From: a virus
Direction: 5' to 3' (one strand)
Virus record (IMG/VR): IMGVR_UViG_3300034061_003104
Span: 1-48,631 of that record
DNA length: 48,631 nt
Shown: one piece after another, positions 1-48,631 of the stretch
Layout of the letters: every line of letters starts with the position of its first letter
Position numbering within the stretch: position 1 is the first letter of the stretch
Translations under genes and position numbers: made by a program
The notes under the pieces: model-generated
Told to the model about the DNA's origin: nothing
What the model saw: the letters and a program-made list of their open reading frames with translations, nothing else
The model's database searches: none

Positions 1-20
1 TTAATCTAACTCGTTCAAGA

Positions 21-1703
21 TTATACTTGGTCCAAATCAGCGACAAGAATCTTGCCGTAGAATTCAGGACGTACTACCTTCTTGGCATAACGAGTCATCA
101 CACCACGACGTGGAGTGAAGTTGACTGGATCGTATACCAATGGGGTTTGTACGAGTGGGATGTATGGAGCATACACAGCACCGGTTTCTAGGAAGTTATT
201 TCCACGGAAACCAACCAAGATGGTGTTTTCTTGCATGTATGGGTTCTTGTAAACTTGGAAGCGACTTGCGAAGCTACCAACACGGCTTACGCCCATTGCG
301 AACTTAGCAGAATCACCGTCAGTGTTTACAACATATCCTGGGATTGATTCCAAGATGGTTGCTACGTCTGGTCCACAAACCAAGAAGTTTGCACCACCAC
401 GTAGAGTCAATTGGTGAATCTTGTTAGAGACCTTTTGGATCTTGTTACCAAGAGTTTGGAACCAGGTTGACTTTACATATGCGGTACGATTGGCTGTGTC
501 AGTCGTACGACCGAATGTTACAGAACCGTTGCTGTTGACGGTCTTGTTAACGAATTCGGTTCCGATAGCAACACTCCAAGCTTCAGTGGTTACGCCAGGA
601 GCAGCATTGATCAACATGTCAAGGATTTCGAGATCGATTTCCATTGAAACGTATTCACTCAAGAGAGCAGTCAATTCTGCTTCAGCGTCAATGCTGTGGT
701 AAGCATTCAAGTCTTGAGCAAGTTCTGGGGTCCAGACTGCCTTCAACTTACGAGTCTTAGCAACGATTGGTTCGCTCTTGAGTTCCAAGTTAACTTCTGG
801 AATACCGATGTCGGCAGACAATCCAGATGAACCAGCACCGGCAGTGGTGAACGTATCTTCAAAGTCACCACGGGTTGAATCCGTTGGTTGCTTATCATAG
901 AATACGGTTGATGCCATAGTTGCGGCAGAGGTCGATCCGGTGAACACGAATACAATCTTGTAGTTAGGAGTAGCATATGTTCCTGTGTTAATTACCTTGG
1001 TAAATTCGTTCAACAAGTTACCAGCAGAAACACTTGATCCAGTCAATACGAATGAACGTACTGCATTCAAATCAACACTTGCACTCAATGGGTTAGAAGT
1101 CAAATCAACAGTGAAGGTTTGACCACTGAACGTCTTTGTGCTTGAAGTGAAGTTTGAATCCCAATTTACGTCGTTTGCACTTGCGGTAGCAACTGCAGCG
1201 GCTGGGAACCACAAACTGGATGGCTTGGAGGTATATCCATAACGGCCAGCACCATACAAACCGTTTACTGCATCATCGGTTGAACCGAGCTTGCTGTTTG
1301 TATAATTACCACCGAACAATGAACCACTATAGTCATTGTTTGCAGCGGTTGGAATATTGGTTCCATACTTGAAGTCAAGATAGAAGATAAGACCGCTTGG
1401 GAGATTCATTGGTTGAACCGAGACGAATTCCTTTGCACTGATTTCAGCAAATACACGGCGAACCAATGGAAGAGCTACGCCAGCCCATTGTTCACTGTTT
1501 GCTGAAGTACCAGTTGCGGTAGCTTCATCAAGAAGTTGCTTTGCTTGGTTTTCCAAAAGAATGGACATGTTTGCCTTGTCAACGCCTTGAAGGCCTTCAA
1601 GCAAGCCAGTCTTGTCCCACTTTTGTTGCAATCCACGCGTTTCCGTCATCAAACGGGCTTGTGGATTCATGTTGTTAGTCAATAGACTTTTAATATCACT
1701 CAT
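21..1703 (-). CDS. gp23: Major capsid protein, T4 gp23 family
   Basis: This forms the hexameric shell lattice of the head. The region around residues 50-115 carries gp23 hallmarks: a segment beginning LLENQAKQLL, then LPLVRRVF and SVQPMNLPSG followed by a FYLDF motif. Near the C-terminus are YAPYIPL and a TRYAKKVV segment typical of the family. It has 560 residues against 521 in T4. A gp21-type cleavage site (L/I-x-E before G/A) is visible at L34-L35-E36/G37, so the mature chain probably starts near residue 37; that is inferred from the T4 pathway. It lies directly downstream of the scaffold gene, as in T4 (22 then 23). Family assignment is secure; the diverged central part (roughly 120-300) suggests a distant T4 clade. 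Confidence 0.96.
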   Translation of the reverse strand: MSDIKSLLTNNMNPQARLMTETRGLQQKWDKTGLLEGLQGVDKANMSILLENQAKQLLDEATATGTSANSEQWAGVALPLVRRVFAEISAKEFVSVQPMNLPSGLIFYLDFKYGTNIPTAANNDYSGSLFGGNYTNSKLGSTDDAVNGLYGAGRYGYTSKPSSLWFPAAAVATASANDVNWDSNFTSSTKTFSGQTFTVDLTSNPLSASVDLNAVRSFVLTGSSVSAGNLLNEFTKVINTGTYATPNYKIVFVFTGSTSAATMASTVFYDKQPTDSTRGDFEDTFTTAGAGSSGLSADIGIPEVNLELKSEPIVAKTRKLKAVWTPELAQDLNAYHSIDAEAELTALLSEYVSMEIDLEILDMLINAAPGVTTEAWSVAIGTEFVNKTVNSNGSVTFGRTTDTANRTAYVKSTWFQTLGNKIQKVSNKIHQLTLRGGANFLVCGPDVATILESIPGYVVNTDGDSAKFAMGVSRVGSFASRFQVYKNPYMQENTILVGFRGNNFLETGAVYAPYIPLVQTPLVYDPVNFTPRRGVMTRYAKKVVRPEFYGKILVADLDQV

Positions 1704-1752
1704 ATAATTTCTGTTTTTAGTTGTTTTGTTTTAAATACTCACCTTGGTTAAA

Positions 1753-2760
1753 TTACTTCTTGATTCCGGCGAGCTTTTGGAATCTTGAAGCCATCACGTT
1801 GCTGTTTTCAACAATAACTTCCTTTGCAGGAGCGGTTGAAGCAACTGGTTTACTTGCCAAACCTTCGGTGATAGTCTTTGCAGTTGTATTTGTCTTCTTG
1901 ACAACTGATCCACCGGAACTATATGATTCGGACAAAATTGCATAACTCAACTTGACTTCGCGGATGGACTTAGCCAAGTCGAATGTTTCAACGACCTTGG
2001 TCTTTTGTTCCTTGGTCAAGCTGAAAGTATTGAACAACTTGTTGGTATAAAGCAACTTACTGTTCAACAAATTGATTTCGCTCAATTGATTGCGAAGATA
2101 TTCTACAACCTTGTAAGCTTCTTGCAATTCAGCATAGACAGCCTCATCGGTCTTTTCTTTTTCATCACCCTTTTCTTCTTCGCCTTCTTCCTTACCTTCT
2201 TCAATTTCTCCTTCTTCAAGAGAAGCAAGAAGTTCGTTCAAATCGATTTCTTCGTCCATTTCTTCACCAACTTGAGCTTCTGGTTCTTGAGCAACTGGAG
2301 ATTCTGGGGCAGGAGCGGCTGGTGCGACTGGTGCTTCTGGAGCAGCAGCGACTGGTGCTTCTGGGGATGGTGCAACTGGAGCAGCAGCAACTGGTTCAGT
2401 TTGTGCTTGTCCTTCTTCTTCCAATTCAGCTTCCAATTCTTTCAAAATTTCATCAATTTCTTCATTGGTTACTGTTTCTTCCGCACCTTCTTCTTCTAGA
2501 GAAACAACCTTTGGTCCACCTTGATGGTCTTGGTGAGTTACGGCACCTTTGTCTGGAGCATGTGATGCACCAACACCACCGGAACCAATTTCAGAAGAAC
2601 TTACAGCTTCATCAGCTGCGATTTCTTGTTTTAGTTTTTCTGCCAACATTGCTTCGGCCTTAGTATTGAAGGCTTCTTCCAATGCGGCTTTTGCATTTGC
2701 AAGTGCAGTGGCACGCACTGCCTTTGCGTCAGCAATAGCTTCTTTTAATAGATTTGACAT
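1753..2760 (-). CDS. gp22: Prohead core scaffold protein, gp22-like
   Basis: This 335-residue protein is the probable internal scaffold on which the capsid assembles and which the prohead protease then digests. The N-terminus is helical and Ala/Lys-rich. Residues about 90-210 are extremely acidic and Ala/Pro/Glu-rich, followed by a helical segment and a basic tail ending in FQKLAGIKK. Several L/I-x-E/G sites (for example LEEG and IEEG near residues 180-190) fit processing by gp21. It sits immediately upstream of gp23, the gp22 position in T4. Sequence similarity alone is weak in such low-complexity proteins, so the call rests on position, composition and cleavage sites. Confidence 0.8.
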   Translation of the reverse strand: MSNLLKEAIADAKAVRATALANAKAALEEAFNTKAEAMLAEKLKQEIAADEAVSSSEIGSGGVGASHAPDKGAVTHQDHQGGPKVVSLEEEGAEETVTNEEIDEILKELEAELEEEGQAQTEPVAAAPVAPSPEAPVAAAPEAPVAPAAPAPESPVAQEPEAQVGEEMDEEIDLNELLASLEEGEIEEGKEEGEEEKGDEKEKTDEAVYAELQEAYKVVEYLRNQLSEINLLNSKLLYTNKLFNTFSLTKEQKTKVVETFDLAKSIREVKLSYAILSESYSSGGSVVKKTNTTAKTITEGLASKPVASTAPAKEVIVENSNVMASRFQKLAGIKK

Positions 2761-2851
2761 AATGTTTTATTGATTTTTCTGAAGTTATTGAGGATAAACT
2801 TCAATACGATTTAATTTATTTTGAGCGGCAAAGAAAAGCCGTAATATAAAA

Positions 2852-2859
2852 TATAAATA
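2852..2859 (+). promoter_or_regulatory. Possible T4-type late promoter for the plus-strand pair
   Basis: TATAAATA reads on the plus strand just where the two plus-strand genes begin. It overlaps the first possible ATG (2859), so if it is the promoter, translation would start at a later Met. The same bases read on the minus strand give the ATATTTATA element seen before many minus-strand genes, so the direction is uncertain. Confidence 0.35.
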
Positions 2860-3524
2860 TGAATAAAAAAATGAAAATAGCAAAAAAATTAGATATTTAT
2901 AACATTATGCCATATAAAATTAAAGGAAATTGTATCTACAAAAAAGACACCGGCAAAAAAGTTGGATGTTCTGATGATGTTGAAAAGTATCGTAAAGCAC
3001 TCCTAGCTAATGTGCCAGATGCAAAAAAAGAACAGATCCGTTCCAAATTTAAAAATATTCTCCGTGAAATAATAAAAAAAGACAAAGTTATAAAAGAAGG
3101 AACAGATAATAAAAAAGATAACGTTTCTTTAGAAAGTCAACTGTTGGCAAATAAAGGATTAGACTTTACTAAGGAAGAAATTGAAAAAGTAAAAGAAATT
3201 ATTAAACCAATTCGTCCTGATTTAGAAACGCCAGTTGGAAGAGGTCAAGAATTAAGTTTTCAAAAAGAAAAGAATCCAAACAATCTTTATTACGTAATTA
3301 AAAAATTAGTAAATAATAGTGATAGTAGTAAAGAATCGATCAAGTATGGTGTATGGTATGTTGCATATTCAAATGAAGATGACTTAAAAAACCAAACCAC
3401 TGTTTATTACAGATTATCTGATGCAGTAAATCAGAAAAAAGATAGTGGAGAACCAAATACTATAGAAATGTTAGGTAAATTAGGGGATTTAATAACCGCA
3501 GCCGTTAACACAGTAAATATATGA
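2859..3524 (+). CDS. Phage protein of unknown function (plus-strand island, gene 1)
   Basis: A 221-residue Lys-rich protein on the strand opposite to its neighbours. A compact motif near residues 17-50 (MPYKIKGNCIYKKDTGKK, then VGCSDDVEKYRKAL) looks like a short conserved phage module, but I cannot assign a function. The middle is charged and probably helical, and residues about 125-190 look like a folded alpha/beta part. Met-5 (2871) and Met-17 (2907) are alternative starts; Met-17 begins the recognisable motif. Its stop overlaps the start of the next gene in an ATGA, so the two are translationally coupled. Confidence 0.75.
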   Translation: MNKKMKIAKKLDIYNIMPYKIKGNCIYKKDTGKKVGCSDDVEKYRKALLANVPDAKKEQIRSKFKNILREIIKKDKVIKEGTDNKKDNVSLESQLLANKGLDFTKEEIEKVKEIIKPIRPDLETPVGRGQELSFQKEKNPNNLYYVIKKLVNNSDSSKESIKYGVWYVAYSNEDDLKNQTTVYYRLSDAVNQKKDSGEPNTIEMLGKLGDLITAAVNTVNI

Positions 3525-3853
3525 CACATTTAACATCATTAATAAAAAAAGAATCTCATAGTTCTGAAGATGGGTATAGAGTTGATGATATAGATCATCC
3601 AAATGGATGGAACTGGAAAGAGTTGGATATGTTATTTGGCATGGGATTTGAACCTGAAGGTGAAACTCGTTTAACATTTAAAGATAAAACGCAAACTCAT
3701 CATATCGATAACACTCCAAAAGAACAATTAAAAGTAACCGTTTACAAAAACAAAGATGGATATTGGTTGATTGTAAATGAAAGAAAACATGTGTTCAAAA
3801 CATTTATAAAAATGATGGAATTTATAGATGATATGGGATCGATGCCTGTATAA
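3521..3853 (+). CDS. Small phage protein of unknown function (plus-strand island, gene 2)
   Basis: A 110-residue acidic protein with a C-terminal alpha/beta stretch (residues about 70-105, including GYWLIVNERKHVF). No family is recognised, and no signal peptide or membrane segment is seen. It overlaps the preceding gene by 4 bases (ATGA) and is followed within about 5 bases by a strong hairpin terminator, so the pair makes a self-contained two-gene unit inserted in the otherwise minus-strand head operon. Confidence 0.75.
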   Translation: MTHLTSLIKKESHSSEDGYRVDDIDHPNGWNWKELDMLFGMGFEPEGETRLTFKDKTQTHHIDNTPKEQLKVTVYKNKDGYWLIVNERKHVFKTFIKMMEFIDDMGSMPV

Positions 3854-3857
3854 AAAG

Positions 3858-3885
3858 AAAACCCACCAATTTCTTGGTGGGTTTT
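3858..3885. terminator. Bidirectional intrinsic terminator
   Basis: A perfect 12-bp stem (arms 3858-3869 and 3874-3885, GC core CCCACC/GGTGGG) with a 4-base loop. It is followed by a T-run rightward, and by a U-rich run when read leftward (A-rich stretch 3852-3861). It sits between the convergent ends of the plus-strand pair and the minus-strand gene ending at 3906, so it can end transcription from both sides. Confidence 0.9.
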
Positions 3886-3905
3886 TTATTGCGTTTAACT
3901 GAACC

Positions 3906-4313
3906 TTATTTAGGTTCCAGATCTTTAATTTCAAAATACTTTTCAAGTATACCACCGACATCTTCATATAATGAAGTCATATGAACATTCTTTTCGTGAG
4001 CTTCTTTTGCAAGCTTCTTAAATGTATCAGCGTGCTTTTTGATTTCAGAAAAATGACGTTTTGCAACATTTGCTTGAGTCCAGTCATCACATTCATTTAC
4101 AACATAGGTTTCTGCATATTCTGCAATCTTCTTCAATGTATCGGCAACTTCAATTACTTTGCCATATTCTTGAAGAGACTTACCATATTCATTGTAGTTG
4201 TGAACTAAGTCTGCAAGTGATTTCTTTTCTTCTTTTGTCAACTTACGAGGAGCGTCTTCGTTAGTTGGAAGAGGGTTTACTGATGATTCTACAAGATTCT
4301 TTAATTTAATCAT
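3906..4313 (-). CDS. Small helical protein with capsid-targeting-like N-terminus
   Basis: A 135-residue, mostly helical charged protein of unknown function between the protease and scaffold genes. The first residues, MIKLKNLVE followed by SSVN, resemble the short N-terminal peptides that send T4 internal proteins into the prohead and are cut by gp21 after L/I-x-E (here L7-V8-E9/S10). If so, it would be a head-internal protein. Residues 25-125 look like two or three amphipathic helices. It is the convergent partner of the plus-strand pair and ends just before their shared terminator. Confidence 0.75.
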   Translation of the reverse strand: MIKLKNLVESSVNPLPTNEDAPRKLTKEEKKSLADLVHNYNEYGKSLQEYGKVIEVADTLKKIAEYAETYVVNECDDWTQANVAKRHFSEIKKHADTFKKLAKEAHEKNVHMTSLYEDVGGILEKYFEIKDLEPK

Positions 4314-4317
4314 ATAT

Positions 4318-4326
4318 TATAAATAT
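4318..4326 (-). promoter_or_regulatory. ATATTTATA element before the 135-residue gene
   Basis: The element reads in the coding direction and ends 4 bases before the ATG at 4313. Its role is unknown; see the finding on this recurring motif. Confidence 0.3.
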
Positions 4327-4343
4327 GTTTTGTGTATTTAAAA

Positions 4344-4964
4344 TTATTTAATTTCGCCTAAAATATCACGAATAATATTTTCGACCTTTTCCCACTTATT
4401 TGTTTCTGGATTTTTGACAACTCCTTCTTGAAGACTAACTTGTTCTTCTGGATACAAAAATGCTCCTCTTGTTGAAGGATTGCTAACGAAGTCAAATGCA
4501 ATTAATTCAAAATCATCTTGAACTTCATCCGCAGATTCACGGACGTTTTTACGAACGCTTCCCATACCTCTAGAACTAATACCTAATCTAATACCAGATG
4601 CAAATAATTCTTTTAGAATGTTACCGCTTGGTGTTGGCAATACTTCAACTTCACCTACCAAATCGTCACCATCCCAATACATCTTTGTTACATTATGACT
4701 TACATTCTTCAGATTAACAACGGATGATTCTGGATGATCAAGTTCACCAAGAGCACGACGTTCTTTTATGAAATTTTGTTCATATTTTTGAGATTCTCTT
4801 TCTAGAATTTCTTTTGGATAAATACGTCCATTTTGGTTCTTTGCATTTGCACGTTGAAGAACTCCTTTTACCAAAAAGGCACCGTTAGATTTCATAGCCT
4901 CACTGATAACTTCACGGCTAATCTCAAAGGACATGCAGTCCATTATTAATTTTCTTTCGTTCAT
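4344..4964 (-). CDS. gp21: Prohead core maturation protease, gp21 family
   Basis: A serine protease of the herpesvirus-assemblin/phage prohead type that cleaves scaffold, capsid and internal proteins during head maturation. At 206 residues it is close to T4 gp21. Visible motifs are NGRIYPKEIL (about 45-54), ALGELDHPE with candidate catalytic His-77, and GISSRGMGSV (about 128-138) with the candidate nucleophile serine. It ends with DFELIAFDFVSNPST, typical of the family. A self-cleavage candidate, SLQE/G, occurs near residue 180. It follows three small genes downstream of the portal gene, matching T4 order 20-67-68-21. Confidence 0.93.
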   Translation of the reverse strand: MNERKLIMDCMSFEISREVISEAMKSNGAFLVKGVLQRANAKNQNGRIYPKEILERESQKYEQNFIKERRALGELDHPESSVVNLKNVSHNVTKMYWDGDDLVGEVEVLPTPSGNILKELFASGIRLGISSRGMGSVRKNVRESADEVQDDFELIAFDFVSNPSTRGAFLYPEEQVSLQEGVVKNPETNKWEKVENIIRDILGEIK

Positions 4965-4965
4965 A

Positions 4966-5529
4966 TTAAATTCCTTTAGTTGCTACATTTTGAGTTGGTG
5001 CTGGAACGGGAACAACAGGAGAAGCATCTTTCTTTTTTGATGGAACTGAAGCGGCCCCAAGTTTCTTAATAATATAAGGAGGCTTGATGAAATACTCACT
5101 TTCCTTCTGTTTGTTTGGTTCACGACCTTTAATCACAACTACATAATTTTCATAATAGAAATCTATACTTACACTATCAACGTTCACAACATATTCTTTT
5201 TCGGGTTGACCATATCCCTTCGATGCTTGGAATTGAATTTTTTGATTTGCAATCTGACTCAAAATTTTATCTCTAAATTCATTCTTGATAGCTTCAGTTG
5301 CTTGTGACAATTTATTTTGGAAAACTTCAAGATCAAACTTTAAATTATAACTATTACCTTGTTGATCTTTGGATTGAGGTGCGGTTGGTGCAGAATCAGA
5401 TGCTGGAGCCGGTTGTTTTGGGCTTGGTGTTTGCGGTTTGGCATCAGTTTGTGATAATGCAGGTGCAGCAGGTTGAGCTGCAACTTTTGGTTCATCGGCT
5501 TCCAATATTTTTTTTAAAAAAATAGGCAT
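4966..5529 (-). CDS. Putative prohead core protein with gp21-type cleavage site
   Basis: A 187-residue protein. The N-terminus MPIFLKKILE/ADEP matches the T4 capsid-targeting pattern, with a short hydrophobic/basic peptide ending in L/I-x-E/A. It is followed by a disordered Ala/Pro/Gln-rich linker (about 15-55), a folded alpha/beta part (about 60-155) and a Pro/Ala-rich tail. It lies one base upstream of gp21, where T4 has the core proteins gp67 and gp68. A prohead core or internal protein is an inference from position and the N-terminal site; there is no clear sequence homology. Confidence 0.75.
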   Translation of the reverse strand: MPIFLKKILEADEPKVAAQPAAPALSQTDAKPQTPSPKQPAPASDSAPTAPQSKDQQGNSYNLKFDLEVFQNKLSQATEAIKNEFRDKILSQIANQKIQFQASKGYGQPEKEYVVNVDSVSIDFYYENYVVVIKGREPNKQKESEYFIKPPYIIKKLGAASVPSKKKDASPVVPVPAPTQNVATKGI

Positions 5530-5530
5530 A

Positions 5531-5959
5531 TTACTTTTTTAATTCTTTATTTGCAAGAGCAAGTAATTTAGCATAATGACGTGCATCATCTTTATGACCA
5601 AGTGATGATGCGACATTTTGTCTTCTAGCTAAAACTGCGGCATCAGCTTTTGTAATTCCTGGTTTATTTGGATCTTTAACAACGTCTGGAGTTTTTTCTT
5701 GTCCAACAGCAACAACTTTTGGTTTAGGTGCAGGATCGGCTTTCTTTTTACCTTGATCCTTACCTTCTTCTTTTACCATTTCATATCCAGTAGCAGCAGT
5801 AGCAGCACGTTCATTTCCTTTGCCTGATTTTGCAAACGCATATGGAGTCATTGCCCCAGCAATACCTGGTGTGCCGGTTCCTTCTTCCATTTCTTTACGT
5901 ATAAGTTCTTTAATTTTTTGTTTTAAAGCACCGATTAAAATTTTCTTTTTCTCGTCCAT
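5531..5959 (-). CDS. Small basic head-region protein of unknown function
   Basis: A 142-residue Lys/Ala-rich protein: an N-terminal helix (1-26), a Gly/Thr-rich turn with MEEGTGTPG, a conserved-looking patch TPYAFAKSGKGNE (about 38-50), a disordered KKADPAPKPK linker and a C-terminal helix pair (100-142). MEE/G at about 25-28 could be a gp21 cut site. The stop and start codons of its neighbours are 1 base away, showing translational coupling. It is in the T4 gp67/gp68 region, but I do not recognise the family. Confidence 0.72.
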   Translation of the reverse strand: MDEKKKILIGALKQKIKELIRKEMEEGTGTPGIAGAMTPYAFAKSGKGNERAATAATGYEMVKEEGKDQGKKKADPAPKPKVVAVGQEKTPDVVKDPNKPGITKADAAVLARRQNVASSLGHKDDARHYAKLLALANKELKK

Positions 5960-5960
5960 A

Positions 5961-6830
5961 TTATTGAATTTGGTTTTTAAGTTCCTTAATAAGTTCGTAT
6001 GAAAGTAACAACACAGTAATTTGGTTGTCTTTCAAAGATTTCTTACAATTGATAGATTCTAGTTGCTTTGTGACTTCGTTTATTTTTATTTTCAATACAT
6101 TGTCAGTAATTTTTTCCAATAAATCAGACAAAGATTCTTTGATGACATTAATTTCTTTTTCTACAAATTCGTTCAATGAATTTGTGTTGCTAATGTTATT
6201 AATATATTCCTTGAGAAGTCTCTTTTGATTGTTATCCAAGTCTTTATATTTTTCATTTAACGAATCTACCAACAATTTATAACTCAACAATCTAATATCT
6301 TCGTTTTGTTGTTTATAAAAATTTACCAAATCATCATCAGATTCGGAGATTAAATTCTTTTTACCGCACAAGTTTTCGGTGACGGTATTTCTGGATTGTA
6401 TCAATTCTTTAACTTCAAACTTAGAAGCAGAAATGACATGGTTTTCAAAAATTTTATAAATTGAGGCATGTATTTTATAATTTTTGATGCTTGACTTTAA
6501 CAAATCGTCGATTGGATAATTCTCTTTTATTTCTTTGATTAAACTATACTTTTGTTCCGTCAATTTTTTTGAATCTAATTTTTCACGTTGCTTTAAAATA
6601 ACATTTATGTATTTTTCGGCGTGTAATTCGTCTTTTGCTTTTTCGTTCAAAAGAAAATTATAAAGTTGCCATTCTTTTCCTAATTCTTTGCTCTCGGTGA
6701 AATATTTAAATAATAGATCCTTGGCAGAAGATTCGTCCTTGCCTGCCAAAATATCAGCTGTCACTTGACGAGTCAGTAATTCAAATAATATTCCTGTGTT
6801 TTTAAACTTGGAATGTTTAGCTTTTTGCAT
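5961..6830 (-). CDS. Helical protein of unknown function between portal and core genes
   Basis: A 289-residue, almost entirely alpha-helical, Lys/Glu/Leu-rich protein. The N-terminus HSKFKNTGILFELLTRQVTAD may be a conserved phage pattern, but I cannot attach a function to it. The last 60 residues may form a coiled coil. There is no membrane segment or catalytic motif. Its place directly downstream of the portal gene suggests a head-assembly or core role, which is only contextual. Confidence 0.72.
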   Translation of the reverse strand: MQKAKHSKFKNTGILFELLTRQVTADILAGKDESSAKDLLFKYFTESKELGKEWQLYNFLLNEKAKDELHAEKYINVILKQREKLDSKKLTEQKYSLIKEIKENYPIDDLLKSSIKNYKIHASIYKIFENHVISASKFEVKELIQSRNTVTENLCGKKNLISESDDDLVNFYKQQNEDIRLLSYKLLVDSLNEKYKDLDNNQKRLLKEYINNISNTNSLNEFVEKEINVIKESLSDLLEKITDNVLKIKINEVTKQLESINCKKSLKDNQITVLLLSYELIKELKNQIQ

Positions 6831-6852
6831 ATATTAAAATAATGTCTCAGTT

Positions 6853-6861
6853 TATAAATAT
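6853..6861 (-). promoter_or_regulatory. ATATTTATA element before the 289-residue gene
   Basis: The element lies in the 67-base gap after the portal gene, 22 bases before the ATG at 6830. Confidence 0.3.
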
Positions 6862-6897
6862 AATAAAATCTAGATAAAATTCATTTAATTGTAATAT

Positions 6898-8811
6898 TTA
6901 TTCCTCTATTATGTTGCTTTCGTCAAGCATTGATTTGTGCGTGGTTTCTTTTAACAAATCACGTTTAACATCTTGATGAGTTTGTAAATATTGTTTCAAT
7001 CCTTCCAAGTTTTCCAAACTTAATGGAGAACGTGTTTTTGATTGACTTCTAAGTGGATCTGTTTGAGAAACTCTAGTGTTTTCTTTGTTTCCCATAGGGT
7101 CATATCCAAACCTTGTATCTTTTCTATATTTGTGGTCGCCTGCTTGTGATGGTCTTTTTGATTTCTCGGTAATAGGTGGCGTTGTTCCTCCGCCTTTTTC
7201 AGGAGTTGGAGGCGTTTCTTTTGGTGGTTCTCCGCTAACTCCCAAATCTTGCGGAGCTTCGCCGCCAGGTAAACCTCCAGTTTCGCCGCCAGGTGCGGCA
7301 GGTTCTTCTGGTTTAATCTTATTAAATGGTTTAGCAGGATCAACACCTTCTTCTTCGATCTGCTTAAATCTATAATTGTCTTTGGCATCTTCAACAATAT
7401 CATTCTTTTGAATGTCAACGTCTTCATCAGACAATTTGAAGACATTGTTATAAATCCATTTACGGCTAAACATCTTTTGTTCAACCATGTCTTTTGCTAA
7501 TGTGACTTTATCTGACCAAATTTTTACTTTTTCCGTTTCCAAAATTACCGATGGATTTGTTAATTCAAGGTCAAAATTTACCAATTGTTCGTCGGTATAT
7601 CCTTGTGCATACAAATGAACAATTGCAATTTTTTTGAGTTCACTTACTAATATTTTTTGAATACGGTTAATTGTTTTTGCAAATCTAACATCTTCAGATG
7701 CTAATGTTGCTTTACCACTTAAATCTTCTTCATATCCCAAAAATGCTTTTGGAATTTTAAGAGCGGCTAACATCTTGTTTTTTAGATAATTTATATCATC
7801 AATACCAGTAAATTCCATTCCGCTCAATGGTTCGATGCTAGTTCCGCTATCACTGCCACGAACAGGTAGATAAAAATCTTCAACCATGTTTTGTAGGTTG
7901 AATCTCAAATTATAATCTCCGGTATTTGGATCAAGATATGGAATCTTCTTAGTTTTATTCATCAACTTTTCCATATATTGGTCAACTTCTTGTGGAGGAA
8001 TGTTACCAACATCTACTTTAAAAATACGTTTTTCAGGAGCACGCATTACACGATGGATTAACATTGCATCTTCCATCAAACTCAATTGCTTCCAAACTCT
8101 TCTACCACCTTCGATCATACTCTTACCATAGGGCAAGAAGTTACTATCACTTAATAATCTGAAATGCGCTACTTGATAATTTTCAAGTTCTTCAATCTTA
8201 CCACCCTCAGGCAAATTGATTTGAAACTTAGTATAGTTTTTATTATTTAAATCACTATTTTCTACACGGGTAACATTGTATGCACTGATTGGTTCCACCA
8301 AATAAACACCATATTCAGGACTGATATACATTTTCAAATAGAAATCACCATACTTAACAAGATTTCTGGTCCAACTCCATAAGAAAAATTCAATATTAAG
8401 AATATCATAAAACAAATTTTCAAGTATTTGTTTGATATTTGTGTCATTTGTATGAACCGTCAAAATTTTACCCAATTCATTCTTAGTAACACACTCGTCT
8501 GCATAAATATCCAATGCAGATGCGATAATTGGGTCCATATCCATGGTATCATAATCACGAAATAATTCAATACGTGCAGCTTGATAACTTAATGTGAAAT
8601 CTCTGCTGTATTGATTATATGCGCTGGTTCTAACTCTATTAAATCTATCACGTAATGTATTTCTATCAGTCGCATACATCACTTCGTCTGTATCTACGAC
8701 CTTTAGTTTCTTACCACCAATGTTACGAACTATTACATCTGTGGAAAACAAACGCTTTAACCTTGAATACAAGGAACGTTGTTTTAGTATTTGAAATTCT
8801 TCTGATGGCAT
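6898..8811 (-). CDS. gp20: Portal vertex protein, gp20 family
   Basis: This forms the dodecameric ring at the tail vertex that nucleates head assembly and is the channel for DNA packaging. It has 637 residues against 524 in T4. Typical gp20 features are an N-terminal SLYSRLKRLF, DYDTMDMDPIIASALDIYADE (about 85-105), NLVKYGDFYLK, RAPEKRIFKVDVGN (about 260-275) and GSDSGTSIEPLSG (about 320-333). The extra length is a C-terminal Pro/Gly/Lys-rich tail from about residue 500, probably disordered, ending in a short helix. Order 17-20-(small genes)-21 matches the T4 head cluster with 18/19 removed. Confidence 0.95.
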   Translation of the reverse strand: MPSEEFQILKQRSLYSRLKRLFSTDVIVRNIGGKKLKVVDTDEVMYATDRNTLRDRFNRVRTSAYNQYSRDFTLSYQAARIELFRDYDTMDMDPIIASALDIYADECVTKNELGKILTVHTNDTNIKQILENLFYDILNIEFFLWSWTRNLVKYGDFYLKMYISPEYGVYLVEPISAYNVTRVENSDLNNKNYTKFQINLPEGGKIEELENYQVAHFRLLSDSNFLPYGKSMIEGGRRVWKQLSLMEDAMLIHRVMRAPEKRIFKVDVGNIPPQEVDQYMEKLMNKTKKIPYLDPNTGDYNLRFNLQNMVEDFYLPVRGSDSGTSIEPLSGMEFTGIDDINYLKNKMLAALKIPKAFLGYEEDLSGKATLASEDVRFAKTINRIQKILVSELKKIAIVHLYAQGYTDEQLVNFDLELTNPSVILETEKVKIWSDKVTLAKDMVEQKMFSRKWIYNNVFKLSDEDVDIQKNDIVEDAKDNYRFKQIEEEGVDPAKPFNKIKPEEPAAPGGETGGLPGGEAPQDLGVSGEPPKETPPTPEKGGGTTPPITEKSKRPSQAGDHKYRKDTRFGYDPMGNKENTRVSQTDPLRSQSKTRSPLSLENLEGLKQYLQTHQDVKRDLLKETTHKSMLDESNIIEE

Positions 8812-8819
8812 ATGTTATA

Positions 8820-8828
8820 TATAAATAT
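8820..8828 (-). promoter_or_regulatory. ATATTTATA element before the portal gene
   Basis: Part of the longer run CTATATTTATATATAAC; it ends 8 bases before the portal ATG at 8811. Confidence 0.3.
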
Positions 8829-8835
8829 AGAGTGG

Positions 8836-10425
8836 TTACAATAACCACGTAAGATTTTCGGTTTTCTCGTTAAATTGACCCGTTTTCATACTCCACGCAT
8901 CGTGCGCAGATATGGATTTTGGTGTATAGATTTTATCGTTTGATACTCTTGAAATTCCACCTAACATAGATCTATTTAAATCCATACTTTGTTGACGTAA
9001 TCTTAATGCGGTATCTCTGACCCACAATCCTATACTAAAAGACATAACCAAATCATCATTATATCCTTTCATTGCAGTAGCTTTGTTTCCGTCCCAAATA
9101 AATACTGATAGTTCATCCAATAATCTCTTGGAGTAAACTACAACTGATTGTTCTCTAAAATAATTATCCAATTTTGAAATAAGTAATGGTCTTGTTTTTT
9201 GACTATTAGTGAACCCCGGAACCATTTTACGCTCGTCTCTATTGTATTTATTGGTCATTTGACGTTCAACATCAACATACTGCAAGTCTGCACTACTATA
9301 GAACGTATTTGGATATTGTCTATCTATTATTTGTTGCAATACTGCCCATCCAATATTATTATTTTCAACAATCAAGAGGGCATTATTATATTCTGTGGCG
9401 ACACTAACGAGGAAATTGCCATAGTCTTTAGTATTTATCTGTCCTTTATACTCCGCAACTTGTGTTAACGTTTCTACATCAATAACATGAAATGCACTAT
9501 AATCGGTGCTATCACCTCTAGCAACGTCCGCAGCAACTATATAATTTCTACTATAATCAGGATACTCCCAAATCCAATAACCATGATCGACTCCTCTCAT
9601 TTCTATAGGATCTTTAGCCTTTGATTGTTTATAAAATTCTACTAATTGAGAGTCTATTACAGTATTACCAGACGATAAAAATTCAGTATCACATTCTTGA
9701 GATGCTCTCTTTGGTCCTAATTCTGCGGTTTGTCTATCACGCCAAGCTTGATCACGTTCTGGGTGTCTATCCCATTTTAATCTTATTGTCTTAAATGTAT
9801 TTCTTTTACCCTCTGCATCGACCCACATTTGATGGAAGAAGTTACCTACACCATTTGGCGTTGATAACAAAATAGCTCTACCACCAGTTGCCATTGTTTG
9901 TTGTGCAGATGTCCAAACTTCTTCTGCATTATCAATAAACGCACATTCATCCATTACCAACAAGAATGCACTGAAACCACGAGCACTATCAGCGGCAGAA
10001 GACGCTGCCAAAACTCGGGATTCATTTTTAAACTTTAATGATAGACGATTATCTTCAACTGTAGGAACTTTTAACCAACTTGGAAGATTGTTGTTGGCTA
10101 ATCTTATTTTAGAAACAATTTCTTTTGATGTGTTTTGAACAGTGGATAATATTAATACGTTTTTACCAGGATTGAATATCATCGTCCATAGAGCATACGC
10201 AGATACTAACGTAGATATACCCATCTGACGTGATTTTAACACGATATTTCTATCGTGTTCTATGAAATCTTCTAACGTTTCTTCTTGGAATTCATATAAT
10301 TCAAATGGAACAATACCTCTTGTTTGATGTTGAATCTTAACATATTTCTTCATGAAATACATTGGATCAACCAAACATTTCTTATACTCGTCTTTAATTA
10401 TTTCTTTGAGGTTTTTTTGACTCAT
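8836..10425 (-). CDS. gp17: Terminase large subunit, gp17 family
   Basis: The packaging motor: an ATPase that pumps DNA through the portal plus a nuclease that cuts concatemers. It has 529 residues against 610 in T4. ATPase domain: Walker A SRQMGIST (65-72), Walker B LLVMDE (155-160), coupling motif LLSTPNG (186-192). RNase H-like nuclease domain: first acidic residue in AADVARGDSTD (D300), second in LIVENNNIG (E354), third in GYNDDLV (D457/D458). Its ATG overlaps the stop of the upstream zinc-ribbon gene (ATGA), so the two are coupled as gp16 and gp17 are in T4. Confidence 0.96.
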   Translation of the reverse strand: MSQKNLKEIIKDEYKKCLVDPMYFMKKYVKIQHQTRGIVPFELYEFQEETLEDFIEHDRNIVLKSRQMGISTLVSAYALWTMIFNPGKNVLILSTVQNTSKEIVSKIRLANNNLPSWLKVPTVEDNRLSLKFKNESRVLAASSAADSARGFSAFLLVMDECAFIDNAEEVWTSAQQTMATGGRAILLSTPNGVGNFFHQMWVDAEGKRNTFKTIRLKWDRHPERDQAWRDRQTAELGPKRASQECDTEFLSSGNTVIDSQLVEFYKQSKAKDPIEMRGVDHGYWIWEYPDYSRNYIVAADVARGDSTDYSAFHVIDVETLTQVAEYKGQINTKDYGNFLVSVATEYNNALLIVENNNIGWAVLQQIIDRQYPNTFYSSADLQYVDVERQMTNKYNRDERKMVPGFTNSQKTRPLLISKLDNYFREQSVVVYSKRLLDELSVFIWDGNKATAMKGYNDDLVMSFSIGLWVRDTALRLRQQSMDLNRSMLGGISRVSNDKIYTPKSISAHDAWSMKTGQFNEKTENLTWLL

Positions 10426-11102
10426 ACATCAAATTTACGTGCTTCTCTGTTTTTGATTGAATCTAAAACCATCTCTTTTGCTTTTTCTTCAATCGAAGAA
10501 TCATATTTAACCTTTGCAAGTTCCGAAATACACTCCGATAACTGTTTTTCAACTTCAATCTTATCTTTTTTAAGATCTTCTAAGACTTTAATCCTCTGAT
10601 CCGTGTTGTCTGTCCAAAATTCTTGACTTCCATCTTCATTAAAGTATTGTAATTTTGGATCATAATTTTCTAAGTATGTTATGCTTTCGTTTATTTTGTT
10701 TTCAAAGTCTTTAAGCTTTGAAATTCTGTCATTTAAAATACTAAACCTAGCATATTCATTAAATTTTCCTAATAATTTTAGTTTTGTGTCAAAAGTTACA
10801 CTGCAGTCAAAACATTTTCCGCAACGATTATAAACTCTCTGATCAAGATAGTTTCCAAATTTTATATCAGCGTTGCAAATTGAACATTTTTCATCGATTT
10901 TTATTCTTGATGCTTTAGGAATTCTTTTTTTAACTCCATTTTCTTTTTTCCATTTATTTCCCAAACTATCTTCCCATTCTTCGCCTTCTTTTCGGTCTTG
11001 TAATGTAGAATTTTCGTTATATCCTACTTGAATAAACGGACGATTTCCATCGACATAATCTCTAACAATTGATAAATTGCTTTTTCCAGATGCTTTTTTC
11101 AT
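10422..11102 (-). CDS. Zinc-ribbon/coiled-coil protein in the small-terminase position
   Basis: A 226-residue protein not recognised by sequence. A treble-Cys cluster (C73, C76 in CSIC; C94, C97, C100 in CGKCFDC) predicts a zinc ribbon. The N-terminal 60 residues are polar with an EEWEDSLGNKWKKENG patch; residues 110-220 form long charged helices, likely a coiled coil. It overlaps gp17 by 4 bases, where T4 has the small terminase gp16. gp16-type proteins are coiled-coil oligomers that bind DNA, so it is a positional candidate for a DNA-recognising small terminase, but gp16 itself has no such zinc cluster. Function is inferred only. Confidence 0.7.
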   Translation of the reverse strand: MKKASGKSNLSIVRDYVDGNRPFIQVGYNENSTLQDRKEGEEWEDSLGNKWKKENGVKKRIPKASRIKIDEKCSICNADIKFGNYLDQRVYNRCGKCFDCSVTFDTKLKLLGKFNEYARFSILNDRISKLKDFENKINESITYLENYDPKLQYFNEDGSQEFWTDNTDQRIKVLEDLKKDKIEVEKQLSECISELAKVKYDSSIEEKAKEMVLDSIKNREARKFDV

Positions 11103-11136
11103 ATAACATTAACTATTTTAAACTTCTTAAAATAAT

Positions 11137-11895
11137 TTATTTTAAAAATGTATTATCAAAAACCTTAACTGATTTCTTATAAGATTTTTGAGTTTCGTCT
11201 AAAGCTTCATCTGTAAATTGCCAATTCCAAAATAATGAATTTGGTGTATTAAAACCAAAAAATTGTAATACGCTTTTTTGTGTTTGAACTACTTGTTTAC
11301 CGTTCCAATTTTGACCGACAGCAATAAATCCAGCATCTATATTTTTAACAATATTACTTTCACCCAAGGTTGAATGTCTGTTCTCAATCCACGTTAAACG
11401 TTCAATTAATTTCTGATAGTATCCATTTGCTTGACCCCATCTGACACTTGCGAAAAATAATACACAATCACTTTCAAATAATTCTTTACTTATTTTCCAT
11501 AATTCATCACTTTTATTATTTATACTAGCCCAACAACGATGTTCGCCTGTAGGATTTTTCTCTTTATCTTTTAAGGAAGAATCTTTTGTTCCACAATGAT
11601 TTCCCCATTTAGATGATACGTTACCCTCACACGGAAATATGTTTAACTTGGTTGTATCAATCAAAGTTACTTTTTCTTTACCTAATAATTCTTGTATTTT
11701 GATTGCTAATTGACTACTTTTTGGAACATCTTCTTTATGTTGACTCCATCTATTACTTGTAGTTAATAGTAATACTTTATTTTTATTACGTAAATAGTCT
11801 ATTGTAACTTTGTATTTACGTGCATAAATATCTAAATCCTCTTCGCTGGAAGGGATAGTAGCTTCATTTAATAGTTCTAATAAACTTATCATCAT
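11137..11895 (-). CDS. Flavodoxin-like NAD(P)H/FMN oxidoreductase with capsid-targeting-like N-terminus
   Basis: A 252-residue protein with a flavodoxin-fold pattern of the NADPH-dependent FMN reductase/iron-sulfur flavoprotein kind. Beta-strand KVLLLTTSNRWS (40-51) is followed by a helix (phosphate-loop position), then VTLIDTTKLNIFPCEG (76-91), a Cys cluster (C89, C101, C121), and CVLFFASVRWGQANGYYQKLIERLTW (144-169) corresponding to the flavin/active-site strand-helix of WrbA-like enzymes. Strand FIAVGQNWNGK (190-200) follows. The likely activity is two-electron reduction of a quinone, flavin or disulfide; the substrate is unknown. The extra N-terminus MMISLLELLNE/ATIPSS fits the L/I-x-E/A capsid-targeting peptide of T4 internal proteins. 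It stands between sheath and packaging genes, behind a terminator. The fold call is good, exact family and packaging are inference. Confidence 0.72.
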   Translation of the reverse strand: MMISLLELLNEATIPSSEEDLDIYARKYKVTIDYLRNKNKVLLLTTSNRWSQHKEDVPKSSQLAIKIQELLGKEKVTLIDTTKLNIFPCEGNVSSKWGNHCGTKDSSLKDKEKNPTGEHRCWASINNKSDELWKISKELFESDCVLFFASVRWGQANGYYQKLIERLTWIENRHSTLGESNIVKNIDAGFIAVGQNWNGKQVVQTQKSVLQFFGFNTPNSLFWNWQFTDEALDETQKSYKKSVKVFDNTFLK

Positions 11896-11897
11896 AA

Positions 11898-11906
11898 TAT
11901 AAATAT
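11898..11906 (-). promoter_or_regulatory. ATATTTATA element before the flavoprotein gene
   Basis: Placed between the upstream terminator and the gene, only 2 bases before the ATG at 11895 (5 before the second ATG). Because a terminator precedes it, some promoter is needed here, and this element is the only candidate visible. Confidence 0.4.
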
Positions 11907-11912
11907 GTTAGG

Positions 11913-11947
11913 TAAACAAAAAACCCCCACCTTTTATTGGTGAGGGT
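11913..11947 (-). terminator. Intrinsic terminator after the tail sheath gene
   Basis: Arms 11923-11931 and 11939-11947 form a 9-bp GC-rich stem in minus-strand RNA (one G-U pair) with a 7-base loop, followed by TTTTTTGTTT. The G-U pair would be a C-A mismatch in plus-strand RNA, so it acts leftward, ending the sheath transcript. Confidence 0.9.
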
Positions 11948-11965
11948 TCTTTTGTTTTATTTAGT

Positions 11966-14900
11966 TTAAGCTCCTGGGAATTGAGCGCCTGTTGGCAACA
12001 CATTGAAGTCAAGAACTATGAATTCGGATGTGCGAGTTGGTTGTAGATAAATTTGTCCGTAAAGAATATTACGATCAATAATATCTGGTGTATTGTTGGT
12101 TTCATCCATCTTAACTTGGAAGGCATACAATCCACTACGTTGTTGAACAGATTCCAAATATGGATTTACAATACTCAAGAATCTATTACGTGTAGCAGCA
12201 ACATTTTGTTCGAACACCAAGTATCTACTTGTGCTTGCAATATATTTCTTTAAGGCAATCAACAATCTACGAACATTAACTCTATCAAGGGCACTTGCTT
12301 TTGCTTGTAGAGTCTTTTGACCCCATACACAAATACCTTGACCAGGGAATGCTGCGATTGGATTTACACGACCTTCATATAGTTCATCACGTTCACTGTG
12401 TGTAGTTCTGTCGAGAACTTGAACTGCTTGTGGGATACCACCACGATTCAAACCAGCTGGTGCGAACCATTCAGCTGCTACATTGTCATTAGCAGCATAA
12501 ACTGCTGGTAACACAACTGAAGGTGGAACGCTTATGATCTTGTTGGTATTAGTATCCAAGATGCGGACCCAAGGATAATAAGTTGCTACATAGTTACTGT
12601 CGATTGTTGCGACATCACTTACGGCAGCATCAATTAATCCTACAGATTGACCGCTGTTAGGGAATACTACGTTATCCATGATATAGAAACAATCACCACG
12701 GGATTCACACATATCAATTACTAGATCCGCTACATAACTGTGTTGTTGATGTAGAATACCTGGAGTTACAATCAAATTCAAATCGAATTCGTCTGCATTT
12801 CCTACAGCTGCCACACATTGTTTATAAGCAACTGAACCGGCACTTGATATATTTGTGCAATCCAATCCTTGTGTATTTCCGGCAACAATGTCACCACCAA
12901 GATTAATCTTTACAGAAGGCGATTGACCGTCAAATCCACCTTGGAATCCGAATACGAACTTACGCATCTTAACATAAGTTGATTCAAGAACATCATCTGG
13001 ATTTGTTGGTGGAATACTACCACTCAAACTTGCTGCCAAAATTGAACCTGTATTAGATCCAACAATTGTATTGTCAAGACCGAATGCTGTATTATTACCG
13101 GCAGAAGGATTACTTGGAATTGGTGAGAAATATTGTAGGTTATCGTTGTATACAGGAACGCCTGTTGAAGCGGTTGGATACAAACTTACAAGTTCAGCAT
13201 CTGTTCCTGGAACATCGTTAAATACGACACCGGATGGATACTTACCTATAGACATACCATACAAGGAACCGTTTCCGTATTTCATTGTTGGAGTTACTTT
13301 ACTGATATCTCCAGAAAGAGGAGTGTAATATGCACTAAATCCATAAGGAACTGCTGCCACAGGATAATCTTCTGATGACATTGCAATTCTGATATACTTA
13401 CTTACGTTAGCATAAATACCATATTCGATAATTTTACCTGAGTAAGTTATGAAGTTATACCTATCACCGATTCTGCGTGCAATAAAGTTAGCACTGTCCG
13501 GGTCTAGATTCAAATTAGTAAATGTTTCAAGATACTTTGGACGTTTATCTGTATCACTGAAGTCACGAACGGAGAGTGTAAATGTTCCCCAATCACTTCC
13601 TGGAACAGATCCGGCCAACTTTACATCACTAATTTCAATCTTGTATAGTCTATTTGCATTGGTTCCATCAGTCAAAGTATGAATCTTGAACAATTCATGT
13701 CTGGTTGTAGAACCATTAACACTAGCTATCTTTTGTGAAACTACATATGGAGTATATGCATTTGTCAAACTAAATTGACTATCACCTTCAGATGGTGTTA
13801 GTGAATTTGTATCCGTAAAGTTTAATGGATATCCACCACCAAATGCGGATTGGCCTGTATTTGGAAGCTCTGCAATTTTAATTCTATACTTTGAAGAATT
13901 TGCAGTGACTTTTGCCATCGAATCTTCGAATGTCTTGTATAGATATGCATTCACCGTAGAATCAGATGTTTTGGCTGATTTAGGAAATACATTGACCAGA
14001 TACTTTTGATCTGATTTATCCAATGAGAATTCATAAATTCCATATCTACCTGCGGTGCTTCCGCTTAGATTTAAATAATAACGAGTTTCTACACTAGAAC
14101 TGTTAGAATTTAATGGAGCAAGTGAATTTAAATTACTGCCACTGAATCCAGGAGATACCAAACTTGTATTTGGAGAATGATTACTCGTATCATTCAAAAC
14201 AGCTAAGAGAATTTGGTTTGTAGCATTAGAAGAAGTATTCCAATTTCCACATTCATCTACACTTGACGAACCTGCAGAAGTGAAAGTTCCATTATATGGA
14301 CCAAATGAACCGGCCGCCAATCCTTGGAGTCTGAATACAACGTCTGCACAATTTCCTTTATATGAATAGAACCCTGCAGATGATAATGTTACGTTAGTAA
14401 ATGGTTCAGATGGTCCATTTAGTGTAGTATTACCAAAGCTACTTGAAACTGAGAAATTTTGCAATCCATAATCCAATAACCACGTTGTTCCAAACGGACT
14501 TCCCGAAGTCAATGTAGTAGATCCTGTCCAACTCATTGTGACATTGGTAAGACTTGAATATACGTTGGATGATATAGAAATTGAAGTTCCTGCAAAAAGT
14601 TTACTTCCGCTTGTTTGATTTGCTGCCGTTGCCGTCGCTGCATCAGATGCAAAGGTTAATAAAAACGATGCGGATGGAATTGTTGCAGTAAATGTCGCTC
14701 CGTTAATATATGATCCAACTGAGGAAGTTGCAACGAATGTAAGATTTGTAAATCCAGCGAGATAATTAGCAGATCCTGATGTTAATGACCCGGACGGTGT
14801 TAAAAATGATGATGCGGTAACTAATGAAGCTGCATCGGCACTTCTATTCCAACTTCCAGATTCTGCATAAATTGCTAGTGGATATTGTTGATTGTAACCT

Positions 14901-15193
14901 GTCAAACCACCGACACGACACACAGTTACAAATCCTTTTTCGTTAAGATATTCCTTGGCAGTATATGGTCCATAATAAGTTCCGTCCGCAATACCGAATT
15001 TTTCTTCAAGTTCGGCAGTGCTTGTTACTAATGTTGGACTAAACCCAGGACCCTTTGCGAATGGTGCTACGACAACTGCTCCAATGTCGGCAACACCTTG
15101 GACAATACCTGATAAATCGTTTTCTCTTGTAAAGACTCCTGGACTAACAATCGTGTTAGTAGGACTAAATCTTCCACCTTCTTGTATTGGCAT
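11966..15193 (-). CDS. gp18: Contractile tail sheath protein, gp18 family, with a large insertion
   Basis: Sheath subunit whose contraction drives the tail tube through the host envelope. The N-terminus (ending about 110) has SPGVFTRENDLSG, PFAKGPGFSPTLVTS and KEYLNEKGFVTVCRV, typical of gp18. The C-terminal part (about 760-1075) has GNADEFDLNLIVTPGI, VVLPAVYAAND, APAGLNRGGIP, LDRVNVRRLLIALKK and a final ILYGQIYLQPTRTSEFIVLDF, the region that interlocks subunits. Length 1075 against 659 in T4: the excess is a Ser/Thr/Asn-rich stretch (about 110-760), probably surface beta domains on the outside of the sheath. A late promoter and a Shine-Dalgarno lie upstream, a terminator downstream, so it is a monocistronic unit. 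Confidence 0.95.
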   Translation of the reverse strand: MPIQEGGRFSPTNTIVSPGVFTRENDLSGIVQGVADIGAVVVAPFAKGPGFSPTLVTSTAELEEKFGIADGTYYGPYTAKEYLNEKGFVTVCRVGGLTGYNQQYPLAIYAESGSWNRSADAASLVTASSFLTPSGSLTSGSANYLAGFTNLTFVATSSVGSYINGATFTATIPSASFLLTFASDAATATAANQTSGSKLFAGTSISISSNVYSSLTNVTMSWTGSTTLTSGSPFGTTWLLDYGLQNFSVSSSFGNTTLNGPSEPFTNVTLSSAGFYSYKGNCADVVFRLQGLAAGSFGPYNGTFTSAGSSSVDECGNWNTSSNATNQILLAVLNDTSNHSPNTSLVSPGFSGSNLNSLAPLNSNSSSVETRYYLNLSGSTAGRYGIYEFSLDKSDQKYLVNVFPKSAKTSDSTVNAYLYKTFEDSMAKVTANSSKYRIKIAELPNTGQSAFGGGYPLNFTDTNSLTPSEGDSQFSLTNAYTPYVVSQKIASVNGSTTRHELFKIHTLTDGTNANRLYKIEISDVKLAGSVPGSDWGTFTLSVRDFSDTDKRPKYLETFTNLNLDPDSANFIARRIGDRYNFITYSGKIIEYGIYANVSKYIRIAMSSEDYPVAAVPYGFSAYYTPLSGDISKVTPTMKYGNGSLYGMSIGKYPSGVVFNDVPGTDAELVSLYPTASTGVPVYNDNLQYFSPIPSNPSAGNNTAFGLDNTIVGSNTGSILAASLSGSIPPTNPDDVLESTYVKMRKFVFGFQGGFDGQSPSVKINLGGDIVAGNTQGLDCTNISSAGSVAYKQCVAAVGNADEFDLNLIVTPGILHQQHSYVADLVIDMCESRGDCFYIMDNVVFPNSGQSVGLIDAAVSDVATIDSNYVATYYPWVRILDTNTNKIISVPPSVVLPAVYAANDNVAAEWFAPAGLNRGGIPQAVQVLDRTTHSERDELYEGRVNPIAAFPGQGICVWGQKTLQAKASALDRVNVRRLLIALKKYIASTSRYLVFEQNVAATRNRFLSIVNPYLESVQQRSGLYAFQVKMDETNNTPDIIDRNILYGQIYLQPTRTSEFIVLDFNVLPTGAQFPGA

Positions 15194-15203
15194 ATTATAT
15201 ATT

Positions 15204-15209
15204 TCCTTT
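15204..15209 (-). promoter_or_regulatory. Shine-Dalgarno of the sheath gene
   Basis: AAAGGA in the coding direction, 10 bases before the sheath ATG. One of the few clear ribosome-binding sites in the window, fitting a very highly expressed gene. Confidence 0.6.
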
Positions 15210-15233
15210 CAAATTTTTTTAAAAATTCTTAAA

Positions 15234-15242
15234 TATAAATAT
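15234..15242 (-). promoter_or_regulatory. ATATTTATA element in the sheath leader
   Basis: Located about 40 bases before the sheath ATG and downstream of the TATAAATA promoter. Confidence 0.25.
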
Positions 15243-15265
15243 TTCCAAAAAACTCAAGATGTCAA

Positions 15266-15273
15266 TATTTATA
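15266..15273 (-). promoter_or_regulatory. T4-type late promoter for the tail sheath gene
   Basis: A perfect TATAAATA on the minus strand, 72 bases upstream of the sheath ATG, in the only sizeable gap between the recombination nuclease gene (stop at 15281) and the sheath. T4 late promoters consist of just this element, recognised by gp55 with the gp33/gp45 co-activation system; a gp55 homologue is encoded at 41845-42720. Transcription would start near 15258. Confidence 0.75.
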
Positions 15274-15280
15274 ACTTTTT

Positions 15281-18200
15281 TTAAATAAAGGAAACTTTAC
15301 TGAACCCATTTTCTTTACGTATTTCTATACGGTTATCAACCATGTCTCTCATTTGATCCAGATGACTAATTACCCATACAAAATCGAAGTTGGTTTTTAA
15401 AAATGCAAACAATGTGCTCATAGAAGACAAATTATCAGCATCCGCACATCCAAATCCTTCGTCTATAGCGATAAAGTTGGGTCTTGGGAGGTTCGAAATG
15501 TTAATTAATGCCACACGAATAGCAAGTGAACTCACGAATTTTTCCATTCCACTAGACAATTCCAACGGCCACTTTTTATCTTCATAATTTATAAAAGTGC
15601 TTACATTTTTACCATCCGTCTGAAGAGAAACTGTAAATTCAACTATCTGACTCAATATGTTATTGACTTCTTTTTCTATGGTTGGCAATGCCTGACTAAT
15701 TAATTCATAAGGAATACCGTCTCGTCCAACGGAAGAATTATACAATTCATATGCTTCATGTTTACTTTCAAGCATTTTAGCTTCTTGAATGGTCTTTTCT
15801 ATATAATTTTTTTGATCAATTGAACTATTGAGTTTAGTTTTAAGATTAATAATATCAGTATTCTTTTGTTTTATATTTGAATCCACGATCTTAATCTTAG
15901 ATTTTATAGATTCTATCTTAGATTTTATAATCTCATTAGATTCGATTACATCCTTCTGTTTATAAAATTTCTCTATTTTTTCCAAAACTACATTTAATTT
16001 GGTTTGTTCCGTCAATAATTTACTTTCAGAAGAAACAATATTGCTATTAAGTTTATTTAACTTATTCTCAGTATTAGTTTTTCTAATTTGTATATCTTTA
16101 TAGTTTTTATATTGTTGTTCAATATCCCCATAAGAATTTACATTGTTCTTTAATGTAGTATACTCTTGGAAAGTTACAAGAGCATTAGCCTTGTCGCTTT
16201 CCAACTCTTCTTTTGTTTTAATTGCATCTTTAACAAATACATTATTTGTGCAAAACTCACAATTTGGGTCATACTTATGTTGTTCAAGAGTTTTTAACTT
16301 CTCTAATTTATTATTTACAACCAATTTAATACGTTCAATTTGAGATTCTTTGGTTGAAAATTCACGTTTAACATTTACATATTCTTCATACTTTTTAACA
16401 GTGTCGTTATCTAAATATGTTTTTTCAGACAATGTTAAAGTTGATAGTTCAGATTCAATTTTTTCATAATCGACTCTTGATGAACTAATTTCATTGTTCA
16501 ATTTTAAGATATTATTCTTATAAAGAGTCTCTGATTGGGTCAGACTATGTATATTTTCTGTGCCATAATCAACCGACACCAATTTTTTGGTTTCTTCCAA
16601 AAGTTTGTTATTTTCAACATCTCTGTCTGTCATCAAATCTTCAAGACTTTGCGTCTCTGATGTCAATAAACTTGAAGATGTTTCGATGATATTGGTTAAA
16701 TTATTAAGAGTTTGCGTATAATCATTTTTCTTAAAATTTTTGATTAATACATTTATTTCCTTGCTTTTTTCTTGTGAAAGAGTAGAAAGTTTATCAAAAA
16801 TATCAAGACCCATAAACTGAGCAAGAAGTTCTTTTCTTTCAGTTTGACCCATATCAATAAAAGAACCCGTCTTATTATTTTGAATACTTAGGACTGTCAA
16901 TATGAAATCATCGTATGTTCCAACGTAATCTCTAATAATGTCATTGGTAGAACGTCTGGCTTCACCGTTAAGTTCTATAACTTTGCCACCTTCTTCTTTC
17001 CAGAACTTAACATCAACCTTCACGTTTCCTTTCTTATCAGCAAGGCCAATTCTTTCAATGAAAAAGTCTACTCCATTGACTTCAAAGTTAAATTTACATT
17101 TGAATGACATCTTTTGACTATTCAAAACGTGTGACGCTTTGAATGCACGATCACACTTATCGAAAATACAAAATGATAGAGCAGAAAGAATACTTGACTT
17201 ACCAGACGCATTATTGGCAAATAATCCAACAACATTATGCATCTTTGTAAAATCAATAATATTACCTTCACCGTAACTAAACATATTATCAAATTCAAAA
17301 ATTTTAGGTTTCCATCTGATATTTCTGACGGTTTGTTCCTTACCTAAAGACGCATTTAATTCCTTATTTATAGTATAAATCTTTTCCAAAACATCTTTAT
17401 CATCGATACCGCTTTTGTTTTTGATAAAATTAGAAATAAGCGTATTTTGATAATCGACATCTACAACACTATTGATGTTAAGGTTGGTATTATCAATAAT
17501 ATTTTTGTTAGTAATATCATTTCCGTCAACTCTCACATAAGAAACATCAATTACTTCTGAAACCTGTCGAATCTCAGAGAGAATAGACTTTACTTCAGTT
17601 GCGACAGTCTCACAACACTTCATACGAAGTCTTACCTTCTTAGGAATATCTGAAATATCTGTAACAAGGACTCCTTTATTTAGATCAACTGTATAAAATC
17701 CATAATCATTTGGAATTTCAACGTGCGTAAACGCCTTCGTTTTTAAATTCCAATATACAAATCCGTGACCTTTTAATTCTTCACCGTGAGATTGTTGTAT
17801 AGTTGAACCCGCATACACAATACATGGTTTTTGTTCAATATCGTCATATTTTTGAAGAATTTGATAACGATGGATGTCGCCTAAAAGAGCAATTTGATGT
17901 CCGTCAAATAGTTCATTTGTAATTGTTCTGCTTGAAACCTTATAACCAACATCTGTTATAGCATCGTTTACCGCACCGTGAAACAACACTATATTATATC
18001 TAGTTTCGTTTAAATAATTTTTAGGAATGTCAGCGTATTTAACATATTTTTCATGTTCGTCAAAGATCGAAAAATGATTAAATAGAATATCACCTAAAAT
18101 AAATAAACCAGATTCCTTTAAATAAAACAGATTTTCATGATTCACCGCATCTACAATGGGTGTCAAGCTATCCAATCTATTTTTATTTGCAAGGGTCGCA

Positions 18201-18481
18201 TCGTGATTACCTGCAATTAAAACTGTAGGTCTTCTATTTGCTAAGTTCTGAAGAAAATCAGAGGCGATCTTTACACATTCAGGACTCAAATCACTCTTAT
18301 TATGAAATAAATCCCCCAATACGGCAACTACAGTTGACTCTGGTGTTCTTTCAATTGCTTTATATAGTTTTTCAAACACTTCTGTGTATTCATCATGTCT
18401 TTTTGTAAGACGAATATGAACGTCAGCTATGTGAAATATGTTCGTAAACTCTTTTACCTTACAATGTAACTTTGTTGCCAT
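15281..18481 (-). CDS. gp47-gp46: Mre11-Rad50 (T4 gp47-gp46) single-chain fusion nuclease/ATPase
   Basis: A 1066-residue protein joining two subunits that are separate in T4 and in cells. Residues 1 to about 330 form a Mre11/SbcD/gp47 metallophosphoesterase: HIADVHI (D20, H22), VLGDLFHN (D57), AGNHD (91-94), LFHGA (H168), LGDIHRY (H204). Residues about 385-1066 form a Rad50/SbcC/gp46 ATPase: Walker A FANNASGKSS (421-430), long coiled coils, zinc hook CEFC (C741, C744), signature LELSSGME (973-980), Walker B FIAIDEGF (1003-1010), and H-loop VISHLD (H1040). It should process DNA ends for recombination-dependent replication. T4 gp47 plus gp46 total about 900 residues, so nothing is missing. It is 3 bases downstream of the primase gene. 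Confidence 0.95.
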   Translation of the reverse strand: MATKLHCKVKEFTNIFHIADVHIRLTKRHDEYTEVFEKLYKAIERTPESTVVAVLGDLFHNKSDLSPECVKIASDFLQNLANRRPTVLIAGNHDATLANKNRLDSLTPIVDAVNHENLFYLKESGLFILGDILFNHFSIFDEHEKYVKYADIPKNYLNETRYNIVLFHGAVNDAITDVGYKVSSRTITNELFDGHQIALLGDIHRYQILQKYDDIEQKPCIVYAGSTIQQSHGEELKGHGFVYWNLKTKAFTHVEIPNDYGFYTVDLNKGVLVTDISDIPKKVRLRMKCCETVATEVKSILSEIRQVSEVIDVSYVRVDGNDITNKNIIDNTNLNINSVVDVDYQNTLISNFIKNKSGIDDKDVLEKIYTINKELNASLGKEQTVRNIRWKPKIFEFDNMFSYGEGNIIDFTKMHNVVGLFANNASGKSSILSALSFCIFDKCDRAFKASHVLNSQKMSFKCKFNFEVNGVDFFIERIGLADKKGNVKVDVKFWKEEGGKVIELNGEARRSTNDIIRDYVGTYDDFILTVLSIQNNKTGSFIDMGQTERKELLAQFMGLDIFDKLSTLSQEKSKEINVLIKNFKKNDYTQTLNNLTNIIETSSSLLTSETQSLEDLMTDRDVENNKLLEETKKLVSVDYGTENIHSLTQSETLYKNNILKLNNEISSSRVDYEKIESELSTLTLSEKTYLDNDTVKKYEEYVNVKREFSTKESQIERIKLVVNNKLEKLKTLEQHKYDPNCEFCTNNVFVKDAIKTKEELESDKANALVTFQEYTTLKNNVNSYGDIEQQYKNYKDIQIRKTNTENKLNKLNSNIVSSESKLLTEQTKLNVVLEKIEKFYKQKDVIESNEIIKSKIESIKSKIKIVDSNIKQKNTDIINLKTKLNSSIDQKNYIEKTIQEAKMLESKHEAYELYNSSVGRDGIPYELISQALPTIEKEVNNILSQIVEFTVSLQTDGKNVSTFINYEDKKWPLELSSGMEKFVSSLAIRVALINISNLPRPNFIAIDEGFGCADADNLSSMSTLFAFLKTNFDFVWVISHLDQMRDMVDNRIEIRKENGFSKVSFI

Positions 18482-18484
18482 AAT

Positions 18485-19426
18485 TTATATCAAAACCTTT
18501 AACTTAAATAGTTTCTCAAAGTCTATAGTATCACAACTATCTATCAACTCCCAAGTTTTTTCAAAACCCATAACGCTTGGGTCTTTGTCTTTCAATGGAA
18601 TCAACTTGGTTTTTATTCCATTCTTCACTAAGAATTCGCAGATTTTAATAGAATCCGAAATTGCGTCATTATCCAACATTACATTCACCATTGGAACATC
18701 ATACTCTAATAGTTTTAACTTTAATTTATTACTCAAAGTCTTTCCAAAAAGAGGTATAGTATTTGTTTTAACACTTATCGCATCAAATGGTCCCTCTACC
18801 AAAGTAATTGGTTCTTCAAAATTGACCAATAGTTCAAATCCAACGATGTTTTTTGAAAATGGGCAGCTTACATATTTTAATCCTTTCGTGTCATAGAAAC
18901 TTCTCGCCGTATAAAAATTCAAATGACCGTATTCATCATATGAAGGTATAATAATTCTATTCTTCAAATCACCTTCAGTTGCATATCCGATACAATAACG
19001 TAAAATATCTTCCTTGTTTATGCCTCTATTCTTTAAATAAACCAAAGCGTGACGATATTCTAATTCTGATGACGGTTCCCACATGGGTTTATATTCCTTT
19101 GGAAGTTGAAGAAGTGATTTTTGTTCTTCGACATCATCAAATGAAATAGAAAATTCTTTATTCTGCTTAAAAGTTTTAGTTTCACTTAAAAACTCATAAT
19201 ATGAAGTGGGTGCTCCTAATTTTTTAAATAATGTTTTAAAATTAAGACCTCCAAATCCACAAACCCAACAGTGATACTTACCTGTAACAATATTAACTTC
19301 TAATTTTCTTTTATAATGTTTACATTTGGGACAAAAATATACCGCATCAGTTCCTTTTCTAATCTTAGGAGTCTGATTCAATAGTTTATTTAAATTACTT
19401 AGTATATTTTCTTGATACAACGACAT
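18485..19426 (-). CDS. gp61: DNA primase, gp61/DnaG type
   Basis: Makes RNA primers for lagging-strand synthesis with the replicative helicase. A zinc-binding domain (C32, C35 in FCPKC; C53, C56 in CWVCGFGG) is followed by a linker and a TOPRIM catalytic domain: NRIIIPSYDEYGHLNFYTAR (156-175), LVEGPFDAIS with E211 (209-218), VMLDNDAI with D252/D254, and KDKDPS (279-284). At 313 residues it is close to T4 gp61 (342), with no helicase domain fused. It sits in a tight cluster with the nuclease fusion downstream and the DUF2786-like and RuvC-like genes upstream. Confidence 0.9.
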   Translation of the reverse strand: MSLYQENILSNLNKLLNQTPKIRKGTDAVYFCPKCKHYKRKLEVNIVTGKYHCWVCGFGGLNFKTLFKKLGAPTSYYEFLSETKTFKQNKEFSISFDDVEEQKSLLQLPKEYKPMWEPSSELEYRHALVYLKNRGINKEDILRYCIGYATEGDLKNRIIIPSYDEYGHLNFYTARSFYDTKGLKYVSCPFSKNIVGFELLVNFEEPITLVEGPFDAISVKTNTIPLFGKTLSNKLKLKLLEYDVPMVNVMLDNDAISDSIKICEFLVKNGIKTKLIPLKDKDPSVMGFEKTWELIDSCDTIDFEKLFKLKVLI

Positions 19427-19429
19427 CAG

Positions 19430-20116
19430 TTATAGTTTATCACTGGATTCCTCGTCTATCAATTTTTTATTAGGGTCAATTTTCTTCCAAGGTTTCTGTT
19501 CCAACGCAACTGCAATCCTCATCAATTTAATTGGGTCAATCGGTTTTTCTTTGGCAAGATCTTCGGATTTTTTATCATTCTTTGAAGCATTATCGTTATT
19601 TTCTTGGGGTTTCTCATCAGAATGATCTTCAGAAACATCTTCGGATTCTGGTGTTGGTGGCGGCGGAGGGTCATTTGGTTGAACAACATTTTCTTGAGTA
19701 TATGTTTGTGGTTTTGGAATGTAACCCACCGCATTTCTAGCTAAAATTCCTTGAACCAGATACATTTTATAATCGTCATACATCTTTTTATAATAATCAA
19801 ATGCATCATCGATATCTCTGTATTGAGAATTTGTGAGAGAAATTTTAACACATAGATTATTTTCCCTCCATTTAAATGCAGGAACATCTAAAACCATACA
19901 TGTTATATTTTTCAACAGTTCTCGTTCGTGATTGTCTTTGAGTATAAAATAAAAATCTCTTTTTTCGTCAACGTCTTCTAACTCAGATTCTGAAATATTA
20001 TATTTATCACAGAGTATTTTTAATTTTTCTTTTGCAGACGACGATTCTCCTCCAACTCCTTTATCAACGAGAGCTTTTACTTTTTTTATTAGTTCCAATA
20101 TCTTTTCTGGAGTCAT
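19430..20116 (-). CDS. DUF2786-like protein with acidic/Pro-rich linker
   Basis: A 228-residue protein starting at the first ATG (MTPEKILELIKKVKAL); a GTG 9 bases earlier is possible. The N-terminal 45 residues resemble DUF2786, a short helical module with an Ala/Lys-rich core and a DKYNISESEL ending, of unknown role. Residues about 50-125 form an alpha/beta region, followed by a PPPPPTP stretch, an acidic Asp/Glu/Ser/Lys linker (about 150-195), and a terminal helix with KLMRIAVALEQKPWKK, which could be a partner-binding peptide. The start lies inside the end of the RuvC-like gene (53-base overlap in another frame), so expression is coupled. Confidence 0.7.
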   Translation of the reverse strand: MTPEKILELIKKVKALVDKGVGGESSSAKEKLKILCDKYNISESELEDVDEKRDFYFILKDNHERELLKNITCMVLDVPAFKWRENNLCVKISLTNSQYRDIDDAFDYYKKMYDDYKMYLVQGILARNAVGYIPKPQTYTQENVVQPNDPPPPPTPESEDVSEDHSDEKPQENNDNASKNDKKSEDLAKEKPIDPIKLMRIAVALEQKPWKKIDPNKKLIDEESSDKL

Positions 20117-20615
20117 ACATTGCACAAACTATGCTATCATACATATCTCCATTACGTTCATCCCAGTTACCTTTTTTATTATTTACAGTAAATTTTACTA
20201 CTTCCGGTATCAATTTTTCCAACTCGGATTTTACGAACTCTTTTGACTTTACACCTTTAATTCTACACTTGCCGAATAGTTGTTTACGCATTGTATTAAC
20301 ACTTAATAAATTAACTTTCTTTTTAAAGTGTTCTTCTAAAATATAAGCAAAGACAGCATTGTGTCTTGCAAGAGTAATTATAGTTTGTTGACTAGTAAAT
20401 CCACCAGCAAATCCACTTAATGCAGCTTCCAAATTAATTTCTTCAAACTGATTTGCATACTTGTTGACTTCGATTACAGAAATGACGTGGTATGTCTTTT
20501 CTTTTGTAGTTTCAAACTTTTTGGTGTCAACAAATCCTGCATCTAGAATCTTGCCATTTTCACTAAATGCCCAGCCTGTAACTGATGTTGATGAATCTAA
20601 CCCTAATATAACCAT
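20064..20615 (-). CDS. RuvC-like Holliday-junction resolvase
   Basis: A 183-residue RNase H-fold nuclease. Its acidic residues fall where RuvC has them: D7 in ILGLDSSTSVTGW, E63 in EEINLEAALSGFAGG, and D157/D160 in NGDMYDSIVCAMYD. The segment ARHNAVFAYILEE, followed by VNTMRKQLFGKCRIKG, is like the RuvC dimer region. In T4 branch removal before packaging is done by endonuclease VII (gp49); here a RuvC-type enzyme is the likely replacement. Next to primase and the gp47-gp46 fusion it fits a recombination module. The basic tail (KKSKSSR) overlaps the next gene. Confidence 0.85.
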   Translation of the reverse strand: MVILGLDSSTSVTGWAFSENGKILDAGFVDTKKFETTKEKTYHVISVIEVNKYANQFEEINLEAALSGFAGGFTSQQTIITLARHNAVFAYILEEHFKKKVNLLSVNTMRKQLFGKCRIKGVKSKEFVKSELEKLIPEVVKFTVNNKKGNWDERNGDMYDSIVCAMYDSRKDIGTNKKSKSSR

Positions 20616-20635
20616 ATACTAATATATAGTATAGA

Positions 20636-20908
20636 TTATTTGTAACGCTTAGTATTTAATCCTTGAGACAATAGAGAAACATTCACAGATTCGTCACCTT
20701 GAACGGCTTTATAATCAGTTTGGGTTTGTTTTACTGTAAATCCACCATCTTTGCTATACAAAGTATTTTGCATACTTGCATTTGTCTTGACTACCGCACC
20801 AGAATTTGTTTGGATATTTTTAGCATTAAAAGCACCTCCAACATTTTGGGTGTTATATCTATCTTCCAATGTTTTTACCAAGGAATCTCTGGAATATGTA
20901 TTTGGCAT
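20636..20908 (-). CDS. Small polar protein of unknown function
   Basis: A 90-residue Asn/Thr/Gln/Ser-rich protein without hydrophobic segments or Cys. It begins MPNTYSRDSLVKTLEDRYNTQ and ends LLSQGLNTKRYK; no family is recognised. It lies between the large tail-fibre gene and the RuvC-like gene, with a 20-base gap on the RuvC side, so it could belong to either unit. The ATATTTATA element upstream suggests it may start its own unit rather than being read only from the fibre operon. Confidence 0.6.
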   Translation of the reverse strand: MPNTYSRDSLVKTLEDRYNTQNVGGAFNAKNIQTNSGAVVKTNASMQNTLYSKDGGFTVKQTQTDYKAVQGDESVNVSLLSQGLNTKRYK

Positions 20909-20925
20909 ATATTATACTTTCTTTT

Positions 20926-20934
20926 TATAAATAT
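20926..20934 (-). promoter_or_regulatory. ATATTTATA element before the 90-residue gene
   Basis: Ends 17 bases before the ATG at 20908. Confidence 0.3.
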
Positions 20935-20936
20935 TA

Positions 20937-23267
20937 TCAAATGTCCCATTTTACCAAAATATTTATCGGAAATTCACCGCCGTTTTTAATCGGAGTTCCA
21001 AGTTTTCCAACGGCAACTAAATATGGACCATTATACAATCCTACAGTTGTAATATAAGGTGCCAAGTAAGATCCGGTATTGTCTATAGATGAACTATATT
21101 GATAACCAAAGAATTCAGGATTTATATAAGACGGATTTACCTTACTCGTCTTCACATCCAAATAATTCAATATATCCGTTAATTTAGATCTAATTGATCT
21201 AGAAGATATATATTTTTTATAAAGATTTTCAGTCAATTGATTAGAAAAGTATTTCCATAAAATAAACATGTCATTTATATCAAGTTTGCCTGCACCATCA
21301 AAATCAAACTCTAACTTATTATTGTCAAAATAAGTTAAATAATTAGAAGTCAATAATGAGCTGCTAAAATAATTAACGGTAGAGTCTAATAGAGGATTTC
21401 CTTCATAATCGTTTTTCAAACCTGTATAATAATAGAATAAACTTCTTTCATAATCGTTTTCGATTACTAGATCCCACCATTTTTCATTGCCTACATTCAA
21501 TTTGCAGATATAACGTAAAATTAAATCTACATCTTTGAAATCAAAATGTTTGTCTCCATTTATATCATATGCAAATGGAAGTTTATATGTGGCAGTAGGA
21601 TTCGTGCTTACATTAAATTCGCCAGGTTCAACTGTGCATATAATCTGATTCTCATATAATGTTATTTGTGAGTTATATTCTAAATCATAATATGGAATAG
21701 GATCAGAATATATTCTCTCTTGTGTCATTATATTTTCAAAGATAGAACCCGTTGTTTTTAATACTATGTTTCCGTTTCTATAAAAGACATTTCCAATATG
21801 ATAATCACTCAAGAAATTGTTAAAGTTATAAACGTAACTATAACCTCTAATATTTGCATAGTTGTTAATAGATTGAGTTACATTTCTATTAGTATCAAGT
21901 AATAAACAAGGAGAACCAACTACAATTGATTGAGTCGAAACTGCAATTGAATTTCCATAAACAGTATGAGGATATCCATTTTCTTTTCTTCTACATAAGT
22001 TATGTATAGGAGTCCACGATCCGCTTAGATTTTTATACAAATAAACATATCCCTGGGTGTTATTTGAATCATCGGTCGATTCATCAAATAATACAGAATT
22101 TAAAGTTCCTGTAATGTAACTTGAGCTAAATGGAAAATTCCATTTGAGAGAGGATGCTACTAAATAATCACCAAATACATCTACACTATATCCAAATTTA
22201 TTATTTTTAAAGTATCCATGATCATCATCAACTATTCCGTTATGAATCTTTTGAGTTTTTTCCCATCTATTATTACATCTTCTATAAATAAATGCTGAAC
22301 CCCTCTTTATTAACGTAGATCCACTATATTCATAATATTGAGATTCATTTGGACATCCTATAATTGCCCAGTCACCATAAATTGATAATGATTTGCCAAA
22401 GTTATCATATGATTGAGATGATGATGAACTTGGATACATGTCAAAATACGGTAATTTATAATTAAAATCTCCGTCACCATTAAATTTAGTAACTTCTACC
22501 CAACCAACGGAAGAAGACTCAAAGAAATATACGGTTCCATTGCTTGAATTGGATGAACTATTAGCAATTATAAGTCGTTGACTGCTACTAACATCTAATT
22601 TTACAGAAGATCCAAAATAATCTCCTATTATACTATTGCTTCCTGTCAGCGATGTTAAATAGTTCCAAATATTTCCCGATTTTGTATATAATAATACTTC
22701 CCCTTTATGATTGAAAGATTTATTTGCCCCTATTGCAAGGATTCCGTTTGCAATTGATACGTCACATCCAAAACTACCACTTTCTCTATTAAAAGAACTC
22801 GTAATAGTAAAGTATGGAATAACATCTTGTGTAGAAATATCGTATACATCAACATTTGAACCGGTTATTAGTGTAGTTGGATTCGGAGAATAAACAGAAC
22901 AAGAAAAATATCTTGTAGCAATTGCTAAATCATTATTATACAATGATAATGCGTTTCCATATTCGTTTTCTATTTTATTTACACCTGTATTGTCTGTGAA
23001 ATCATATTGTATATATTGTGAATCTTCCGTCTGTAAATCATCAGTTTGTGATAAATTGAATACATTGTTATTATCTTGATCTATAGATTTTTGAAGAGTC
23101 AAATAATCATCATATTTTCCGGTGCTATAATTGTATTTTTTAACAGATACTTCGCCGATGCTAAATCCGGACCCACTTCTAAATGACGGAGGCGATCCTA
23201 CAGCAATATAATCGCCATAAGAAGCAACTTTATAACCATAATTTTCATTTTTTATATTAAAATTCAT
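20937..23267 (-). CDS. FG-GAP/beta-propeller-like tail protein with dockerin-like calcium loops
   Basis: A 776-residue protein probably on the tail or baseplate surface. The N-terminal 460 residues repeat a blade-like pattern about every 50-60 residues (FG...S/VxxxGDY/W.AIGxP, for example 11-25, 166-180, 290-305, 358-372), as in FG-GAP/integrin-type propellers. Residues 568-579 (DINGDKHFDFKD) form a full dockerin/EF-hand calcium loop, with a second, slightly altered loop at 655-666 (DFDGAGKLDIND). The C-terminal 40 residues (YITTVGLYN...) recur at the end of the protein at 27332-28378. Neighbour spacing is 1 base, so it is one operon with the large fibre. Adhesin or fibre function is inferred. 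Confidence 0.75.
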   Translation of the reverse strand: MNFNIKNENYGYKVASYGDYIAVGSPPSFRSGSGFSIGEVSVKKYNYSTGKYDDYLTLQKSIDQDNNNVFNLSQTDDLQTEDSQYIQYDFTDNTGVNKIENEYGNALSLYNNDLAIATRYFSCSVYSPNPTTLITGSNVDVYDISTQDVIPYFTITSSFNRESGSFGCDVSIANGILAIGANKSFNHKGEVLLYTKSGNIWNYLTSLTGSNSIIGDYFGSSVKLDVSSSQRLIIANSSSNSSNGTVYFFESSSVGWVEVTKFNGDGDFNYKLPYFDMYPSSSSSQSYDNFGKSLSIYGDWAIIGCPNESQYYEYSGSTLIKRGSAFIYRRCNNRWEKTQKIHNGIVDDDHGYFKNNKFGYSVDVFGDYLVASSLKWNFPFSSSYITGTLNSVLFDESTDDSNNTQGYVYLYKNLSGSWTPIHNLCRRKENGYPHTVYGNSIAVSTQSIVVGSPCLLLDTNRNVTQSINNYANIRGYSYVYNFNNFLSDYHIGNVFYRNGNIVLKTTGSIFENIMTQERIYSDPIPYYDLEYNSQITLYENQIICTVEPGEFNVSTNPTATYKLPFAYDINGDKHFDFKDVDLILRYICKLNVGNEKWWDLVIENDYERSLFYYYTGLKNDYEGNPLLDSTVNYFSSSLLTSNYLTYFDNNKLEFDFDGAGKLDINDMFILWKYFSNQLTENLYKKYISSRSIRSKLTDILNYLDVKTSKVNPSYINPEFFGYQYSSSIDNTGSYLAPYITTVGLYNGPYLVAVGKLGTPIKNGGEFPINILVKWDI

Positions 23268-23268
23268 A

Positions 23269-26200
23269 TTATGTTATATAATTTATATTGTAAACCGATG
23301 AACTATTTGCATAAATTTCACGGATTCCAAATCCTTTAATTGTATAATTTCCTCTAACACCATATTTTCCATAAACTTTAAGGAAGTCTACTGGTTCGCC
23401 ACCTTCGGATGCGTCCTTACCATTATATGCTGTGTTGTAATATTCATTAATATTTGTTAATTCGCCAACAGCATTTGTAAAATCACTATTACCTTGAGTG
23501 CCATACATAGTTCCGTTATATGACTTGAAATACACAGACGATGTTCCGGCATTTTTATCTTGAGCACCACCAGCAATAATTCCTAATAGTGCATATTGAG
23601 AACCAGTTTGAGATCCGGTTATAAAATAACTATTGCCACCCACCGGATCGCCGATCAAAGATATTGATACAGGATTTACTGTCAAATTTAAATTGTGTAG
23701 TCCTGCTATCCACCTTCTATTTGCACTATAGTCACGGAATGATATGACTAAAACATCTGTTGATTTAAAGCTAGATGGTATAGTAAAGTTTTCATTTTTA
23801 ACATTTACATACTGACGATCTGGTGCTTGATGATCACTTACAAATATCTGTGTAAAATTCTTGAACATTTCGATTGATGGTGATGTCGTAACATCCCAGA
23901 TTTGATAACCAAGTAATAAAAAGTCATTTATATATCCATTGAAACTTAAACTTAATACATCGTTTGCTTGAACAATATATAATTGGTCTCTCGCAGTCAA
24001 AATACCATAGTTATTTAACTGTTCCTGAGTCACACTATTTCCTACAAAAATTAAATCCTTATTAGGCCCTATCGGAACTGGACCAATTAATTGTTCTCCG
24101 TAATAATCTCTATATTTAGGAACAGGAATAAAATTTTTAAGAATAGGTGCGGTTATCGGATTTAAATCGGAATTTGGAGGATCAATAATTAATTTTGATT
24201 GTTTATAACCAAATTCGCCTCTTGAAACCGAAGGTGCGTTTCCTTCAGCTAAATATCCTTTTATCTCCGATGAAACAGGTTGAATTTGGTATTGTTGCAA
24301 TTTTCCGTTTTTGCCTACATAGGCTTTAACGGATTGCAAGTTTTTGTCTATTACATATTTGGATGGTAATGTAAAACTAATACTTGCACCAGACCCACCG
24401 ATTTTTCCATAACCATTTCCTGTAAATTGATATAAAACACTATCGTTTGTATATGGTGATTGTCTTTCAATCGAAATATCCAATGTAAAATCGGCAGAAT
24501 AATTTGAGTCAGTATTAGTAACACTAACTGCATATAATCCCGCAAACATTTTATTTGTGCAATTTTCTGATGGTGTAGGAATATTAGGTGTCCATTTTAG
24601 ATTATATTTATTATTTTCTTGACTTGTAGGCAATTCACATCCTGATGCTGGTATCGCATTGATTACTATTTTTGCCAATTGTTTAACGTTCTCTGTAAAT
24701 TTAGAATCATTAATTTTAGTTATTATTGATTGTTTGAAATTACTAAAAGTTACGGAGTTTATTGAGAATGTATCTATACCAAAAGGATCGGATGGGATAA
24801 ATGGACCACCGCCGCCGACAATTTCAAATTCTGGATCATAACCTCCTCGTTGTAAAGTATAACCATTTAATGTTGGATGTGTAGATTTTACTGTATTCCA
24901 ACTGCCTGTTACCGATGGGTCATAATATTTTTTAAGATTATAAGATGAACTGGTAATATCAGAATTCAACTGACGTGTTAAATTATTTCCACTAAAATTA
25001 TATATGTCGGTGAATATGTATATAAAATCTCCGATATTTAAGTTCGCCGTTTGATAGACACTGATGTTAGTGCCGGGTGATGATGCTACTATCTTATACG
25101 TTCCAACCGCTGATGGTTTTGCATTTGACCCATTATATGTAATAGTAGGATTTACAGAGTTTGTTATATCAATATCTCCGTTTCTGGATGGAATATAAAT
25201 TTTATTTATCTTTACATCTTTTATCTCATCCGACACAGTTTTTACATTCTTTAAATTCTCTGTTGTGTAAGGATATTCTTTGATGGAATTTACTTGTGTT
25301 AAATTATCAAATACAACGGTTGCGGTTGTAGGTTTAATTGTAACAGTTGCGGTTGATAAATACCCACTCTCTGAAGTTAGTCTGATCGGATCTTCTTTTG
25401 ATATAAATATTTTATACGTATTCGCATCTAAAGGATAATACTGTAATTCAGTTAACGGCTTCTGTGAGGGTTTTGTAACATTATAATCAGGATATATAAC
25501 GGATGACACTTTTGTATAATTGACATATTTATCTGTTCTGTATAATGTAGGATACGTTACTCCATTAACTATTTTGTTTGAAAACGCACTTCCGTAACTT
25601 ATGTAGTAAGTATCATTTTTATTGAAATGAGAAGTTGCAACAAATGTAATTCCATTACCAACAAAATATGGGTAAGTGTCATACGTAACGGTCTGAGATT
25701 CAATACTAACAGATGTATCAACTTTTACAGTTATACTTGGTTGGGTCAAACTATATTTTGCTGAATCTGTTCCTGTAATTGTATAATTGCTGCTCAAAGT
25801 AACTGAAAAACTACCCTCTGATGCGGATGATGTTATAGTTCCTGTTGAAGGTTTCAAATTAATAGTTACAATGTTACCGTCTACTATACCGATTAAATTT
25901 GCAGTTTGATTGTTTATATTTATCGTCGTTGAATCTCCAATTTTTATATTATTTGCACTTACGCCTGTAATTTGTAGAGATTTTTGTGTAACCGTAAATG
26001 TGACTGTCGTCGAAACTGAAGCAAATCCGTTGATAGTAGGCATTGTTTCGGCCTTCACAGTAACCGTTCCCAAAGAAGCAGCAGTTTTACTAGGAACTAT
26101 ATCCAATTGGTTATTATTTAGTATTCTTGCTAAATTTCCACCGCCGGTTATAGTATATTTTATTGGAAACCCATTAATACTGTCTGTCGCACTGAGTGTT

Positions 26201-27330
26201 CTAAAATTAAAATCTCCGTATACTATATTGTTTATAGATGGGAAATTAATAGAAGACGCTGCCGCGGTTATTGATAATGTGCCAGTTGATTTTCCTGTAT
26301 ATCTAGAATCTACAATAGTTGCCGTCACTGTATATGTTCCAACATTTTTAGCTTCATCGACATTTGATCCTACCGTGTTATATTGTAGAGAATAGTTTAA
26401 TCCGGCTGGAATTGTAGTAACCGAAAGAGTTTTTGGATTTCCATCATATGCAAAAGTTGCCGAAGTAACTGTAATAGTTGCCGGTGCTTTAGTAATTTCC
26501 AGTGTTCCTGTTTTAGTTCCACAATAAAAACTGTCTACTATTTCACAATAAACAGAATATACACCAACTTCTGTCGGCGGAGTTTCAGATCCGTTATAAG
26601 TTACTTTTACTGTTAAGTTTGGTGGAAGTGTGGTAACTGAAACTGATTTTGAAGATCCATCATAAGCATAGTTATTATTACTTATTTGAATAGTAGCATC
26701 TACGCAGTTAAAGTTTGCATTTTGTCTATCAACGAAAGTGCTTCCACTTATGACTAAGTTTGTATTACCGTCATCTATTGCGGTGACGTGACAGTCTTCA
26801 AGTTCTTGGTTTATTTTTACACTGTAAGGAACAATTTTTTCACCAAACTTATTTTGCGGAACAGAAAATACAGATATTTGTGAAGGCAAAGATCTATTGA
26901 CTCCGCTTGTATCAAGCGATTCTAATCCAAATATTTGAGTAGGATTTTCACTTTCTTTATAATACAGATTTTTAACAGTATTATATACCAGCCTTTGATA
27001 ACTATCATCGATGTTTACAGGATTGGTATCAGAGTTATAATATTTGCTATCTACTGTATAAAAGGTAGATCCGGTAATTTCTTTGCCAATTTTGAATCTT
27101 ACAAAGTCTGGATCTTGTTGTTGATATGCAATTGCAGAGGAAAATGCAGAAGAAACCTCTGACATTTTTGTTCCATCACCATAGTCAAAAAACGTTAATA
27201 ACAATGATCCACTTTCACTACCACTTTGCCAACTTATTAAATCTTCGAATCTTTGATTTTGTGCGTTCCAAGATTTATTGGCAACAAATGGTGTGTATCT
27301 GATATCATTTCTTTTTAACGATTTGATCAT
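23269..27330 (-). CDS. Large Ig-like (MBG/YDG-type) tail fibre protein
   Basis: A 1353-residue protein. The N-terminus (1-200) is unique and probably joins the baseplate. Two tandem MBG-type Ig-like repeats follow (about 211-282 and 283-356), each with YAYDG or FAYDG near the start, VTTLPP/VTTIPAG, VGVYSV/VGTYTV and a TGTL(E/S)IT end. A YDG-type repeat (about 450-540) and more beta-rich repeats come next. The C-terminal 300 residues form a different domain containing GIIAGGAQDKNAG and ending in KGFGIREIYANSSS. MBG/YDG modules occur in bacterial surface adhesins. The architecture is a stalk of Ig domains with a distal head, i.e. a host-binding fibre; receptor unknown. Confidence 0.78.
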   Translation of the reverse strand: MIKSLKRNDIRYTPFVANKSWNAQNQRFEDLISWQSGSESGSLLLTFFDYGDGTKMSEVSSAFSSAIAYQQQDPDFVRFKIGKEITGSTFYTVDSKYYNSDTNPVNIDDSYQRLVYNTVKNLYYKESENPTQIFGLESLDTSGVNRSLPSQISVFSVPQNKFGEKIVPYSVKINQELEDCHVTAIDDGNTNLVISGSTFVDRQNANFNCVDATIQISNNNYAYDGSSKSVSVTTLPPNLTVKVTYNGSETPPTEVGVYSVYCEIVDSFYCGTKTGTLEITKAPATITVTSATFAYDGNPKTLSVTTIPAGLNYSLQYNTVGSNVDEAKNVGTYTVTATIVDSRYTGKSTGTLSITAAASSINFPSINNIVYGDFNFRTLSATDSINGFPIKYTITGGGNLARILNNNQLDIVPSKTAASLGTVTVKAETMPTINGFASVSTTVTFTVTQKSLQITGVSANNIKIGDSTTININNQTANLIGIVDGNIVTINLKPSTGTITSSASEGSFSVTLSSNYTITGTDSAKYSLTQPSITVKVDTSVSIESQTVTYDTYPYFVGNGITFVATSHFNKNDTYYISYGSAFSNKIVNGVTYPTLYRTDKYVNYTKVSSVIYPDYNVTKPSQKPLTELQYYPLDANTYKIFISKEDPIRLTSESGYLSTATVTIKPTTATVVFDNLTQVNSIKEYPYTTENLKNVKTVSDEIKDVKINKIYIPSRNGDIDITNSVNPTITYNGSNAKPSAVGTYKIVASSPGTNISVYQTANLNIGDFIYIFTDIYNFSGNNLTRQLNSDITSSSYNLKKYYDPSVTGSWNTVKSTHPTLNGYTLQRGGYDPEFEIVGGGGPFIPSDPFGIDTFSINSVTFSNFKQSIITKINDSKFTENVKQLAKIVINAIPASGCELPTSQENNKYNLKWTPNIPTPSENCTNKMFAGLYAVSVTNTDSNYSADFTLDISIERQSPYTNDSVLYQFTGNGYGKIGGSGASISFTLPSKYVIDKNLQSVKAYVGKNGKLQQYQIQPVSSEIKGYLAEGNAPSVSRGEFGYKQSKLIIDPPNSDLNPITAPILKNFIPVPKYRDYYGEQLIGPVPIGPNKDLIFVGNSVTQEQLNNYGILTARDQLYIVQANDVLSLSFNGYINDFLLLGYQIWDVTTSPSIEMFKNFTQIFVSDHQAPDRQYVNVKNENFTIPSSFKSTDVLVISFRDYSANRRWIAGLHNLNLTVNPVSISLIGDPVGGNSYFITGSQTGSQYALLGIIAGGAQDKNAGTSSVYFKSYNGTMYGTQGNSDFTNAVGELTNINEYYNTAYNGKDASEGGEPVDFLKVYGKYGVRGNYTIKGFGIREIYANSSSVYNINYIT

Positions 27331-27331
27331 T

Positions 27332-28378
27332 TTAGAAATCTAGTCTAACTTTTATCAGTGCTTCGTTGTCGAATTTCTTAAGAATGGGTTGACTAGTTTT
27401 TGCTACTGCAACTAAATCGTTATTTTCATTATATAAACCTATGGTAGTTATATACGTTCTTGGGTCTGTATAAAACTCGGTGAAACGTATCTTTCCAGTG
27501 GTTGGTGACAAGACATAAGTTGGGTTATTAGAATAATTAAATTCTTGATTTTTAACACGAACAAAATAATGTCTTGATGGTAAATATTCAGATTTTCTTG
27601 CGTAGAAATAACTATTATTACATAAAGTTATAGAATTTAAAATCTTTTGTTGATTTAACTTATATGCGCCTGTATTGGTTATGTCGGGAGTTAAATTAGT
27701 TCCAACAATTGATGCAACCTTATCTGCGTTTAAAACTATTATTCCATTTTTTGGATATAAAGTTCCGATACCGTCATATACTGCACTTACAGTTCCTCCT
27801 TTTGTATATGGTGATGCGATTCCATCAACAATACTTCCGCTAACGATGTTATATGAATCTGAAAGGTTTTCAGTAACAACATAATCGTCAACGAATGTAA
27901 AAATTCCCTTACTGCCACTCAAACTAAATTGAATATGTCCTTCATCAAGACGATCTTTGAACTTATTTGTGGAAAATGATATAACATAAATGTTAGACGA
28001 CGTTATCGTATTAGAAGCAGATGAAGTTGCAAATGAAAATTCAGTTGTATTTGATGACAATAGAATATTCTTATATTGAGAATATATTACTTTGCTAGGA
28101 TATGCTTTTACCGTGCTTACATCTACAGCGGAACTTCCACTTCCATATAAATTTCCAAACGCCACCGAAAAATATGGTTCGCCTGCATAATAAACATCAT
28201 TATAATACAACCCATTTTTCAAATCATTGATGTTAGAACCGCTTGCGACAAGCTGATATGGGTTTGTATAAAATGAAGATTGTAGAGCACTTATATTTCC
28301 ATTGCCCCATAAAGGTGAAGATACTCTGGAAATCTTTCCAGTAATTATATCAGTTGTTTCAAATTGTTTGAATGTCAT
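27332..28378 (-). CDS. Tail/baseplate protein sharing a C-terminal module with the dockerin-like protein
   Basis: A 348-residue, beta-rich, Ser/Thr/Asn-rich protein. It begins MTFKQFETTDIITGKISRVSS and ends with a distinct module (about 309-348) containing YITTIGLYNENNDLVAVAK and a closing IKVRLDF. The same module ends the protein at 20937-23267. A common C-terminus on two otherwise unlike proteins in one operon suggests a docking site on a shared baseplate partner. No enzyme motif is seen. Spacing to its neighbours is 1 and 3 bases. Structural role inferred from context. Confidence 0.75.
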   Translation of the reverse strand: MTFKQFETTDIITGKISRVSSPLWGNGNISALQSSFYTNPYQLVASGSNINDLKNGLYYNDVYYAGEPYFSVAFGNLYGSGSSAVDVSTVKAYPSKVIYSQYKNILLSSNTTEFSFATSSASNTITSSNIYVISFSTNKFKDRLDEGHIQFSLSGSKGIFTFVDDYVVTENLSDSYNIVSGSIVDGIASPYTKGGTVSAVYDGIGTLYPKNGIIVLNADKVASIVGTNLTPDITNTGAYKLNQQKILNSITLCNNSYFYARKSEYLPSRHYFVRVKNQEFNYSNNPTYVLSPTTGKIRFTEFYTDPRTYITTIGLYNENNDLVAVAKTSQPILKKFDNEALIKVRLDF

Positions 28379-28381
28379 AAA

Positions 28382-29008
28382 TTAAACGGTTACAGTTACT
28401 GGAATTGTGATACTACCGCCGCTTTCATTACCTATTATAGTCAAATTTGCAGTTGTAGTTTCGGCAATACCTGGATTTGGTAAAAACTTAAATTGCAATC
28501 CTATTACCACTTGAGAAGTTTCACTTGAAACTCCGGTAAAAGATGTCACCGTATTAGATACCGTATTTGCAGTAACGTTTACGGTAGGAACGATTGTTCC
28601 AAGGTTCTTATTTGATAGAATTGCCGTATAACCAACTGTTGTATTATAAACAGGAGTAGTGCTTGGTGAAATAATTGAATCTCCTGTGAATGTATTACGA
28701 ACATTGATGTTAGTAATATTCAAGGAAATAATAGGAATAGTAGTAATACCTAAATTTAGGGTTACTAACTTATATTTCATTAGTTGGGTCTCATCAAAAA
28801 ACGCTTCTAAAATTGGTGTTTTTCTTATGGCAAAATCATTAAAATTAGAACCCTCAGGATGATTTGGATCATATAAACTATAATCAATTTCATCGTCAGC
28901 CAATGCAAAGGATGTTATGTTAAGATTGCCATTTTGAGCCAACAATTCTCTTCCTTTTTTAGTTAATGTGGCGTCCACTATGATTGTTTTGTTGTCTAAA
29001 TATGCCAT
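28382..29008 (-). CDS. Structural tail protein of unknown function
   Basis: A 208-residue protein. The N-terminal 85 residues (AYLDNKTIIVDATLTKKGRE, LADDEIDYSLYDPNHPEGS, IRKTPILEAFFDE) look like a compact conserved domain; the C-terminal 120 residues form a beta-sandwich-like Val/Thr-rich domain resembling an Ig-type fold. It is probably a small baseplate or fibre-attachment component, lying between the 1398-residue protein and the fibre cluster. I do not recognise a T4 counterpart. Confidence 0.72.
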   Translation of the reverse strand: MAYLDNKTIIVDATLTKKGRELLAQNGNLNITSFALADDEIDYSLYDPNHPEGSNFNDFAIRKTPILEAFFDETQLMKYKLVTLNLGITTIPIISLNITNINVRNTFTGDSIISPSTTPVYNTTVGYTAILSNKNLGTIVPTVNVTANTVSNTVTSFTGVSSETSQVVIGLQFKFLPNPGIAETTTANLTIIGNESGGSITIPVTVTV

Positions 29009-29014
29009 ATGTTA

Positions 29015-29022
29015 TATAAATA
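29015..29022 (-). promoter_or_regulatory. TATTTATA element before the 208-residue gene
   Basis: Shortened form (CTATTTATATAAC) ending 6 bases before the ATG at 29008, in a 39-base gap. Confidence 0.28.
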
Positions 29023-29047
29023 GTGTAGAATTCCAGTTTTTATTATT

Positions 29048-32000
29048 TTATATATTGAAAATACTTTGACTTAAAGATAAACTTTGAGTTAAAATTGGAG
29101 AATAAGATAAAGAACTTGTCGTAGTAGATGAAGTTATCTCATAAGAACTGATGATAGTAGTCAAGTCGGTATTACGAGATTTTACATATATTCTGTCTAA
29201 ATAAACATTTCCAATTCCCAATGTAGTTTTACTTATAGTAACTGTATTATCATTGGTGTCTTTAAATGAATCGTCATTAAAATATAAAGGTTTATCGTTC
29301 AAATAGATTTGAAACTTTGAAAACGGATTATTTTTATAAATATAGTGTTGGAAAGGCAATACATTTGTTATTTGTAAATTAGAATCTTTTAATGGAATAT
29401 ATTGACTTCCAATTTGTGTAAGATCATTAGAACTTGATACGGGAAATATCTTTTCTAATTTGAATTCTATAGGATTTGAAACCTTATCATTGCTATATAT
29501 GTATTGAATTTCTTCAGATTTTACCAAATAACACATCTGTTTTTGTTCATAATCATAAAACGGTTTGTTATCCGGAACATATTGGCTCAAATAACTTATA
29601 TTGTCATCTGAGGATATATATCCGTTGTTAAAATTATATTGTTTAATTTCATTTCTACTATCATTTACTTCCAATATAGGAGAATAATCATCTGTAGATG
29701 TAATTTGACTATCAACATTATCATATAAGCTTATAGAACCGTTATAAGACGTAAGTTCTTCTTTGGATGCAAATCCAGTAGAAAATTTTGGTCTTTCTAA
29801 AACCGAAGGTTCTACTAAAATACCACCCAAAAATTTTGTTCTTGCCGGAATGATATTTCTAATTACATCAAATATGGAATTATCGATGTAATTTTTGTAT
29901 AATGTTATAAATTCTTGATATAAAACTTGTTCACCGTCAAATTTATAATAATTCTCTCTGAGAGTGTTTAGATCCTTATATGAACTTTGATTTAAATTTC
30001 CAGGATCAGCAATCGAATCCATCACATTCAAATCGCCATAAAAGTTTAAAATATCATCATCTTTTGACTTGAATGGTGAAATATAAACTCCCAAAATGTT
30101 TGAATCCGGAGACATTACATTCAAATTTGTCGCTACACTTTGAACGGGAGAAGGTGCAGTTGTTAATTCTTGTTCAATTCTACGGATTTTATTGTTTTTT
30201 AATTTATTTGGACCGTATTGTGATAGTATTATGCTTTGTGGCAATTCAATTACTTCAAATTGATATGGGTATACCGATTGAGAATAGAAAGTGCAAGAGT
30301 TTGACTGTGTTACGGAATTGTAGGTAAAATTATAAGCATACCCATTTTGAGTTTCGTTGCGTTTAGTTTCTGGGAAGTCTGGATAAATTGGAACTACTGC
30401 AGAAGAACTTTGTAAATTTACAGGATAATCATAACTATACTTGAAATTTAAGTAGTCCCAAGTCTTATCAATGTTTTCATTTCCATAAAAACCGTAATTT
30501 CTACAATATTCTGTAAAATCATAATCGGATATTGGGTTTTGAATAAGTTGTATTTTATCTAATAACCCTGTAAAAATATTAGAACTATTGTAATTTCCAA
30601 AACTTATAAACTCTTTACTAGAAAATAGTTCGTTATAGGTTCTGGTTAATACAATGCTTGATGAATGCGCAAACGTTTCTCTATCTGAATCATATGATTT
30701 AACAACTAAATCATATTTTGTAGGAACATAATTCTCATCATTGGATGAATCGAGCAACGACGATGTTTCATTTCTTCTTAATAGAACATTGAAGAAAGAA
30801 TCGTTGTTAAAAATTGGAACACTAGTAATTGATGTAGATTTATCTTGTATCTGAAATACAACATCTCCGTATTTATCTACCTTTCCTTTTTTAAGGTATA
30901 TTTTCCAAGTATTAGATCCTTTATTAACCAATTCAACAACATTATTTGTCAAATAATTTTTGTTTAACTTGAATGTAAATTCTAAAGATTTAGAACCTGA
31001 ATATGGAATCGATAAATATTCATTGTTCGAATTAAATTTAGTAAAATAATATTTTGCATCATACAAGTATGATGTCTTTTTATTTTTAAATATATCATTG
31101 CTTCCGAATTCTCTTACAGTTAAAATGTTTAATGGTATTCCGTGACATGACAAAATTAAGTTTATACATTCTTGGGTTCCTTTTGTTTTATAAATTTGAG
31201 GAAGCGTATCAAGAATTCTTTTCCAGATAGATTCGGTTTTATCCTTGTATGATACTGTATTTGAAATATAAGATACAATCTCACTCTTGTTTGCGAAATC
31301 GGTAGAAGTATCCCAACCGAAAGTTTTTAACATGTAATATACAAAATCACTAATATAAGTGTCGCTTGATTCCGTATTATTCAATATAGGGAAAGATTTT
31401 ATATACTGGTATATATTATCGAAATGGTGTCCCGTCATTGACAAAAATAACAAATAATCCGAGTTATTTTCATCATTCTTTATATTCTCAGGAGTGTTAT
31501 TTACTAAACTGTCTATATTTTCTATATCGTATTCTTCTGCTGTCAATATATAATTATAGTAGTTTGAATTAGGATCTTTTAAACTTCCTTCTATAAGAGA
31601 TTGATTGTTATACAAATACGATTCATAACCATCAAATGAATTTAAAGTTTCGTTAATTTTATCATTATTCTTTTCGATTTGAGACGAATAAGAAGATGAA
31701 ATTACAATGTTAGATGCGAATGATGCAGATACCGATAATTCTGATATACTTCCGCTCAAGGAAGTTATTAACTCCAATTTGTTTTTGAACACTTTAGTTC
31801 TTATTGCGGCGGATGAAAATACCACAAATTCTGAAAAATTAGAATAGTCTACATTTAAAGTATTTAATTTTTTAATTACATTGATTTCCGATAAATCTCT
31901 ATTCGATACATTGTCGCCTAAAGAAGAAACATTGTTTATCTTGTTTTTCTCGGCATTCTTCATCGGAATTGAAAAATCAGGACCCGATATCTTGAAATTT

Positions 32001-33244
32001 CGTGTGATTGTCTTATTAATTAATATTACATTTTGAACGATTGGTGCAATACTAACATTTGAAATCCAACATCTAGTTTTTACATCAAAGTCGCTTGGAA
32101 GAGGAGAGTCAAGTTTTATGTATAGTTCAATTTGTTGTTCGTCCGTTTCATTTTCATTTGAATACGAATGATCTATGAATCTTACAAGTATACCATCGCC
32201 AAAGTTTAAAGCGTTTTTGTAATATGAATAGAATTTATTTATATACGTATTTTGAACAAGATTTACAACTTGTTTTACAAATAAGTCGTATACTATAGCA
32301 GAAATGGTTTGTAAATTTACAACTAAATCAGAGTTGAAAAAATTTATAATTAATAATTGATTTAAATATTCTTTTTCAACAATATATTTTATTTGTTGAT
32401 ATAACTCATCAAATGTTACGATATTCTTAGAATATGTATACATCCAGTATTTAATATAATTATTTACTCCGAACAAATCTTTAAACATGATTTGATTTAA
32501 AAGATTTAACTGAACGCTTTTTGCACCATTATAAACTGAGTTTATAAACAATATAGCCTCATCGTCGGATTTGAATCCGAATGAATTTTTAAAATAATTT
32601 ATTTCATTAGGAAATCTTGATGTGAATAACTTATAGTTATTTTCGCAATTGAAATTTTGTGTTCCTGTAGAAATTAATTCCAAAACATCTTCAATTAAAA
32701 CAAGTTTTCTTGTGAAAGATTCGTATGCTAAGTTCTGATAAAATATATTATTATCATTTGAACGTTTTGCAAATGATGGAATAAGTTTTAATTCGGTTCT
32801 TGAAGGTGAAATTTCTGAAATTATAAGTGGATAGTCTCGATTTCCAGCAACGTTTCTTAAAAAATTATAAGAAACTACATGTTGACCATCAAAAATATTT
32901 GACGAAGAAAGATCTGATTGAACATCGACCAAAATATTATTTTGGTATTTAATATAATTGGTTTGAACCTGTCTGTAATTATATGTTATTGAGTTTCGAT
33001 CAACGTCTTTATAAACTCCTACTTGCGACAAATATTTTATAGAAGACGTATTATAATTCCACGAATTTTGTTCTCCAATTGTATTATAAGATGAAAACTC
33101 AACAACGTCTCTATCAGACTTTCCAAAGAATAGTTCAGGAGAATTAGTATTTTGATCATAATTTATAACATCCGTTTCATTAAAATATGAAGCGGTATTA
33201 AAACTAGATGTAAAATTACTTATATATGGGTATGGAAATGTCAT
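29048..33244 (-). CDS. Very large baseplate-associated structural protein with LamG-like domain
   Basis: A 1398-residue protein, the largest in the window. Residues about 1-500 are mixed alpha/beta. A helical segment (about 670-712, WKRILDTLPQIYKTKGTQEC then ILSCHGIPLNIL) resembles a tail-protein pattern in which a short helical pair precedes a carbohydrate-binding-like domain. Residues about 735-905 look like a LamG/concanavalin-type sandwich (SLEFTFKL, WKIYLKKGK, VPIFNNDSFFNVLLRR, FTGLLDKIQLI). The C-terminus is beta-rich and Ser-rich. By position after gp6 it occupies the place of T4 gp7-gp10 wedge proteins; this equivalence is an inference. Confidence 0.75.
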   Translation of the reverse strand: MTFPYPYISNFTSSFNTASYFNETDVINYDQNTNSPELFFGKSDRDVVEFSSYNTIGEQNSWNYNTSSIKYLSQVGVYKDVDRNSITYNYRQVQTNYIKYQNNILVDVQSDLSSSNIFDGQHVVSYNFLRNVAGNRDYPLIISEISPSRTELKLIPSFAKRSNDNNIFYQNLAYESFTRKLVLIEDVLELISTGTQNFNCENNYKLFTSRFPNEINYFKNSFGFKSDDEAILFINSVYNGAKSVQLNLLNQIMFKDLFGVNNYIKYWMYTYSKNIVTFDELYQQIKYIVEKEYLNQLLIINFFNSDLVVNLQTISAIVYDLFVKQVVNLVQNTYINKFYSYYKNALNFGDGILVRFIDHSYSNENETDEQQIELYIKLDSPLPSDFDVKTRCWISNVSIAPIVQNVILINKTITRNFKISGPDFSIPMKNAEKNKINNVSSLGDNVSNRDLSEINVIKKLNTLNVDYSNFSEFVVFSSAAIRTKVFKNKLELITSLSGSISELSVSASFASNIVISSSYSSQIEKNNDKINETLNSFDGYESYLYNNQSLIEGSLKDPNSNYYNYILTAEEYDIENIDSLVNNTPENIKNDENNSDYLLFLSMTGHHFDNIYQYIKSFPILNNTESSDTYISDFVYYMLKTFGWDTSTDFANKSEIVSYISNTVSYKDKTESIWKRILDTLPQIYKTKGTQECINLILSCHGIPLNILTVREFGSNDIFKNKKTSYLYDAKYYFTKFNSNNEYLSIPYSGSKSLEFTFKLNKNYLTNNVVELVNKGSNTWKIYLKKGKVDKYGDVVFQIQDKSTSITSVPIFNNDSFFNVLLRRNETSSLLDSSNDENYVPTKYDLVVKSYDSDRETFAHSSSIVLTRTYNELFSSKEFISFGNYNSSNIFTGLLDKIQLIQNPISDYDFTEYCRNYGFYGNENIDKTWDYLNFKYSYDYPVNLQSSSAVVPIYPDFPETKRNETQNGYAYNFTYNSVTQSNSCTFYSQSVYPYQFEVIELPQSIILSQYGPNKLKNNKIRRIEQELTTAPSPVQSVATNLNVMSPDSNILGVYISPFKSKDDDILNFYGDLNVMDSIADPGNLNQSSYKDLNTLRENYYKFDGEQVLYQEFITLYKNYIDNSIFDVIRNIIPARTKFLGGILVEPSVLERPKFSTGFASKEELTSYNGSISLYDNVDSQITSTDDYSPILEVNDSRNEIKQYNFNNGYISSDDNISYLSQYVPDNKPFYDYEQKQMCYLVKSEEIQYIYSNDKVSNPIEFKLEKIFPVSSSNDLTQIGSQYIPLKDSNLQITNVLPFQHYIYKNNPFSKFQIYLNDKPLYFNDDSFKDTNDNTVTISKTTLGIGNVYLDRIYVKSRNTDLTTIISSYEITSSTTTSSLSYSPILTQSLSLSQSIFNI

Positions 33245-33245
33245 A

Positions 33246-33671
33246 TTACGATGGAGGAGTTAATTGAGATACTATAGTATTAAGTTTAGTATTTGCATCA
33301 TCTCTCTCAGCTTTTAATTGCAAAATTGCATATTCTAATTCTGCAAGAGCTTCTGGAGTTATTGTTATTCCATTGCTTGAAATATTCAAACTTCCACTTG
33401 CACGAAGTATAGATTCTACGAAATTAGTTGAAGTATTCACGTTTGTATCGATTGGAACAGTAATTGTAGGAACAAATTCATTAAATTGAACTTCAGTAAT
33501 GGATTGTATTTTATTTATGTTATAATAATAATCGTATAATCCTACGTTCAAATATTTGGTTTCAAAACTAGGATTGTTATCATCAATTACAAAATTCCCA
33601 ACGCTATCTAATTTATAGGTATAGGTTCCATTTTGGATAAATTGATTTAACTGTTCTTGATACATAATCAT
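33246..33671 (-). CDS. Small tail protein with C-terminal coiled coil
   Basis: A 141-residue protein. The N-terminal part is beta-rich with aromatic residues (LNVGLYDYYYNINKIQ, FNEFVPTITVPID). Residues about 105-138 form a helix, EALAELEYAILQLKAERDD onwards, likely a trimeric or dimeric coiled coil. It overlaps the preceding gene by 4 bases (ATGA at 33668-33671), supporting this start. A connector between the DNRLRE-like protein and the 1398-residue protein is plausible, but no family is recognised. Confidence 0.72.
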   Translation of the reverse strand: MIMYQEQLNQFIQNGTYTYKLDSVGNFVIDDNNPSFETKYLNVGLYDYYYNINKIQSITEVQFNEFVPTITVPIDTNVNTSTNFVESILRASGSLNISSNGITITPEALAELEYAILQLKAERDDANTKLNTIVSQLTPPS

Positions 33672-36070
33672 CTCGTTATAGTAAATATATTACCGTTGTC
33701 AAAAATTTTAGTTTCGCCATCTATTACTGTCTTTATCAACAATCTATAATATCTTTCAACTGGTAAAGTTGTAGTATCAAGATTAAAATAATGAATCGAT
33801 CCGTCACAACTTAACTTAGTATACTCGTCAAAATCCATTATCATATTTTCACTGTTGTTATCTTTGATCGCAAAATAAGTTTCAGATGGCAACAAACTTG
33901 AACTCAAATATTGAGACTGTTGATATCCTTTGACAAAATTCTTTAATGGAGACTTTTCTCTTGCAAATACATTTATTCTTACTACTGATCCAAATTTGTA
34001 TGTTCTATTTAAGTTCTTAACAACCACGGTATATGGATTGAAAGTATTTAACGGAACTAGATTACCAGTTATGTATTCACTATCGTCGTATGCAATATCC
34101 AAATATGGAGAATAAATGGTATTGCTTTCTTTACTAAAGAATTTTATTGTCCCATTAACATTATCTGCATCAGATAATTCTAAAGACGAAAGTAAAATAA
34201 TTCCCTCGTTAGGGACGCATCCACATATCCATCCCTTTACAATATCAGTTACGTCAATATTAACATCAGATGTCTCATAATTAAACTGTTCTGAACAAAT
34301 TAATGAACTTCCTGTCACCAAATTACAGAATTTCGGAGCAAATTTTTGAATCAAACTTTGTGAAACTTGTAAACGAGTTGATTCTTTTATATTATCAATT
34401 TTAGAATTAATACAACTCATCAAACTTGCAGAGAAGTAAGTCAATACACTTGATGAAAATGACGTTTGATATACATTTAACGATGTTGATAGTAATGATG
34501 AAGATACACTTGAACTCAAATATCCAATATATGATTGATTCATCAAACTTGATGATATACTAGAACTTTGATATTCAGAAGAACAACTACATTCGGTTGA
34601 ATTAAACGTTAAACAATCAGATGAAACAGAGGATACTAAACTATTATAGTAATTGTTATATGTATTATACAATGATGATGCAGATACACTTGATGATATA
34701 CTTGCAGTTACCAAATTATTAATTGCAGTGTATAATTCAGAATATATTGTTGAATGAGATATACTGCTAGATAATACAGAAATATATTGACATCTTTGAT
34801 TTGTATAATTTACTAAAGATGCGGATGATTCTAATACCGATTGTATACTTGATGATAAACAAGATAAAAAGGCAGTGCTTGATGTATAAGCATAATTATA
34901 TACACTTGCAGTTCCATACAAAGATGTCAATGAAGAGGACACACTTTGAGAAGTTTGATAATATGAAGATGATGCAAAATTAAATAGAAGACTATAATTT
35001 TCAGACGCAACCGAACTTGAATCCGAACAAGATGTCAATATAGAATTGAGACAATCTGAAAGAGAACTGCTAAAACTTGAAGTTAAATTAGTATTTAAAC
35101 TAGAAGAGTATTGACTTTCAAATGTAGGAGTAGAACTTGCAGTATTATAAAACGATGTTTTTATACTTGAAGTAGGCGTAGTATAAGTATTTGGGACCGA
35201 ATAAAACCAAGTTCCACCTTCATTTTGAAATGACGCAGATGCAGATGCAGAATCTATCAAGTAATTACTTGAAGTTCCATAATAACCAACTGAGCCGGTT
35301 CCATACCAATATAGTCCTGATGTTACAGATTCGTTTCTATAATTCCAACTTACACCTATACTATCACCGCCTGTTGCATATCTTCCAATACCCATTTCCC
35401 AACTTTGACTGATTGGATATGCATAAACTGTATAATTTAATGGAATCTCATCAACTTGAGTTGCTTTAAGTTTTAAATAAAACTTGATATCATCGGTATT
35501 TATATCTCCAGTTATTATAGATGAAGAAATTTTAGATAAATCAAATTTTAAAAGTATTCTACTTAAATCAGGATTGTTTATGTAACTATAATATGGTTGA
35601 TAAACATCAGCACTTCCGCTTAGTTGACCATTTATAGATCCATTAAATTTATATAAAGTTCCGCTCGCATAACAAATGGAACCTGTAAATGAAGATGTTA
35701 AACTTCCAGTTACTGTTCCTGAAAAATGACCACTTGCATTTGAAAAATTTGTTAATGTAATGGGTCCGCCATTATAAGAACCTGATAATCCTCCATTAAA
35801 CATCGAAGCACTAAAGTCCGCAGATTTTGATACATATAATAGAGCATAACTATCACCACCATAGATATTACCTATCACAGATCCGGAGTAATTAACGAAT
35901 GATTGACTGTAATTTCCTGTAATAGATATGCGAGTATAATTGTTTAATACTCTAGTAAGTTGAGGAATAGACTTCAACTCTAGAATTTCATCAATTCCAA
36001 AGTTTTTATTCTTATACGAACTTTCGTTGTTGATATACGTATCTTTTTCTGGATATAAGAATATATGCAT
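33668..36070 (-). CDS. DNRLRE-like structural protein split by a Ser-rich region
   Basis: An 800-residue protein. The start (IFLYPEKDTYINNESSYKNKNFG) and RILLKFDLSKISSSI (about 168-182) match the opening pattern of DNRLRE-type beta-sandwich domains, as do a later VDITDIV-like strand (VNIDVTDIVKGW, about 605-616) and SPYLDIAYDD. Between the two halves lies about 300 residues (270-580) dominated by Ser and Tyr (SSSVSSSL-type repeats). The last 130 residues form a separate beta domain. It lies 1 base after gp6. A virion surface or fibre-base role is inferred; the Ser-rich part may be a flexible or decorated loop. Confidence 0.75.
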   Translation of the reverse strand: MHIFLYPEKDTYINNESSYKNKNFGIDEILELKSIPQLTRVLNNYTRISITGNYSQSFVNYSGSVIGNIYGGDSYALLYVSKSADFSASMFNGGLSGSYNGGPITLTNFSNASGHFSGTVTGSLTSSFTGSICYASGTLYKFNGSINGQLSGSADVYQPYYSYINNPDLSRILLKFDLSKISSSIITGDINTDDIKFYLKLKATQVDEIPLNYTVYAYPISQSWEMGIGRYATGGDSIGVSWNYRNESVTSGLYWYGTGSVGYYGTSSNYLIDSASASASFQNEGGTWFYSVPNTYTTPTSSIKTSFYNTASSTPTFESQYSSSLNTNLTSSFSSSLSDCLNSILTSCSDSSSVASENYSLLFNFASSSYYQTSQSVSSSLTSLYGTASVYNYAYTSSTAFLSCLSSSIQSVLESSASLVNYTNQRCQYISVLSSSISHSTIYSELYTAINNLVTASISSSVSASSLYNTYNNYYNSLVSSVSSDCLTFNSTECSCSSEYQSSSISSSLMNQSYIGYLSSSVSSSLLSTSLNVYQTSFSSSVLTYFSASLMSCINSKIDNIKESTRLQVSQSLIQKFAPKFCNLVTGSSLICSEQFNYETSDVNIDVTDIVKGWICGCVPNEGIILLSSLELSDADNVNGTIKFFSKESNTIYSPYLDIAYDDSEYITGNLVPLNTFNPYTVVVKNLNRTYKFGSVVRINVFAREKSPLKNFVKGYQQSQYLSSSLLPSETYFAIKDNNSENMIMDFDEYTKLSCDGSIHYFNLDTTTLPVERYYRLLIKTVIDGETKIFDNGNIFTITR

Positions 36071-36071
36071 A

Positions 36072-38051
36072 TTAATTTACATTTCCTATTATGTCTATAT
36101 CTGGATATTTGACCTCAAACACACATGGGTCCAATGAAGGATATATTATTTTATTCTTTGTTGCGGCATTGATGTCATATTGATGTGGAGAATAATTTCC
36201 ATCTTCGGATGTTAAATTATAAACACTCAATTGTGCTAGAGATTGAACACCTTCAACTCTTGCGATTTCTAATTCTAATTGACTTAAATTAATTGGTTGG
36301 GAAAATCCCCATTTATCAATATCAAAAAACTCCTTGACTTTCTGATTACAGTAATTTAAAACATCTCGTTTGTTATAATTGTTATAAATTACAATGTTAT
36401 ACTTGACACCGACATTAATTATGTATCCGTCAATTATATTAATTCCGTCAGTGAGTAATCTGTATTTTGATAAGTATTGTTTTAAATTATAAGATAAAAC
36501 ATCATTTATCGGAGTTAAATGTTTTTGAGAATCGTATGATAACACATACAAATTAATGGAGAATGGATTACTTATATCGTAATTAATCTTTCTAAAATAA
36601 TTTTCGATATCATTTGTAACTCCCGTTGCATTATTGTTGTAATCTACAAACCCACTAACATTTTTTTGTAAATTAAAATTTAAATCTGTATCAGATTTTA
36701 CGTATGCCTTTGCTACACTTCCAAATCTGGAAGGCATGGATAATGATCTAAGAACATAATCATCTTTAGTAACTGCTCTGTTTTGAGAAACAAATGTTGA
36801 TGTTGCATTTTGACGTATTTCTTCAACACTTTCACTATCCTTCCCACCAGTCGCTGCGATATAGTTATTAACTCTTAATGATTGCACCATCGTGTTAAAT
36901 AAGTTTTGTTCGACTGGATTTAACGATGTAGAATCGTTTAACAATTCATAAGATTGTATTCTTATGATTTCATTTACATTACAGTTAGACAATAATCCTC
37001 CACCAACGATGTAGTTTATTGTTAAAACTGTATTTGAAGGTGATACACCATACGTATTTGTTTTTAAAAAATTGCTACTATCAAGTGAAATATCAATGTT
37101 TTCAATATTAGACAATCCTATTCCAATAACATTTGAATTTGGATATACAATTTCATCTGAATTATTATCAATATTTGCACCAAACTCTAAATATGTTATG
37201 TTATTAGCCGTAATATTACGTGTAAATTTCTTAGAAGTCTTCAAAGACTTCATAATCTTAGGAACTTCTGTTTTATATATATAAAAACTTCCATCATTCG
37301 TCTCTATATTATCAATTTCAGTAAAAATTACGTCTTGTGCCAAATAATCGACTTCATACCACTTGTTATTTTCAGAATCTCTTACATCAATAATTTCCAA
37401 AACATCAGTTTCATCAAATTCTACTTTATAAAACGGAGTAGCACTTCCAACGGAAACAGTTTTTGTAACTATTCTACCCGCAAACGCTTTTGCGGTTTTT
37501 CGTATTAAGAAAAATTGAGGGACGCCAAGAGAATCTCTTGAATATACTGAAACTTCTCTTGGAGAAAACTTCGTATCGACTGAAAAATCTACTGGGTCAC
37601 TTATAAGATATGATTGTCCAGATATATTTTCGAGTTGCATGTATTGCCGTAATGACAAAGCATACTTATCGTCTGGAATATAGTTTCCATCACTATCAAT
37701 CTTGGACGGAACCAATTGAAACAATTCTATTTCAGTTACCGCAGACTTTGCCGCGTATGGTTTATAACCCAAATATTTAGCTAGGGTTAAAACATTCTTC
37801 CTTTCCTCTGCAAATGGAAGTAAACTTTCCTTGAATTGATAATCAATATAGTAGGATAAAACATCGCCTACATACGCTGCCTGTTCAATAAACATTGTTC
37901 CAGGTGAAGCATCACTAAAATCTTGATAACTTCTTGGATAATAATTTTTAGCAAAATCAATCAAACCTTGCTTAAAGGAATTAAAATCCCTATTAAGATA
38001 TCTGACATCTTTGTTTAGTGGTTGAAATGATTTTTGTATAATCTCTGGCAT
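36072..38051 (-). CDS. gp6: Baseplate wedge protein, gp6 family
   Basis: Forms the ring-shaped inner wedge that dimerises around the hub and triggers sheath contraction. It has 659 residues, almost exactly T4 gp6 (660). Recognisable parts are LNRDFNSFKQGLIDFAKNYYP (20-40), DASPGTMFIEQAAYVGDVLSYYIDYQ (48-73), ERKNVLTLAKYLGYKPY, a baseplate-J-like RAVTKDDYVLRSLSMPSRFGSVAKAYV, and a C-terminal FDIDKWGFSQPINLSQLELE. It is directly downstream of gp25, as in many T4 relatives. Confidence 0.95.
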   Translation of the reverse strand: MPEIIQKSFQPLNKDVRYLNRDFNSFKQGLIDFAKNYYPRSYQDFSDASPGTMFIEQAAYVGDVLSYYIDYQFKESLLPFAEERKNVLTLAKYLGYKPYAAKSAVTEIELFQLVPSKIDSDGNYIPDDKYALSLRQYMQLENISGQSYLISDPVDFSVDTKFSPREVSVYSRDSLGVPQFFLIRKTAKAFAGRIVTKTVSVGSATPFYKVEFDETDVLEIIDVRDSENNKWYEVDYLAQDVIFTEIDNIETNDGSFYIYKTEVPKIMKSLKTSKKFTRNITANNITYLEFGANIDNNSDEIVYPNSNVIGIGLSNIENIDISLDSSNFLKTNTYGVSPSNTVLTINYIVGGGLLSNCNVNEIIRIQSYELLNDSTSLNPVEQNLFNTMVQSLRVNNYIAATGGKDSESVEEIRQNATSTFVSQNRAVTKDDYVLRSLSMPSRFGSVAKAYVKSDTDLNFNLQKNVSGFVDYNNNATGVTNDIENYFRKINYDISNPFSINLYVLSYDSQKHLTPINDVLSYNLKQYLSKYRLLTDGINIIDGYIINVGVKYNIVIYNNYNKRDVLNYCNQKVKEFFDIDKWGFSQPINLSQLELEIARVEGVQSLAQLSVYNLTSEDGNYSPHQYDINAATKNKIIYPSLDPCVFEVKYPDIDIIGNVN

Positions 38052-38056
38052 AAAAA

Positions 38057-38455
38057 TTATATATTATTAGTAGTTACAAAAGAGAAACTACTGGTTTGTT
38101 TGTTAAATGTAAATTGCACGTTCACCCTTATTATATAATTATTGGTATCATTGTCTTTTTGTGCGGAAGAAATGTCTAAAAACACTTGATTTACAAAAAC
38201 ATTTGGAAACCACGTCTGAATATCTTCTTTAATTATATTTTTTAAGATATCTTCAAAATCATCGGTTCGTTGTTCGAATAGAAAATTATACAATCTAGTT
38301 CCAAATTCTGGATTAAATCTTCGTTCAGATGGTCTTGTTAGGAAAAAGTTAAGCAAATTAGAACGTATTTGAGTGAGTGAATCATATGATTGTTGAAAAT
38401 ACCCACTGTTACCACGCTCTATTGGCAATGTTAATCCTATTGTAGAGTTTGCCAT
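38057..38455 (-). CDS. gp25: Baseplate wedge protein, gp25 family
   Basis: A small wedge component of lysozyme-like (IraD/gp25) fold that contacts the sheath's first ring. It has 132 residues, the same size as T4 gp25. The family pattern is present: LTQIRSNLLNFFLTRPSERRFNPEFGTRLYNFLFEQRTDD in the middle, an acidic helix, and a beta C-terminus. The invariant R-x-x-x-P-x-F-G-x-x-L core is intact. It is 5 bases upstream of gp6. Confidence 0.95.
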   Translation of the reverse strand: MANSTIGLTLPIERGNSGYFQQSYDSLTQIRSNLLNFFLTRPSERRFNPEFGTRLYNFLFEQRTDDFEDILKNIIKEDIQTWFPNVFVNQVFLDISSAQKDNDTNNYIIRVNVQFTFNKQTSSFSFVTTNNI

Positions 38456-38458
38456 AAA

Positions 38459-38929
38459 TTATTGAGATTGAACCATTCCTGTAGGTATATTACCCGATTT
38501 TTTCTTATTATCGACCGCTTTCATTAATTTTCTATAATCTCGGTTCATTACATTCAATACCTTTGACTGTTCCTCATTTACCACTGACGTAGGTGTGGGT
38601 GTATCAATATTAATAGATTCATTCAAAGGTTGAGAATTTAATATGCTTGAATATCCAACGAAAGATCCTTCTTGAGGAACACCCCCAGTAGTTTCATTCA
38701 AAATTTGATTTAACATCTCATTATTTGTATACTTTTTATATTGTTTTTGAGGTGCGGGTTGTTTAACCTTCTCAGAAATAGGTTCTTTTTCTATTTTTTG
38801 GGTCGGTTCTACCTTTACGTTATTAGACAATACTTCAGTCAATATTTTTGGAATCATTGTAGGTAAAACTACCTTCAATTCCTCTTGGATAATTGATCTT
38901 ACGATGGATTTAAATTCTTCTGTTTTCAT
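38459..38929 (-). CDS. Low-complexity helical protein of unknown function
   Basis: A 156-residue protein: an amphipathic N-terminal helix (MKTEEFKSIVRSIIQEELKV), a Lys/Pro/Glu-rich linker (about 40-70), a short conserved-looking NEMLNQILNETTGGVPQEG (about 68-87), then VLNVMNRDYRKLMKAVDNKK near the end. No domain is recognised. It lies 3 bases upstream of gp25 in the baseplate operon; a chaperone or adaptor for baseplate assembly is possible but unsupported. Confidence 0.7.
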   Translation of the reverse strand: MKTEEFKSIVRSIIQEELKVVLPTMIPKILTEVLSNNVKVEPTQKIEKEPISEKVKQPAPQKQYKKYTNNEMLNQILNETTGGVPQEGSFVGYSSILNSQPLNESINIDTPTPTSVVNEEQSKVLNVMNRDYRKLMKAVDNKKKSGNIPTGMVQSQ

Positions 38930-38963
38930 ATACTATAATTATCAAATAAAATTCGAATATTCA

Positions 38964-39575
38964 TTAACTTATTAATGAGGTTGGATTAGAAGCGGCATTT
39001 GTGACAGATCCGGCTACATTACCTAAATTTTGAGTTGATGGTAATTGATTGCATGGAAGTGTAAAAAATGGTGGTTTTGGTATTTCCGGCAGATTAGGTA
39101 ACATATCTTTAATATTGGGTAACGTAATTGGTTCGTTCAACCACAATTTAACCTTTTCTTTATAACCAGGAAAAGGATTTAATGCTGATAATGTAGGAAC
39201 TTCAGGTATTTTGATAGATGGAAGTGATGTTAGATTAGATGATGGTAAATTCAAAGACGGAACTTGTGGCAATGACGGAATACCAGGTGCCGTTGGAATA
39301 AATTGAGTTATTCTATCTGTCAATTCTTGTTTACTTGGTAATTGAGGTAGTGGAATATCAGGTAGTGGAGGCATCGGTAATTTATCAAGTGATGACAAAG
39401 GAAAAGTTGTGCAATCAATTTGTGCCTTTTCATATTTCAATCCGGCAACGTTTTTAAGAGGTTCCGTTTTATTTATACTTGAGACCGTATTAGTTATAGA
39501 TCCATTCGCTTTATTTGATATTCCAGATAAAGGGTTTGATGTCAGTGATGGTGGAGATGGAAGTGAGATAGACAT
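38964..39575 (-). CDS. Proline-rich structural protein of unknown function
   Basis: A 203-residue protein with about a fifth proline: repeated LPxxPxLP units (KLPMPPLPDIPLPQLPSK, PGIPSLPQVPSLNLPSS, PNLPEIPKPPFF), flanked by Ser/Asn/Thr-rich ends. Such extended chains often wrap around or link baseplate parts. A short folded patch NPFPGYKEKVKLWLNEPITLP (about 133-153) is visible. It sits between the gp5-like spike gene and the helical gene upstream of gp25. Not recognised; the two internal Cys are not in a motif. Confidence 0.7.
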   Translation of the reverse strand: MSISLPSPPSLTSNPLSGISNKANGSITNTVSSINKTEPLKNVAGLKYEKAQIDCTTFPLSSLDKLPMPPLPDIPLPQLPSKQELTDRITQFIPTAPGIPSLPQVPSLNLPSSNLTSLPSIKIPEVPTLSALNPFPGYKEKVKLWLNEPITLPNIKDMLPNLPEIPKPPFFTLPCNQLPSTQNLGNVAGSVTNAASNPTSLIS

Positions 39576-39590
39576 ATATTTATATATAAT

Positions 39591-41438
39591 TTACTCAAAA
39601 TTTATTAAATTATTTCCCTCCGTAGGTTGGGTCTGATTTAAAATAGATTCCATAGTCATAATATTTTTTGTAAATTTATCACTTAAATCAGCAGGATTTT
39701 CACGACGAACATTACTAAATGGTGTAGATTTATATCCGCCAGGAACTCCTTCTCCATTATACGGATTTATATTAGTTTTGGAAACTAAAGAAGAATATAC
39801 ACCAGGAGCATAACCACCACCTGTTAAAAATACACGTTTACTTAAAATGATGCCTAAAGAATCTCTTATTTCTCTTAATTTTACTTGATCTCCCGATTTT
39901 TCAACATTACTTGGAACTGCATTCAATGTGCTTACCGGAGTTGCATTCAAAGTAGGGTCTAATCCAATGGTTTTTGTAAGATCCAATGGAGATGGATTTG
40001 CTATGCTAGTTAAAGCCGCCATAGTTCCATCATCTGCTATTCCTGTAGATATTCCTTCCTCTGTAAAAGGAGGAACATTTGGTCCTGTCGGTCCACCACC
40101 AGAACCGCCATCTGGATGAATGTGTGGGTCAGGATGAATATGTGGATTTGGATGAATATGCGGATGTGGGTGGGTGTGATTCATTCCATGAGTATGATCC
40201 AACAACCAATTACATAAATCATATAACCAATCAACTAATCTTTGTCCCAAAACTGCGGGTTCATTTGTTTGATCATATTCTCCCAGATATATTACTGGAG
40301 AATTTAACACAGTTTTTGTATTTGAAGTAATAACAATTTGATTATCAGCATCAACTGTAAATTCATCATCCGTAGTTACCGCATATCTTTTTTTACTGAA
40401 ATGAAATGTTTCGCCTGCTTTACTGCTGAATATTAATCTATCACTATTTACAACAATTTGATCCCCAGTCAATTTTGGATATTTAAACAAAGAACAACCT
40501 GTAGGAGAAAATTGTTTTATTTCTTCGTTTCCTTCTTCAAATATTTTCTTTTTGACAGTTGGTATAAATGGAGATTGTGTCAATCCAGAAGTAATGTGGA
40601 TTGAAGAACCATCGTTATTAACATCTTCTGTTACAAAACCTCCTGGATTAGCTTCCGTCGGAGTATTTTTAATTGGTCTCTGACGGTTTCTAATTAAGAT
40701 CATTGGATTCCCACCACCCGCTGGTTTATTTGTATACGGATTTTTTATTTCGTTATAATAATCTTTATATTCTTTTGCACCTGTATCGTTATTTCTATTA
40801 GAATCATATGCAGAAAATCTTATTGATTGACCAAATCTACTTTCTAATACCGTATCACCTTCATATTTTTTAATACTTCTTACATTTTTGTTTGCTAAAA
40901 AATATCTTCCCAAAGCTCCTTTATCATCGTTTCCCGCATATTCCATGGAAATTAAAACTGATTCCGGACCTTGATATGGTTTTAATTTTTCATTCGGGTT
41001 TGTTCTTTTTTCAACGTTTTTGTTATTGGGACCGGCGGTTCTTTCCTTTGAAAAATCAGCGGAATTATTTATAAATCCATTTAGAATATTTAATTTTCTA
41101 GTATAATATAACGTTTTAAAATATCTCCCAACGATTACTGTTTCATTTACTAATGGATATTCTATTATTCCAGTATCTTCCATCGGAATTGCCCAGTCAT
41201 TAATGTCATCTTTATTAACTTTATAGGATGAAAATAATGGTCGGACCAAAACACGACCTATCCAAGAATAGTCAATCGCATTTTCAGCTAATTTACCTTC
41301 GGTATTTTCTGGAACTGATGTATAATCTAATTTTACCGTTTTTGTTTTAAAAATCGGATGGTTCTCATCTAAGATTACGTCTAAAACAACGGCAGGCTCC
41401 AGTTCATAGAAGTATTTGTTTTCGTCAATATAAGACAT
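39591..41438 (-). CDS. gp5: Central spike (gp5-like) with tandem His-x-His tip
   Basis: A 615-residue baseplate hub/spike candidate. The N-terminal region (about 15-110) reads like the OB-fold of gp5/VgrG spikes (GRVLVRPL, MEDTGIIEYPLVNETVIVGRY). Residues 325-390 (QIVVNSDRLIFSSKAGETF, TVDADNQIVITSNTKTVLNSPVIYLG) resemble the beta-helix shaft of a spike. Then comes VLGQRLVDWLYDLCNWLLDHTHG and a His-rich block (415-441, eleven His). There is no lysozyme domain, unlike T4 gp5. After a GGSGGG hinge a C-terminal 170 residues of unknown role follow. It heads the baseplate cluster. Confidence 0.83.
   Translation of the reverse strand: MSYIDENKYFYELEPAVVLDVILDENHPIFKTKTVKLDYTSVPENTEGKLAENAIDYSWIGRVLVRPLFSSYKVNKDDINDWAIPMEDTGIIEYPLVNETVIVGRYFKTLYYTRKLNILNGFINNSADFSKERTAGPNNKNVEKRTNPNEKLKPYQGPESVLISMEYAGNDDKGALGRYFLANKNVRSIKKYEGDTVLESRFGQSIRFSAYDSNRNNDTGAKEYKDYYNEIKNPYTNKPAGGGNPMILIRNRQRPIKNTPTEANPGGFVTEDVNNDGSSIHITSGLTQSPFIPTVKKKIFEEGNEEIKQFSPTGCSLFKYPKLTGDQIVVNSDRLIFSSKAGETFHFSKKRYAVTTDDEFTVDADNQIVITSNTKTVLNSPVIYLGEYDQTNEPAVLGQRLVDWLYDLCNWLLDHTHGMNHTHPHPHIHPNPHIHPDPHIHPDGGSGGGPTGPNVPPFTEEGISTGIADDGTMAALTSIANPSPLDLTKTIGLDPTLNATPVSTLNAVPSNVEKSGDQVKLREIRDSLGIILSKRVFLTGGGYAPGVYSSLVSKTNINPYNGEGVPGGYKSTPFSNVRRENPADLSDKFTKNIMTMESILNQTQPTEGNNLINFE
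40110..40196 (-). repeat. Tandem 18-base repeat encoding His-x-His-Pro units
   Basis: Within the spike gene, about three imperfect copies encode PHIHPN/PHIHPD/PHIHPD preceded by HTHGMNHTHPH. The repeat is in frame and gives alternate histidines. Confidence 0.85.
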
Positions 41439-41440
41439 AA

Positions 41441-41818
41441 TTATTTCTTGGTAAATTCAATTGGGGTATTTAATTCTTTAGTTATTTTTTCAGCTTCTTC
41501 CATCAATTGTTTGCGTTCATCGTCTGAAAGTGCAAATCCCGATTCACCTTCTCCATTTTGATTTGTAGAACTTACTAAACGTTGAACGATTGCTGCAAGT
41601 TTTATCAACTGTTCATCATTGCGAACACCTACATCTAAATAATCTTTAATTAACGGCACAATGACTATCGCATCATTGGCCGTTTTTATCATACTACGAA
41701 GGTCGGAAATCAAAATATCTATTTGATTTCGTTTGTCATCTGAATTGACAACAATATCTTTAAGTACAGAAGAATATTTCTTACCTTTATATAATTCAAA
41801 ATCTAAATCCATATACAT
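41441..41818 (-). CDS. Small helical protein of unknown function
   Basis: A 125-residue protein, largely helical: YKGKKYSSVLKDIVVNSDDKRNQIDILISDLRSMIK at the start, then NDAIVIVPLIKDYLDVGVRNDEQLIKLAAIVQRLV and an acidic C-terminus LMEEAEKITKEL. It resembles small phage proteins encoded beside spike genes, but no function can be named. Met-3 (41812) is an equally likely start. It lies 2 bases upstream of the spike gene, so it should be made together with it. Confidence 0.72.
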   Translation of the reverse strand: MYMDLDFELYKGKKYSSVLKDIVVNSDDKRNQIDILISDLRSMIKTANDAIVIVPLIKDYLDVGVRNDEQLIKLAAIVQRLVSSTNQNGEGESGFALSDDERKQLMEEAEKITKELNTPIEFTKK

Positions 41819-41844
41819 ATATATATGGATTATTGAAGATTTAT

Positions 41845-42720
41845 TTAGTATAAATTGGACTGTAAAGACCCTTTGTTTAGATATGCCTTTGTTATAATAT
41901 TTTGATAGTGTTTCATTTTATTTATAACCTTGGTTATCTGTTGTGTCTTACATGAACTTATTTCACGAATATAAAGATATAATGACTTTTTATTGAACGA
42001 ATCGATTCTTCCGCCATTTCTAAATAGTTCAATAACGGCATTCGCAATTCCTAAGTCTCGTTCTTTGGTAAAAATCTTATGTATATTTTTTTCCCAATAA
42101 TCTATCATAAGAGCCATAAACTCAGACATTTCGGTATTTTTATGATATGCATCTTCTACTTGTAAACATACTGCAGATTCATCGGGAGTATCCGAGATAT
42201 TTACATGTTGATTGAACTTCTTATAATTTCCGTTGTTGTGGAAAATTAAATAATTTTTGGCAACTATGCTGAAATAACTAAATGCTTTACCTTTACCCTT
42301 TTCAAATTTATGCATATTTGCTACCAAATGTGCAACCGTTTCTTTTTTGATCTCAGATGGACTATTATCAAAATAAGTAAATTTAAAGGTATTGAATATA
42401 TTTTCAACCAATTTATCAAACGCATTTTTTATATGCATTTCATATATATTATTACGAATATTTTGATCTTCTTCTTCGTTATATAATATAATATATTTTT
42501 CGGTATCATCTGTAAAATACATTTTACTTACAGATGCCTTTCTTTTCTTTCTTTTTTTAACAGGAGCAACTTCTTCTGAAATCGTAACTTCCTTTTCAGG
42601 AACAGAAACTTTTGGTTTCTTTATGGGATTCTTTTTGAGAATTGTTTTAATTTTTACTTTCTTTTTTGTAGTTGGTTTTACTACTTTTTTAACCTTTTTT
42701 AGTTTCTTAATTTTTTTCAT
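41845..42720 (-). CDS. gp55: Late-transcription RNA polymerase sigma factor, gp55 family
   Basis: Redirects host RNA polymerase to TATAAATA late promoters. It has 291 residues against 185 in T4. The extra N-terminal 65 residues are extremely Lys-rich (runs such as KKIKKLKKVKKVVK), resembling a nucleic-acid-binding tail. The core has a sigma region-2-like part: MHIKNAFDKLVENIFNTF, MHKFEKGKGKAFSYFSIVAKNYLIF (about 130-160), corresponding to the gp55 segment that includes FAYF. The C-terminal part has FTKERDLGIANAVIELFRNGGRID and SLYLYIREISSCKTQQITKVI. It overlaps the gene upstream by 4 bases. Confidence 0.85.
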   Translation of the reverse strand: MKKIKKLKKVKKVVKPTTKKKVKIKTILKKNPIKKPKVSVPEKEVTISEEVAPVKKRKKRKASVSKMYFTDDTEKYIILYNEEEDQNIRNNIYEMHIKNAFDKLVENIFNTFKFTYFDNSPSEIKKETVAHLVANMHKFEKGKGKAFSYFSIVAKNYLIFHNNGNYKKFNQHVNISDTPDESAVCLQVEDAYHKNTEMSEFMALMIDYWEKNIHKIFTKERDLGIANAVIELFRNGGRIDSFNKKSLYLYIREISSCKTQQITKVINKMKHYQNIITKAYLNKGSLQSNLY

Positions 42721-42977
42721 TCAGTCCTCTTGTTTAATTTTTCAATTAACTTTAGTATTTCAGAAAAAACAAAACCTACATCATCATCTTTTTGAAAAAT
42801 TTGTCTATCATCAATTTTCTTTAACTGTTCTAATGTTGCACTTACATCATTTTTGTATTCCTCTATCCAATTAGATAGTGTTTCAACACGGTCATATAAT
42901 CTATCCACTGACATGCTAAAATATACATTTACGCATATAGATACTGTTAATAGTATCGTCAAAACTATTATTGTCAT
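42717..42977 (-). CDS. Small N-terminally anchored membrane protein
   Basis: An 86-residue protein with one N-terminal transmembrane helix (TIIVLTILLTVSICVNVYF, 2-20), then a soluble charged coiled-coil region (about 24-80) with DRLYDRVETLSNWIEEY and EILKLIEKLNKRTE. No signal-peptidase site is evident, so it stays membrane-anchored. The stop overlaps the gp55 start (ATGA); the small acidic gene is 3 bases upstream. Spanin or holin is possible by size, but no lysis motif is visible. Confidence 0.75.
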   Translation of the reverse strand: MTIIVLTILLTVSICVNVYFSMSVDRLYDRVETLSNWIEEYKNDVSATLEQLKKIDDRQIFQKDDDVGFVFSEILKLIEKLNKRTE

Positions 42978-42980
42978 AAT

Positions 42981-43121
42981 TTATTCCTCGTCATCATCAT
43001 AATCGGAATCATCTAAGTATTCCTCCAAATATGATATTGCTTCATCCACAAGTTCCCAATCTTCGGTTTTATATGAAGACTTTAATAAACTTAAAATTTC
43101 TTTAATATCTGCTTGGTCCAT
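42981..43121 (-). CDS. Small acidic protein (46 residues)
   Basis: Short reading frame starting MDQADIKEILSLLKSSY and ending in an Asp/Glu run (YLDDSDYDDDEE). It ends 3 bases before the membrane-protein gene, and such tight coupling supports it as real. The amphipathic helix plus acidic tail resembles small protein-binding or DNA-mimic peptides, but function is unknown. A TATATTTAG element lies 15 bases upstream. Confidence 0.6.
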   Translation of the reverse strand: MDQADIKEILSLLKSSYKTEDWELVDEAISYLEEYLDDSDYDDDEE

Positions 43122-43185
43122 AATTATGCTGATATCTAAATATAGTATTCAATATGAGAAAATCAATAAAATTTTTAATTTTAAT

Positions 43186-44196
43186 TTAAAAACTAAAATA
43201 TCCCTTCAATCCGTCAGAGGATACATTTACTTCTTTTATTACTTCTTTCTCAACAGGAACTTCTTTAATCACCTCTTTGATAATCTCCTTTTCTACCGGC
43301 ACTTCCTTCACTACTTCTTTCTCAACAGGAACTTCTTTAATCACTTCTTTTGTTATGGAAGTAACACCATTATTCGTATCGGCCTCGTTTGTTGTTTCTT
43401 TTTTAGGGGTAAAAACGAGTGTTGTATTATAAGCTAACAACAAACACACTGCTAGTGGATCAAATACCGAAATCAATGCGATGATGAACCATTTTACTAC
43501 TTTTGTAAGTTCTACACCAAATTCATCCGCGATAAATTTGAAAGTTTGAATATCTTTCTTATTTCCATTTTGTATTTTTAATTCTGTAATTTGTTTATCG
43601 AATAATTGTAATTCATCTATATTTTTTTGAATCTTTTGGTTTTCTGATTCAATGTCTTTTTGATTTTGTTCTATGAAATCTGTAGTTTGTTGTTGTATCT
43701 GACGCAATTGTATTGGGTTTCTTGCAATTAATGAATTGGTCATACTTTCATTCAATCTGGATTCTTGACTGTTTCTCAAAGTGATTAGATTTTCAATTCT
43801 TTTCTTAGATGCATCAATTTTATCTTGAGAATATTTTTTCTGATCCATTATTAATGAAATTTTTTCCTCAGATATCTTGGTTTCTAACGCCGATTGTTGA
43901 TACGCACCAGTTAAATAACCAAATATACCTGCACTGGTTATCATCATCAATACAATAACCGCCACAATCAAATATGTTTTTAAAAATAGTTGAGATTTTT
44001 GCCAGTATCTATATAGAAAGCTTGTTGCTACTAATTTACCTATCTCCAATGAACTTGCCATTATCATTGCTGCAATAGAAGAACCACTAAATAACATTCC
44101 AATTCCAATTATGCTAAAAAATGCTGCACAACTGGCAATGAATAATGACGACAAACCTACTATTTTTTCAAACGTGAATTGATATTTCATATTCAT
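43186..44196 (-). CDS. Polytopic membrane protein with coiled coil and KEVPVEKE repeats
   Basis: A 336-residue protein starting at ATG 44196 (MNMKYQF); an earlier TTG lies inside a terminator hairpin and is unlikely. Transmembrane segments: about 10-32 (VGLSSLFIASCAAFFSIIG), 37-52, 71-93 (LIVAVIVLMMITSAGIFG) and 231-252 (WFIIALISVFDPLAVCLLL). Between them lies a long soluble coiled coil (about 100-215). The C-terminal 50 residues repeat KEVPVEKE(V/I)(V/I)KEV several times. A T4 equivalent is not known to me. Possible roles are host membrane remodelling, superinfection exclusion or lysis control; the sequence cannot choose between them. Confidence 0.78.
   Translation of the reverse strand: MNMKYQFTFEKIVGLSSLFIASCAAFFSIIGIGMLFSGSSIAAMIMASSLEIGKLVATSFLYRYWQKSQLFLKTYLIVAVIVLMMITSAGIFGYLTGAYQQSALETKISEEKISLIMDQKKYSQDKIDASKKRIENLITLRNSQESRLNESMTNSLIARNPIQLRQIQQQTTDFIEQNQKDIESENQKIQKNIDELQLFDKQITELKIQNGNKKDIQTFKFIADEFGVELTKVVKWFIIALISVFDPLAVCLLLAYNTTLVFTPKKETTNEADTNNGVTSITKEVIKEVPVEKEVVKEVPVEKEIIKEVIKEVPVEKEVIKEVNVSSDGLKGYFSF
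43240..43344 (-). repeat. Direct repeat in the membrane protein's C-terminal coding region
   Basis: Two identical 33-base copies (43240-43272 and 43312-43344, 72 bases apart, in frame) encode the KEVPVEKE-type units; a third degenerate unit lies between them. Perfect DNA identity suggests recent duplication or unequal recombination. Confidence 0.9.
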
Positions 44197-44211
44197 ATAT
44201 ATGGCAAAAAT

Positions 44212-44246
44212 AAAAAACCCTCCATTGTTTTGTAACAACAGAGGGT
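44212..44246 (-). terminator. Intrinsic terminator after hsp20
   Basis: Arms 44217-44228 and 44235-44246 form a 12-bp stem in minus-strand RNA (two G-U pairs), loop 6, then a TTTTTTA run. The wobbles become mismatches in plus-strand RNA, so it acts on leftward transcripts leaving hsp20. The next gene needs its own promoter or read-through. Confidence 0.88.
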
Positions 44247-44267
44247 ATTATATAAATATATAACCAA

Positions 44268-44750
44268 TTACTTAATCGTAACTTTTCTTATTTCAGTCAT
44301 CGCAGGTTTTACCTTATTGAGAGTAATTAATAAAATACCATTTTCAAAAGTTGCTGATACGGTATCTTTATCAATATTTTCCCCTAAAGTAAATGATCTA
44401 CGAAAACTAGAACGTTTCAATTCTCGTCTAATATATTTTCCACCTTGAGAATCTGTAACATTTTTACTTTTACCTCCACTGACTGTAAGCACATTTTGTT
44501 CCACTTCAACATTTACATCTTGTTTACTTAAACCTGGAACTTCGGCTTCTATAACAACTTTATCACTGTAATCAATAACGTCTACTCTTGGATAAGACCC
44601 CTTTTCAAAAAAGTCTACACCAAATTCTTGGCTGAAATTAGGGACGTTTGCTTTAAAAAATTCATCGAAAATTTGATCAAATGGAGTTAAAAACTCATCA
44701 CGATGAACTGCACGAAATAACGGATTAGTTTGATATTTTACTACTGACAT
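44268..44750 (-). CDS. hsp20: Small heat-shock protein, Hsp20/alpha-crystallin family
   Basis: A 160-residue ATP-independent chaperone that holds unfolding proteins. Clear alpha-crystallin domain from about 52 to 145: YPRVDVIDYSDKVVIEAEVPGLSKQDVNVEVEQNVLTVSG, then RRELKRSSFRRSFTLGENID and the signature AxxxNGILxITL (ATFENGILLITL, about 131-142). The N-terminal arm has FDQIFDEFF. The final I-x-I/V motif (VTIK) is partly present. Hsp20 genes are common in marine T4-like phages. A long leader with a late-promoter-like element, hairpin and Shine-Dalgarno lies upstream and a terminator downstream: a single-gene unit. Confidence 0.96.
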   Translation of the reverse strand: MSVVKYQTNPLFRAVHRDEFLTPFDQIFDEFFKANVPNFSQEFGVDFFEKGSYPRVDVIDYSDKVVIEAEVPGLSKQDVNVEVEQNVLTVSGGKSKNVTDSQGGKYIRRELKRSSFRRSFTLGENIDKDTVSATFENGILLITLNKVKPAMTEIRKVTIK

Positions 44751-44756
44751 ATATTT

Positions 44757-44762
44757 TCCTTT
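44757..44762 (-). promoter_or_regulatory. Shine-Dalgarno of hsp20
   Basis: AAAGGA ending 6 bases before the ATG at 44750: the best-spaced ribosome-binding site in the window. Confidence 0.65.
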
Positions 44763-44769
44763 CTTAAAT

Positions 44770-44784
44770 GGTCTATTTTAGACC
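44770..44784 (-). other. Hairpin in the hsp20 leader
   Basis: Perfect 6-bp stem (GGTCTA/TAGACC) with a 3-base loop between the late-promoter-like element and the ribosome-binding site. There is no T-run after it, so it is not a terminator; it could affect leader stability or translation. Confidence 0.5.
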
Positions 44785-44811
44785 CATTTTCATGTATTCC
44801 TTTTGGGACAT
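44773..44811 (-). other. Possible 12-codon leader reading frame before hsp20
   Basis: ATG-initiated frame encoding MSQKEYMKMGLK, ending inside the leader hairpin 22 bases before the hsp20 ATG. It has no visible Shine-Dalgarno, so it may be chance. Confidence 0.25.
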
Positions 44812-44836
44812 ACAAGAATAATCGTTTTGATTATCT

Positions 44837-44844
44837 AATTTATA
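44837..44844 (-). promoter_or_regulatory. Late-promoter-like element for hsp20
   Basis: TATAAATT on the minus strand, 7 of 8 bases of the T4 late consensus, 86 bases upstream of the hsp20 ATG and within the 126-base gap. Confidence 0.5.
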
Positions 44845-44876
44845 TATATCAACAAAATTAAAAACTTTCAATTTTT

Positions 44877-46424
44877 TTATTGCCATTCGATAATAACTTG
44901 TCCATGCGATCCGCTTCCTCCATTTATTGAAGTTAATGAATAGAATGAACTTGCACCGCCACCCCCACCGCCTGGGAAATCTCCGTTATTGCCGAACCAA
45001 GAAGATGTTATTACTCCGGATGAAGAAATACTAGTGTTAAATAATCCACCAGCTCCACCAAAATAACATGCTCCGCCAGCTGAACCGGATACTACTGTTG
45101 ATGTATATCCATCCTCACCACTTACAATTACACTACCTGAAGAAAGCGATCCTTTGCCGCCTGATCCACTGTTTGGTGTAGTTACCCCGCCACCGGCACC
45201 GTATCCACCGTCGGCAAGAACTATAATAGTGCTCGATGTCAAATATACATATGAATCTCCACCATCAATTCCACCACTTCCGAATGAAGCTGGGTTTCCT
45301 AAAGAACCTGTTCCTCCAGAACCTCCTCTTCCTACAATTACGGTTAGAATGTCAGATGATGCAGTTGGTAATAGATAGTAAGATTGTGCATATGCACCAC
45401 CGCCTCCGCCTGATCCTCCTACGGAAGTTCCATAAGAAGTGGCACCACCGCCACCACCGCCAGCACCAATTGCGGTAATTCTAAGTAATAGAGAACCAGT
45501 TGTAGGTTGAGCCGAATATGGATCAAAATTACCTTTAAATCTAAAAGTATGTGTTCCAGGAGAAGAATATGAAACTTTTCTTGTTGGTGTAAAACTTAAA
45601 ATACTAGAAGTCAATGAATAACTTGAAGATATCGAATTGTTAGACAATTGAGTAAGACTGCTAGTATATGCATATAAAGAATTAGTAGAATAATCTGATG
45701 TATCAGATTTTAATGCATGTGATGAAGATTCGTTATAACTTGCAGTTATCGAAAACGAAGATGATATTGATGTGTTGCTATAACTAGATGTTAATGAATA
45801 ACTTGACGACGTGCTTTGATCTGAAACCAAAGATAAAGAAGATGATGTAGATGTAAAAGCGTAACTAGATGCATTACTATAACTAGACGTTAATGAATAA
45901 CTTGATGATGGAGCAAACGCCGAACTTACAGCCGTTAGTGAAACTAGAGATACTGATGATGTTTCAGCAAATGTTGTCAATGAAGAATAACTACTACTTA
46001 TAGAATTTAACGCATTAGTAGATAAACTTGAAGAATCTGAAAATATAGAAACAATCGAATACGAAGATGTGGAGATATTTGGCCAATTTAATGATAATGC
46101 AATTGAGGATACAGATGCCGTATTTGATGATTCTGATGATACGGAATATGAAGCAGTTGATGAGTTTGGATATTGTAATGATTCTGCCGATATCGCAATA
46201 GATGACGTTGAACTAAACCCAATAACATTGCCTGTTAATGATCCCGTTACATTTCCTATTAATTCTCCTGTCAATGATCCGCTAAAACTGCCCGTCGAAA
46301 TATTAACGATTAAATCAGACACGGATGCTCTATATGTAGTAAGAGAACTACTCTGAACGAGTGGAAAAAAATCTTCTCCAATCACTTGTCCTGGATATTG
46401 TGATAAATCGCTGATCTTTGGCAT
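44877..46424 (-). CDS. Ser/Tyr-repeat tail fibre with glycine-rich C-terminal adhesin-like domain
   Basis: A 515-residue protein. The N-terminus (SDLSQYPGQVIGEDFFPLVQ) and GSFSGSLTGELIGNVTGSL suit a fibre attached to the baseplate. Residues about 80-290 repeat S-S-Y-S-L-T-S-S-Y-S-N-like units, a beta-rich fibrous shaft. The C-terminal 200 residues are Gly-rich with several runs of 5-6 glycines (GAGGGGGGATSYG, GGSGGGGGAY, PGGGGGGASS), as in glycine-rich adhesin domains such as those of T-even gp38, and end in GQVIIEWQ. It is the first of three related fibre genes. A receptor-binding tip is inferred. Confidence 0.8.
   Translation of the reverse strand: MPKISDLSQYPGQVIGEDFFPLVQSSSLTTYRASVSDLIVNISTGSFSGSLTGELIGNVTGSLTGNVIGFSSTSSIAISAESLQYPNSSTASYSVSSESSNTASVSSIALSLNWPNISTSSYSIVSIFSDSSSLSTNALNSISSSYSSLTTFAETSSVSLVSLTAVSSAFAPSSSYSLTSSYSNASSYAFTSTSSSLSLVSDQSTSSSYSLTSSYSNTSISSSFSITASYNESSSHALKSDTSDYSTNSLYAYTSSLTQLSNNSISSSYSLTSSILSFTPTRKVSYSSPGTHTFRFKGNFDPYSAQPTTGSLLLRITAIGAGGGGGGATSYGTSVGGSGGGGGAYAQSYYLLPTASSDILTVIVGRGGSGGTGSLGNPASFGSGGIDGGDSYVYLTSSTIIVLADGGYGAGGGVTTPNSGSGGKGSLSSGSVIVSGEDGYTSTVVSGSAGGACYFGGAGGLFNTSISSSGVITSSWFGNNGDFPGGGGGGASSFYSLTSINGGSGSHGQVIIEWQ
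45778..45905 (-). repeat. 99-base-spaced direct repeat in the fibre gene
   Basis: Two 29-base copies (45778-45806 and 45877-45905) differ at one base and lie 99 bases apart, i.e. 33 codons in frame. They encode the SSYSLTSSYS unit; a more degenerate copy is near 45616. Confidence 0.8.
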
Positions 46425-46459
46425 AATATATTATATATATCTTTGAGTTATTAAAATAA

Positions 46460-47692
46460 TTAACATTTACTTGATAATGTTGTAGGTGGTTTTTCATCAG
46501 AAGAACCAGTCACGTTTGCAGGAGAAGAAAATGCAGCAAATGAAAATACTGCATTTTTCATATATTGTAATGGACTCTGACTTTGAGATGACAAATATCT
46601 TGATTCTTCCCACGCACCGCCATCCCAGGGTGTTTTGGTATAAACGAGATTGTGAATATAAATGATGCCGGAAGTATTAGAACAATTGACTCCCCAACAT
46701 GATATATTTTTATTTATCTCTATACAATTGGTAACTATATTGACATCTTGAGAATAATCTGATGGTAGACATCCGCCTAAAGGAGAACAATCGGCTTTAA
46801 CTGTTATATATAAATTGGTTGGAACAACCTTATCGTAATTAACTACGATCATACACCCGGGAAAATCATCAGGTTCTGTAATAAGTGATATTTTGGAAAT
46901 ATTATACCATGTCAATGGCAATACATTAAAATTTTCATCTATTTTAAATGAACAGTGTGCAAAACAGTCATTTACATTTGATAATATTGATTTTGCACGA
47001 AATGTTTTTTCAGAATATAATGACTGTGGTGCAAAAGATGCTGTTGTGGATGTCTTTGAATTTAAACTTTGATATGAATATGACATCGTAGTAACGTTAT
47101 TTGCATCTAATAAAATAGAATTATCTGCATATGAACTTTTATCACTATGAAACGAATGATAAATTGTGCCGTTATTATCTGAAGGAATTATATATCTTGC
47201 TTTGTTAGATATGCTTGATGTCAATGCATATGAAGATGTATCAGATGTTTGCGTATATTTGATATTCGAATTGTAAAAAACATAAGATGCGGTTGTTGAA
47301 TAATCGGAATTGTTAACAAACGAAGATGTGTTAGAATAAATCGAATAATCAGTTACACTTGATGTCACTGAATTTATAGAATATGATGATGTTCCATTTT
47401 GAGAAGAATAATTCAAATGGTTAGTATACAAAGAATTACTACTAGTAATCGACAACGAAGACGAGTCTATCGAACCTGTAAAAACGCCATATAAAATTCC
47501 ATTATATGATCCTGTTCTAAACGTATTGAAGACATTCGATGACGTAAATGAATAATTGGTAAATTCAGATATGCTTATGTTTTTAGTTTCGGGTTTTCCG
47601 TCACTACTAGTGACATCCGTTACTACAATTAAATCATCTCCTTGTATTAAGGATAAAAGTAATTTTTTTAAATTTGTAATTTGATACGGCAT
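46460..47692 (-). CDS. Ser/Tyr-repeat fibre-like protein with Cys-containing C-terminal domain
   Basis: A 410-residue protein. The N-terminus (YQITNLKKLLLSLIQGDDLIVVTDVTSSDGKPE) resembles that of the neighbouring fibre (attachment region). Residues about 45-225 are Ser/Thr/Tyr repeats (TSSSY, SSYSINSVTSS). From about 235 a distinct domain has several Cys (CFAHCSF, GGCLPSDYS, NCIEINKNISCWGVNC), unusual in this window and possibly disulfide-bonded or metal-binding. It lacks the Gly-rich tip of the neighbour. Fibre or tail-tip role inferred from repeats and position. Confidence 0.75.
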   Translation of the reverse strand: MPYQITNLKKLLLSLIQGDDLIVVTDVTSSDGKPETKNISISEFTNYSFTSSNVFNTFRTGSYNGILYGVFTGSIDSSSLSITSSNSLYTNHLNYSSQNGTSSYSINSVTSSVTDYSIYSNTSSFVNNSDYSTTASYVFYNSNIKYTQTSDTSSYALTSSISNKARYIIPSDNNGTIYHSFHSDKSSYADNSILLDANNVTTMSYSYQSLNSKTSTTASFAPQSLYSEKTFRAKSILSNVNDCFAHCSFKIDENFNVLPLTWYNISKISLITEPDDFPGCMIVVNYDKVVPTNLYITVKADCSPLGGCLPSDYSQDVNIVTNCIEINKNISCWGVNCSNTSGIIYIHNLVYTKTPWDGGAWEESRYLSSQSQSPLQYMKNAVFSFAAFSSPANVTGSSDEKPPTTLSSKC

Positions 47693-47698
47693 ATAAAA

Positions 47699-48631
47699 TT
47701 ATAATTTTGCACATCCTTGTATTAAATTAGATGTCTTGACAGTTTCTGTAAATGGTATTTTATTTGGCGTCGGTTCTCCAATTGTATTTGCAAACATTAC
47801 CACTGAAATATTTGATCCTATTAAAACACCATTATATGCATTTGTTGGGTCACCATCAGCTACAGTTCCTACTCTCAGTGCAATTCCAAATTTATCATTT
47901 CCAATTGGAAATCCATAAGATCTATAAAAAAACGAAGTAGGAGTATACATTGGAAATCCATTCAATGCGATCTCAGATAAAACAGTAGTGGATTGTAAAT
48001 TGACACCATTATTAATTGATACAGGCGGAGTAAAATATGATCCTGTAAATACAATCATATTAGAAAATGTTTTTGCCATTCCTATACCTGGATCGGCAAT
48101 ATTTTTATATTGATTTACATTAAAATGATATTTGACATTAGGAACACCATCAACAACTGAACCGGATAATATTACATCAAAATTAATATATGCAAATATC
48201 GTATTGTCAGAATTTTCTGCGAATTTTGCATTCAGAGAATATTCTACATTCTTTATATAATCCGCAGAGTCTGAGTAATCTGATATTGACGATGATATTG
48301 CAAATGATGCAGTAGATAGATTTACTGAAACACCATTTACATTTAATGCAGGATCGATTTCATAATCAGACACGGATTTTTTGATGACGCCGTTATCTAT
48401 TAATCCTTTGGCATAAGAAGAAGAAACTGAAAATTCCGATAATATAGAATTATAAATTTTTCCATTATATTTTCCGTCAAATATTAAATAATCTGCAGAA
48501 TTTGAATATCCGGCTATTGAAGAATCGGAAGAAACATTTGTGGAATCGGAAGATTTATATATTAAAATATCTACATGAGATGAAGATATACTTGTATCTG
48601 AAAGAACAGAATATGAAGATGTTAAACCAAC
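47699..48631 (-). CDS. Partial Ser/Tyr-repeat fibre-like protein, 5' end beyond the window
   Basis: The frame is open for 86 more codons upstream of the GTG at 48373 and runs off the right edge, so the true start is outside the window; at least 310 residues are seen. The visible upstream part carries the same repeat style (SSYSVLSDTSISSSH, SSSYAKGLIDNG). The C-terminal 180 residues form a globular beta domain (FDVILSGSVVDGVPNVKYHF, NVNQYKNIADPGIG, FGIALRVGTVADGDP) and end QGCAKL. It is the third member of the tandem fibre set, 6 bases upstream of the 410-residue gene. Function as a fibre or tip is inferred. Confidence 0.75.
   Translation of the reverse strand, partial: VGLTSSYSVLSDTSISSSHVDILIYKSSDSTNVSSDSSIAGYSNSADYLIFDGKYNGKIYNSILSEFSVSSSYAKGLIDNGVIKKSVSDYEIDPALNVNGVSVNLSTASFAISSSISDYSDSADYIKNVEYSLNAKFAENSDNTIFAYINFDVILSGSVVDGVPNVKYHFNVNQYKNIADPGIGMAKTFSNMIVFTGSYFTPPVSINNGVNLQSTTVLSEIALNGFPMYTPTSFFYRSYGFPIGNDKFGIALRVGTVADGDPTNAYNGVLIGSNISVVMFANTIGEPTPNKIPFTETVKTSNLIQGCAKL

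Follow-up and report, generated by a model that had tools for sequence, protein, structure and literature searches.

We found that a single gene in the viral DNA analyzed here encodes both parts of an Mre11-Rad50 (SbcD-SbcC) complex. The window, that is, the whole stretch of DNA that was analyzed, is the complete IMG/VR record IMGVR_UViG_3300034061_003104, a metagenomic contig of 48,631 bases. The gene very probably specifies an R555-type single-chain Mre11-Rad50 of a T4-like myophage of aquatic bacteria, a protein that would dimerize and process phage DNA ends. This fusion is real, widespread and well conserved, but its kind is already known. Yoshida, Claverie and Ogata reported in 2011 that R555 of Mimivirus is a fusion of Mre11 and Rad50, and listed twelve further cases from bacteria, eukaryotes, plasmids and Bacillus phage 0305phi8-36 (PMC3175470). 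Many cultured phages carry one as well, and the novelty implied by the first-pass annotation of this DNA does not hold.

In a large group of T4-like phages from aquatic habitats, very few of which have been cultured, Mre11-Rad50 normally takes this fused form, with representatives in at least 590 IMG/VR stretches. The more unusual part of our findings is a set of relatives in which the gene is split within the nuclease domain. These are natural controls for a single-chain enzyme.

One reading frame encodes a nuclease and an ATPase

The frame runs on the minus strand from an ATG at 18481 to a stop at 15281-15283 and contains no stop within its 1066 codons. Pfam matches in the protein were Metallophos at residues 14-205 (E 2e-11) and AAA_23 at 398-632 (E 4e-9). 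PHROGs matches were phrog_100 (SbcD) at 5-378 (E 6e-24) and phrog_77 (SbcC) at 273-1064 (E 3e-41). The frame and both sets of matches bear out the first-pass annotation, which had placed both activities in one uninterrupted frame at these positions without naming the strand. The features of the Mre11-Rad50/SbcCD superfamily are present: calcineurin-like phosphoesterase motifs and a bipartite ABC ATPase with a coiled coil and a CxxC zinc hook (Table 1).

Table 1. Features of the fusion gene and its upstream neighbor; positions are those of the window.
Feature	Residues	Position	Strand	Remarks
Fused Mre11-Rad50 (SbcD-SbcC) gene	1-1066	15281..18481	minus	1066 codons and stop; one-frame homologues elsewhere
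Mre11/SbcD calcineurin-like nuclease domain	14-255	17717..18442	minus	Ligands D20, H22, D57, N92, H168, D202, H204
Capping domain	260-317	17531..17704	minus	Strand-strand-helix-strand in AlphaFold2 model
Linker from cap to helix-loop-helix, probably flexible	319-341	17459..17527	minus	Low confidence; model and alignments
Helix-loop-helix, presumed Rad50-binding domain of Mre11	342-356 and 362-377	17351..17458	minus	Both models
Tether from Mre11 to Rad50	378-388 (11 residues)	17318..17350	minus	Full-length model
Rad50 N-terminal ATPase lobe	389-558	16808..17317	minus	Walker A 422-429; Pfam, motifs, model
Rad50 coiled-coil arm 1	560-733	16283..16804	minus	Model
Zinc hook CEFC	C741 and C744	16250..16261	minus	Invariant in alignment
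Rad50 coiled-coil arm 2	748-918	15728..16240	minus	Model
Rad50 C-terminal ATPase lobe	923-1066	15284..15715	minus	Signature S977-G-M-E980, Walker B 1003-1008, H1040
DnaG-type primase gene		18485..19426	minus	Directly upstream, stop 3 nt before fusion ATG; phrog_47 (E 4e-38), Pfam DNAG_N

We used two AlphaFold2 models, one of the full-length protein (38 input sequences, mean pLDDT 82, pTM 0.45) and one of residues 1-392 (pTM 0.71). Both contain the nuclease, the cap to residue 317, a low-confidence segment at about 319-339, and the helices at 342-356 and 362-377. The linker had a pLDDT of ~31 in the block 321-330 of the full-length model and is gappy and variable in alignments. The two helices had pLDDT values of ~72-89 and contain a conserved YQN-LI motif and N372. 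In their position and shape they correspond to the helix-loop-helix by which Mre11 binds Rad50, and they are predicted to bind Rad50 here. Eleven residues separate this element from the first strand of Rad50, at 389, in the full-length model, and the hook lies between the coiled-coil arms. With a pTM of 0.45, this model does not predict the placement of the nuclease relative to the ATPase. Residue propensities at the junction were uninformative.

Foldseek searches of the PDB with the full protein gave Mre11-Rad50 and SMC structures as the best matches (e.g., 7zr1, 7yzp and 3av0). The N-terminal part alone matched the Mre11/SbcD structures 3qg5, 6s6v and 3tho.

The gene is predicted to make one chain

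The first-pass annotation had named a stop, a frameshift or an internal start near codons 330-390 as signs of two separate proteins. We found no stop or frameshift there in the frames of the loci compared, and a survey of start codons in 26 sequences gave no credible internal start. M400 was the only in-frame start codon at residues 280-424 common to all 26. This codon falls within the first strand of Rad50 and is preceded by no Shine-Dalgarno-like sequence, which argues against initiation of a free Rad50 there; we rejected this candidate. Judged from these sequences, the gene appears to encode one chain and not two.

It is conceivable that two proteins are made in vivo, either the fusion plus a Rad50 from an internal start or two products of cleavage in the tether, and that these form an ordinary two-subunit complex. 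The region 380-392 is of low confidence in the model of residues 1-392, and a two-chain form is evidently tolerated in a small clade of relatives (L084 and L137-L140) and in two other lineages. Against this, no start codon at 286-399 was common to more than 9 of the 26 sequences, initiation at M400 would remove the first Rad50 strand, and the natural splits fall at residues 207-219 and not at the junction. We therefore consider two products improbable and prefer the reading of a single chain.

The gene is under purifying selection, also at the junction. Ratios of dN/dS were ~0.02-0.2 in most regions with measurable dS and 0.06-0.18 across the junction (346-392); many dS values were near saturation and these figures are rough. 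One relative, L071, has an in-frame TAG at the position of Q945. We considered recoding of TAG as the reason; the genes next to it do not require such recoding.

Catalytic residues are conserved, and one metal ligand is an aspartate

Across 32 clade members, the nuclease and ATPase motifs hardly vary. D20, D57, N92, H93, H168, H204, the GKS of 427-429, C741, C744, S977-G978-x-E980, D1007-E1008 and H1040 were the same in all, and the sole exception to motif invariance was one H22Q. The zinc-hook cysteines were also invariant in the other fused and split homologues that we aligned. Every motif listed in the first-pass annotation is thus at the residues given. Its statement that all nuclease motifs are present holds apart from the seventh metal ligand, which is Asp202 (GDIH instead of GHxH) where Mre11 of Pyrococcus furiosus has His206. 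D202 was invariant in the 32 members. An aspartate was also found at this position in aligned relatives, in the aligned T5-type D12 proteins and in most other fused homologues; T4 and E. coli have histidine. The same change had been reported for Mimivirus R555, at Asp242 (PMC3175470).

The fusion gene sits in a virion-gene module, between the genes for the tail sheath and the primase, and a RuvC-like resolvase is also among its neighbors. The primase and the resolvase are circumstantial support for a role in end processing and recombination. We propose that two chains would dimerize through their Mre11 domains and, with ATP, through their Rad50 ATPase heads, giving the usual 2:2 assembly of activities. 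The 11-residue tether would keep each helix-loop-helix (342-377) docked at the base of the Rad50 coiled coil in its own chain, and the flexible linker could allow the nuclease to move from a resting to a cutting position and back. DNA ends would be bridged by the coiled coils and the zinc hook. The enzyme would process ends of phage DNA for recombination-dependent replication and repair, the role of gp46/gp47 in T4. The first-pass annotation had also suggested that a covalent fusion fixes stoichiometry and geometry. This may be so. A 1:1 covalent linkage is consistent with the 2:2 complex known from other systems; a model with a pTM of 0.45 is no test of the geometry.

An alternative is that the protein has no active end-processing nuclease and is an SMC-like factor that has degenerated or been repurposed, for example in anti-defense or in a structural role. 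The aspartate at residue 202 and the location among virion genes could be taken in its favor. However, most other fused homologues and the aligned D12 proteins of T5 type have this aspartate too, and strong purifying selection acts on every catalytic and ATPase residue. In addition, Flavobacterium phage immuto has a different end-processing nuclease, a PD-(D/E)XK/Cas4-like protein, in the slot after the primase. We regard loss of the nuclease function as very unlikely and favor an active end-processing enzyme.

The genome of immuto contained no match to the SbcC family (phrog_77). Together with its PD-(D/E)XK/Cas4-like nuclease, this fits a swap of one end-processing nuclease for another. We had considered whether the immuto primase, "exonuclease" and 907-aa CDS were a split Mre11-Rad50. 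They are not: the exonuclease is the PD-(D/E)XK/Cas4-like protein, the 907-aa protein is unrelated, and phrog_77 is absent.

The fusion is a trait of a large clade of phages

We searched IMG/VR with the single protein and found 33 loci. A scan with an alignment found relatives in at least 590 stretches (590 of the 600 candidates listed), which excludes chance. A fusion in one frame was present in 96 of the first 113 loci examined and, after further scans, in 167 loci other than the one studied here, some of these being the same contig fetched twice. The first-pass annotation had asked whether the fusion is a clade trait, and these loci, together with a cultured phage, indicate that it is.

That phage is Microcystis phage Mel-JY01. 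Its complete 190-kb genome carries the fusion as a single CDS, annotated as "AAA domain containing protein". Metallophos matched this genome once and the SbcC family matched it strongly once, in each case within the fusion gene; two weak extra matches to phrog_77 (E 7e-6 and 2e-4) are both in coiled-coil stretches. That is, the fusion is the single copy in this phage. Although our source is a metagenomic contig, the notion that assembly joined two adjacent genes into a chimera is refuted: independent contigs of many metagenomes have the same fusion (40-100% identity), and so does the genome of Mel-JY01.

The virion genes of the source phage are T4-like (Gp23, Gp20 portal, S77 protease and sheath). 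By terminase and capsid, the cultured phages closest to it are immuto and Mel-JY01, with 50-54% identity.

In some relatives the gene is split within the nuclease

The gene is in two frames in three lineages, represented by L023, L036 and the clade L084/L137-L140. In all three the break lies in the same loop on the nuclease surface, after GDIH and between two strands. In our tree, L023, L036 and L084 each group with different intact relatives, indicating that it was acquired or inherited on three or more occasions. Since three or more lineages tolerate a break in the nuclease domain, a single covalent chain is not strictly required.

All of the N-terminal pieces have a short additional tail at their end, which follows a common pattern, roughly VV-EDEL--YL-SG-YEL. 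The stop of the first frame and the start of the next overlap as ATGA in L084, L139 and L140, and the two frames overlap by 14 nt in L138. Between L137 and L138, dN/dS of the C-terminal half was 0.04, indicating that the pieces have been kept; the tails of the N-terminal pieces evolve faster.

L036 is a 484-kb phage (LR756508) with a 305-aa open reading frame between the two halves that contains a TnsA-like endonuclease domain. Among the split relatives, only L036 has an endonuclease-like frame in this position. In L036 the extra DNA looks like the tail-tag and this frame, and in L023 like a short remnant. The splits in L023 and L036 gave no Rfam match at the gathering threshold, and we rejected a group I or group II intron as their source, as the extra DNA reads otherwise. 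A different interruption was found in L082, where an in-frame insert after GNHD-C reads, from its sequence, as an intein. All of these arrangements were read from the sequence.

A known case of a gene in pieces is nrdA of phage Aeh1, in which two parts form an active enzyme (PMC2988022). The likeness to L036, at the level of DNA sequence, is in a split coding region with an endonuclease-like frame. We think it reasonably likely, though well short of certain, that Mre11 and Rad50 were fused in this clade and then re-divided at a new site (residues 207-219) in three lineages, probably by insertion of a homing endonuclease. The N-terminal piece would carry all seven ligands and the C-terminal piece the cap, the helix-loop-helix and Rad50, in coupled frames under selection. 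If so, the complex would exist in nature as separate, as fused and as differently split forms, with which one could test what covalent links the enzyme needs. A single-chain Mre11-Rad50 is also convenient for structural work and mutagenesis, because each nuclease is linked to a defined ATPase.

Comparison with known Mre11-Rad50 proteins

The first-pass annotation described the protein as T4-type gp47 and gp46 joined together. The source phage is T4-like, but this gene is not of T4 type. By phmmer (Z=100,000), the fusion protein matched T4 gp46 with E 0.54 and gp47 with E 9.3, versus E 2.5e-14 for D13 of a T5-type phage and E 1.3e-11 for E. coli SbcC, and in the trees, too, T4-type pairs are not its closest relatives. 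T4 gp47/gp46 and the T5-type D12/D13 (phages PR1 and PG07) have the same two activities, in two genes instead of one, and the T4 pair is almost undetectable by sequence. The genes are adjacent in T5-type phages and in Aeromonas phage 31, nuclease and then ATPase, the order found here. E. coli SbcD/SbcC has the same domains and motifs, again in two genes, and its coiled coils are much longer: the equivalent of K428 to C741 spans 463 residues, compared to 313 here.

Other cultured phages have both domains in a single CDS, as judged by tblastn, Pfam and annotation. These are the jumbo phages PAU, pT24, PTm1 and MA9V-1, and phiLo, IME392, RHph_TM30, Carin-5, GN1 and Vibrio phage 150E35-1. In pT24 only the Metallophos half passes Pfam, the ATPase half being recognized by alignment and fold, and the N-terminal part in GN1 is without the first motifs. 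These proteins differ from ours in being very divergent, in their tether and coiled-coil lengths, and in forming two further groups in the trees. Trees of each half gave the same groups, and the clade of the fusion studied here, the PAU group and the phiLo group are each on one side of a branch. The trees are unrooted and long-branched, and the three fused groups interleave with split pairs; hence a single origin of the fusion and multiple origins are both possible.

One close relative from a cultured phage is Mel-JY01 WWT39521.1 (PP395634). It has the same architecture and length, is 40-42% identical and has a primase nearby; the major capsid protein and terminase of this phage are 53% and 50% identical to those of the source phage. 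Unlike the source phage, Mel-JY01 belongs to a separate sublineage and has a 57-codon open reading frame between the primase and the fusion.

The closest structural relatives, based on a fold search and published features, appear to be the fused Mimiviridae-type proteins that are homologues of R555. Among predicted viral structures, the first nine matches were mostly DNA-repair proteins of giant viruses (Tupanvirus, Yasminevirus, Harvfovirus, Catovirus and others), of similar length and nearly fully covered at 20-27% identity; proteins of the jumbo phages pT24, PTm1 and PAU came next. Giant-virus homologues of R555 among these relatives include those of Tupanvirus, Catovirus and Klosneuvirus. 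R555-type proteins share with ours the order of Mre11 and then Rad50 in one frame, the aspartate in place of P. furiosus His206, and a helix-loop-helix followed by a short tether. The 11 residues of the tether compare well to the 9-12 estimated to bridge the ~28 Å from the C-terminus of Mre11 to the N-terminus of Rad50 in the Thermotoga maritima complex (PMC3175470). R555 itself is from a giant virus and not a T4-like bacteriophage, is 1351 aa long versus 1066 here, with the shorter coiled coils in our protein, and reportedly has histidine at the third aspartate of the DXH/GDXXD/GNHD pattern; D20, D57 and D94 are all present here.

Viral fractions from aquatic samples were found to be rich in R555 homologues, which lay beside phage genes, primases among them; many of these homologues were proposed to be carried by phages (PMC3175470). 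Our protein is likewise common in aquatic viruses, with a primase directly upstream in nearly all related loci, and the present clade is what those authors predicted. Its presence in at least 590 IMG/VR stretches supports their idea that phages are a main reservoir of R555-type proteins.

Split, interrupted and disrupted forms of the fusion gene

We found that the Mre11-Rad50 fusion gene is divided between two frames in several related loci (L023, L137-L140 and L084, the last being identical with L135; see table). In all of these the break lies in the nuclease loop 3' of the GDIH motif, and these loci carry tails with the pattern VV-EDEL--YL-SG-YEL. The two frames share an ATGA overlap in L084, L139 and L140 and overlap by 14 nt in L138; in L137 and L023 they are separated, with no overlap.

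Two further loci contain additional coding sequence. The ORF between the split halves in L036 contains clustered Cys residues, matches a TnsA-like endonuclease domain in Pfam (E 6e-6) and is a candidate homing endonuclease. The insert in L082 begins with Cys and ends in ISICGN, followed by Cys. It looks like an intein within the nuclease active-site motif.

Features of loci related to the fusion gene
Locus	Coordinates	Feature	Position or source
L084 (=L135)	4971-8305	two-frame fusion gene	
L023	4980-8326	two-frame fusion gene	
L137, L138, L139, L140		two-frame fusion gene	
L036 (LR756508.1, 484 kb)	5662-6579	305-aa ORF	between halves of split fusion gene; Pfam
L082 (303-kb contig)	4959-9122	fusion gene with in-frame insert, ~330 aa	insert immediately after GNHD
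L212 (Flavobacterium phage immuto, MW353177)	6352-7134	PD-(D/E)XK/Cas4-like exonuclease	slot after primase
L212	8115-10838	907-aa protein	annotated NadR-type nicotinamide mononucleotide adenylyltransferase

The frame is disrupted in two other loci. L071 has an in-frame TAG at codon Q945 (about 7785), a nearly invariant Gln, and genes neighbouring the fusion gave no sign of TAG recoding; the TAG may reflect mutation, error or suppression. In L064 a deletion (about 7174-7305) shifts the frame past the zinc hook, at around residue 775, and may represent gene decay or an assembly error.

Genomic context

Three contigs (L110-L112, genome_contigs) that binning assigned to Chloroflexi, Nitrosopelagicus and an unnamed bacterium encode the same fusion at 37-41% identity. 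These are probably mis-binned phage contigs, because a phage primase adjoins the fusion in two of the three.

The window phage also has an Hsp20 small heat-shock protein gene (44268-44750, minus strand; Pfam HSP20 E 1e-23).

No SbcC-family match was found in the genome of phage immuto, a relative of the window phage. The 907-aa immuto protein has only weak Pfam matches, nucleotidyltransferase and peptidase-like. In the post-primase slot of immuto there is an apparent non-homologous replacement by the exonuclease.
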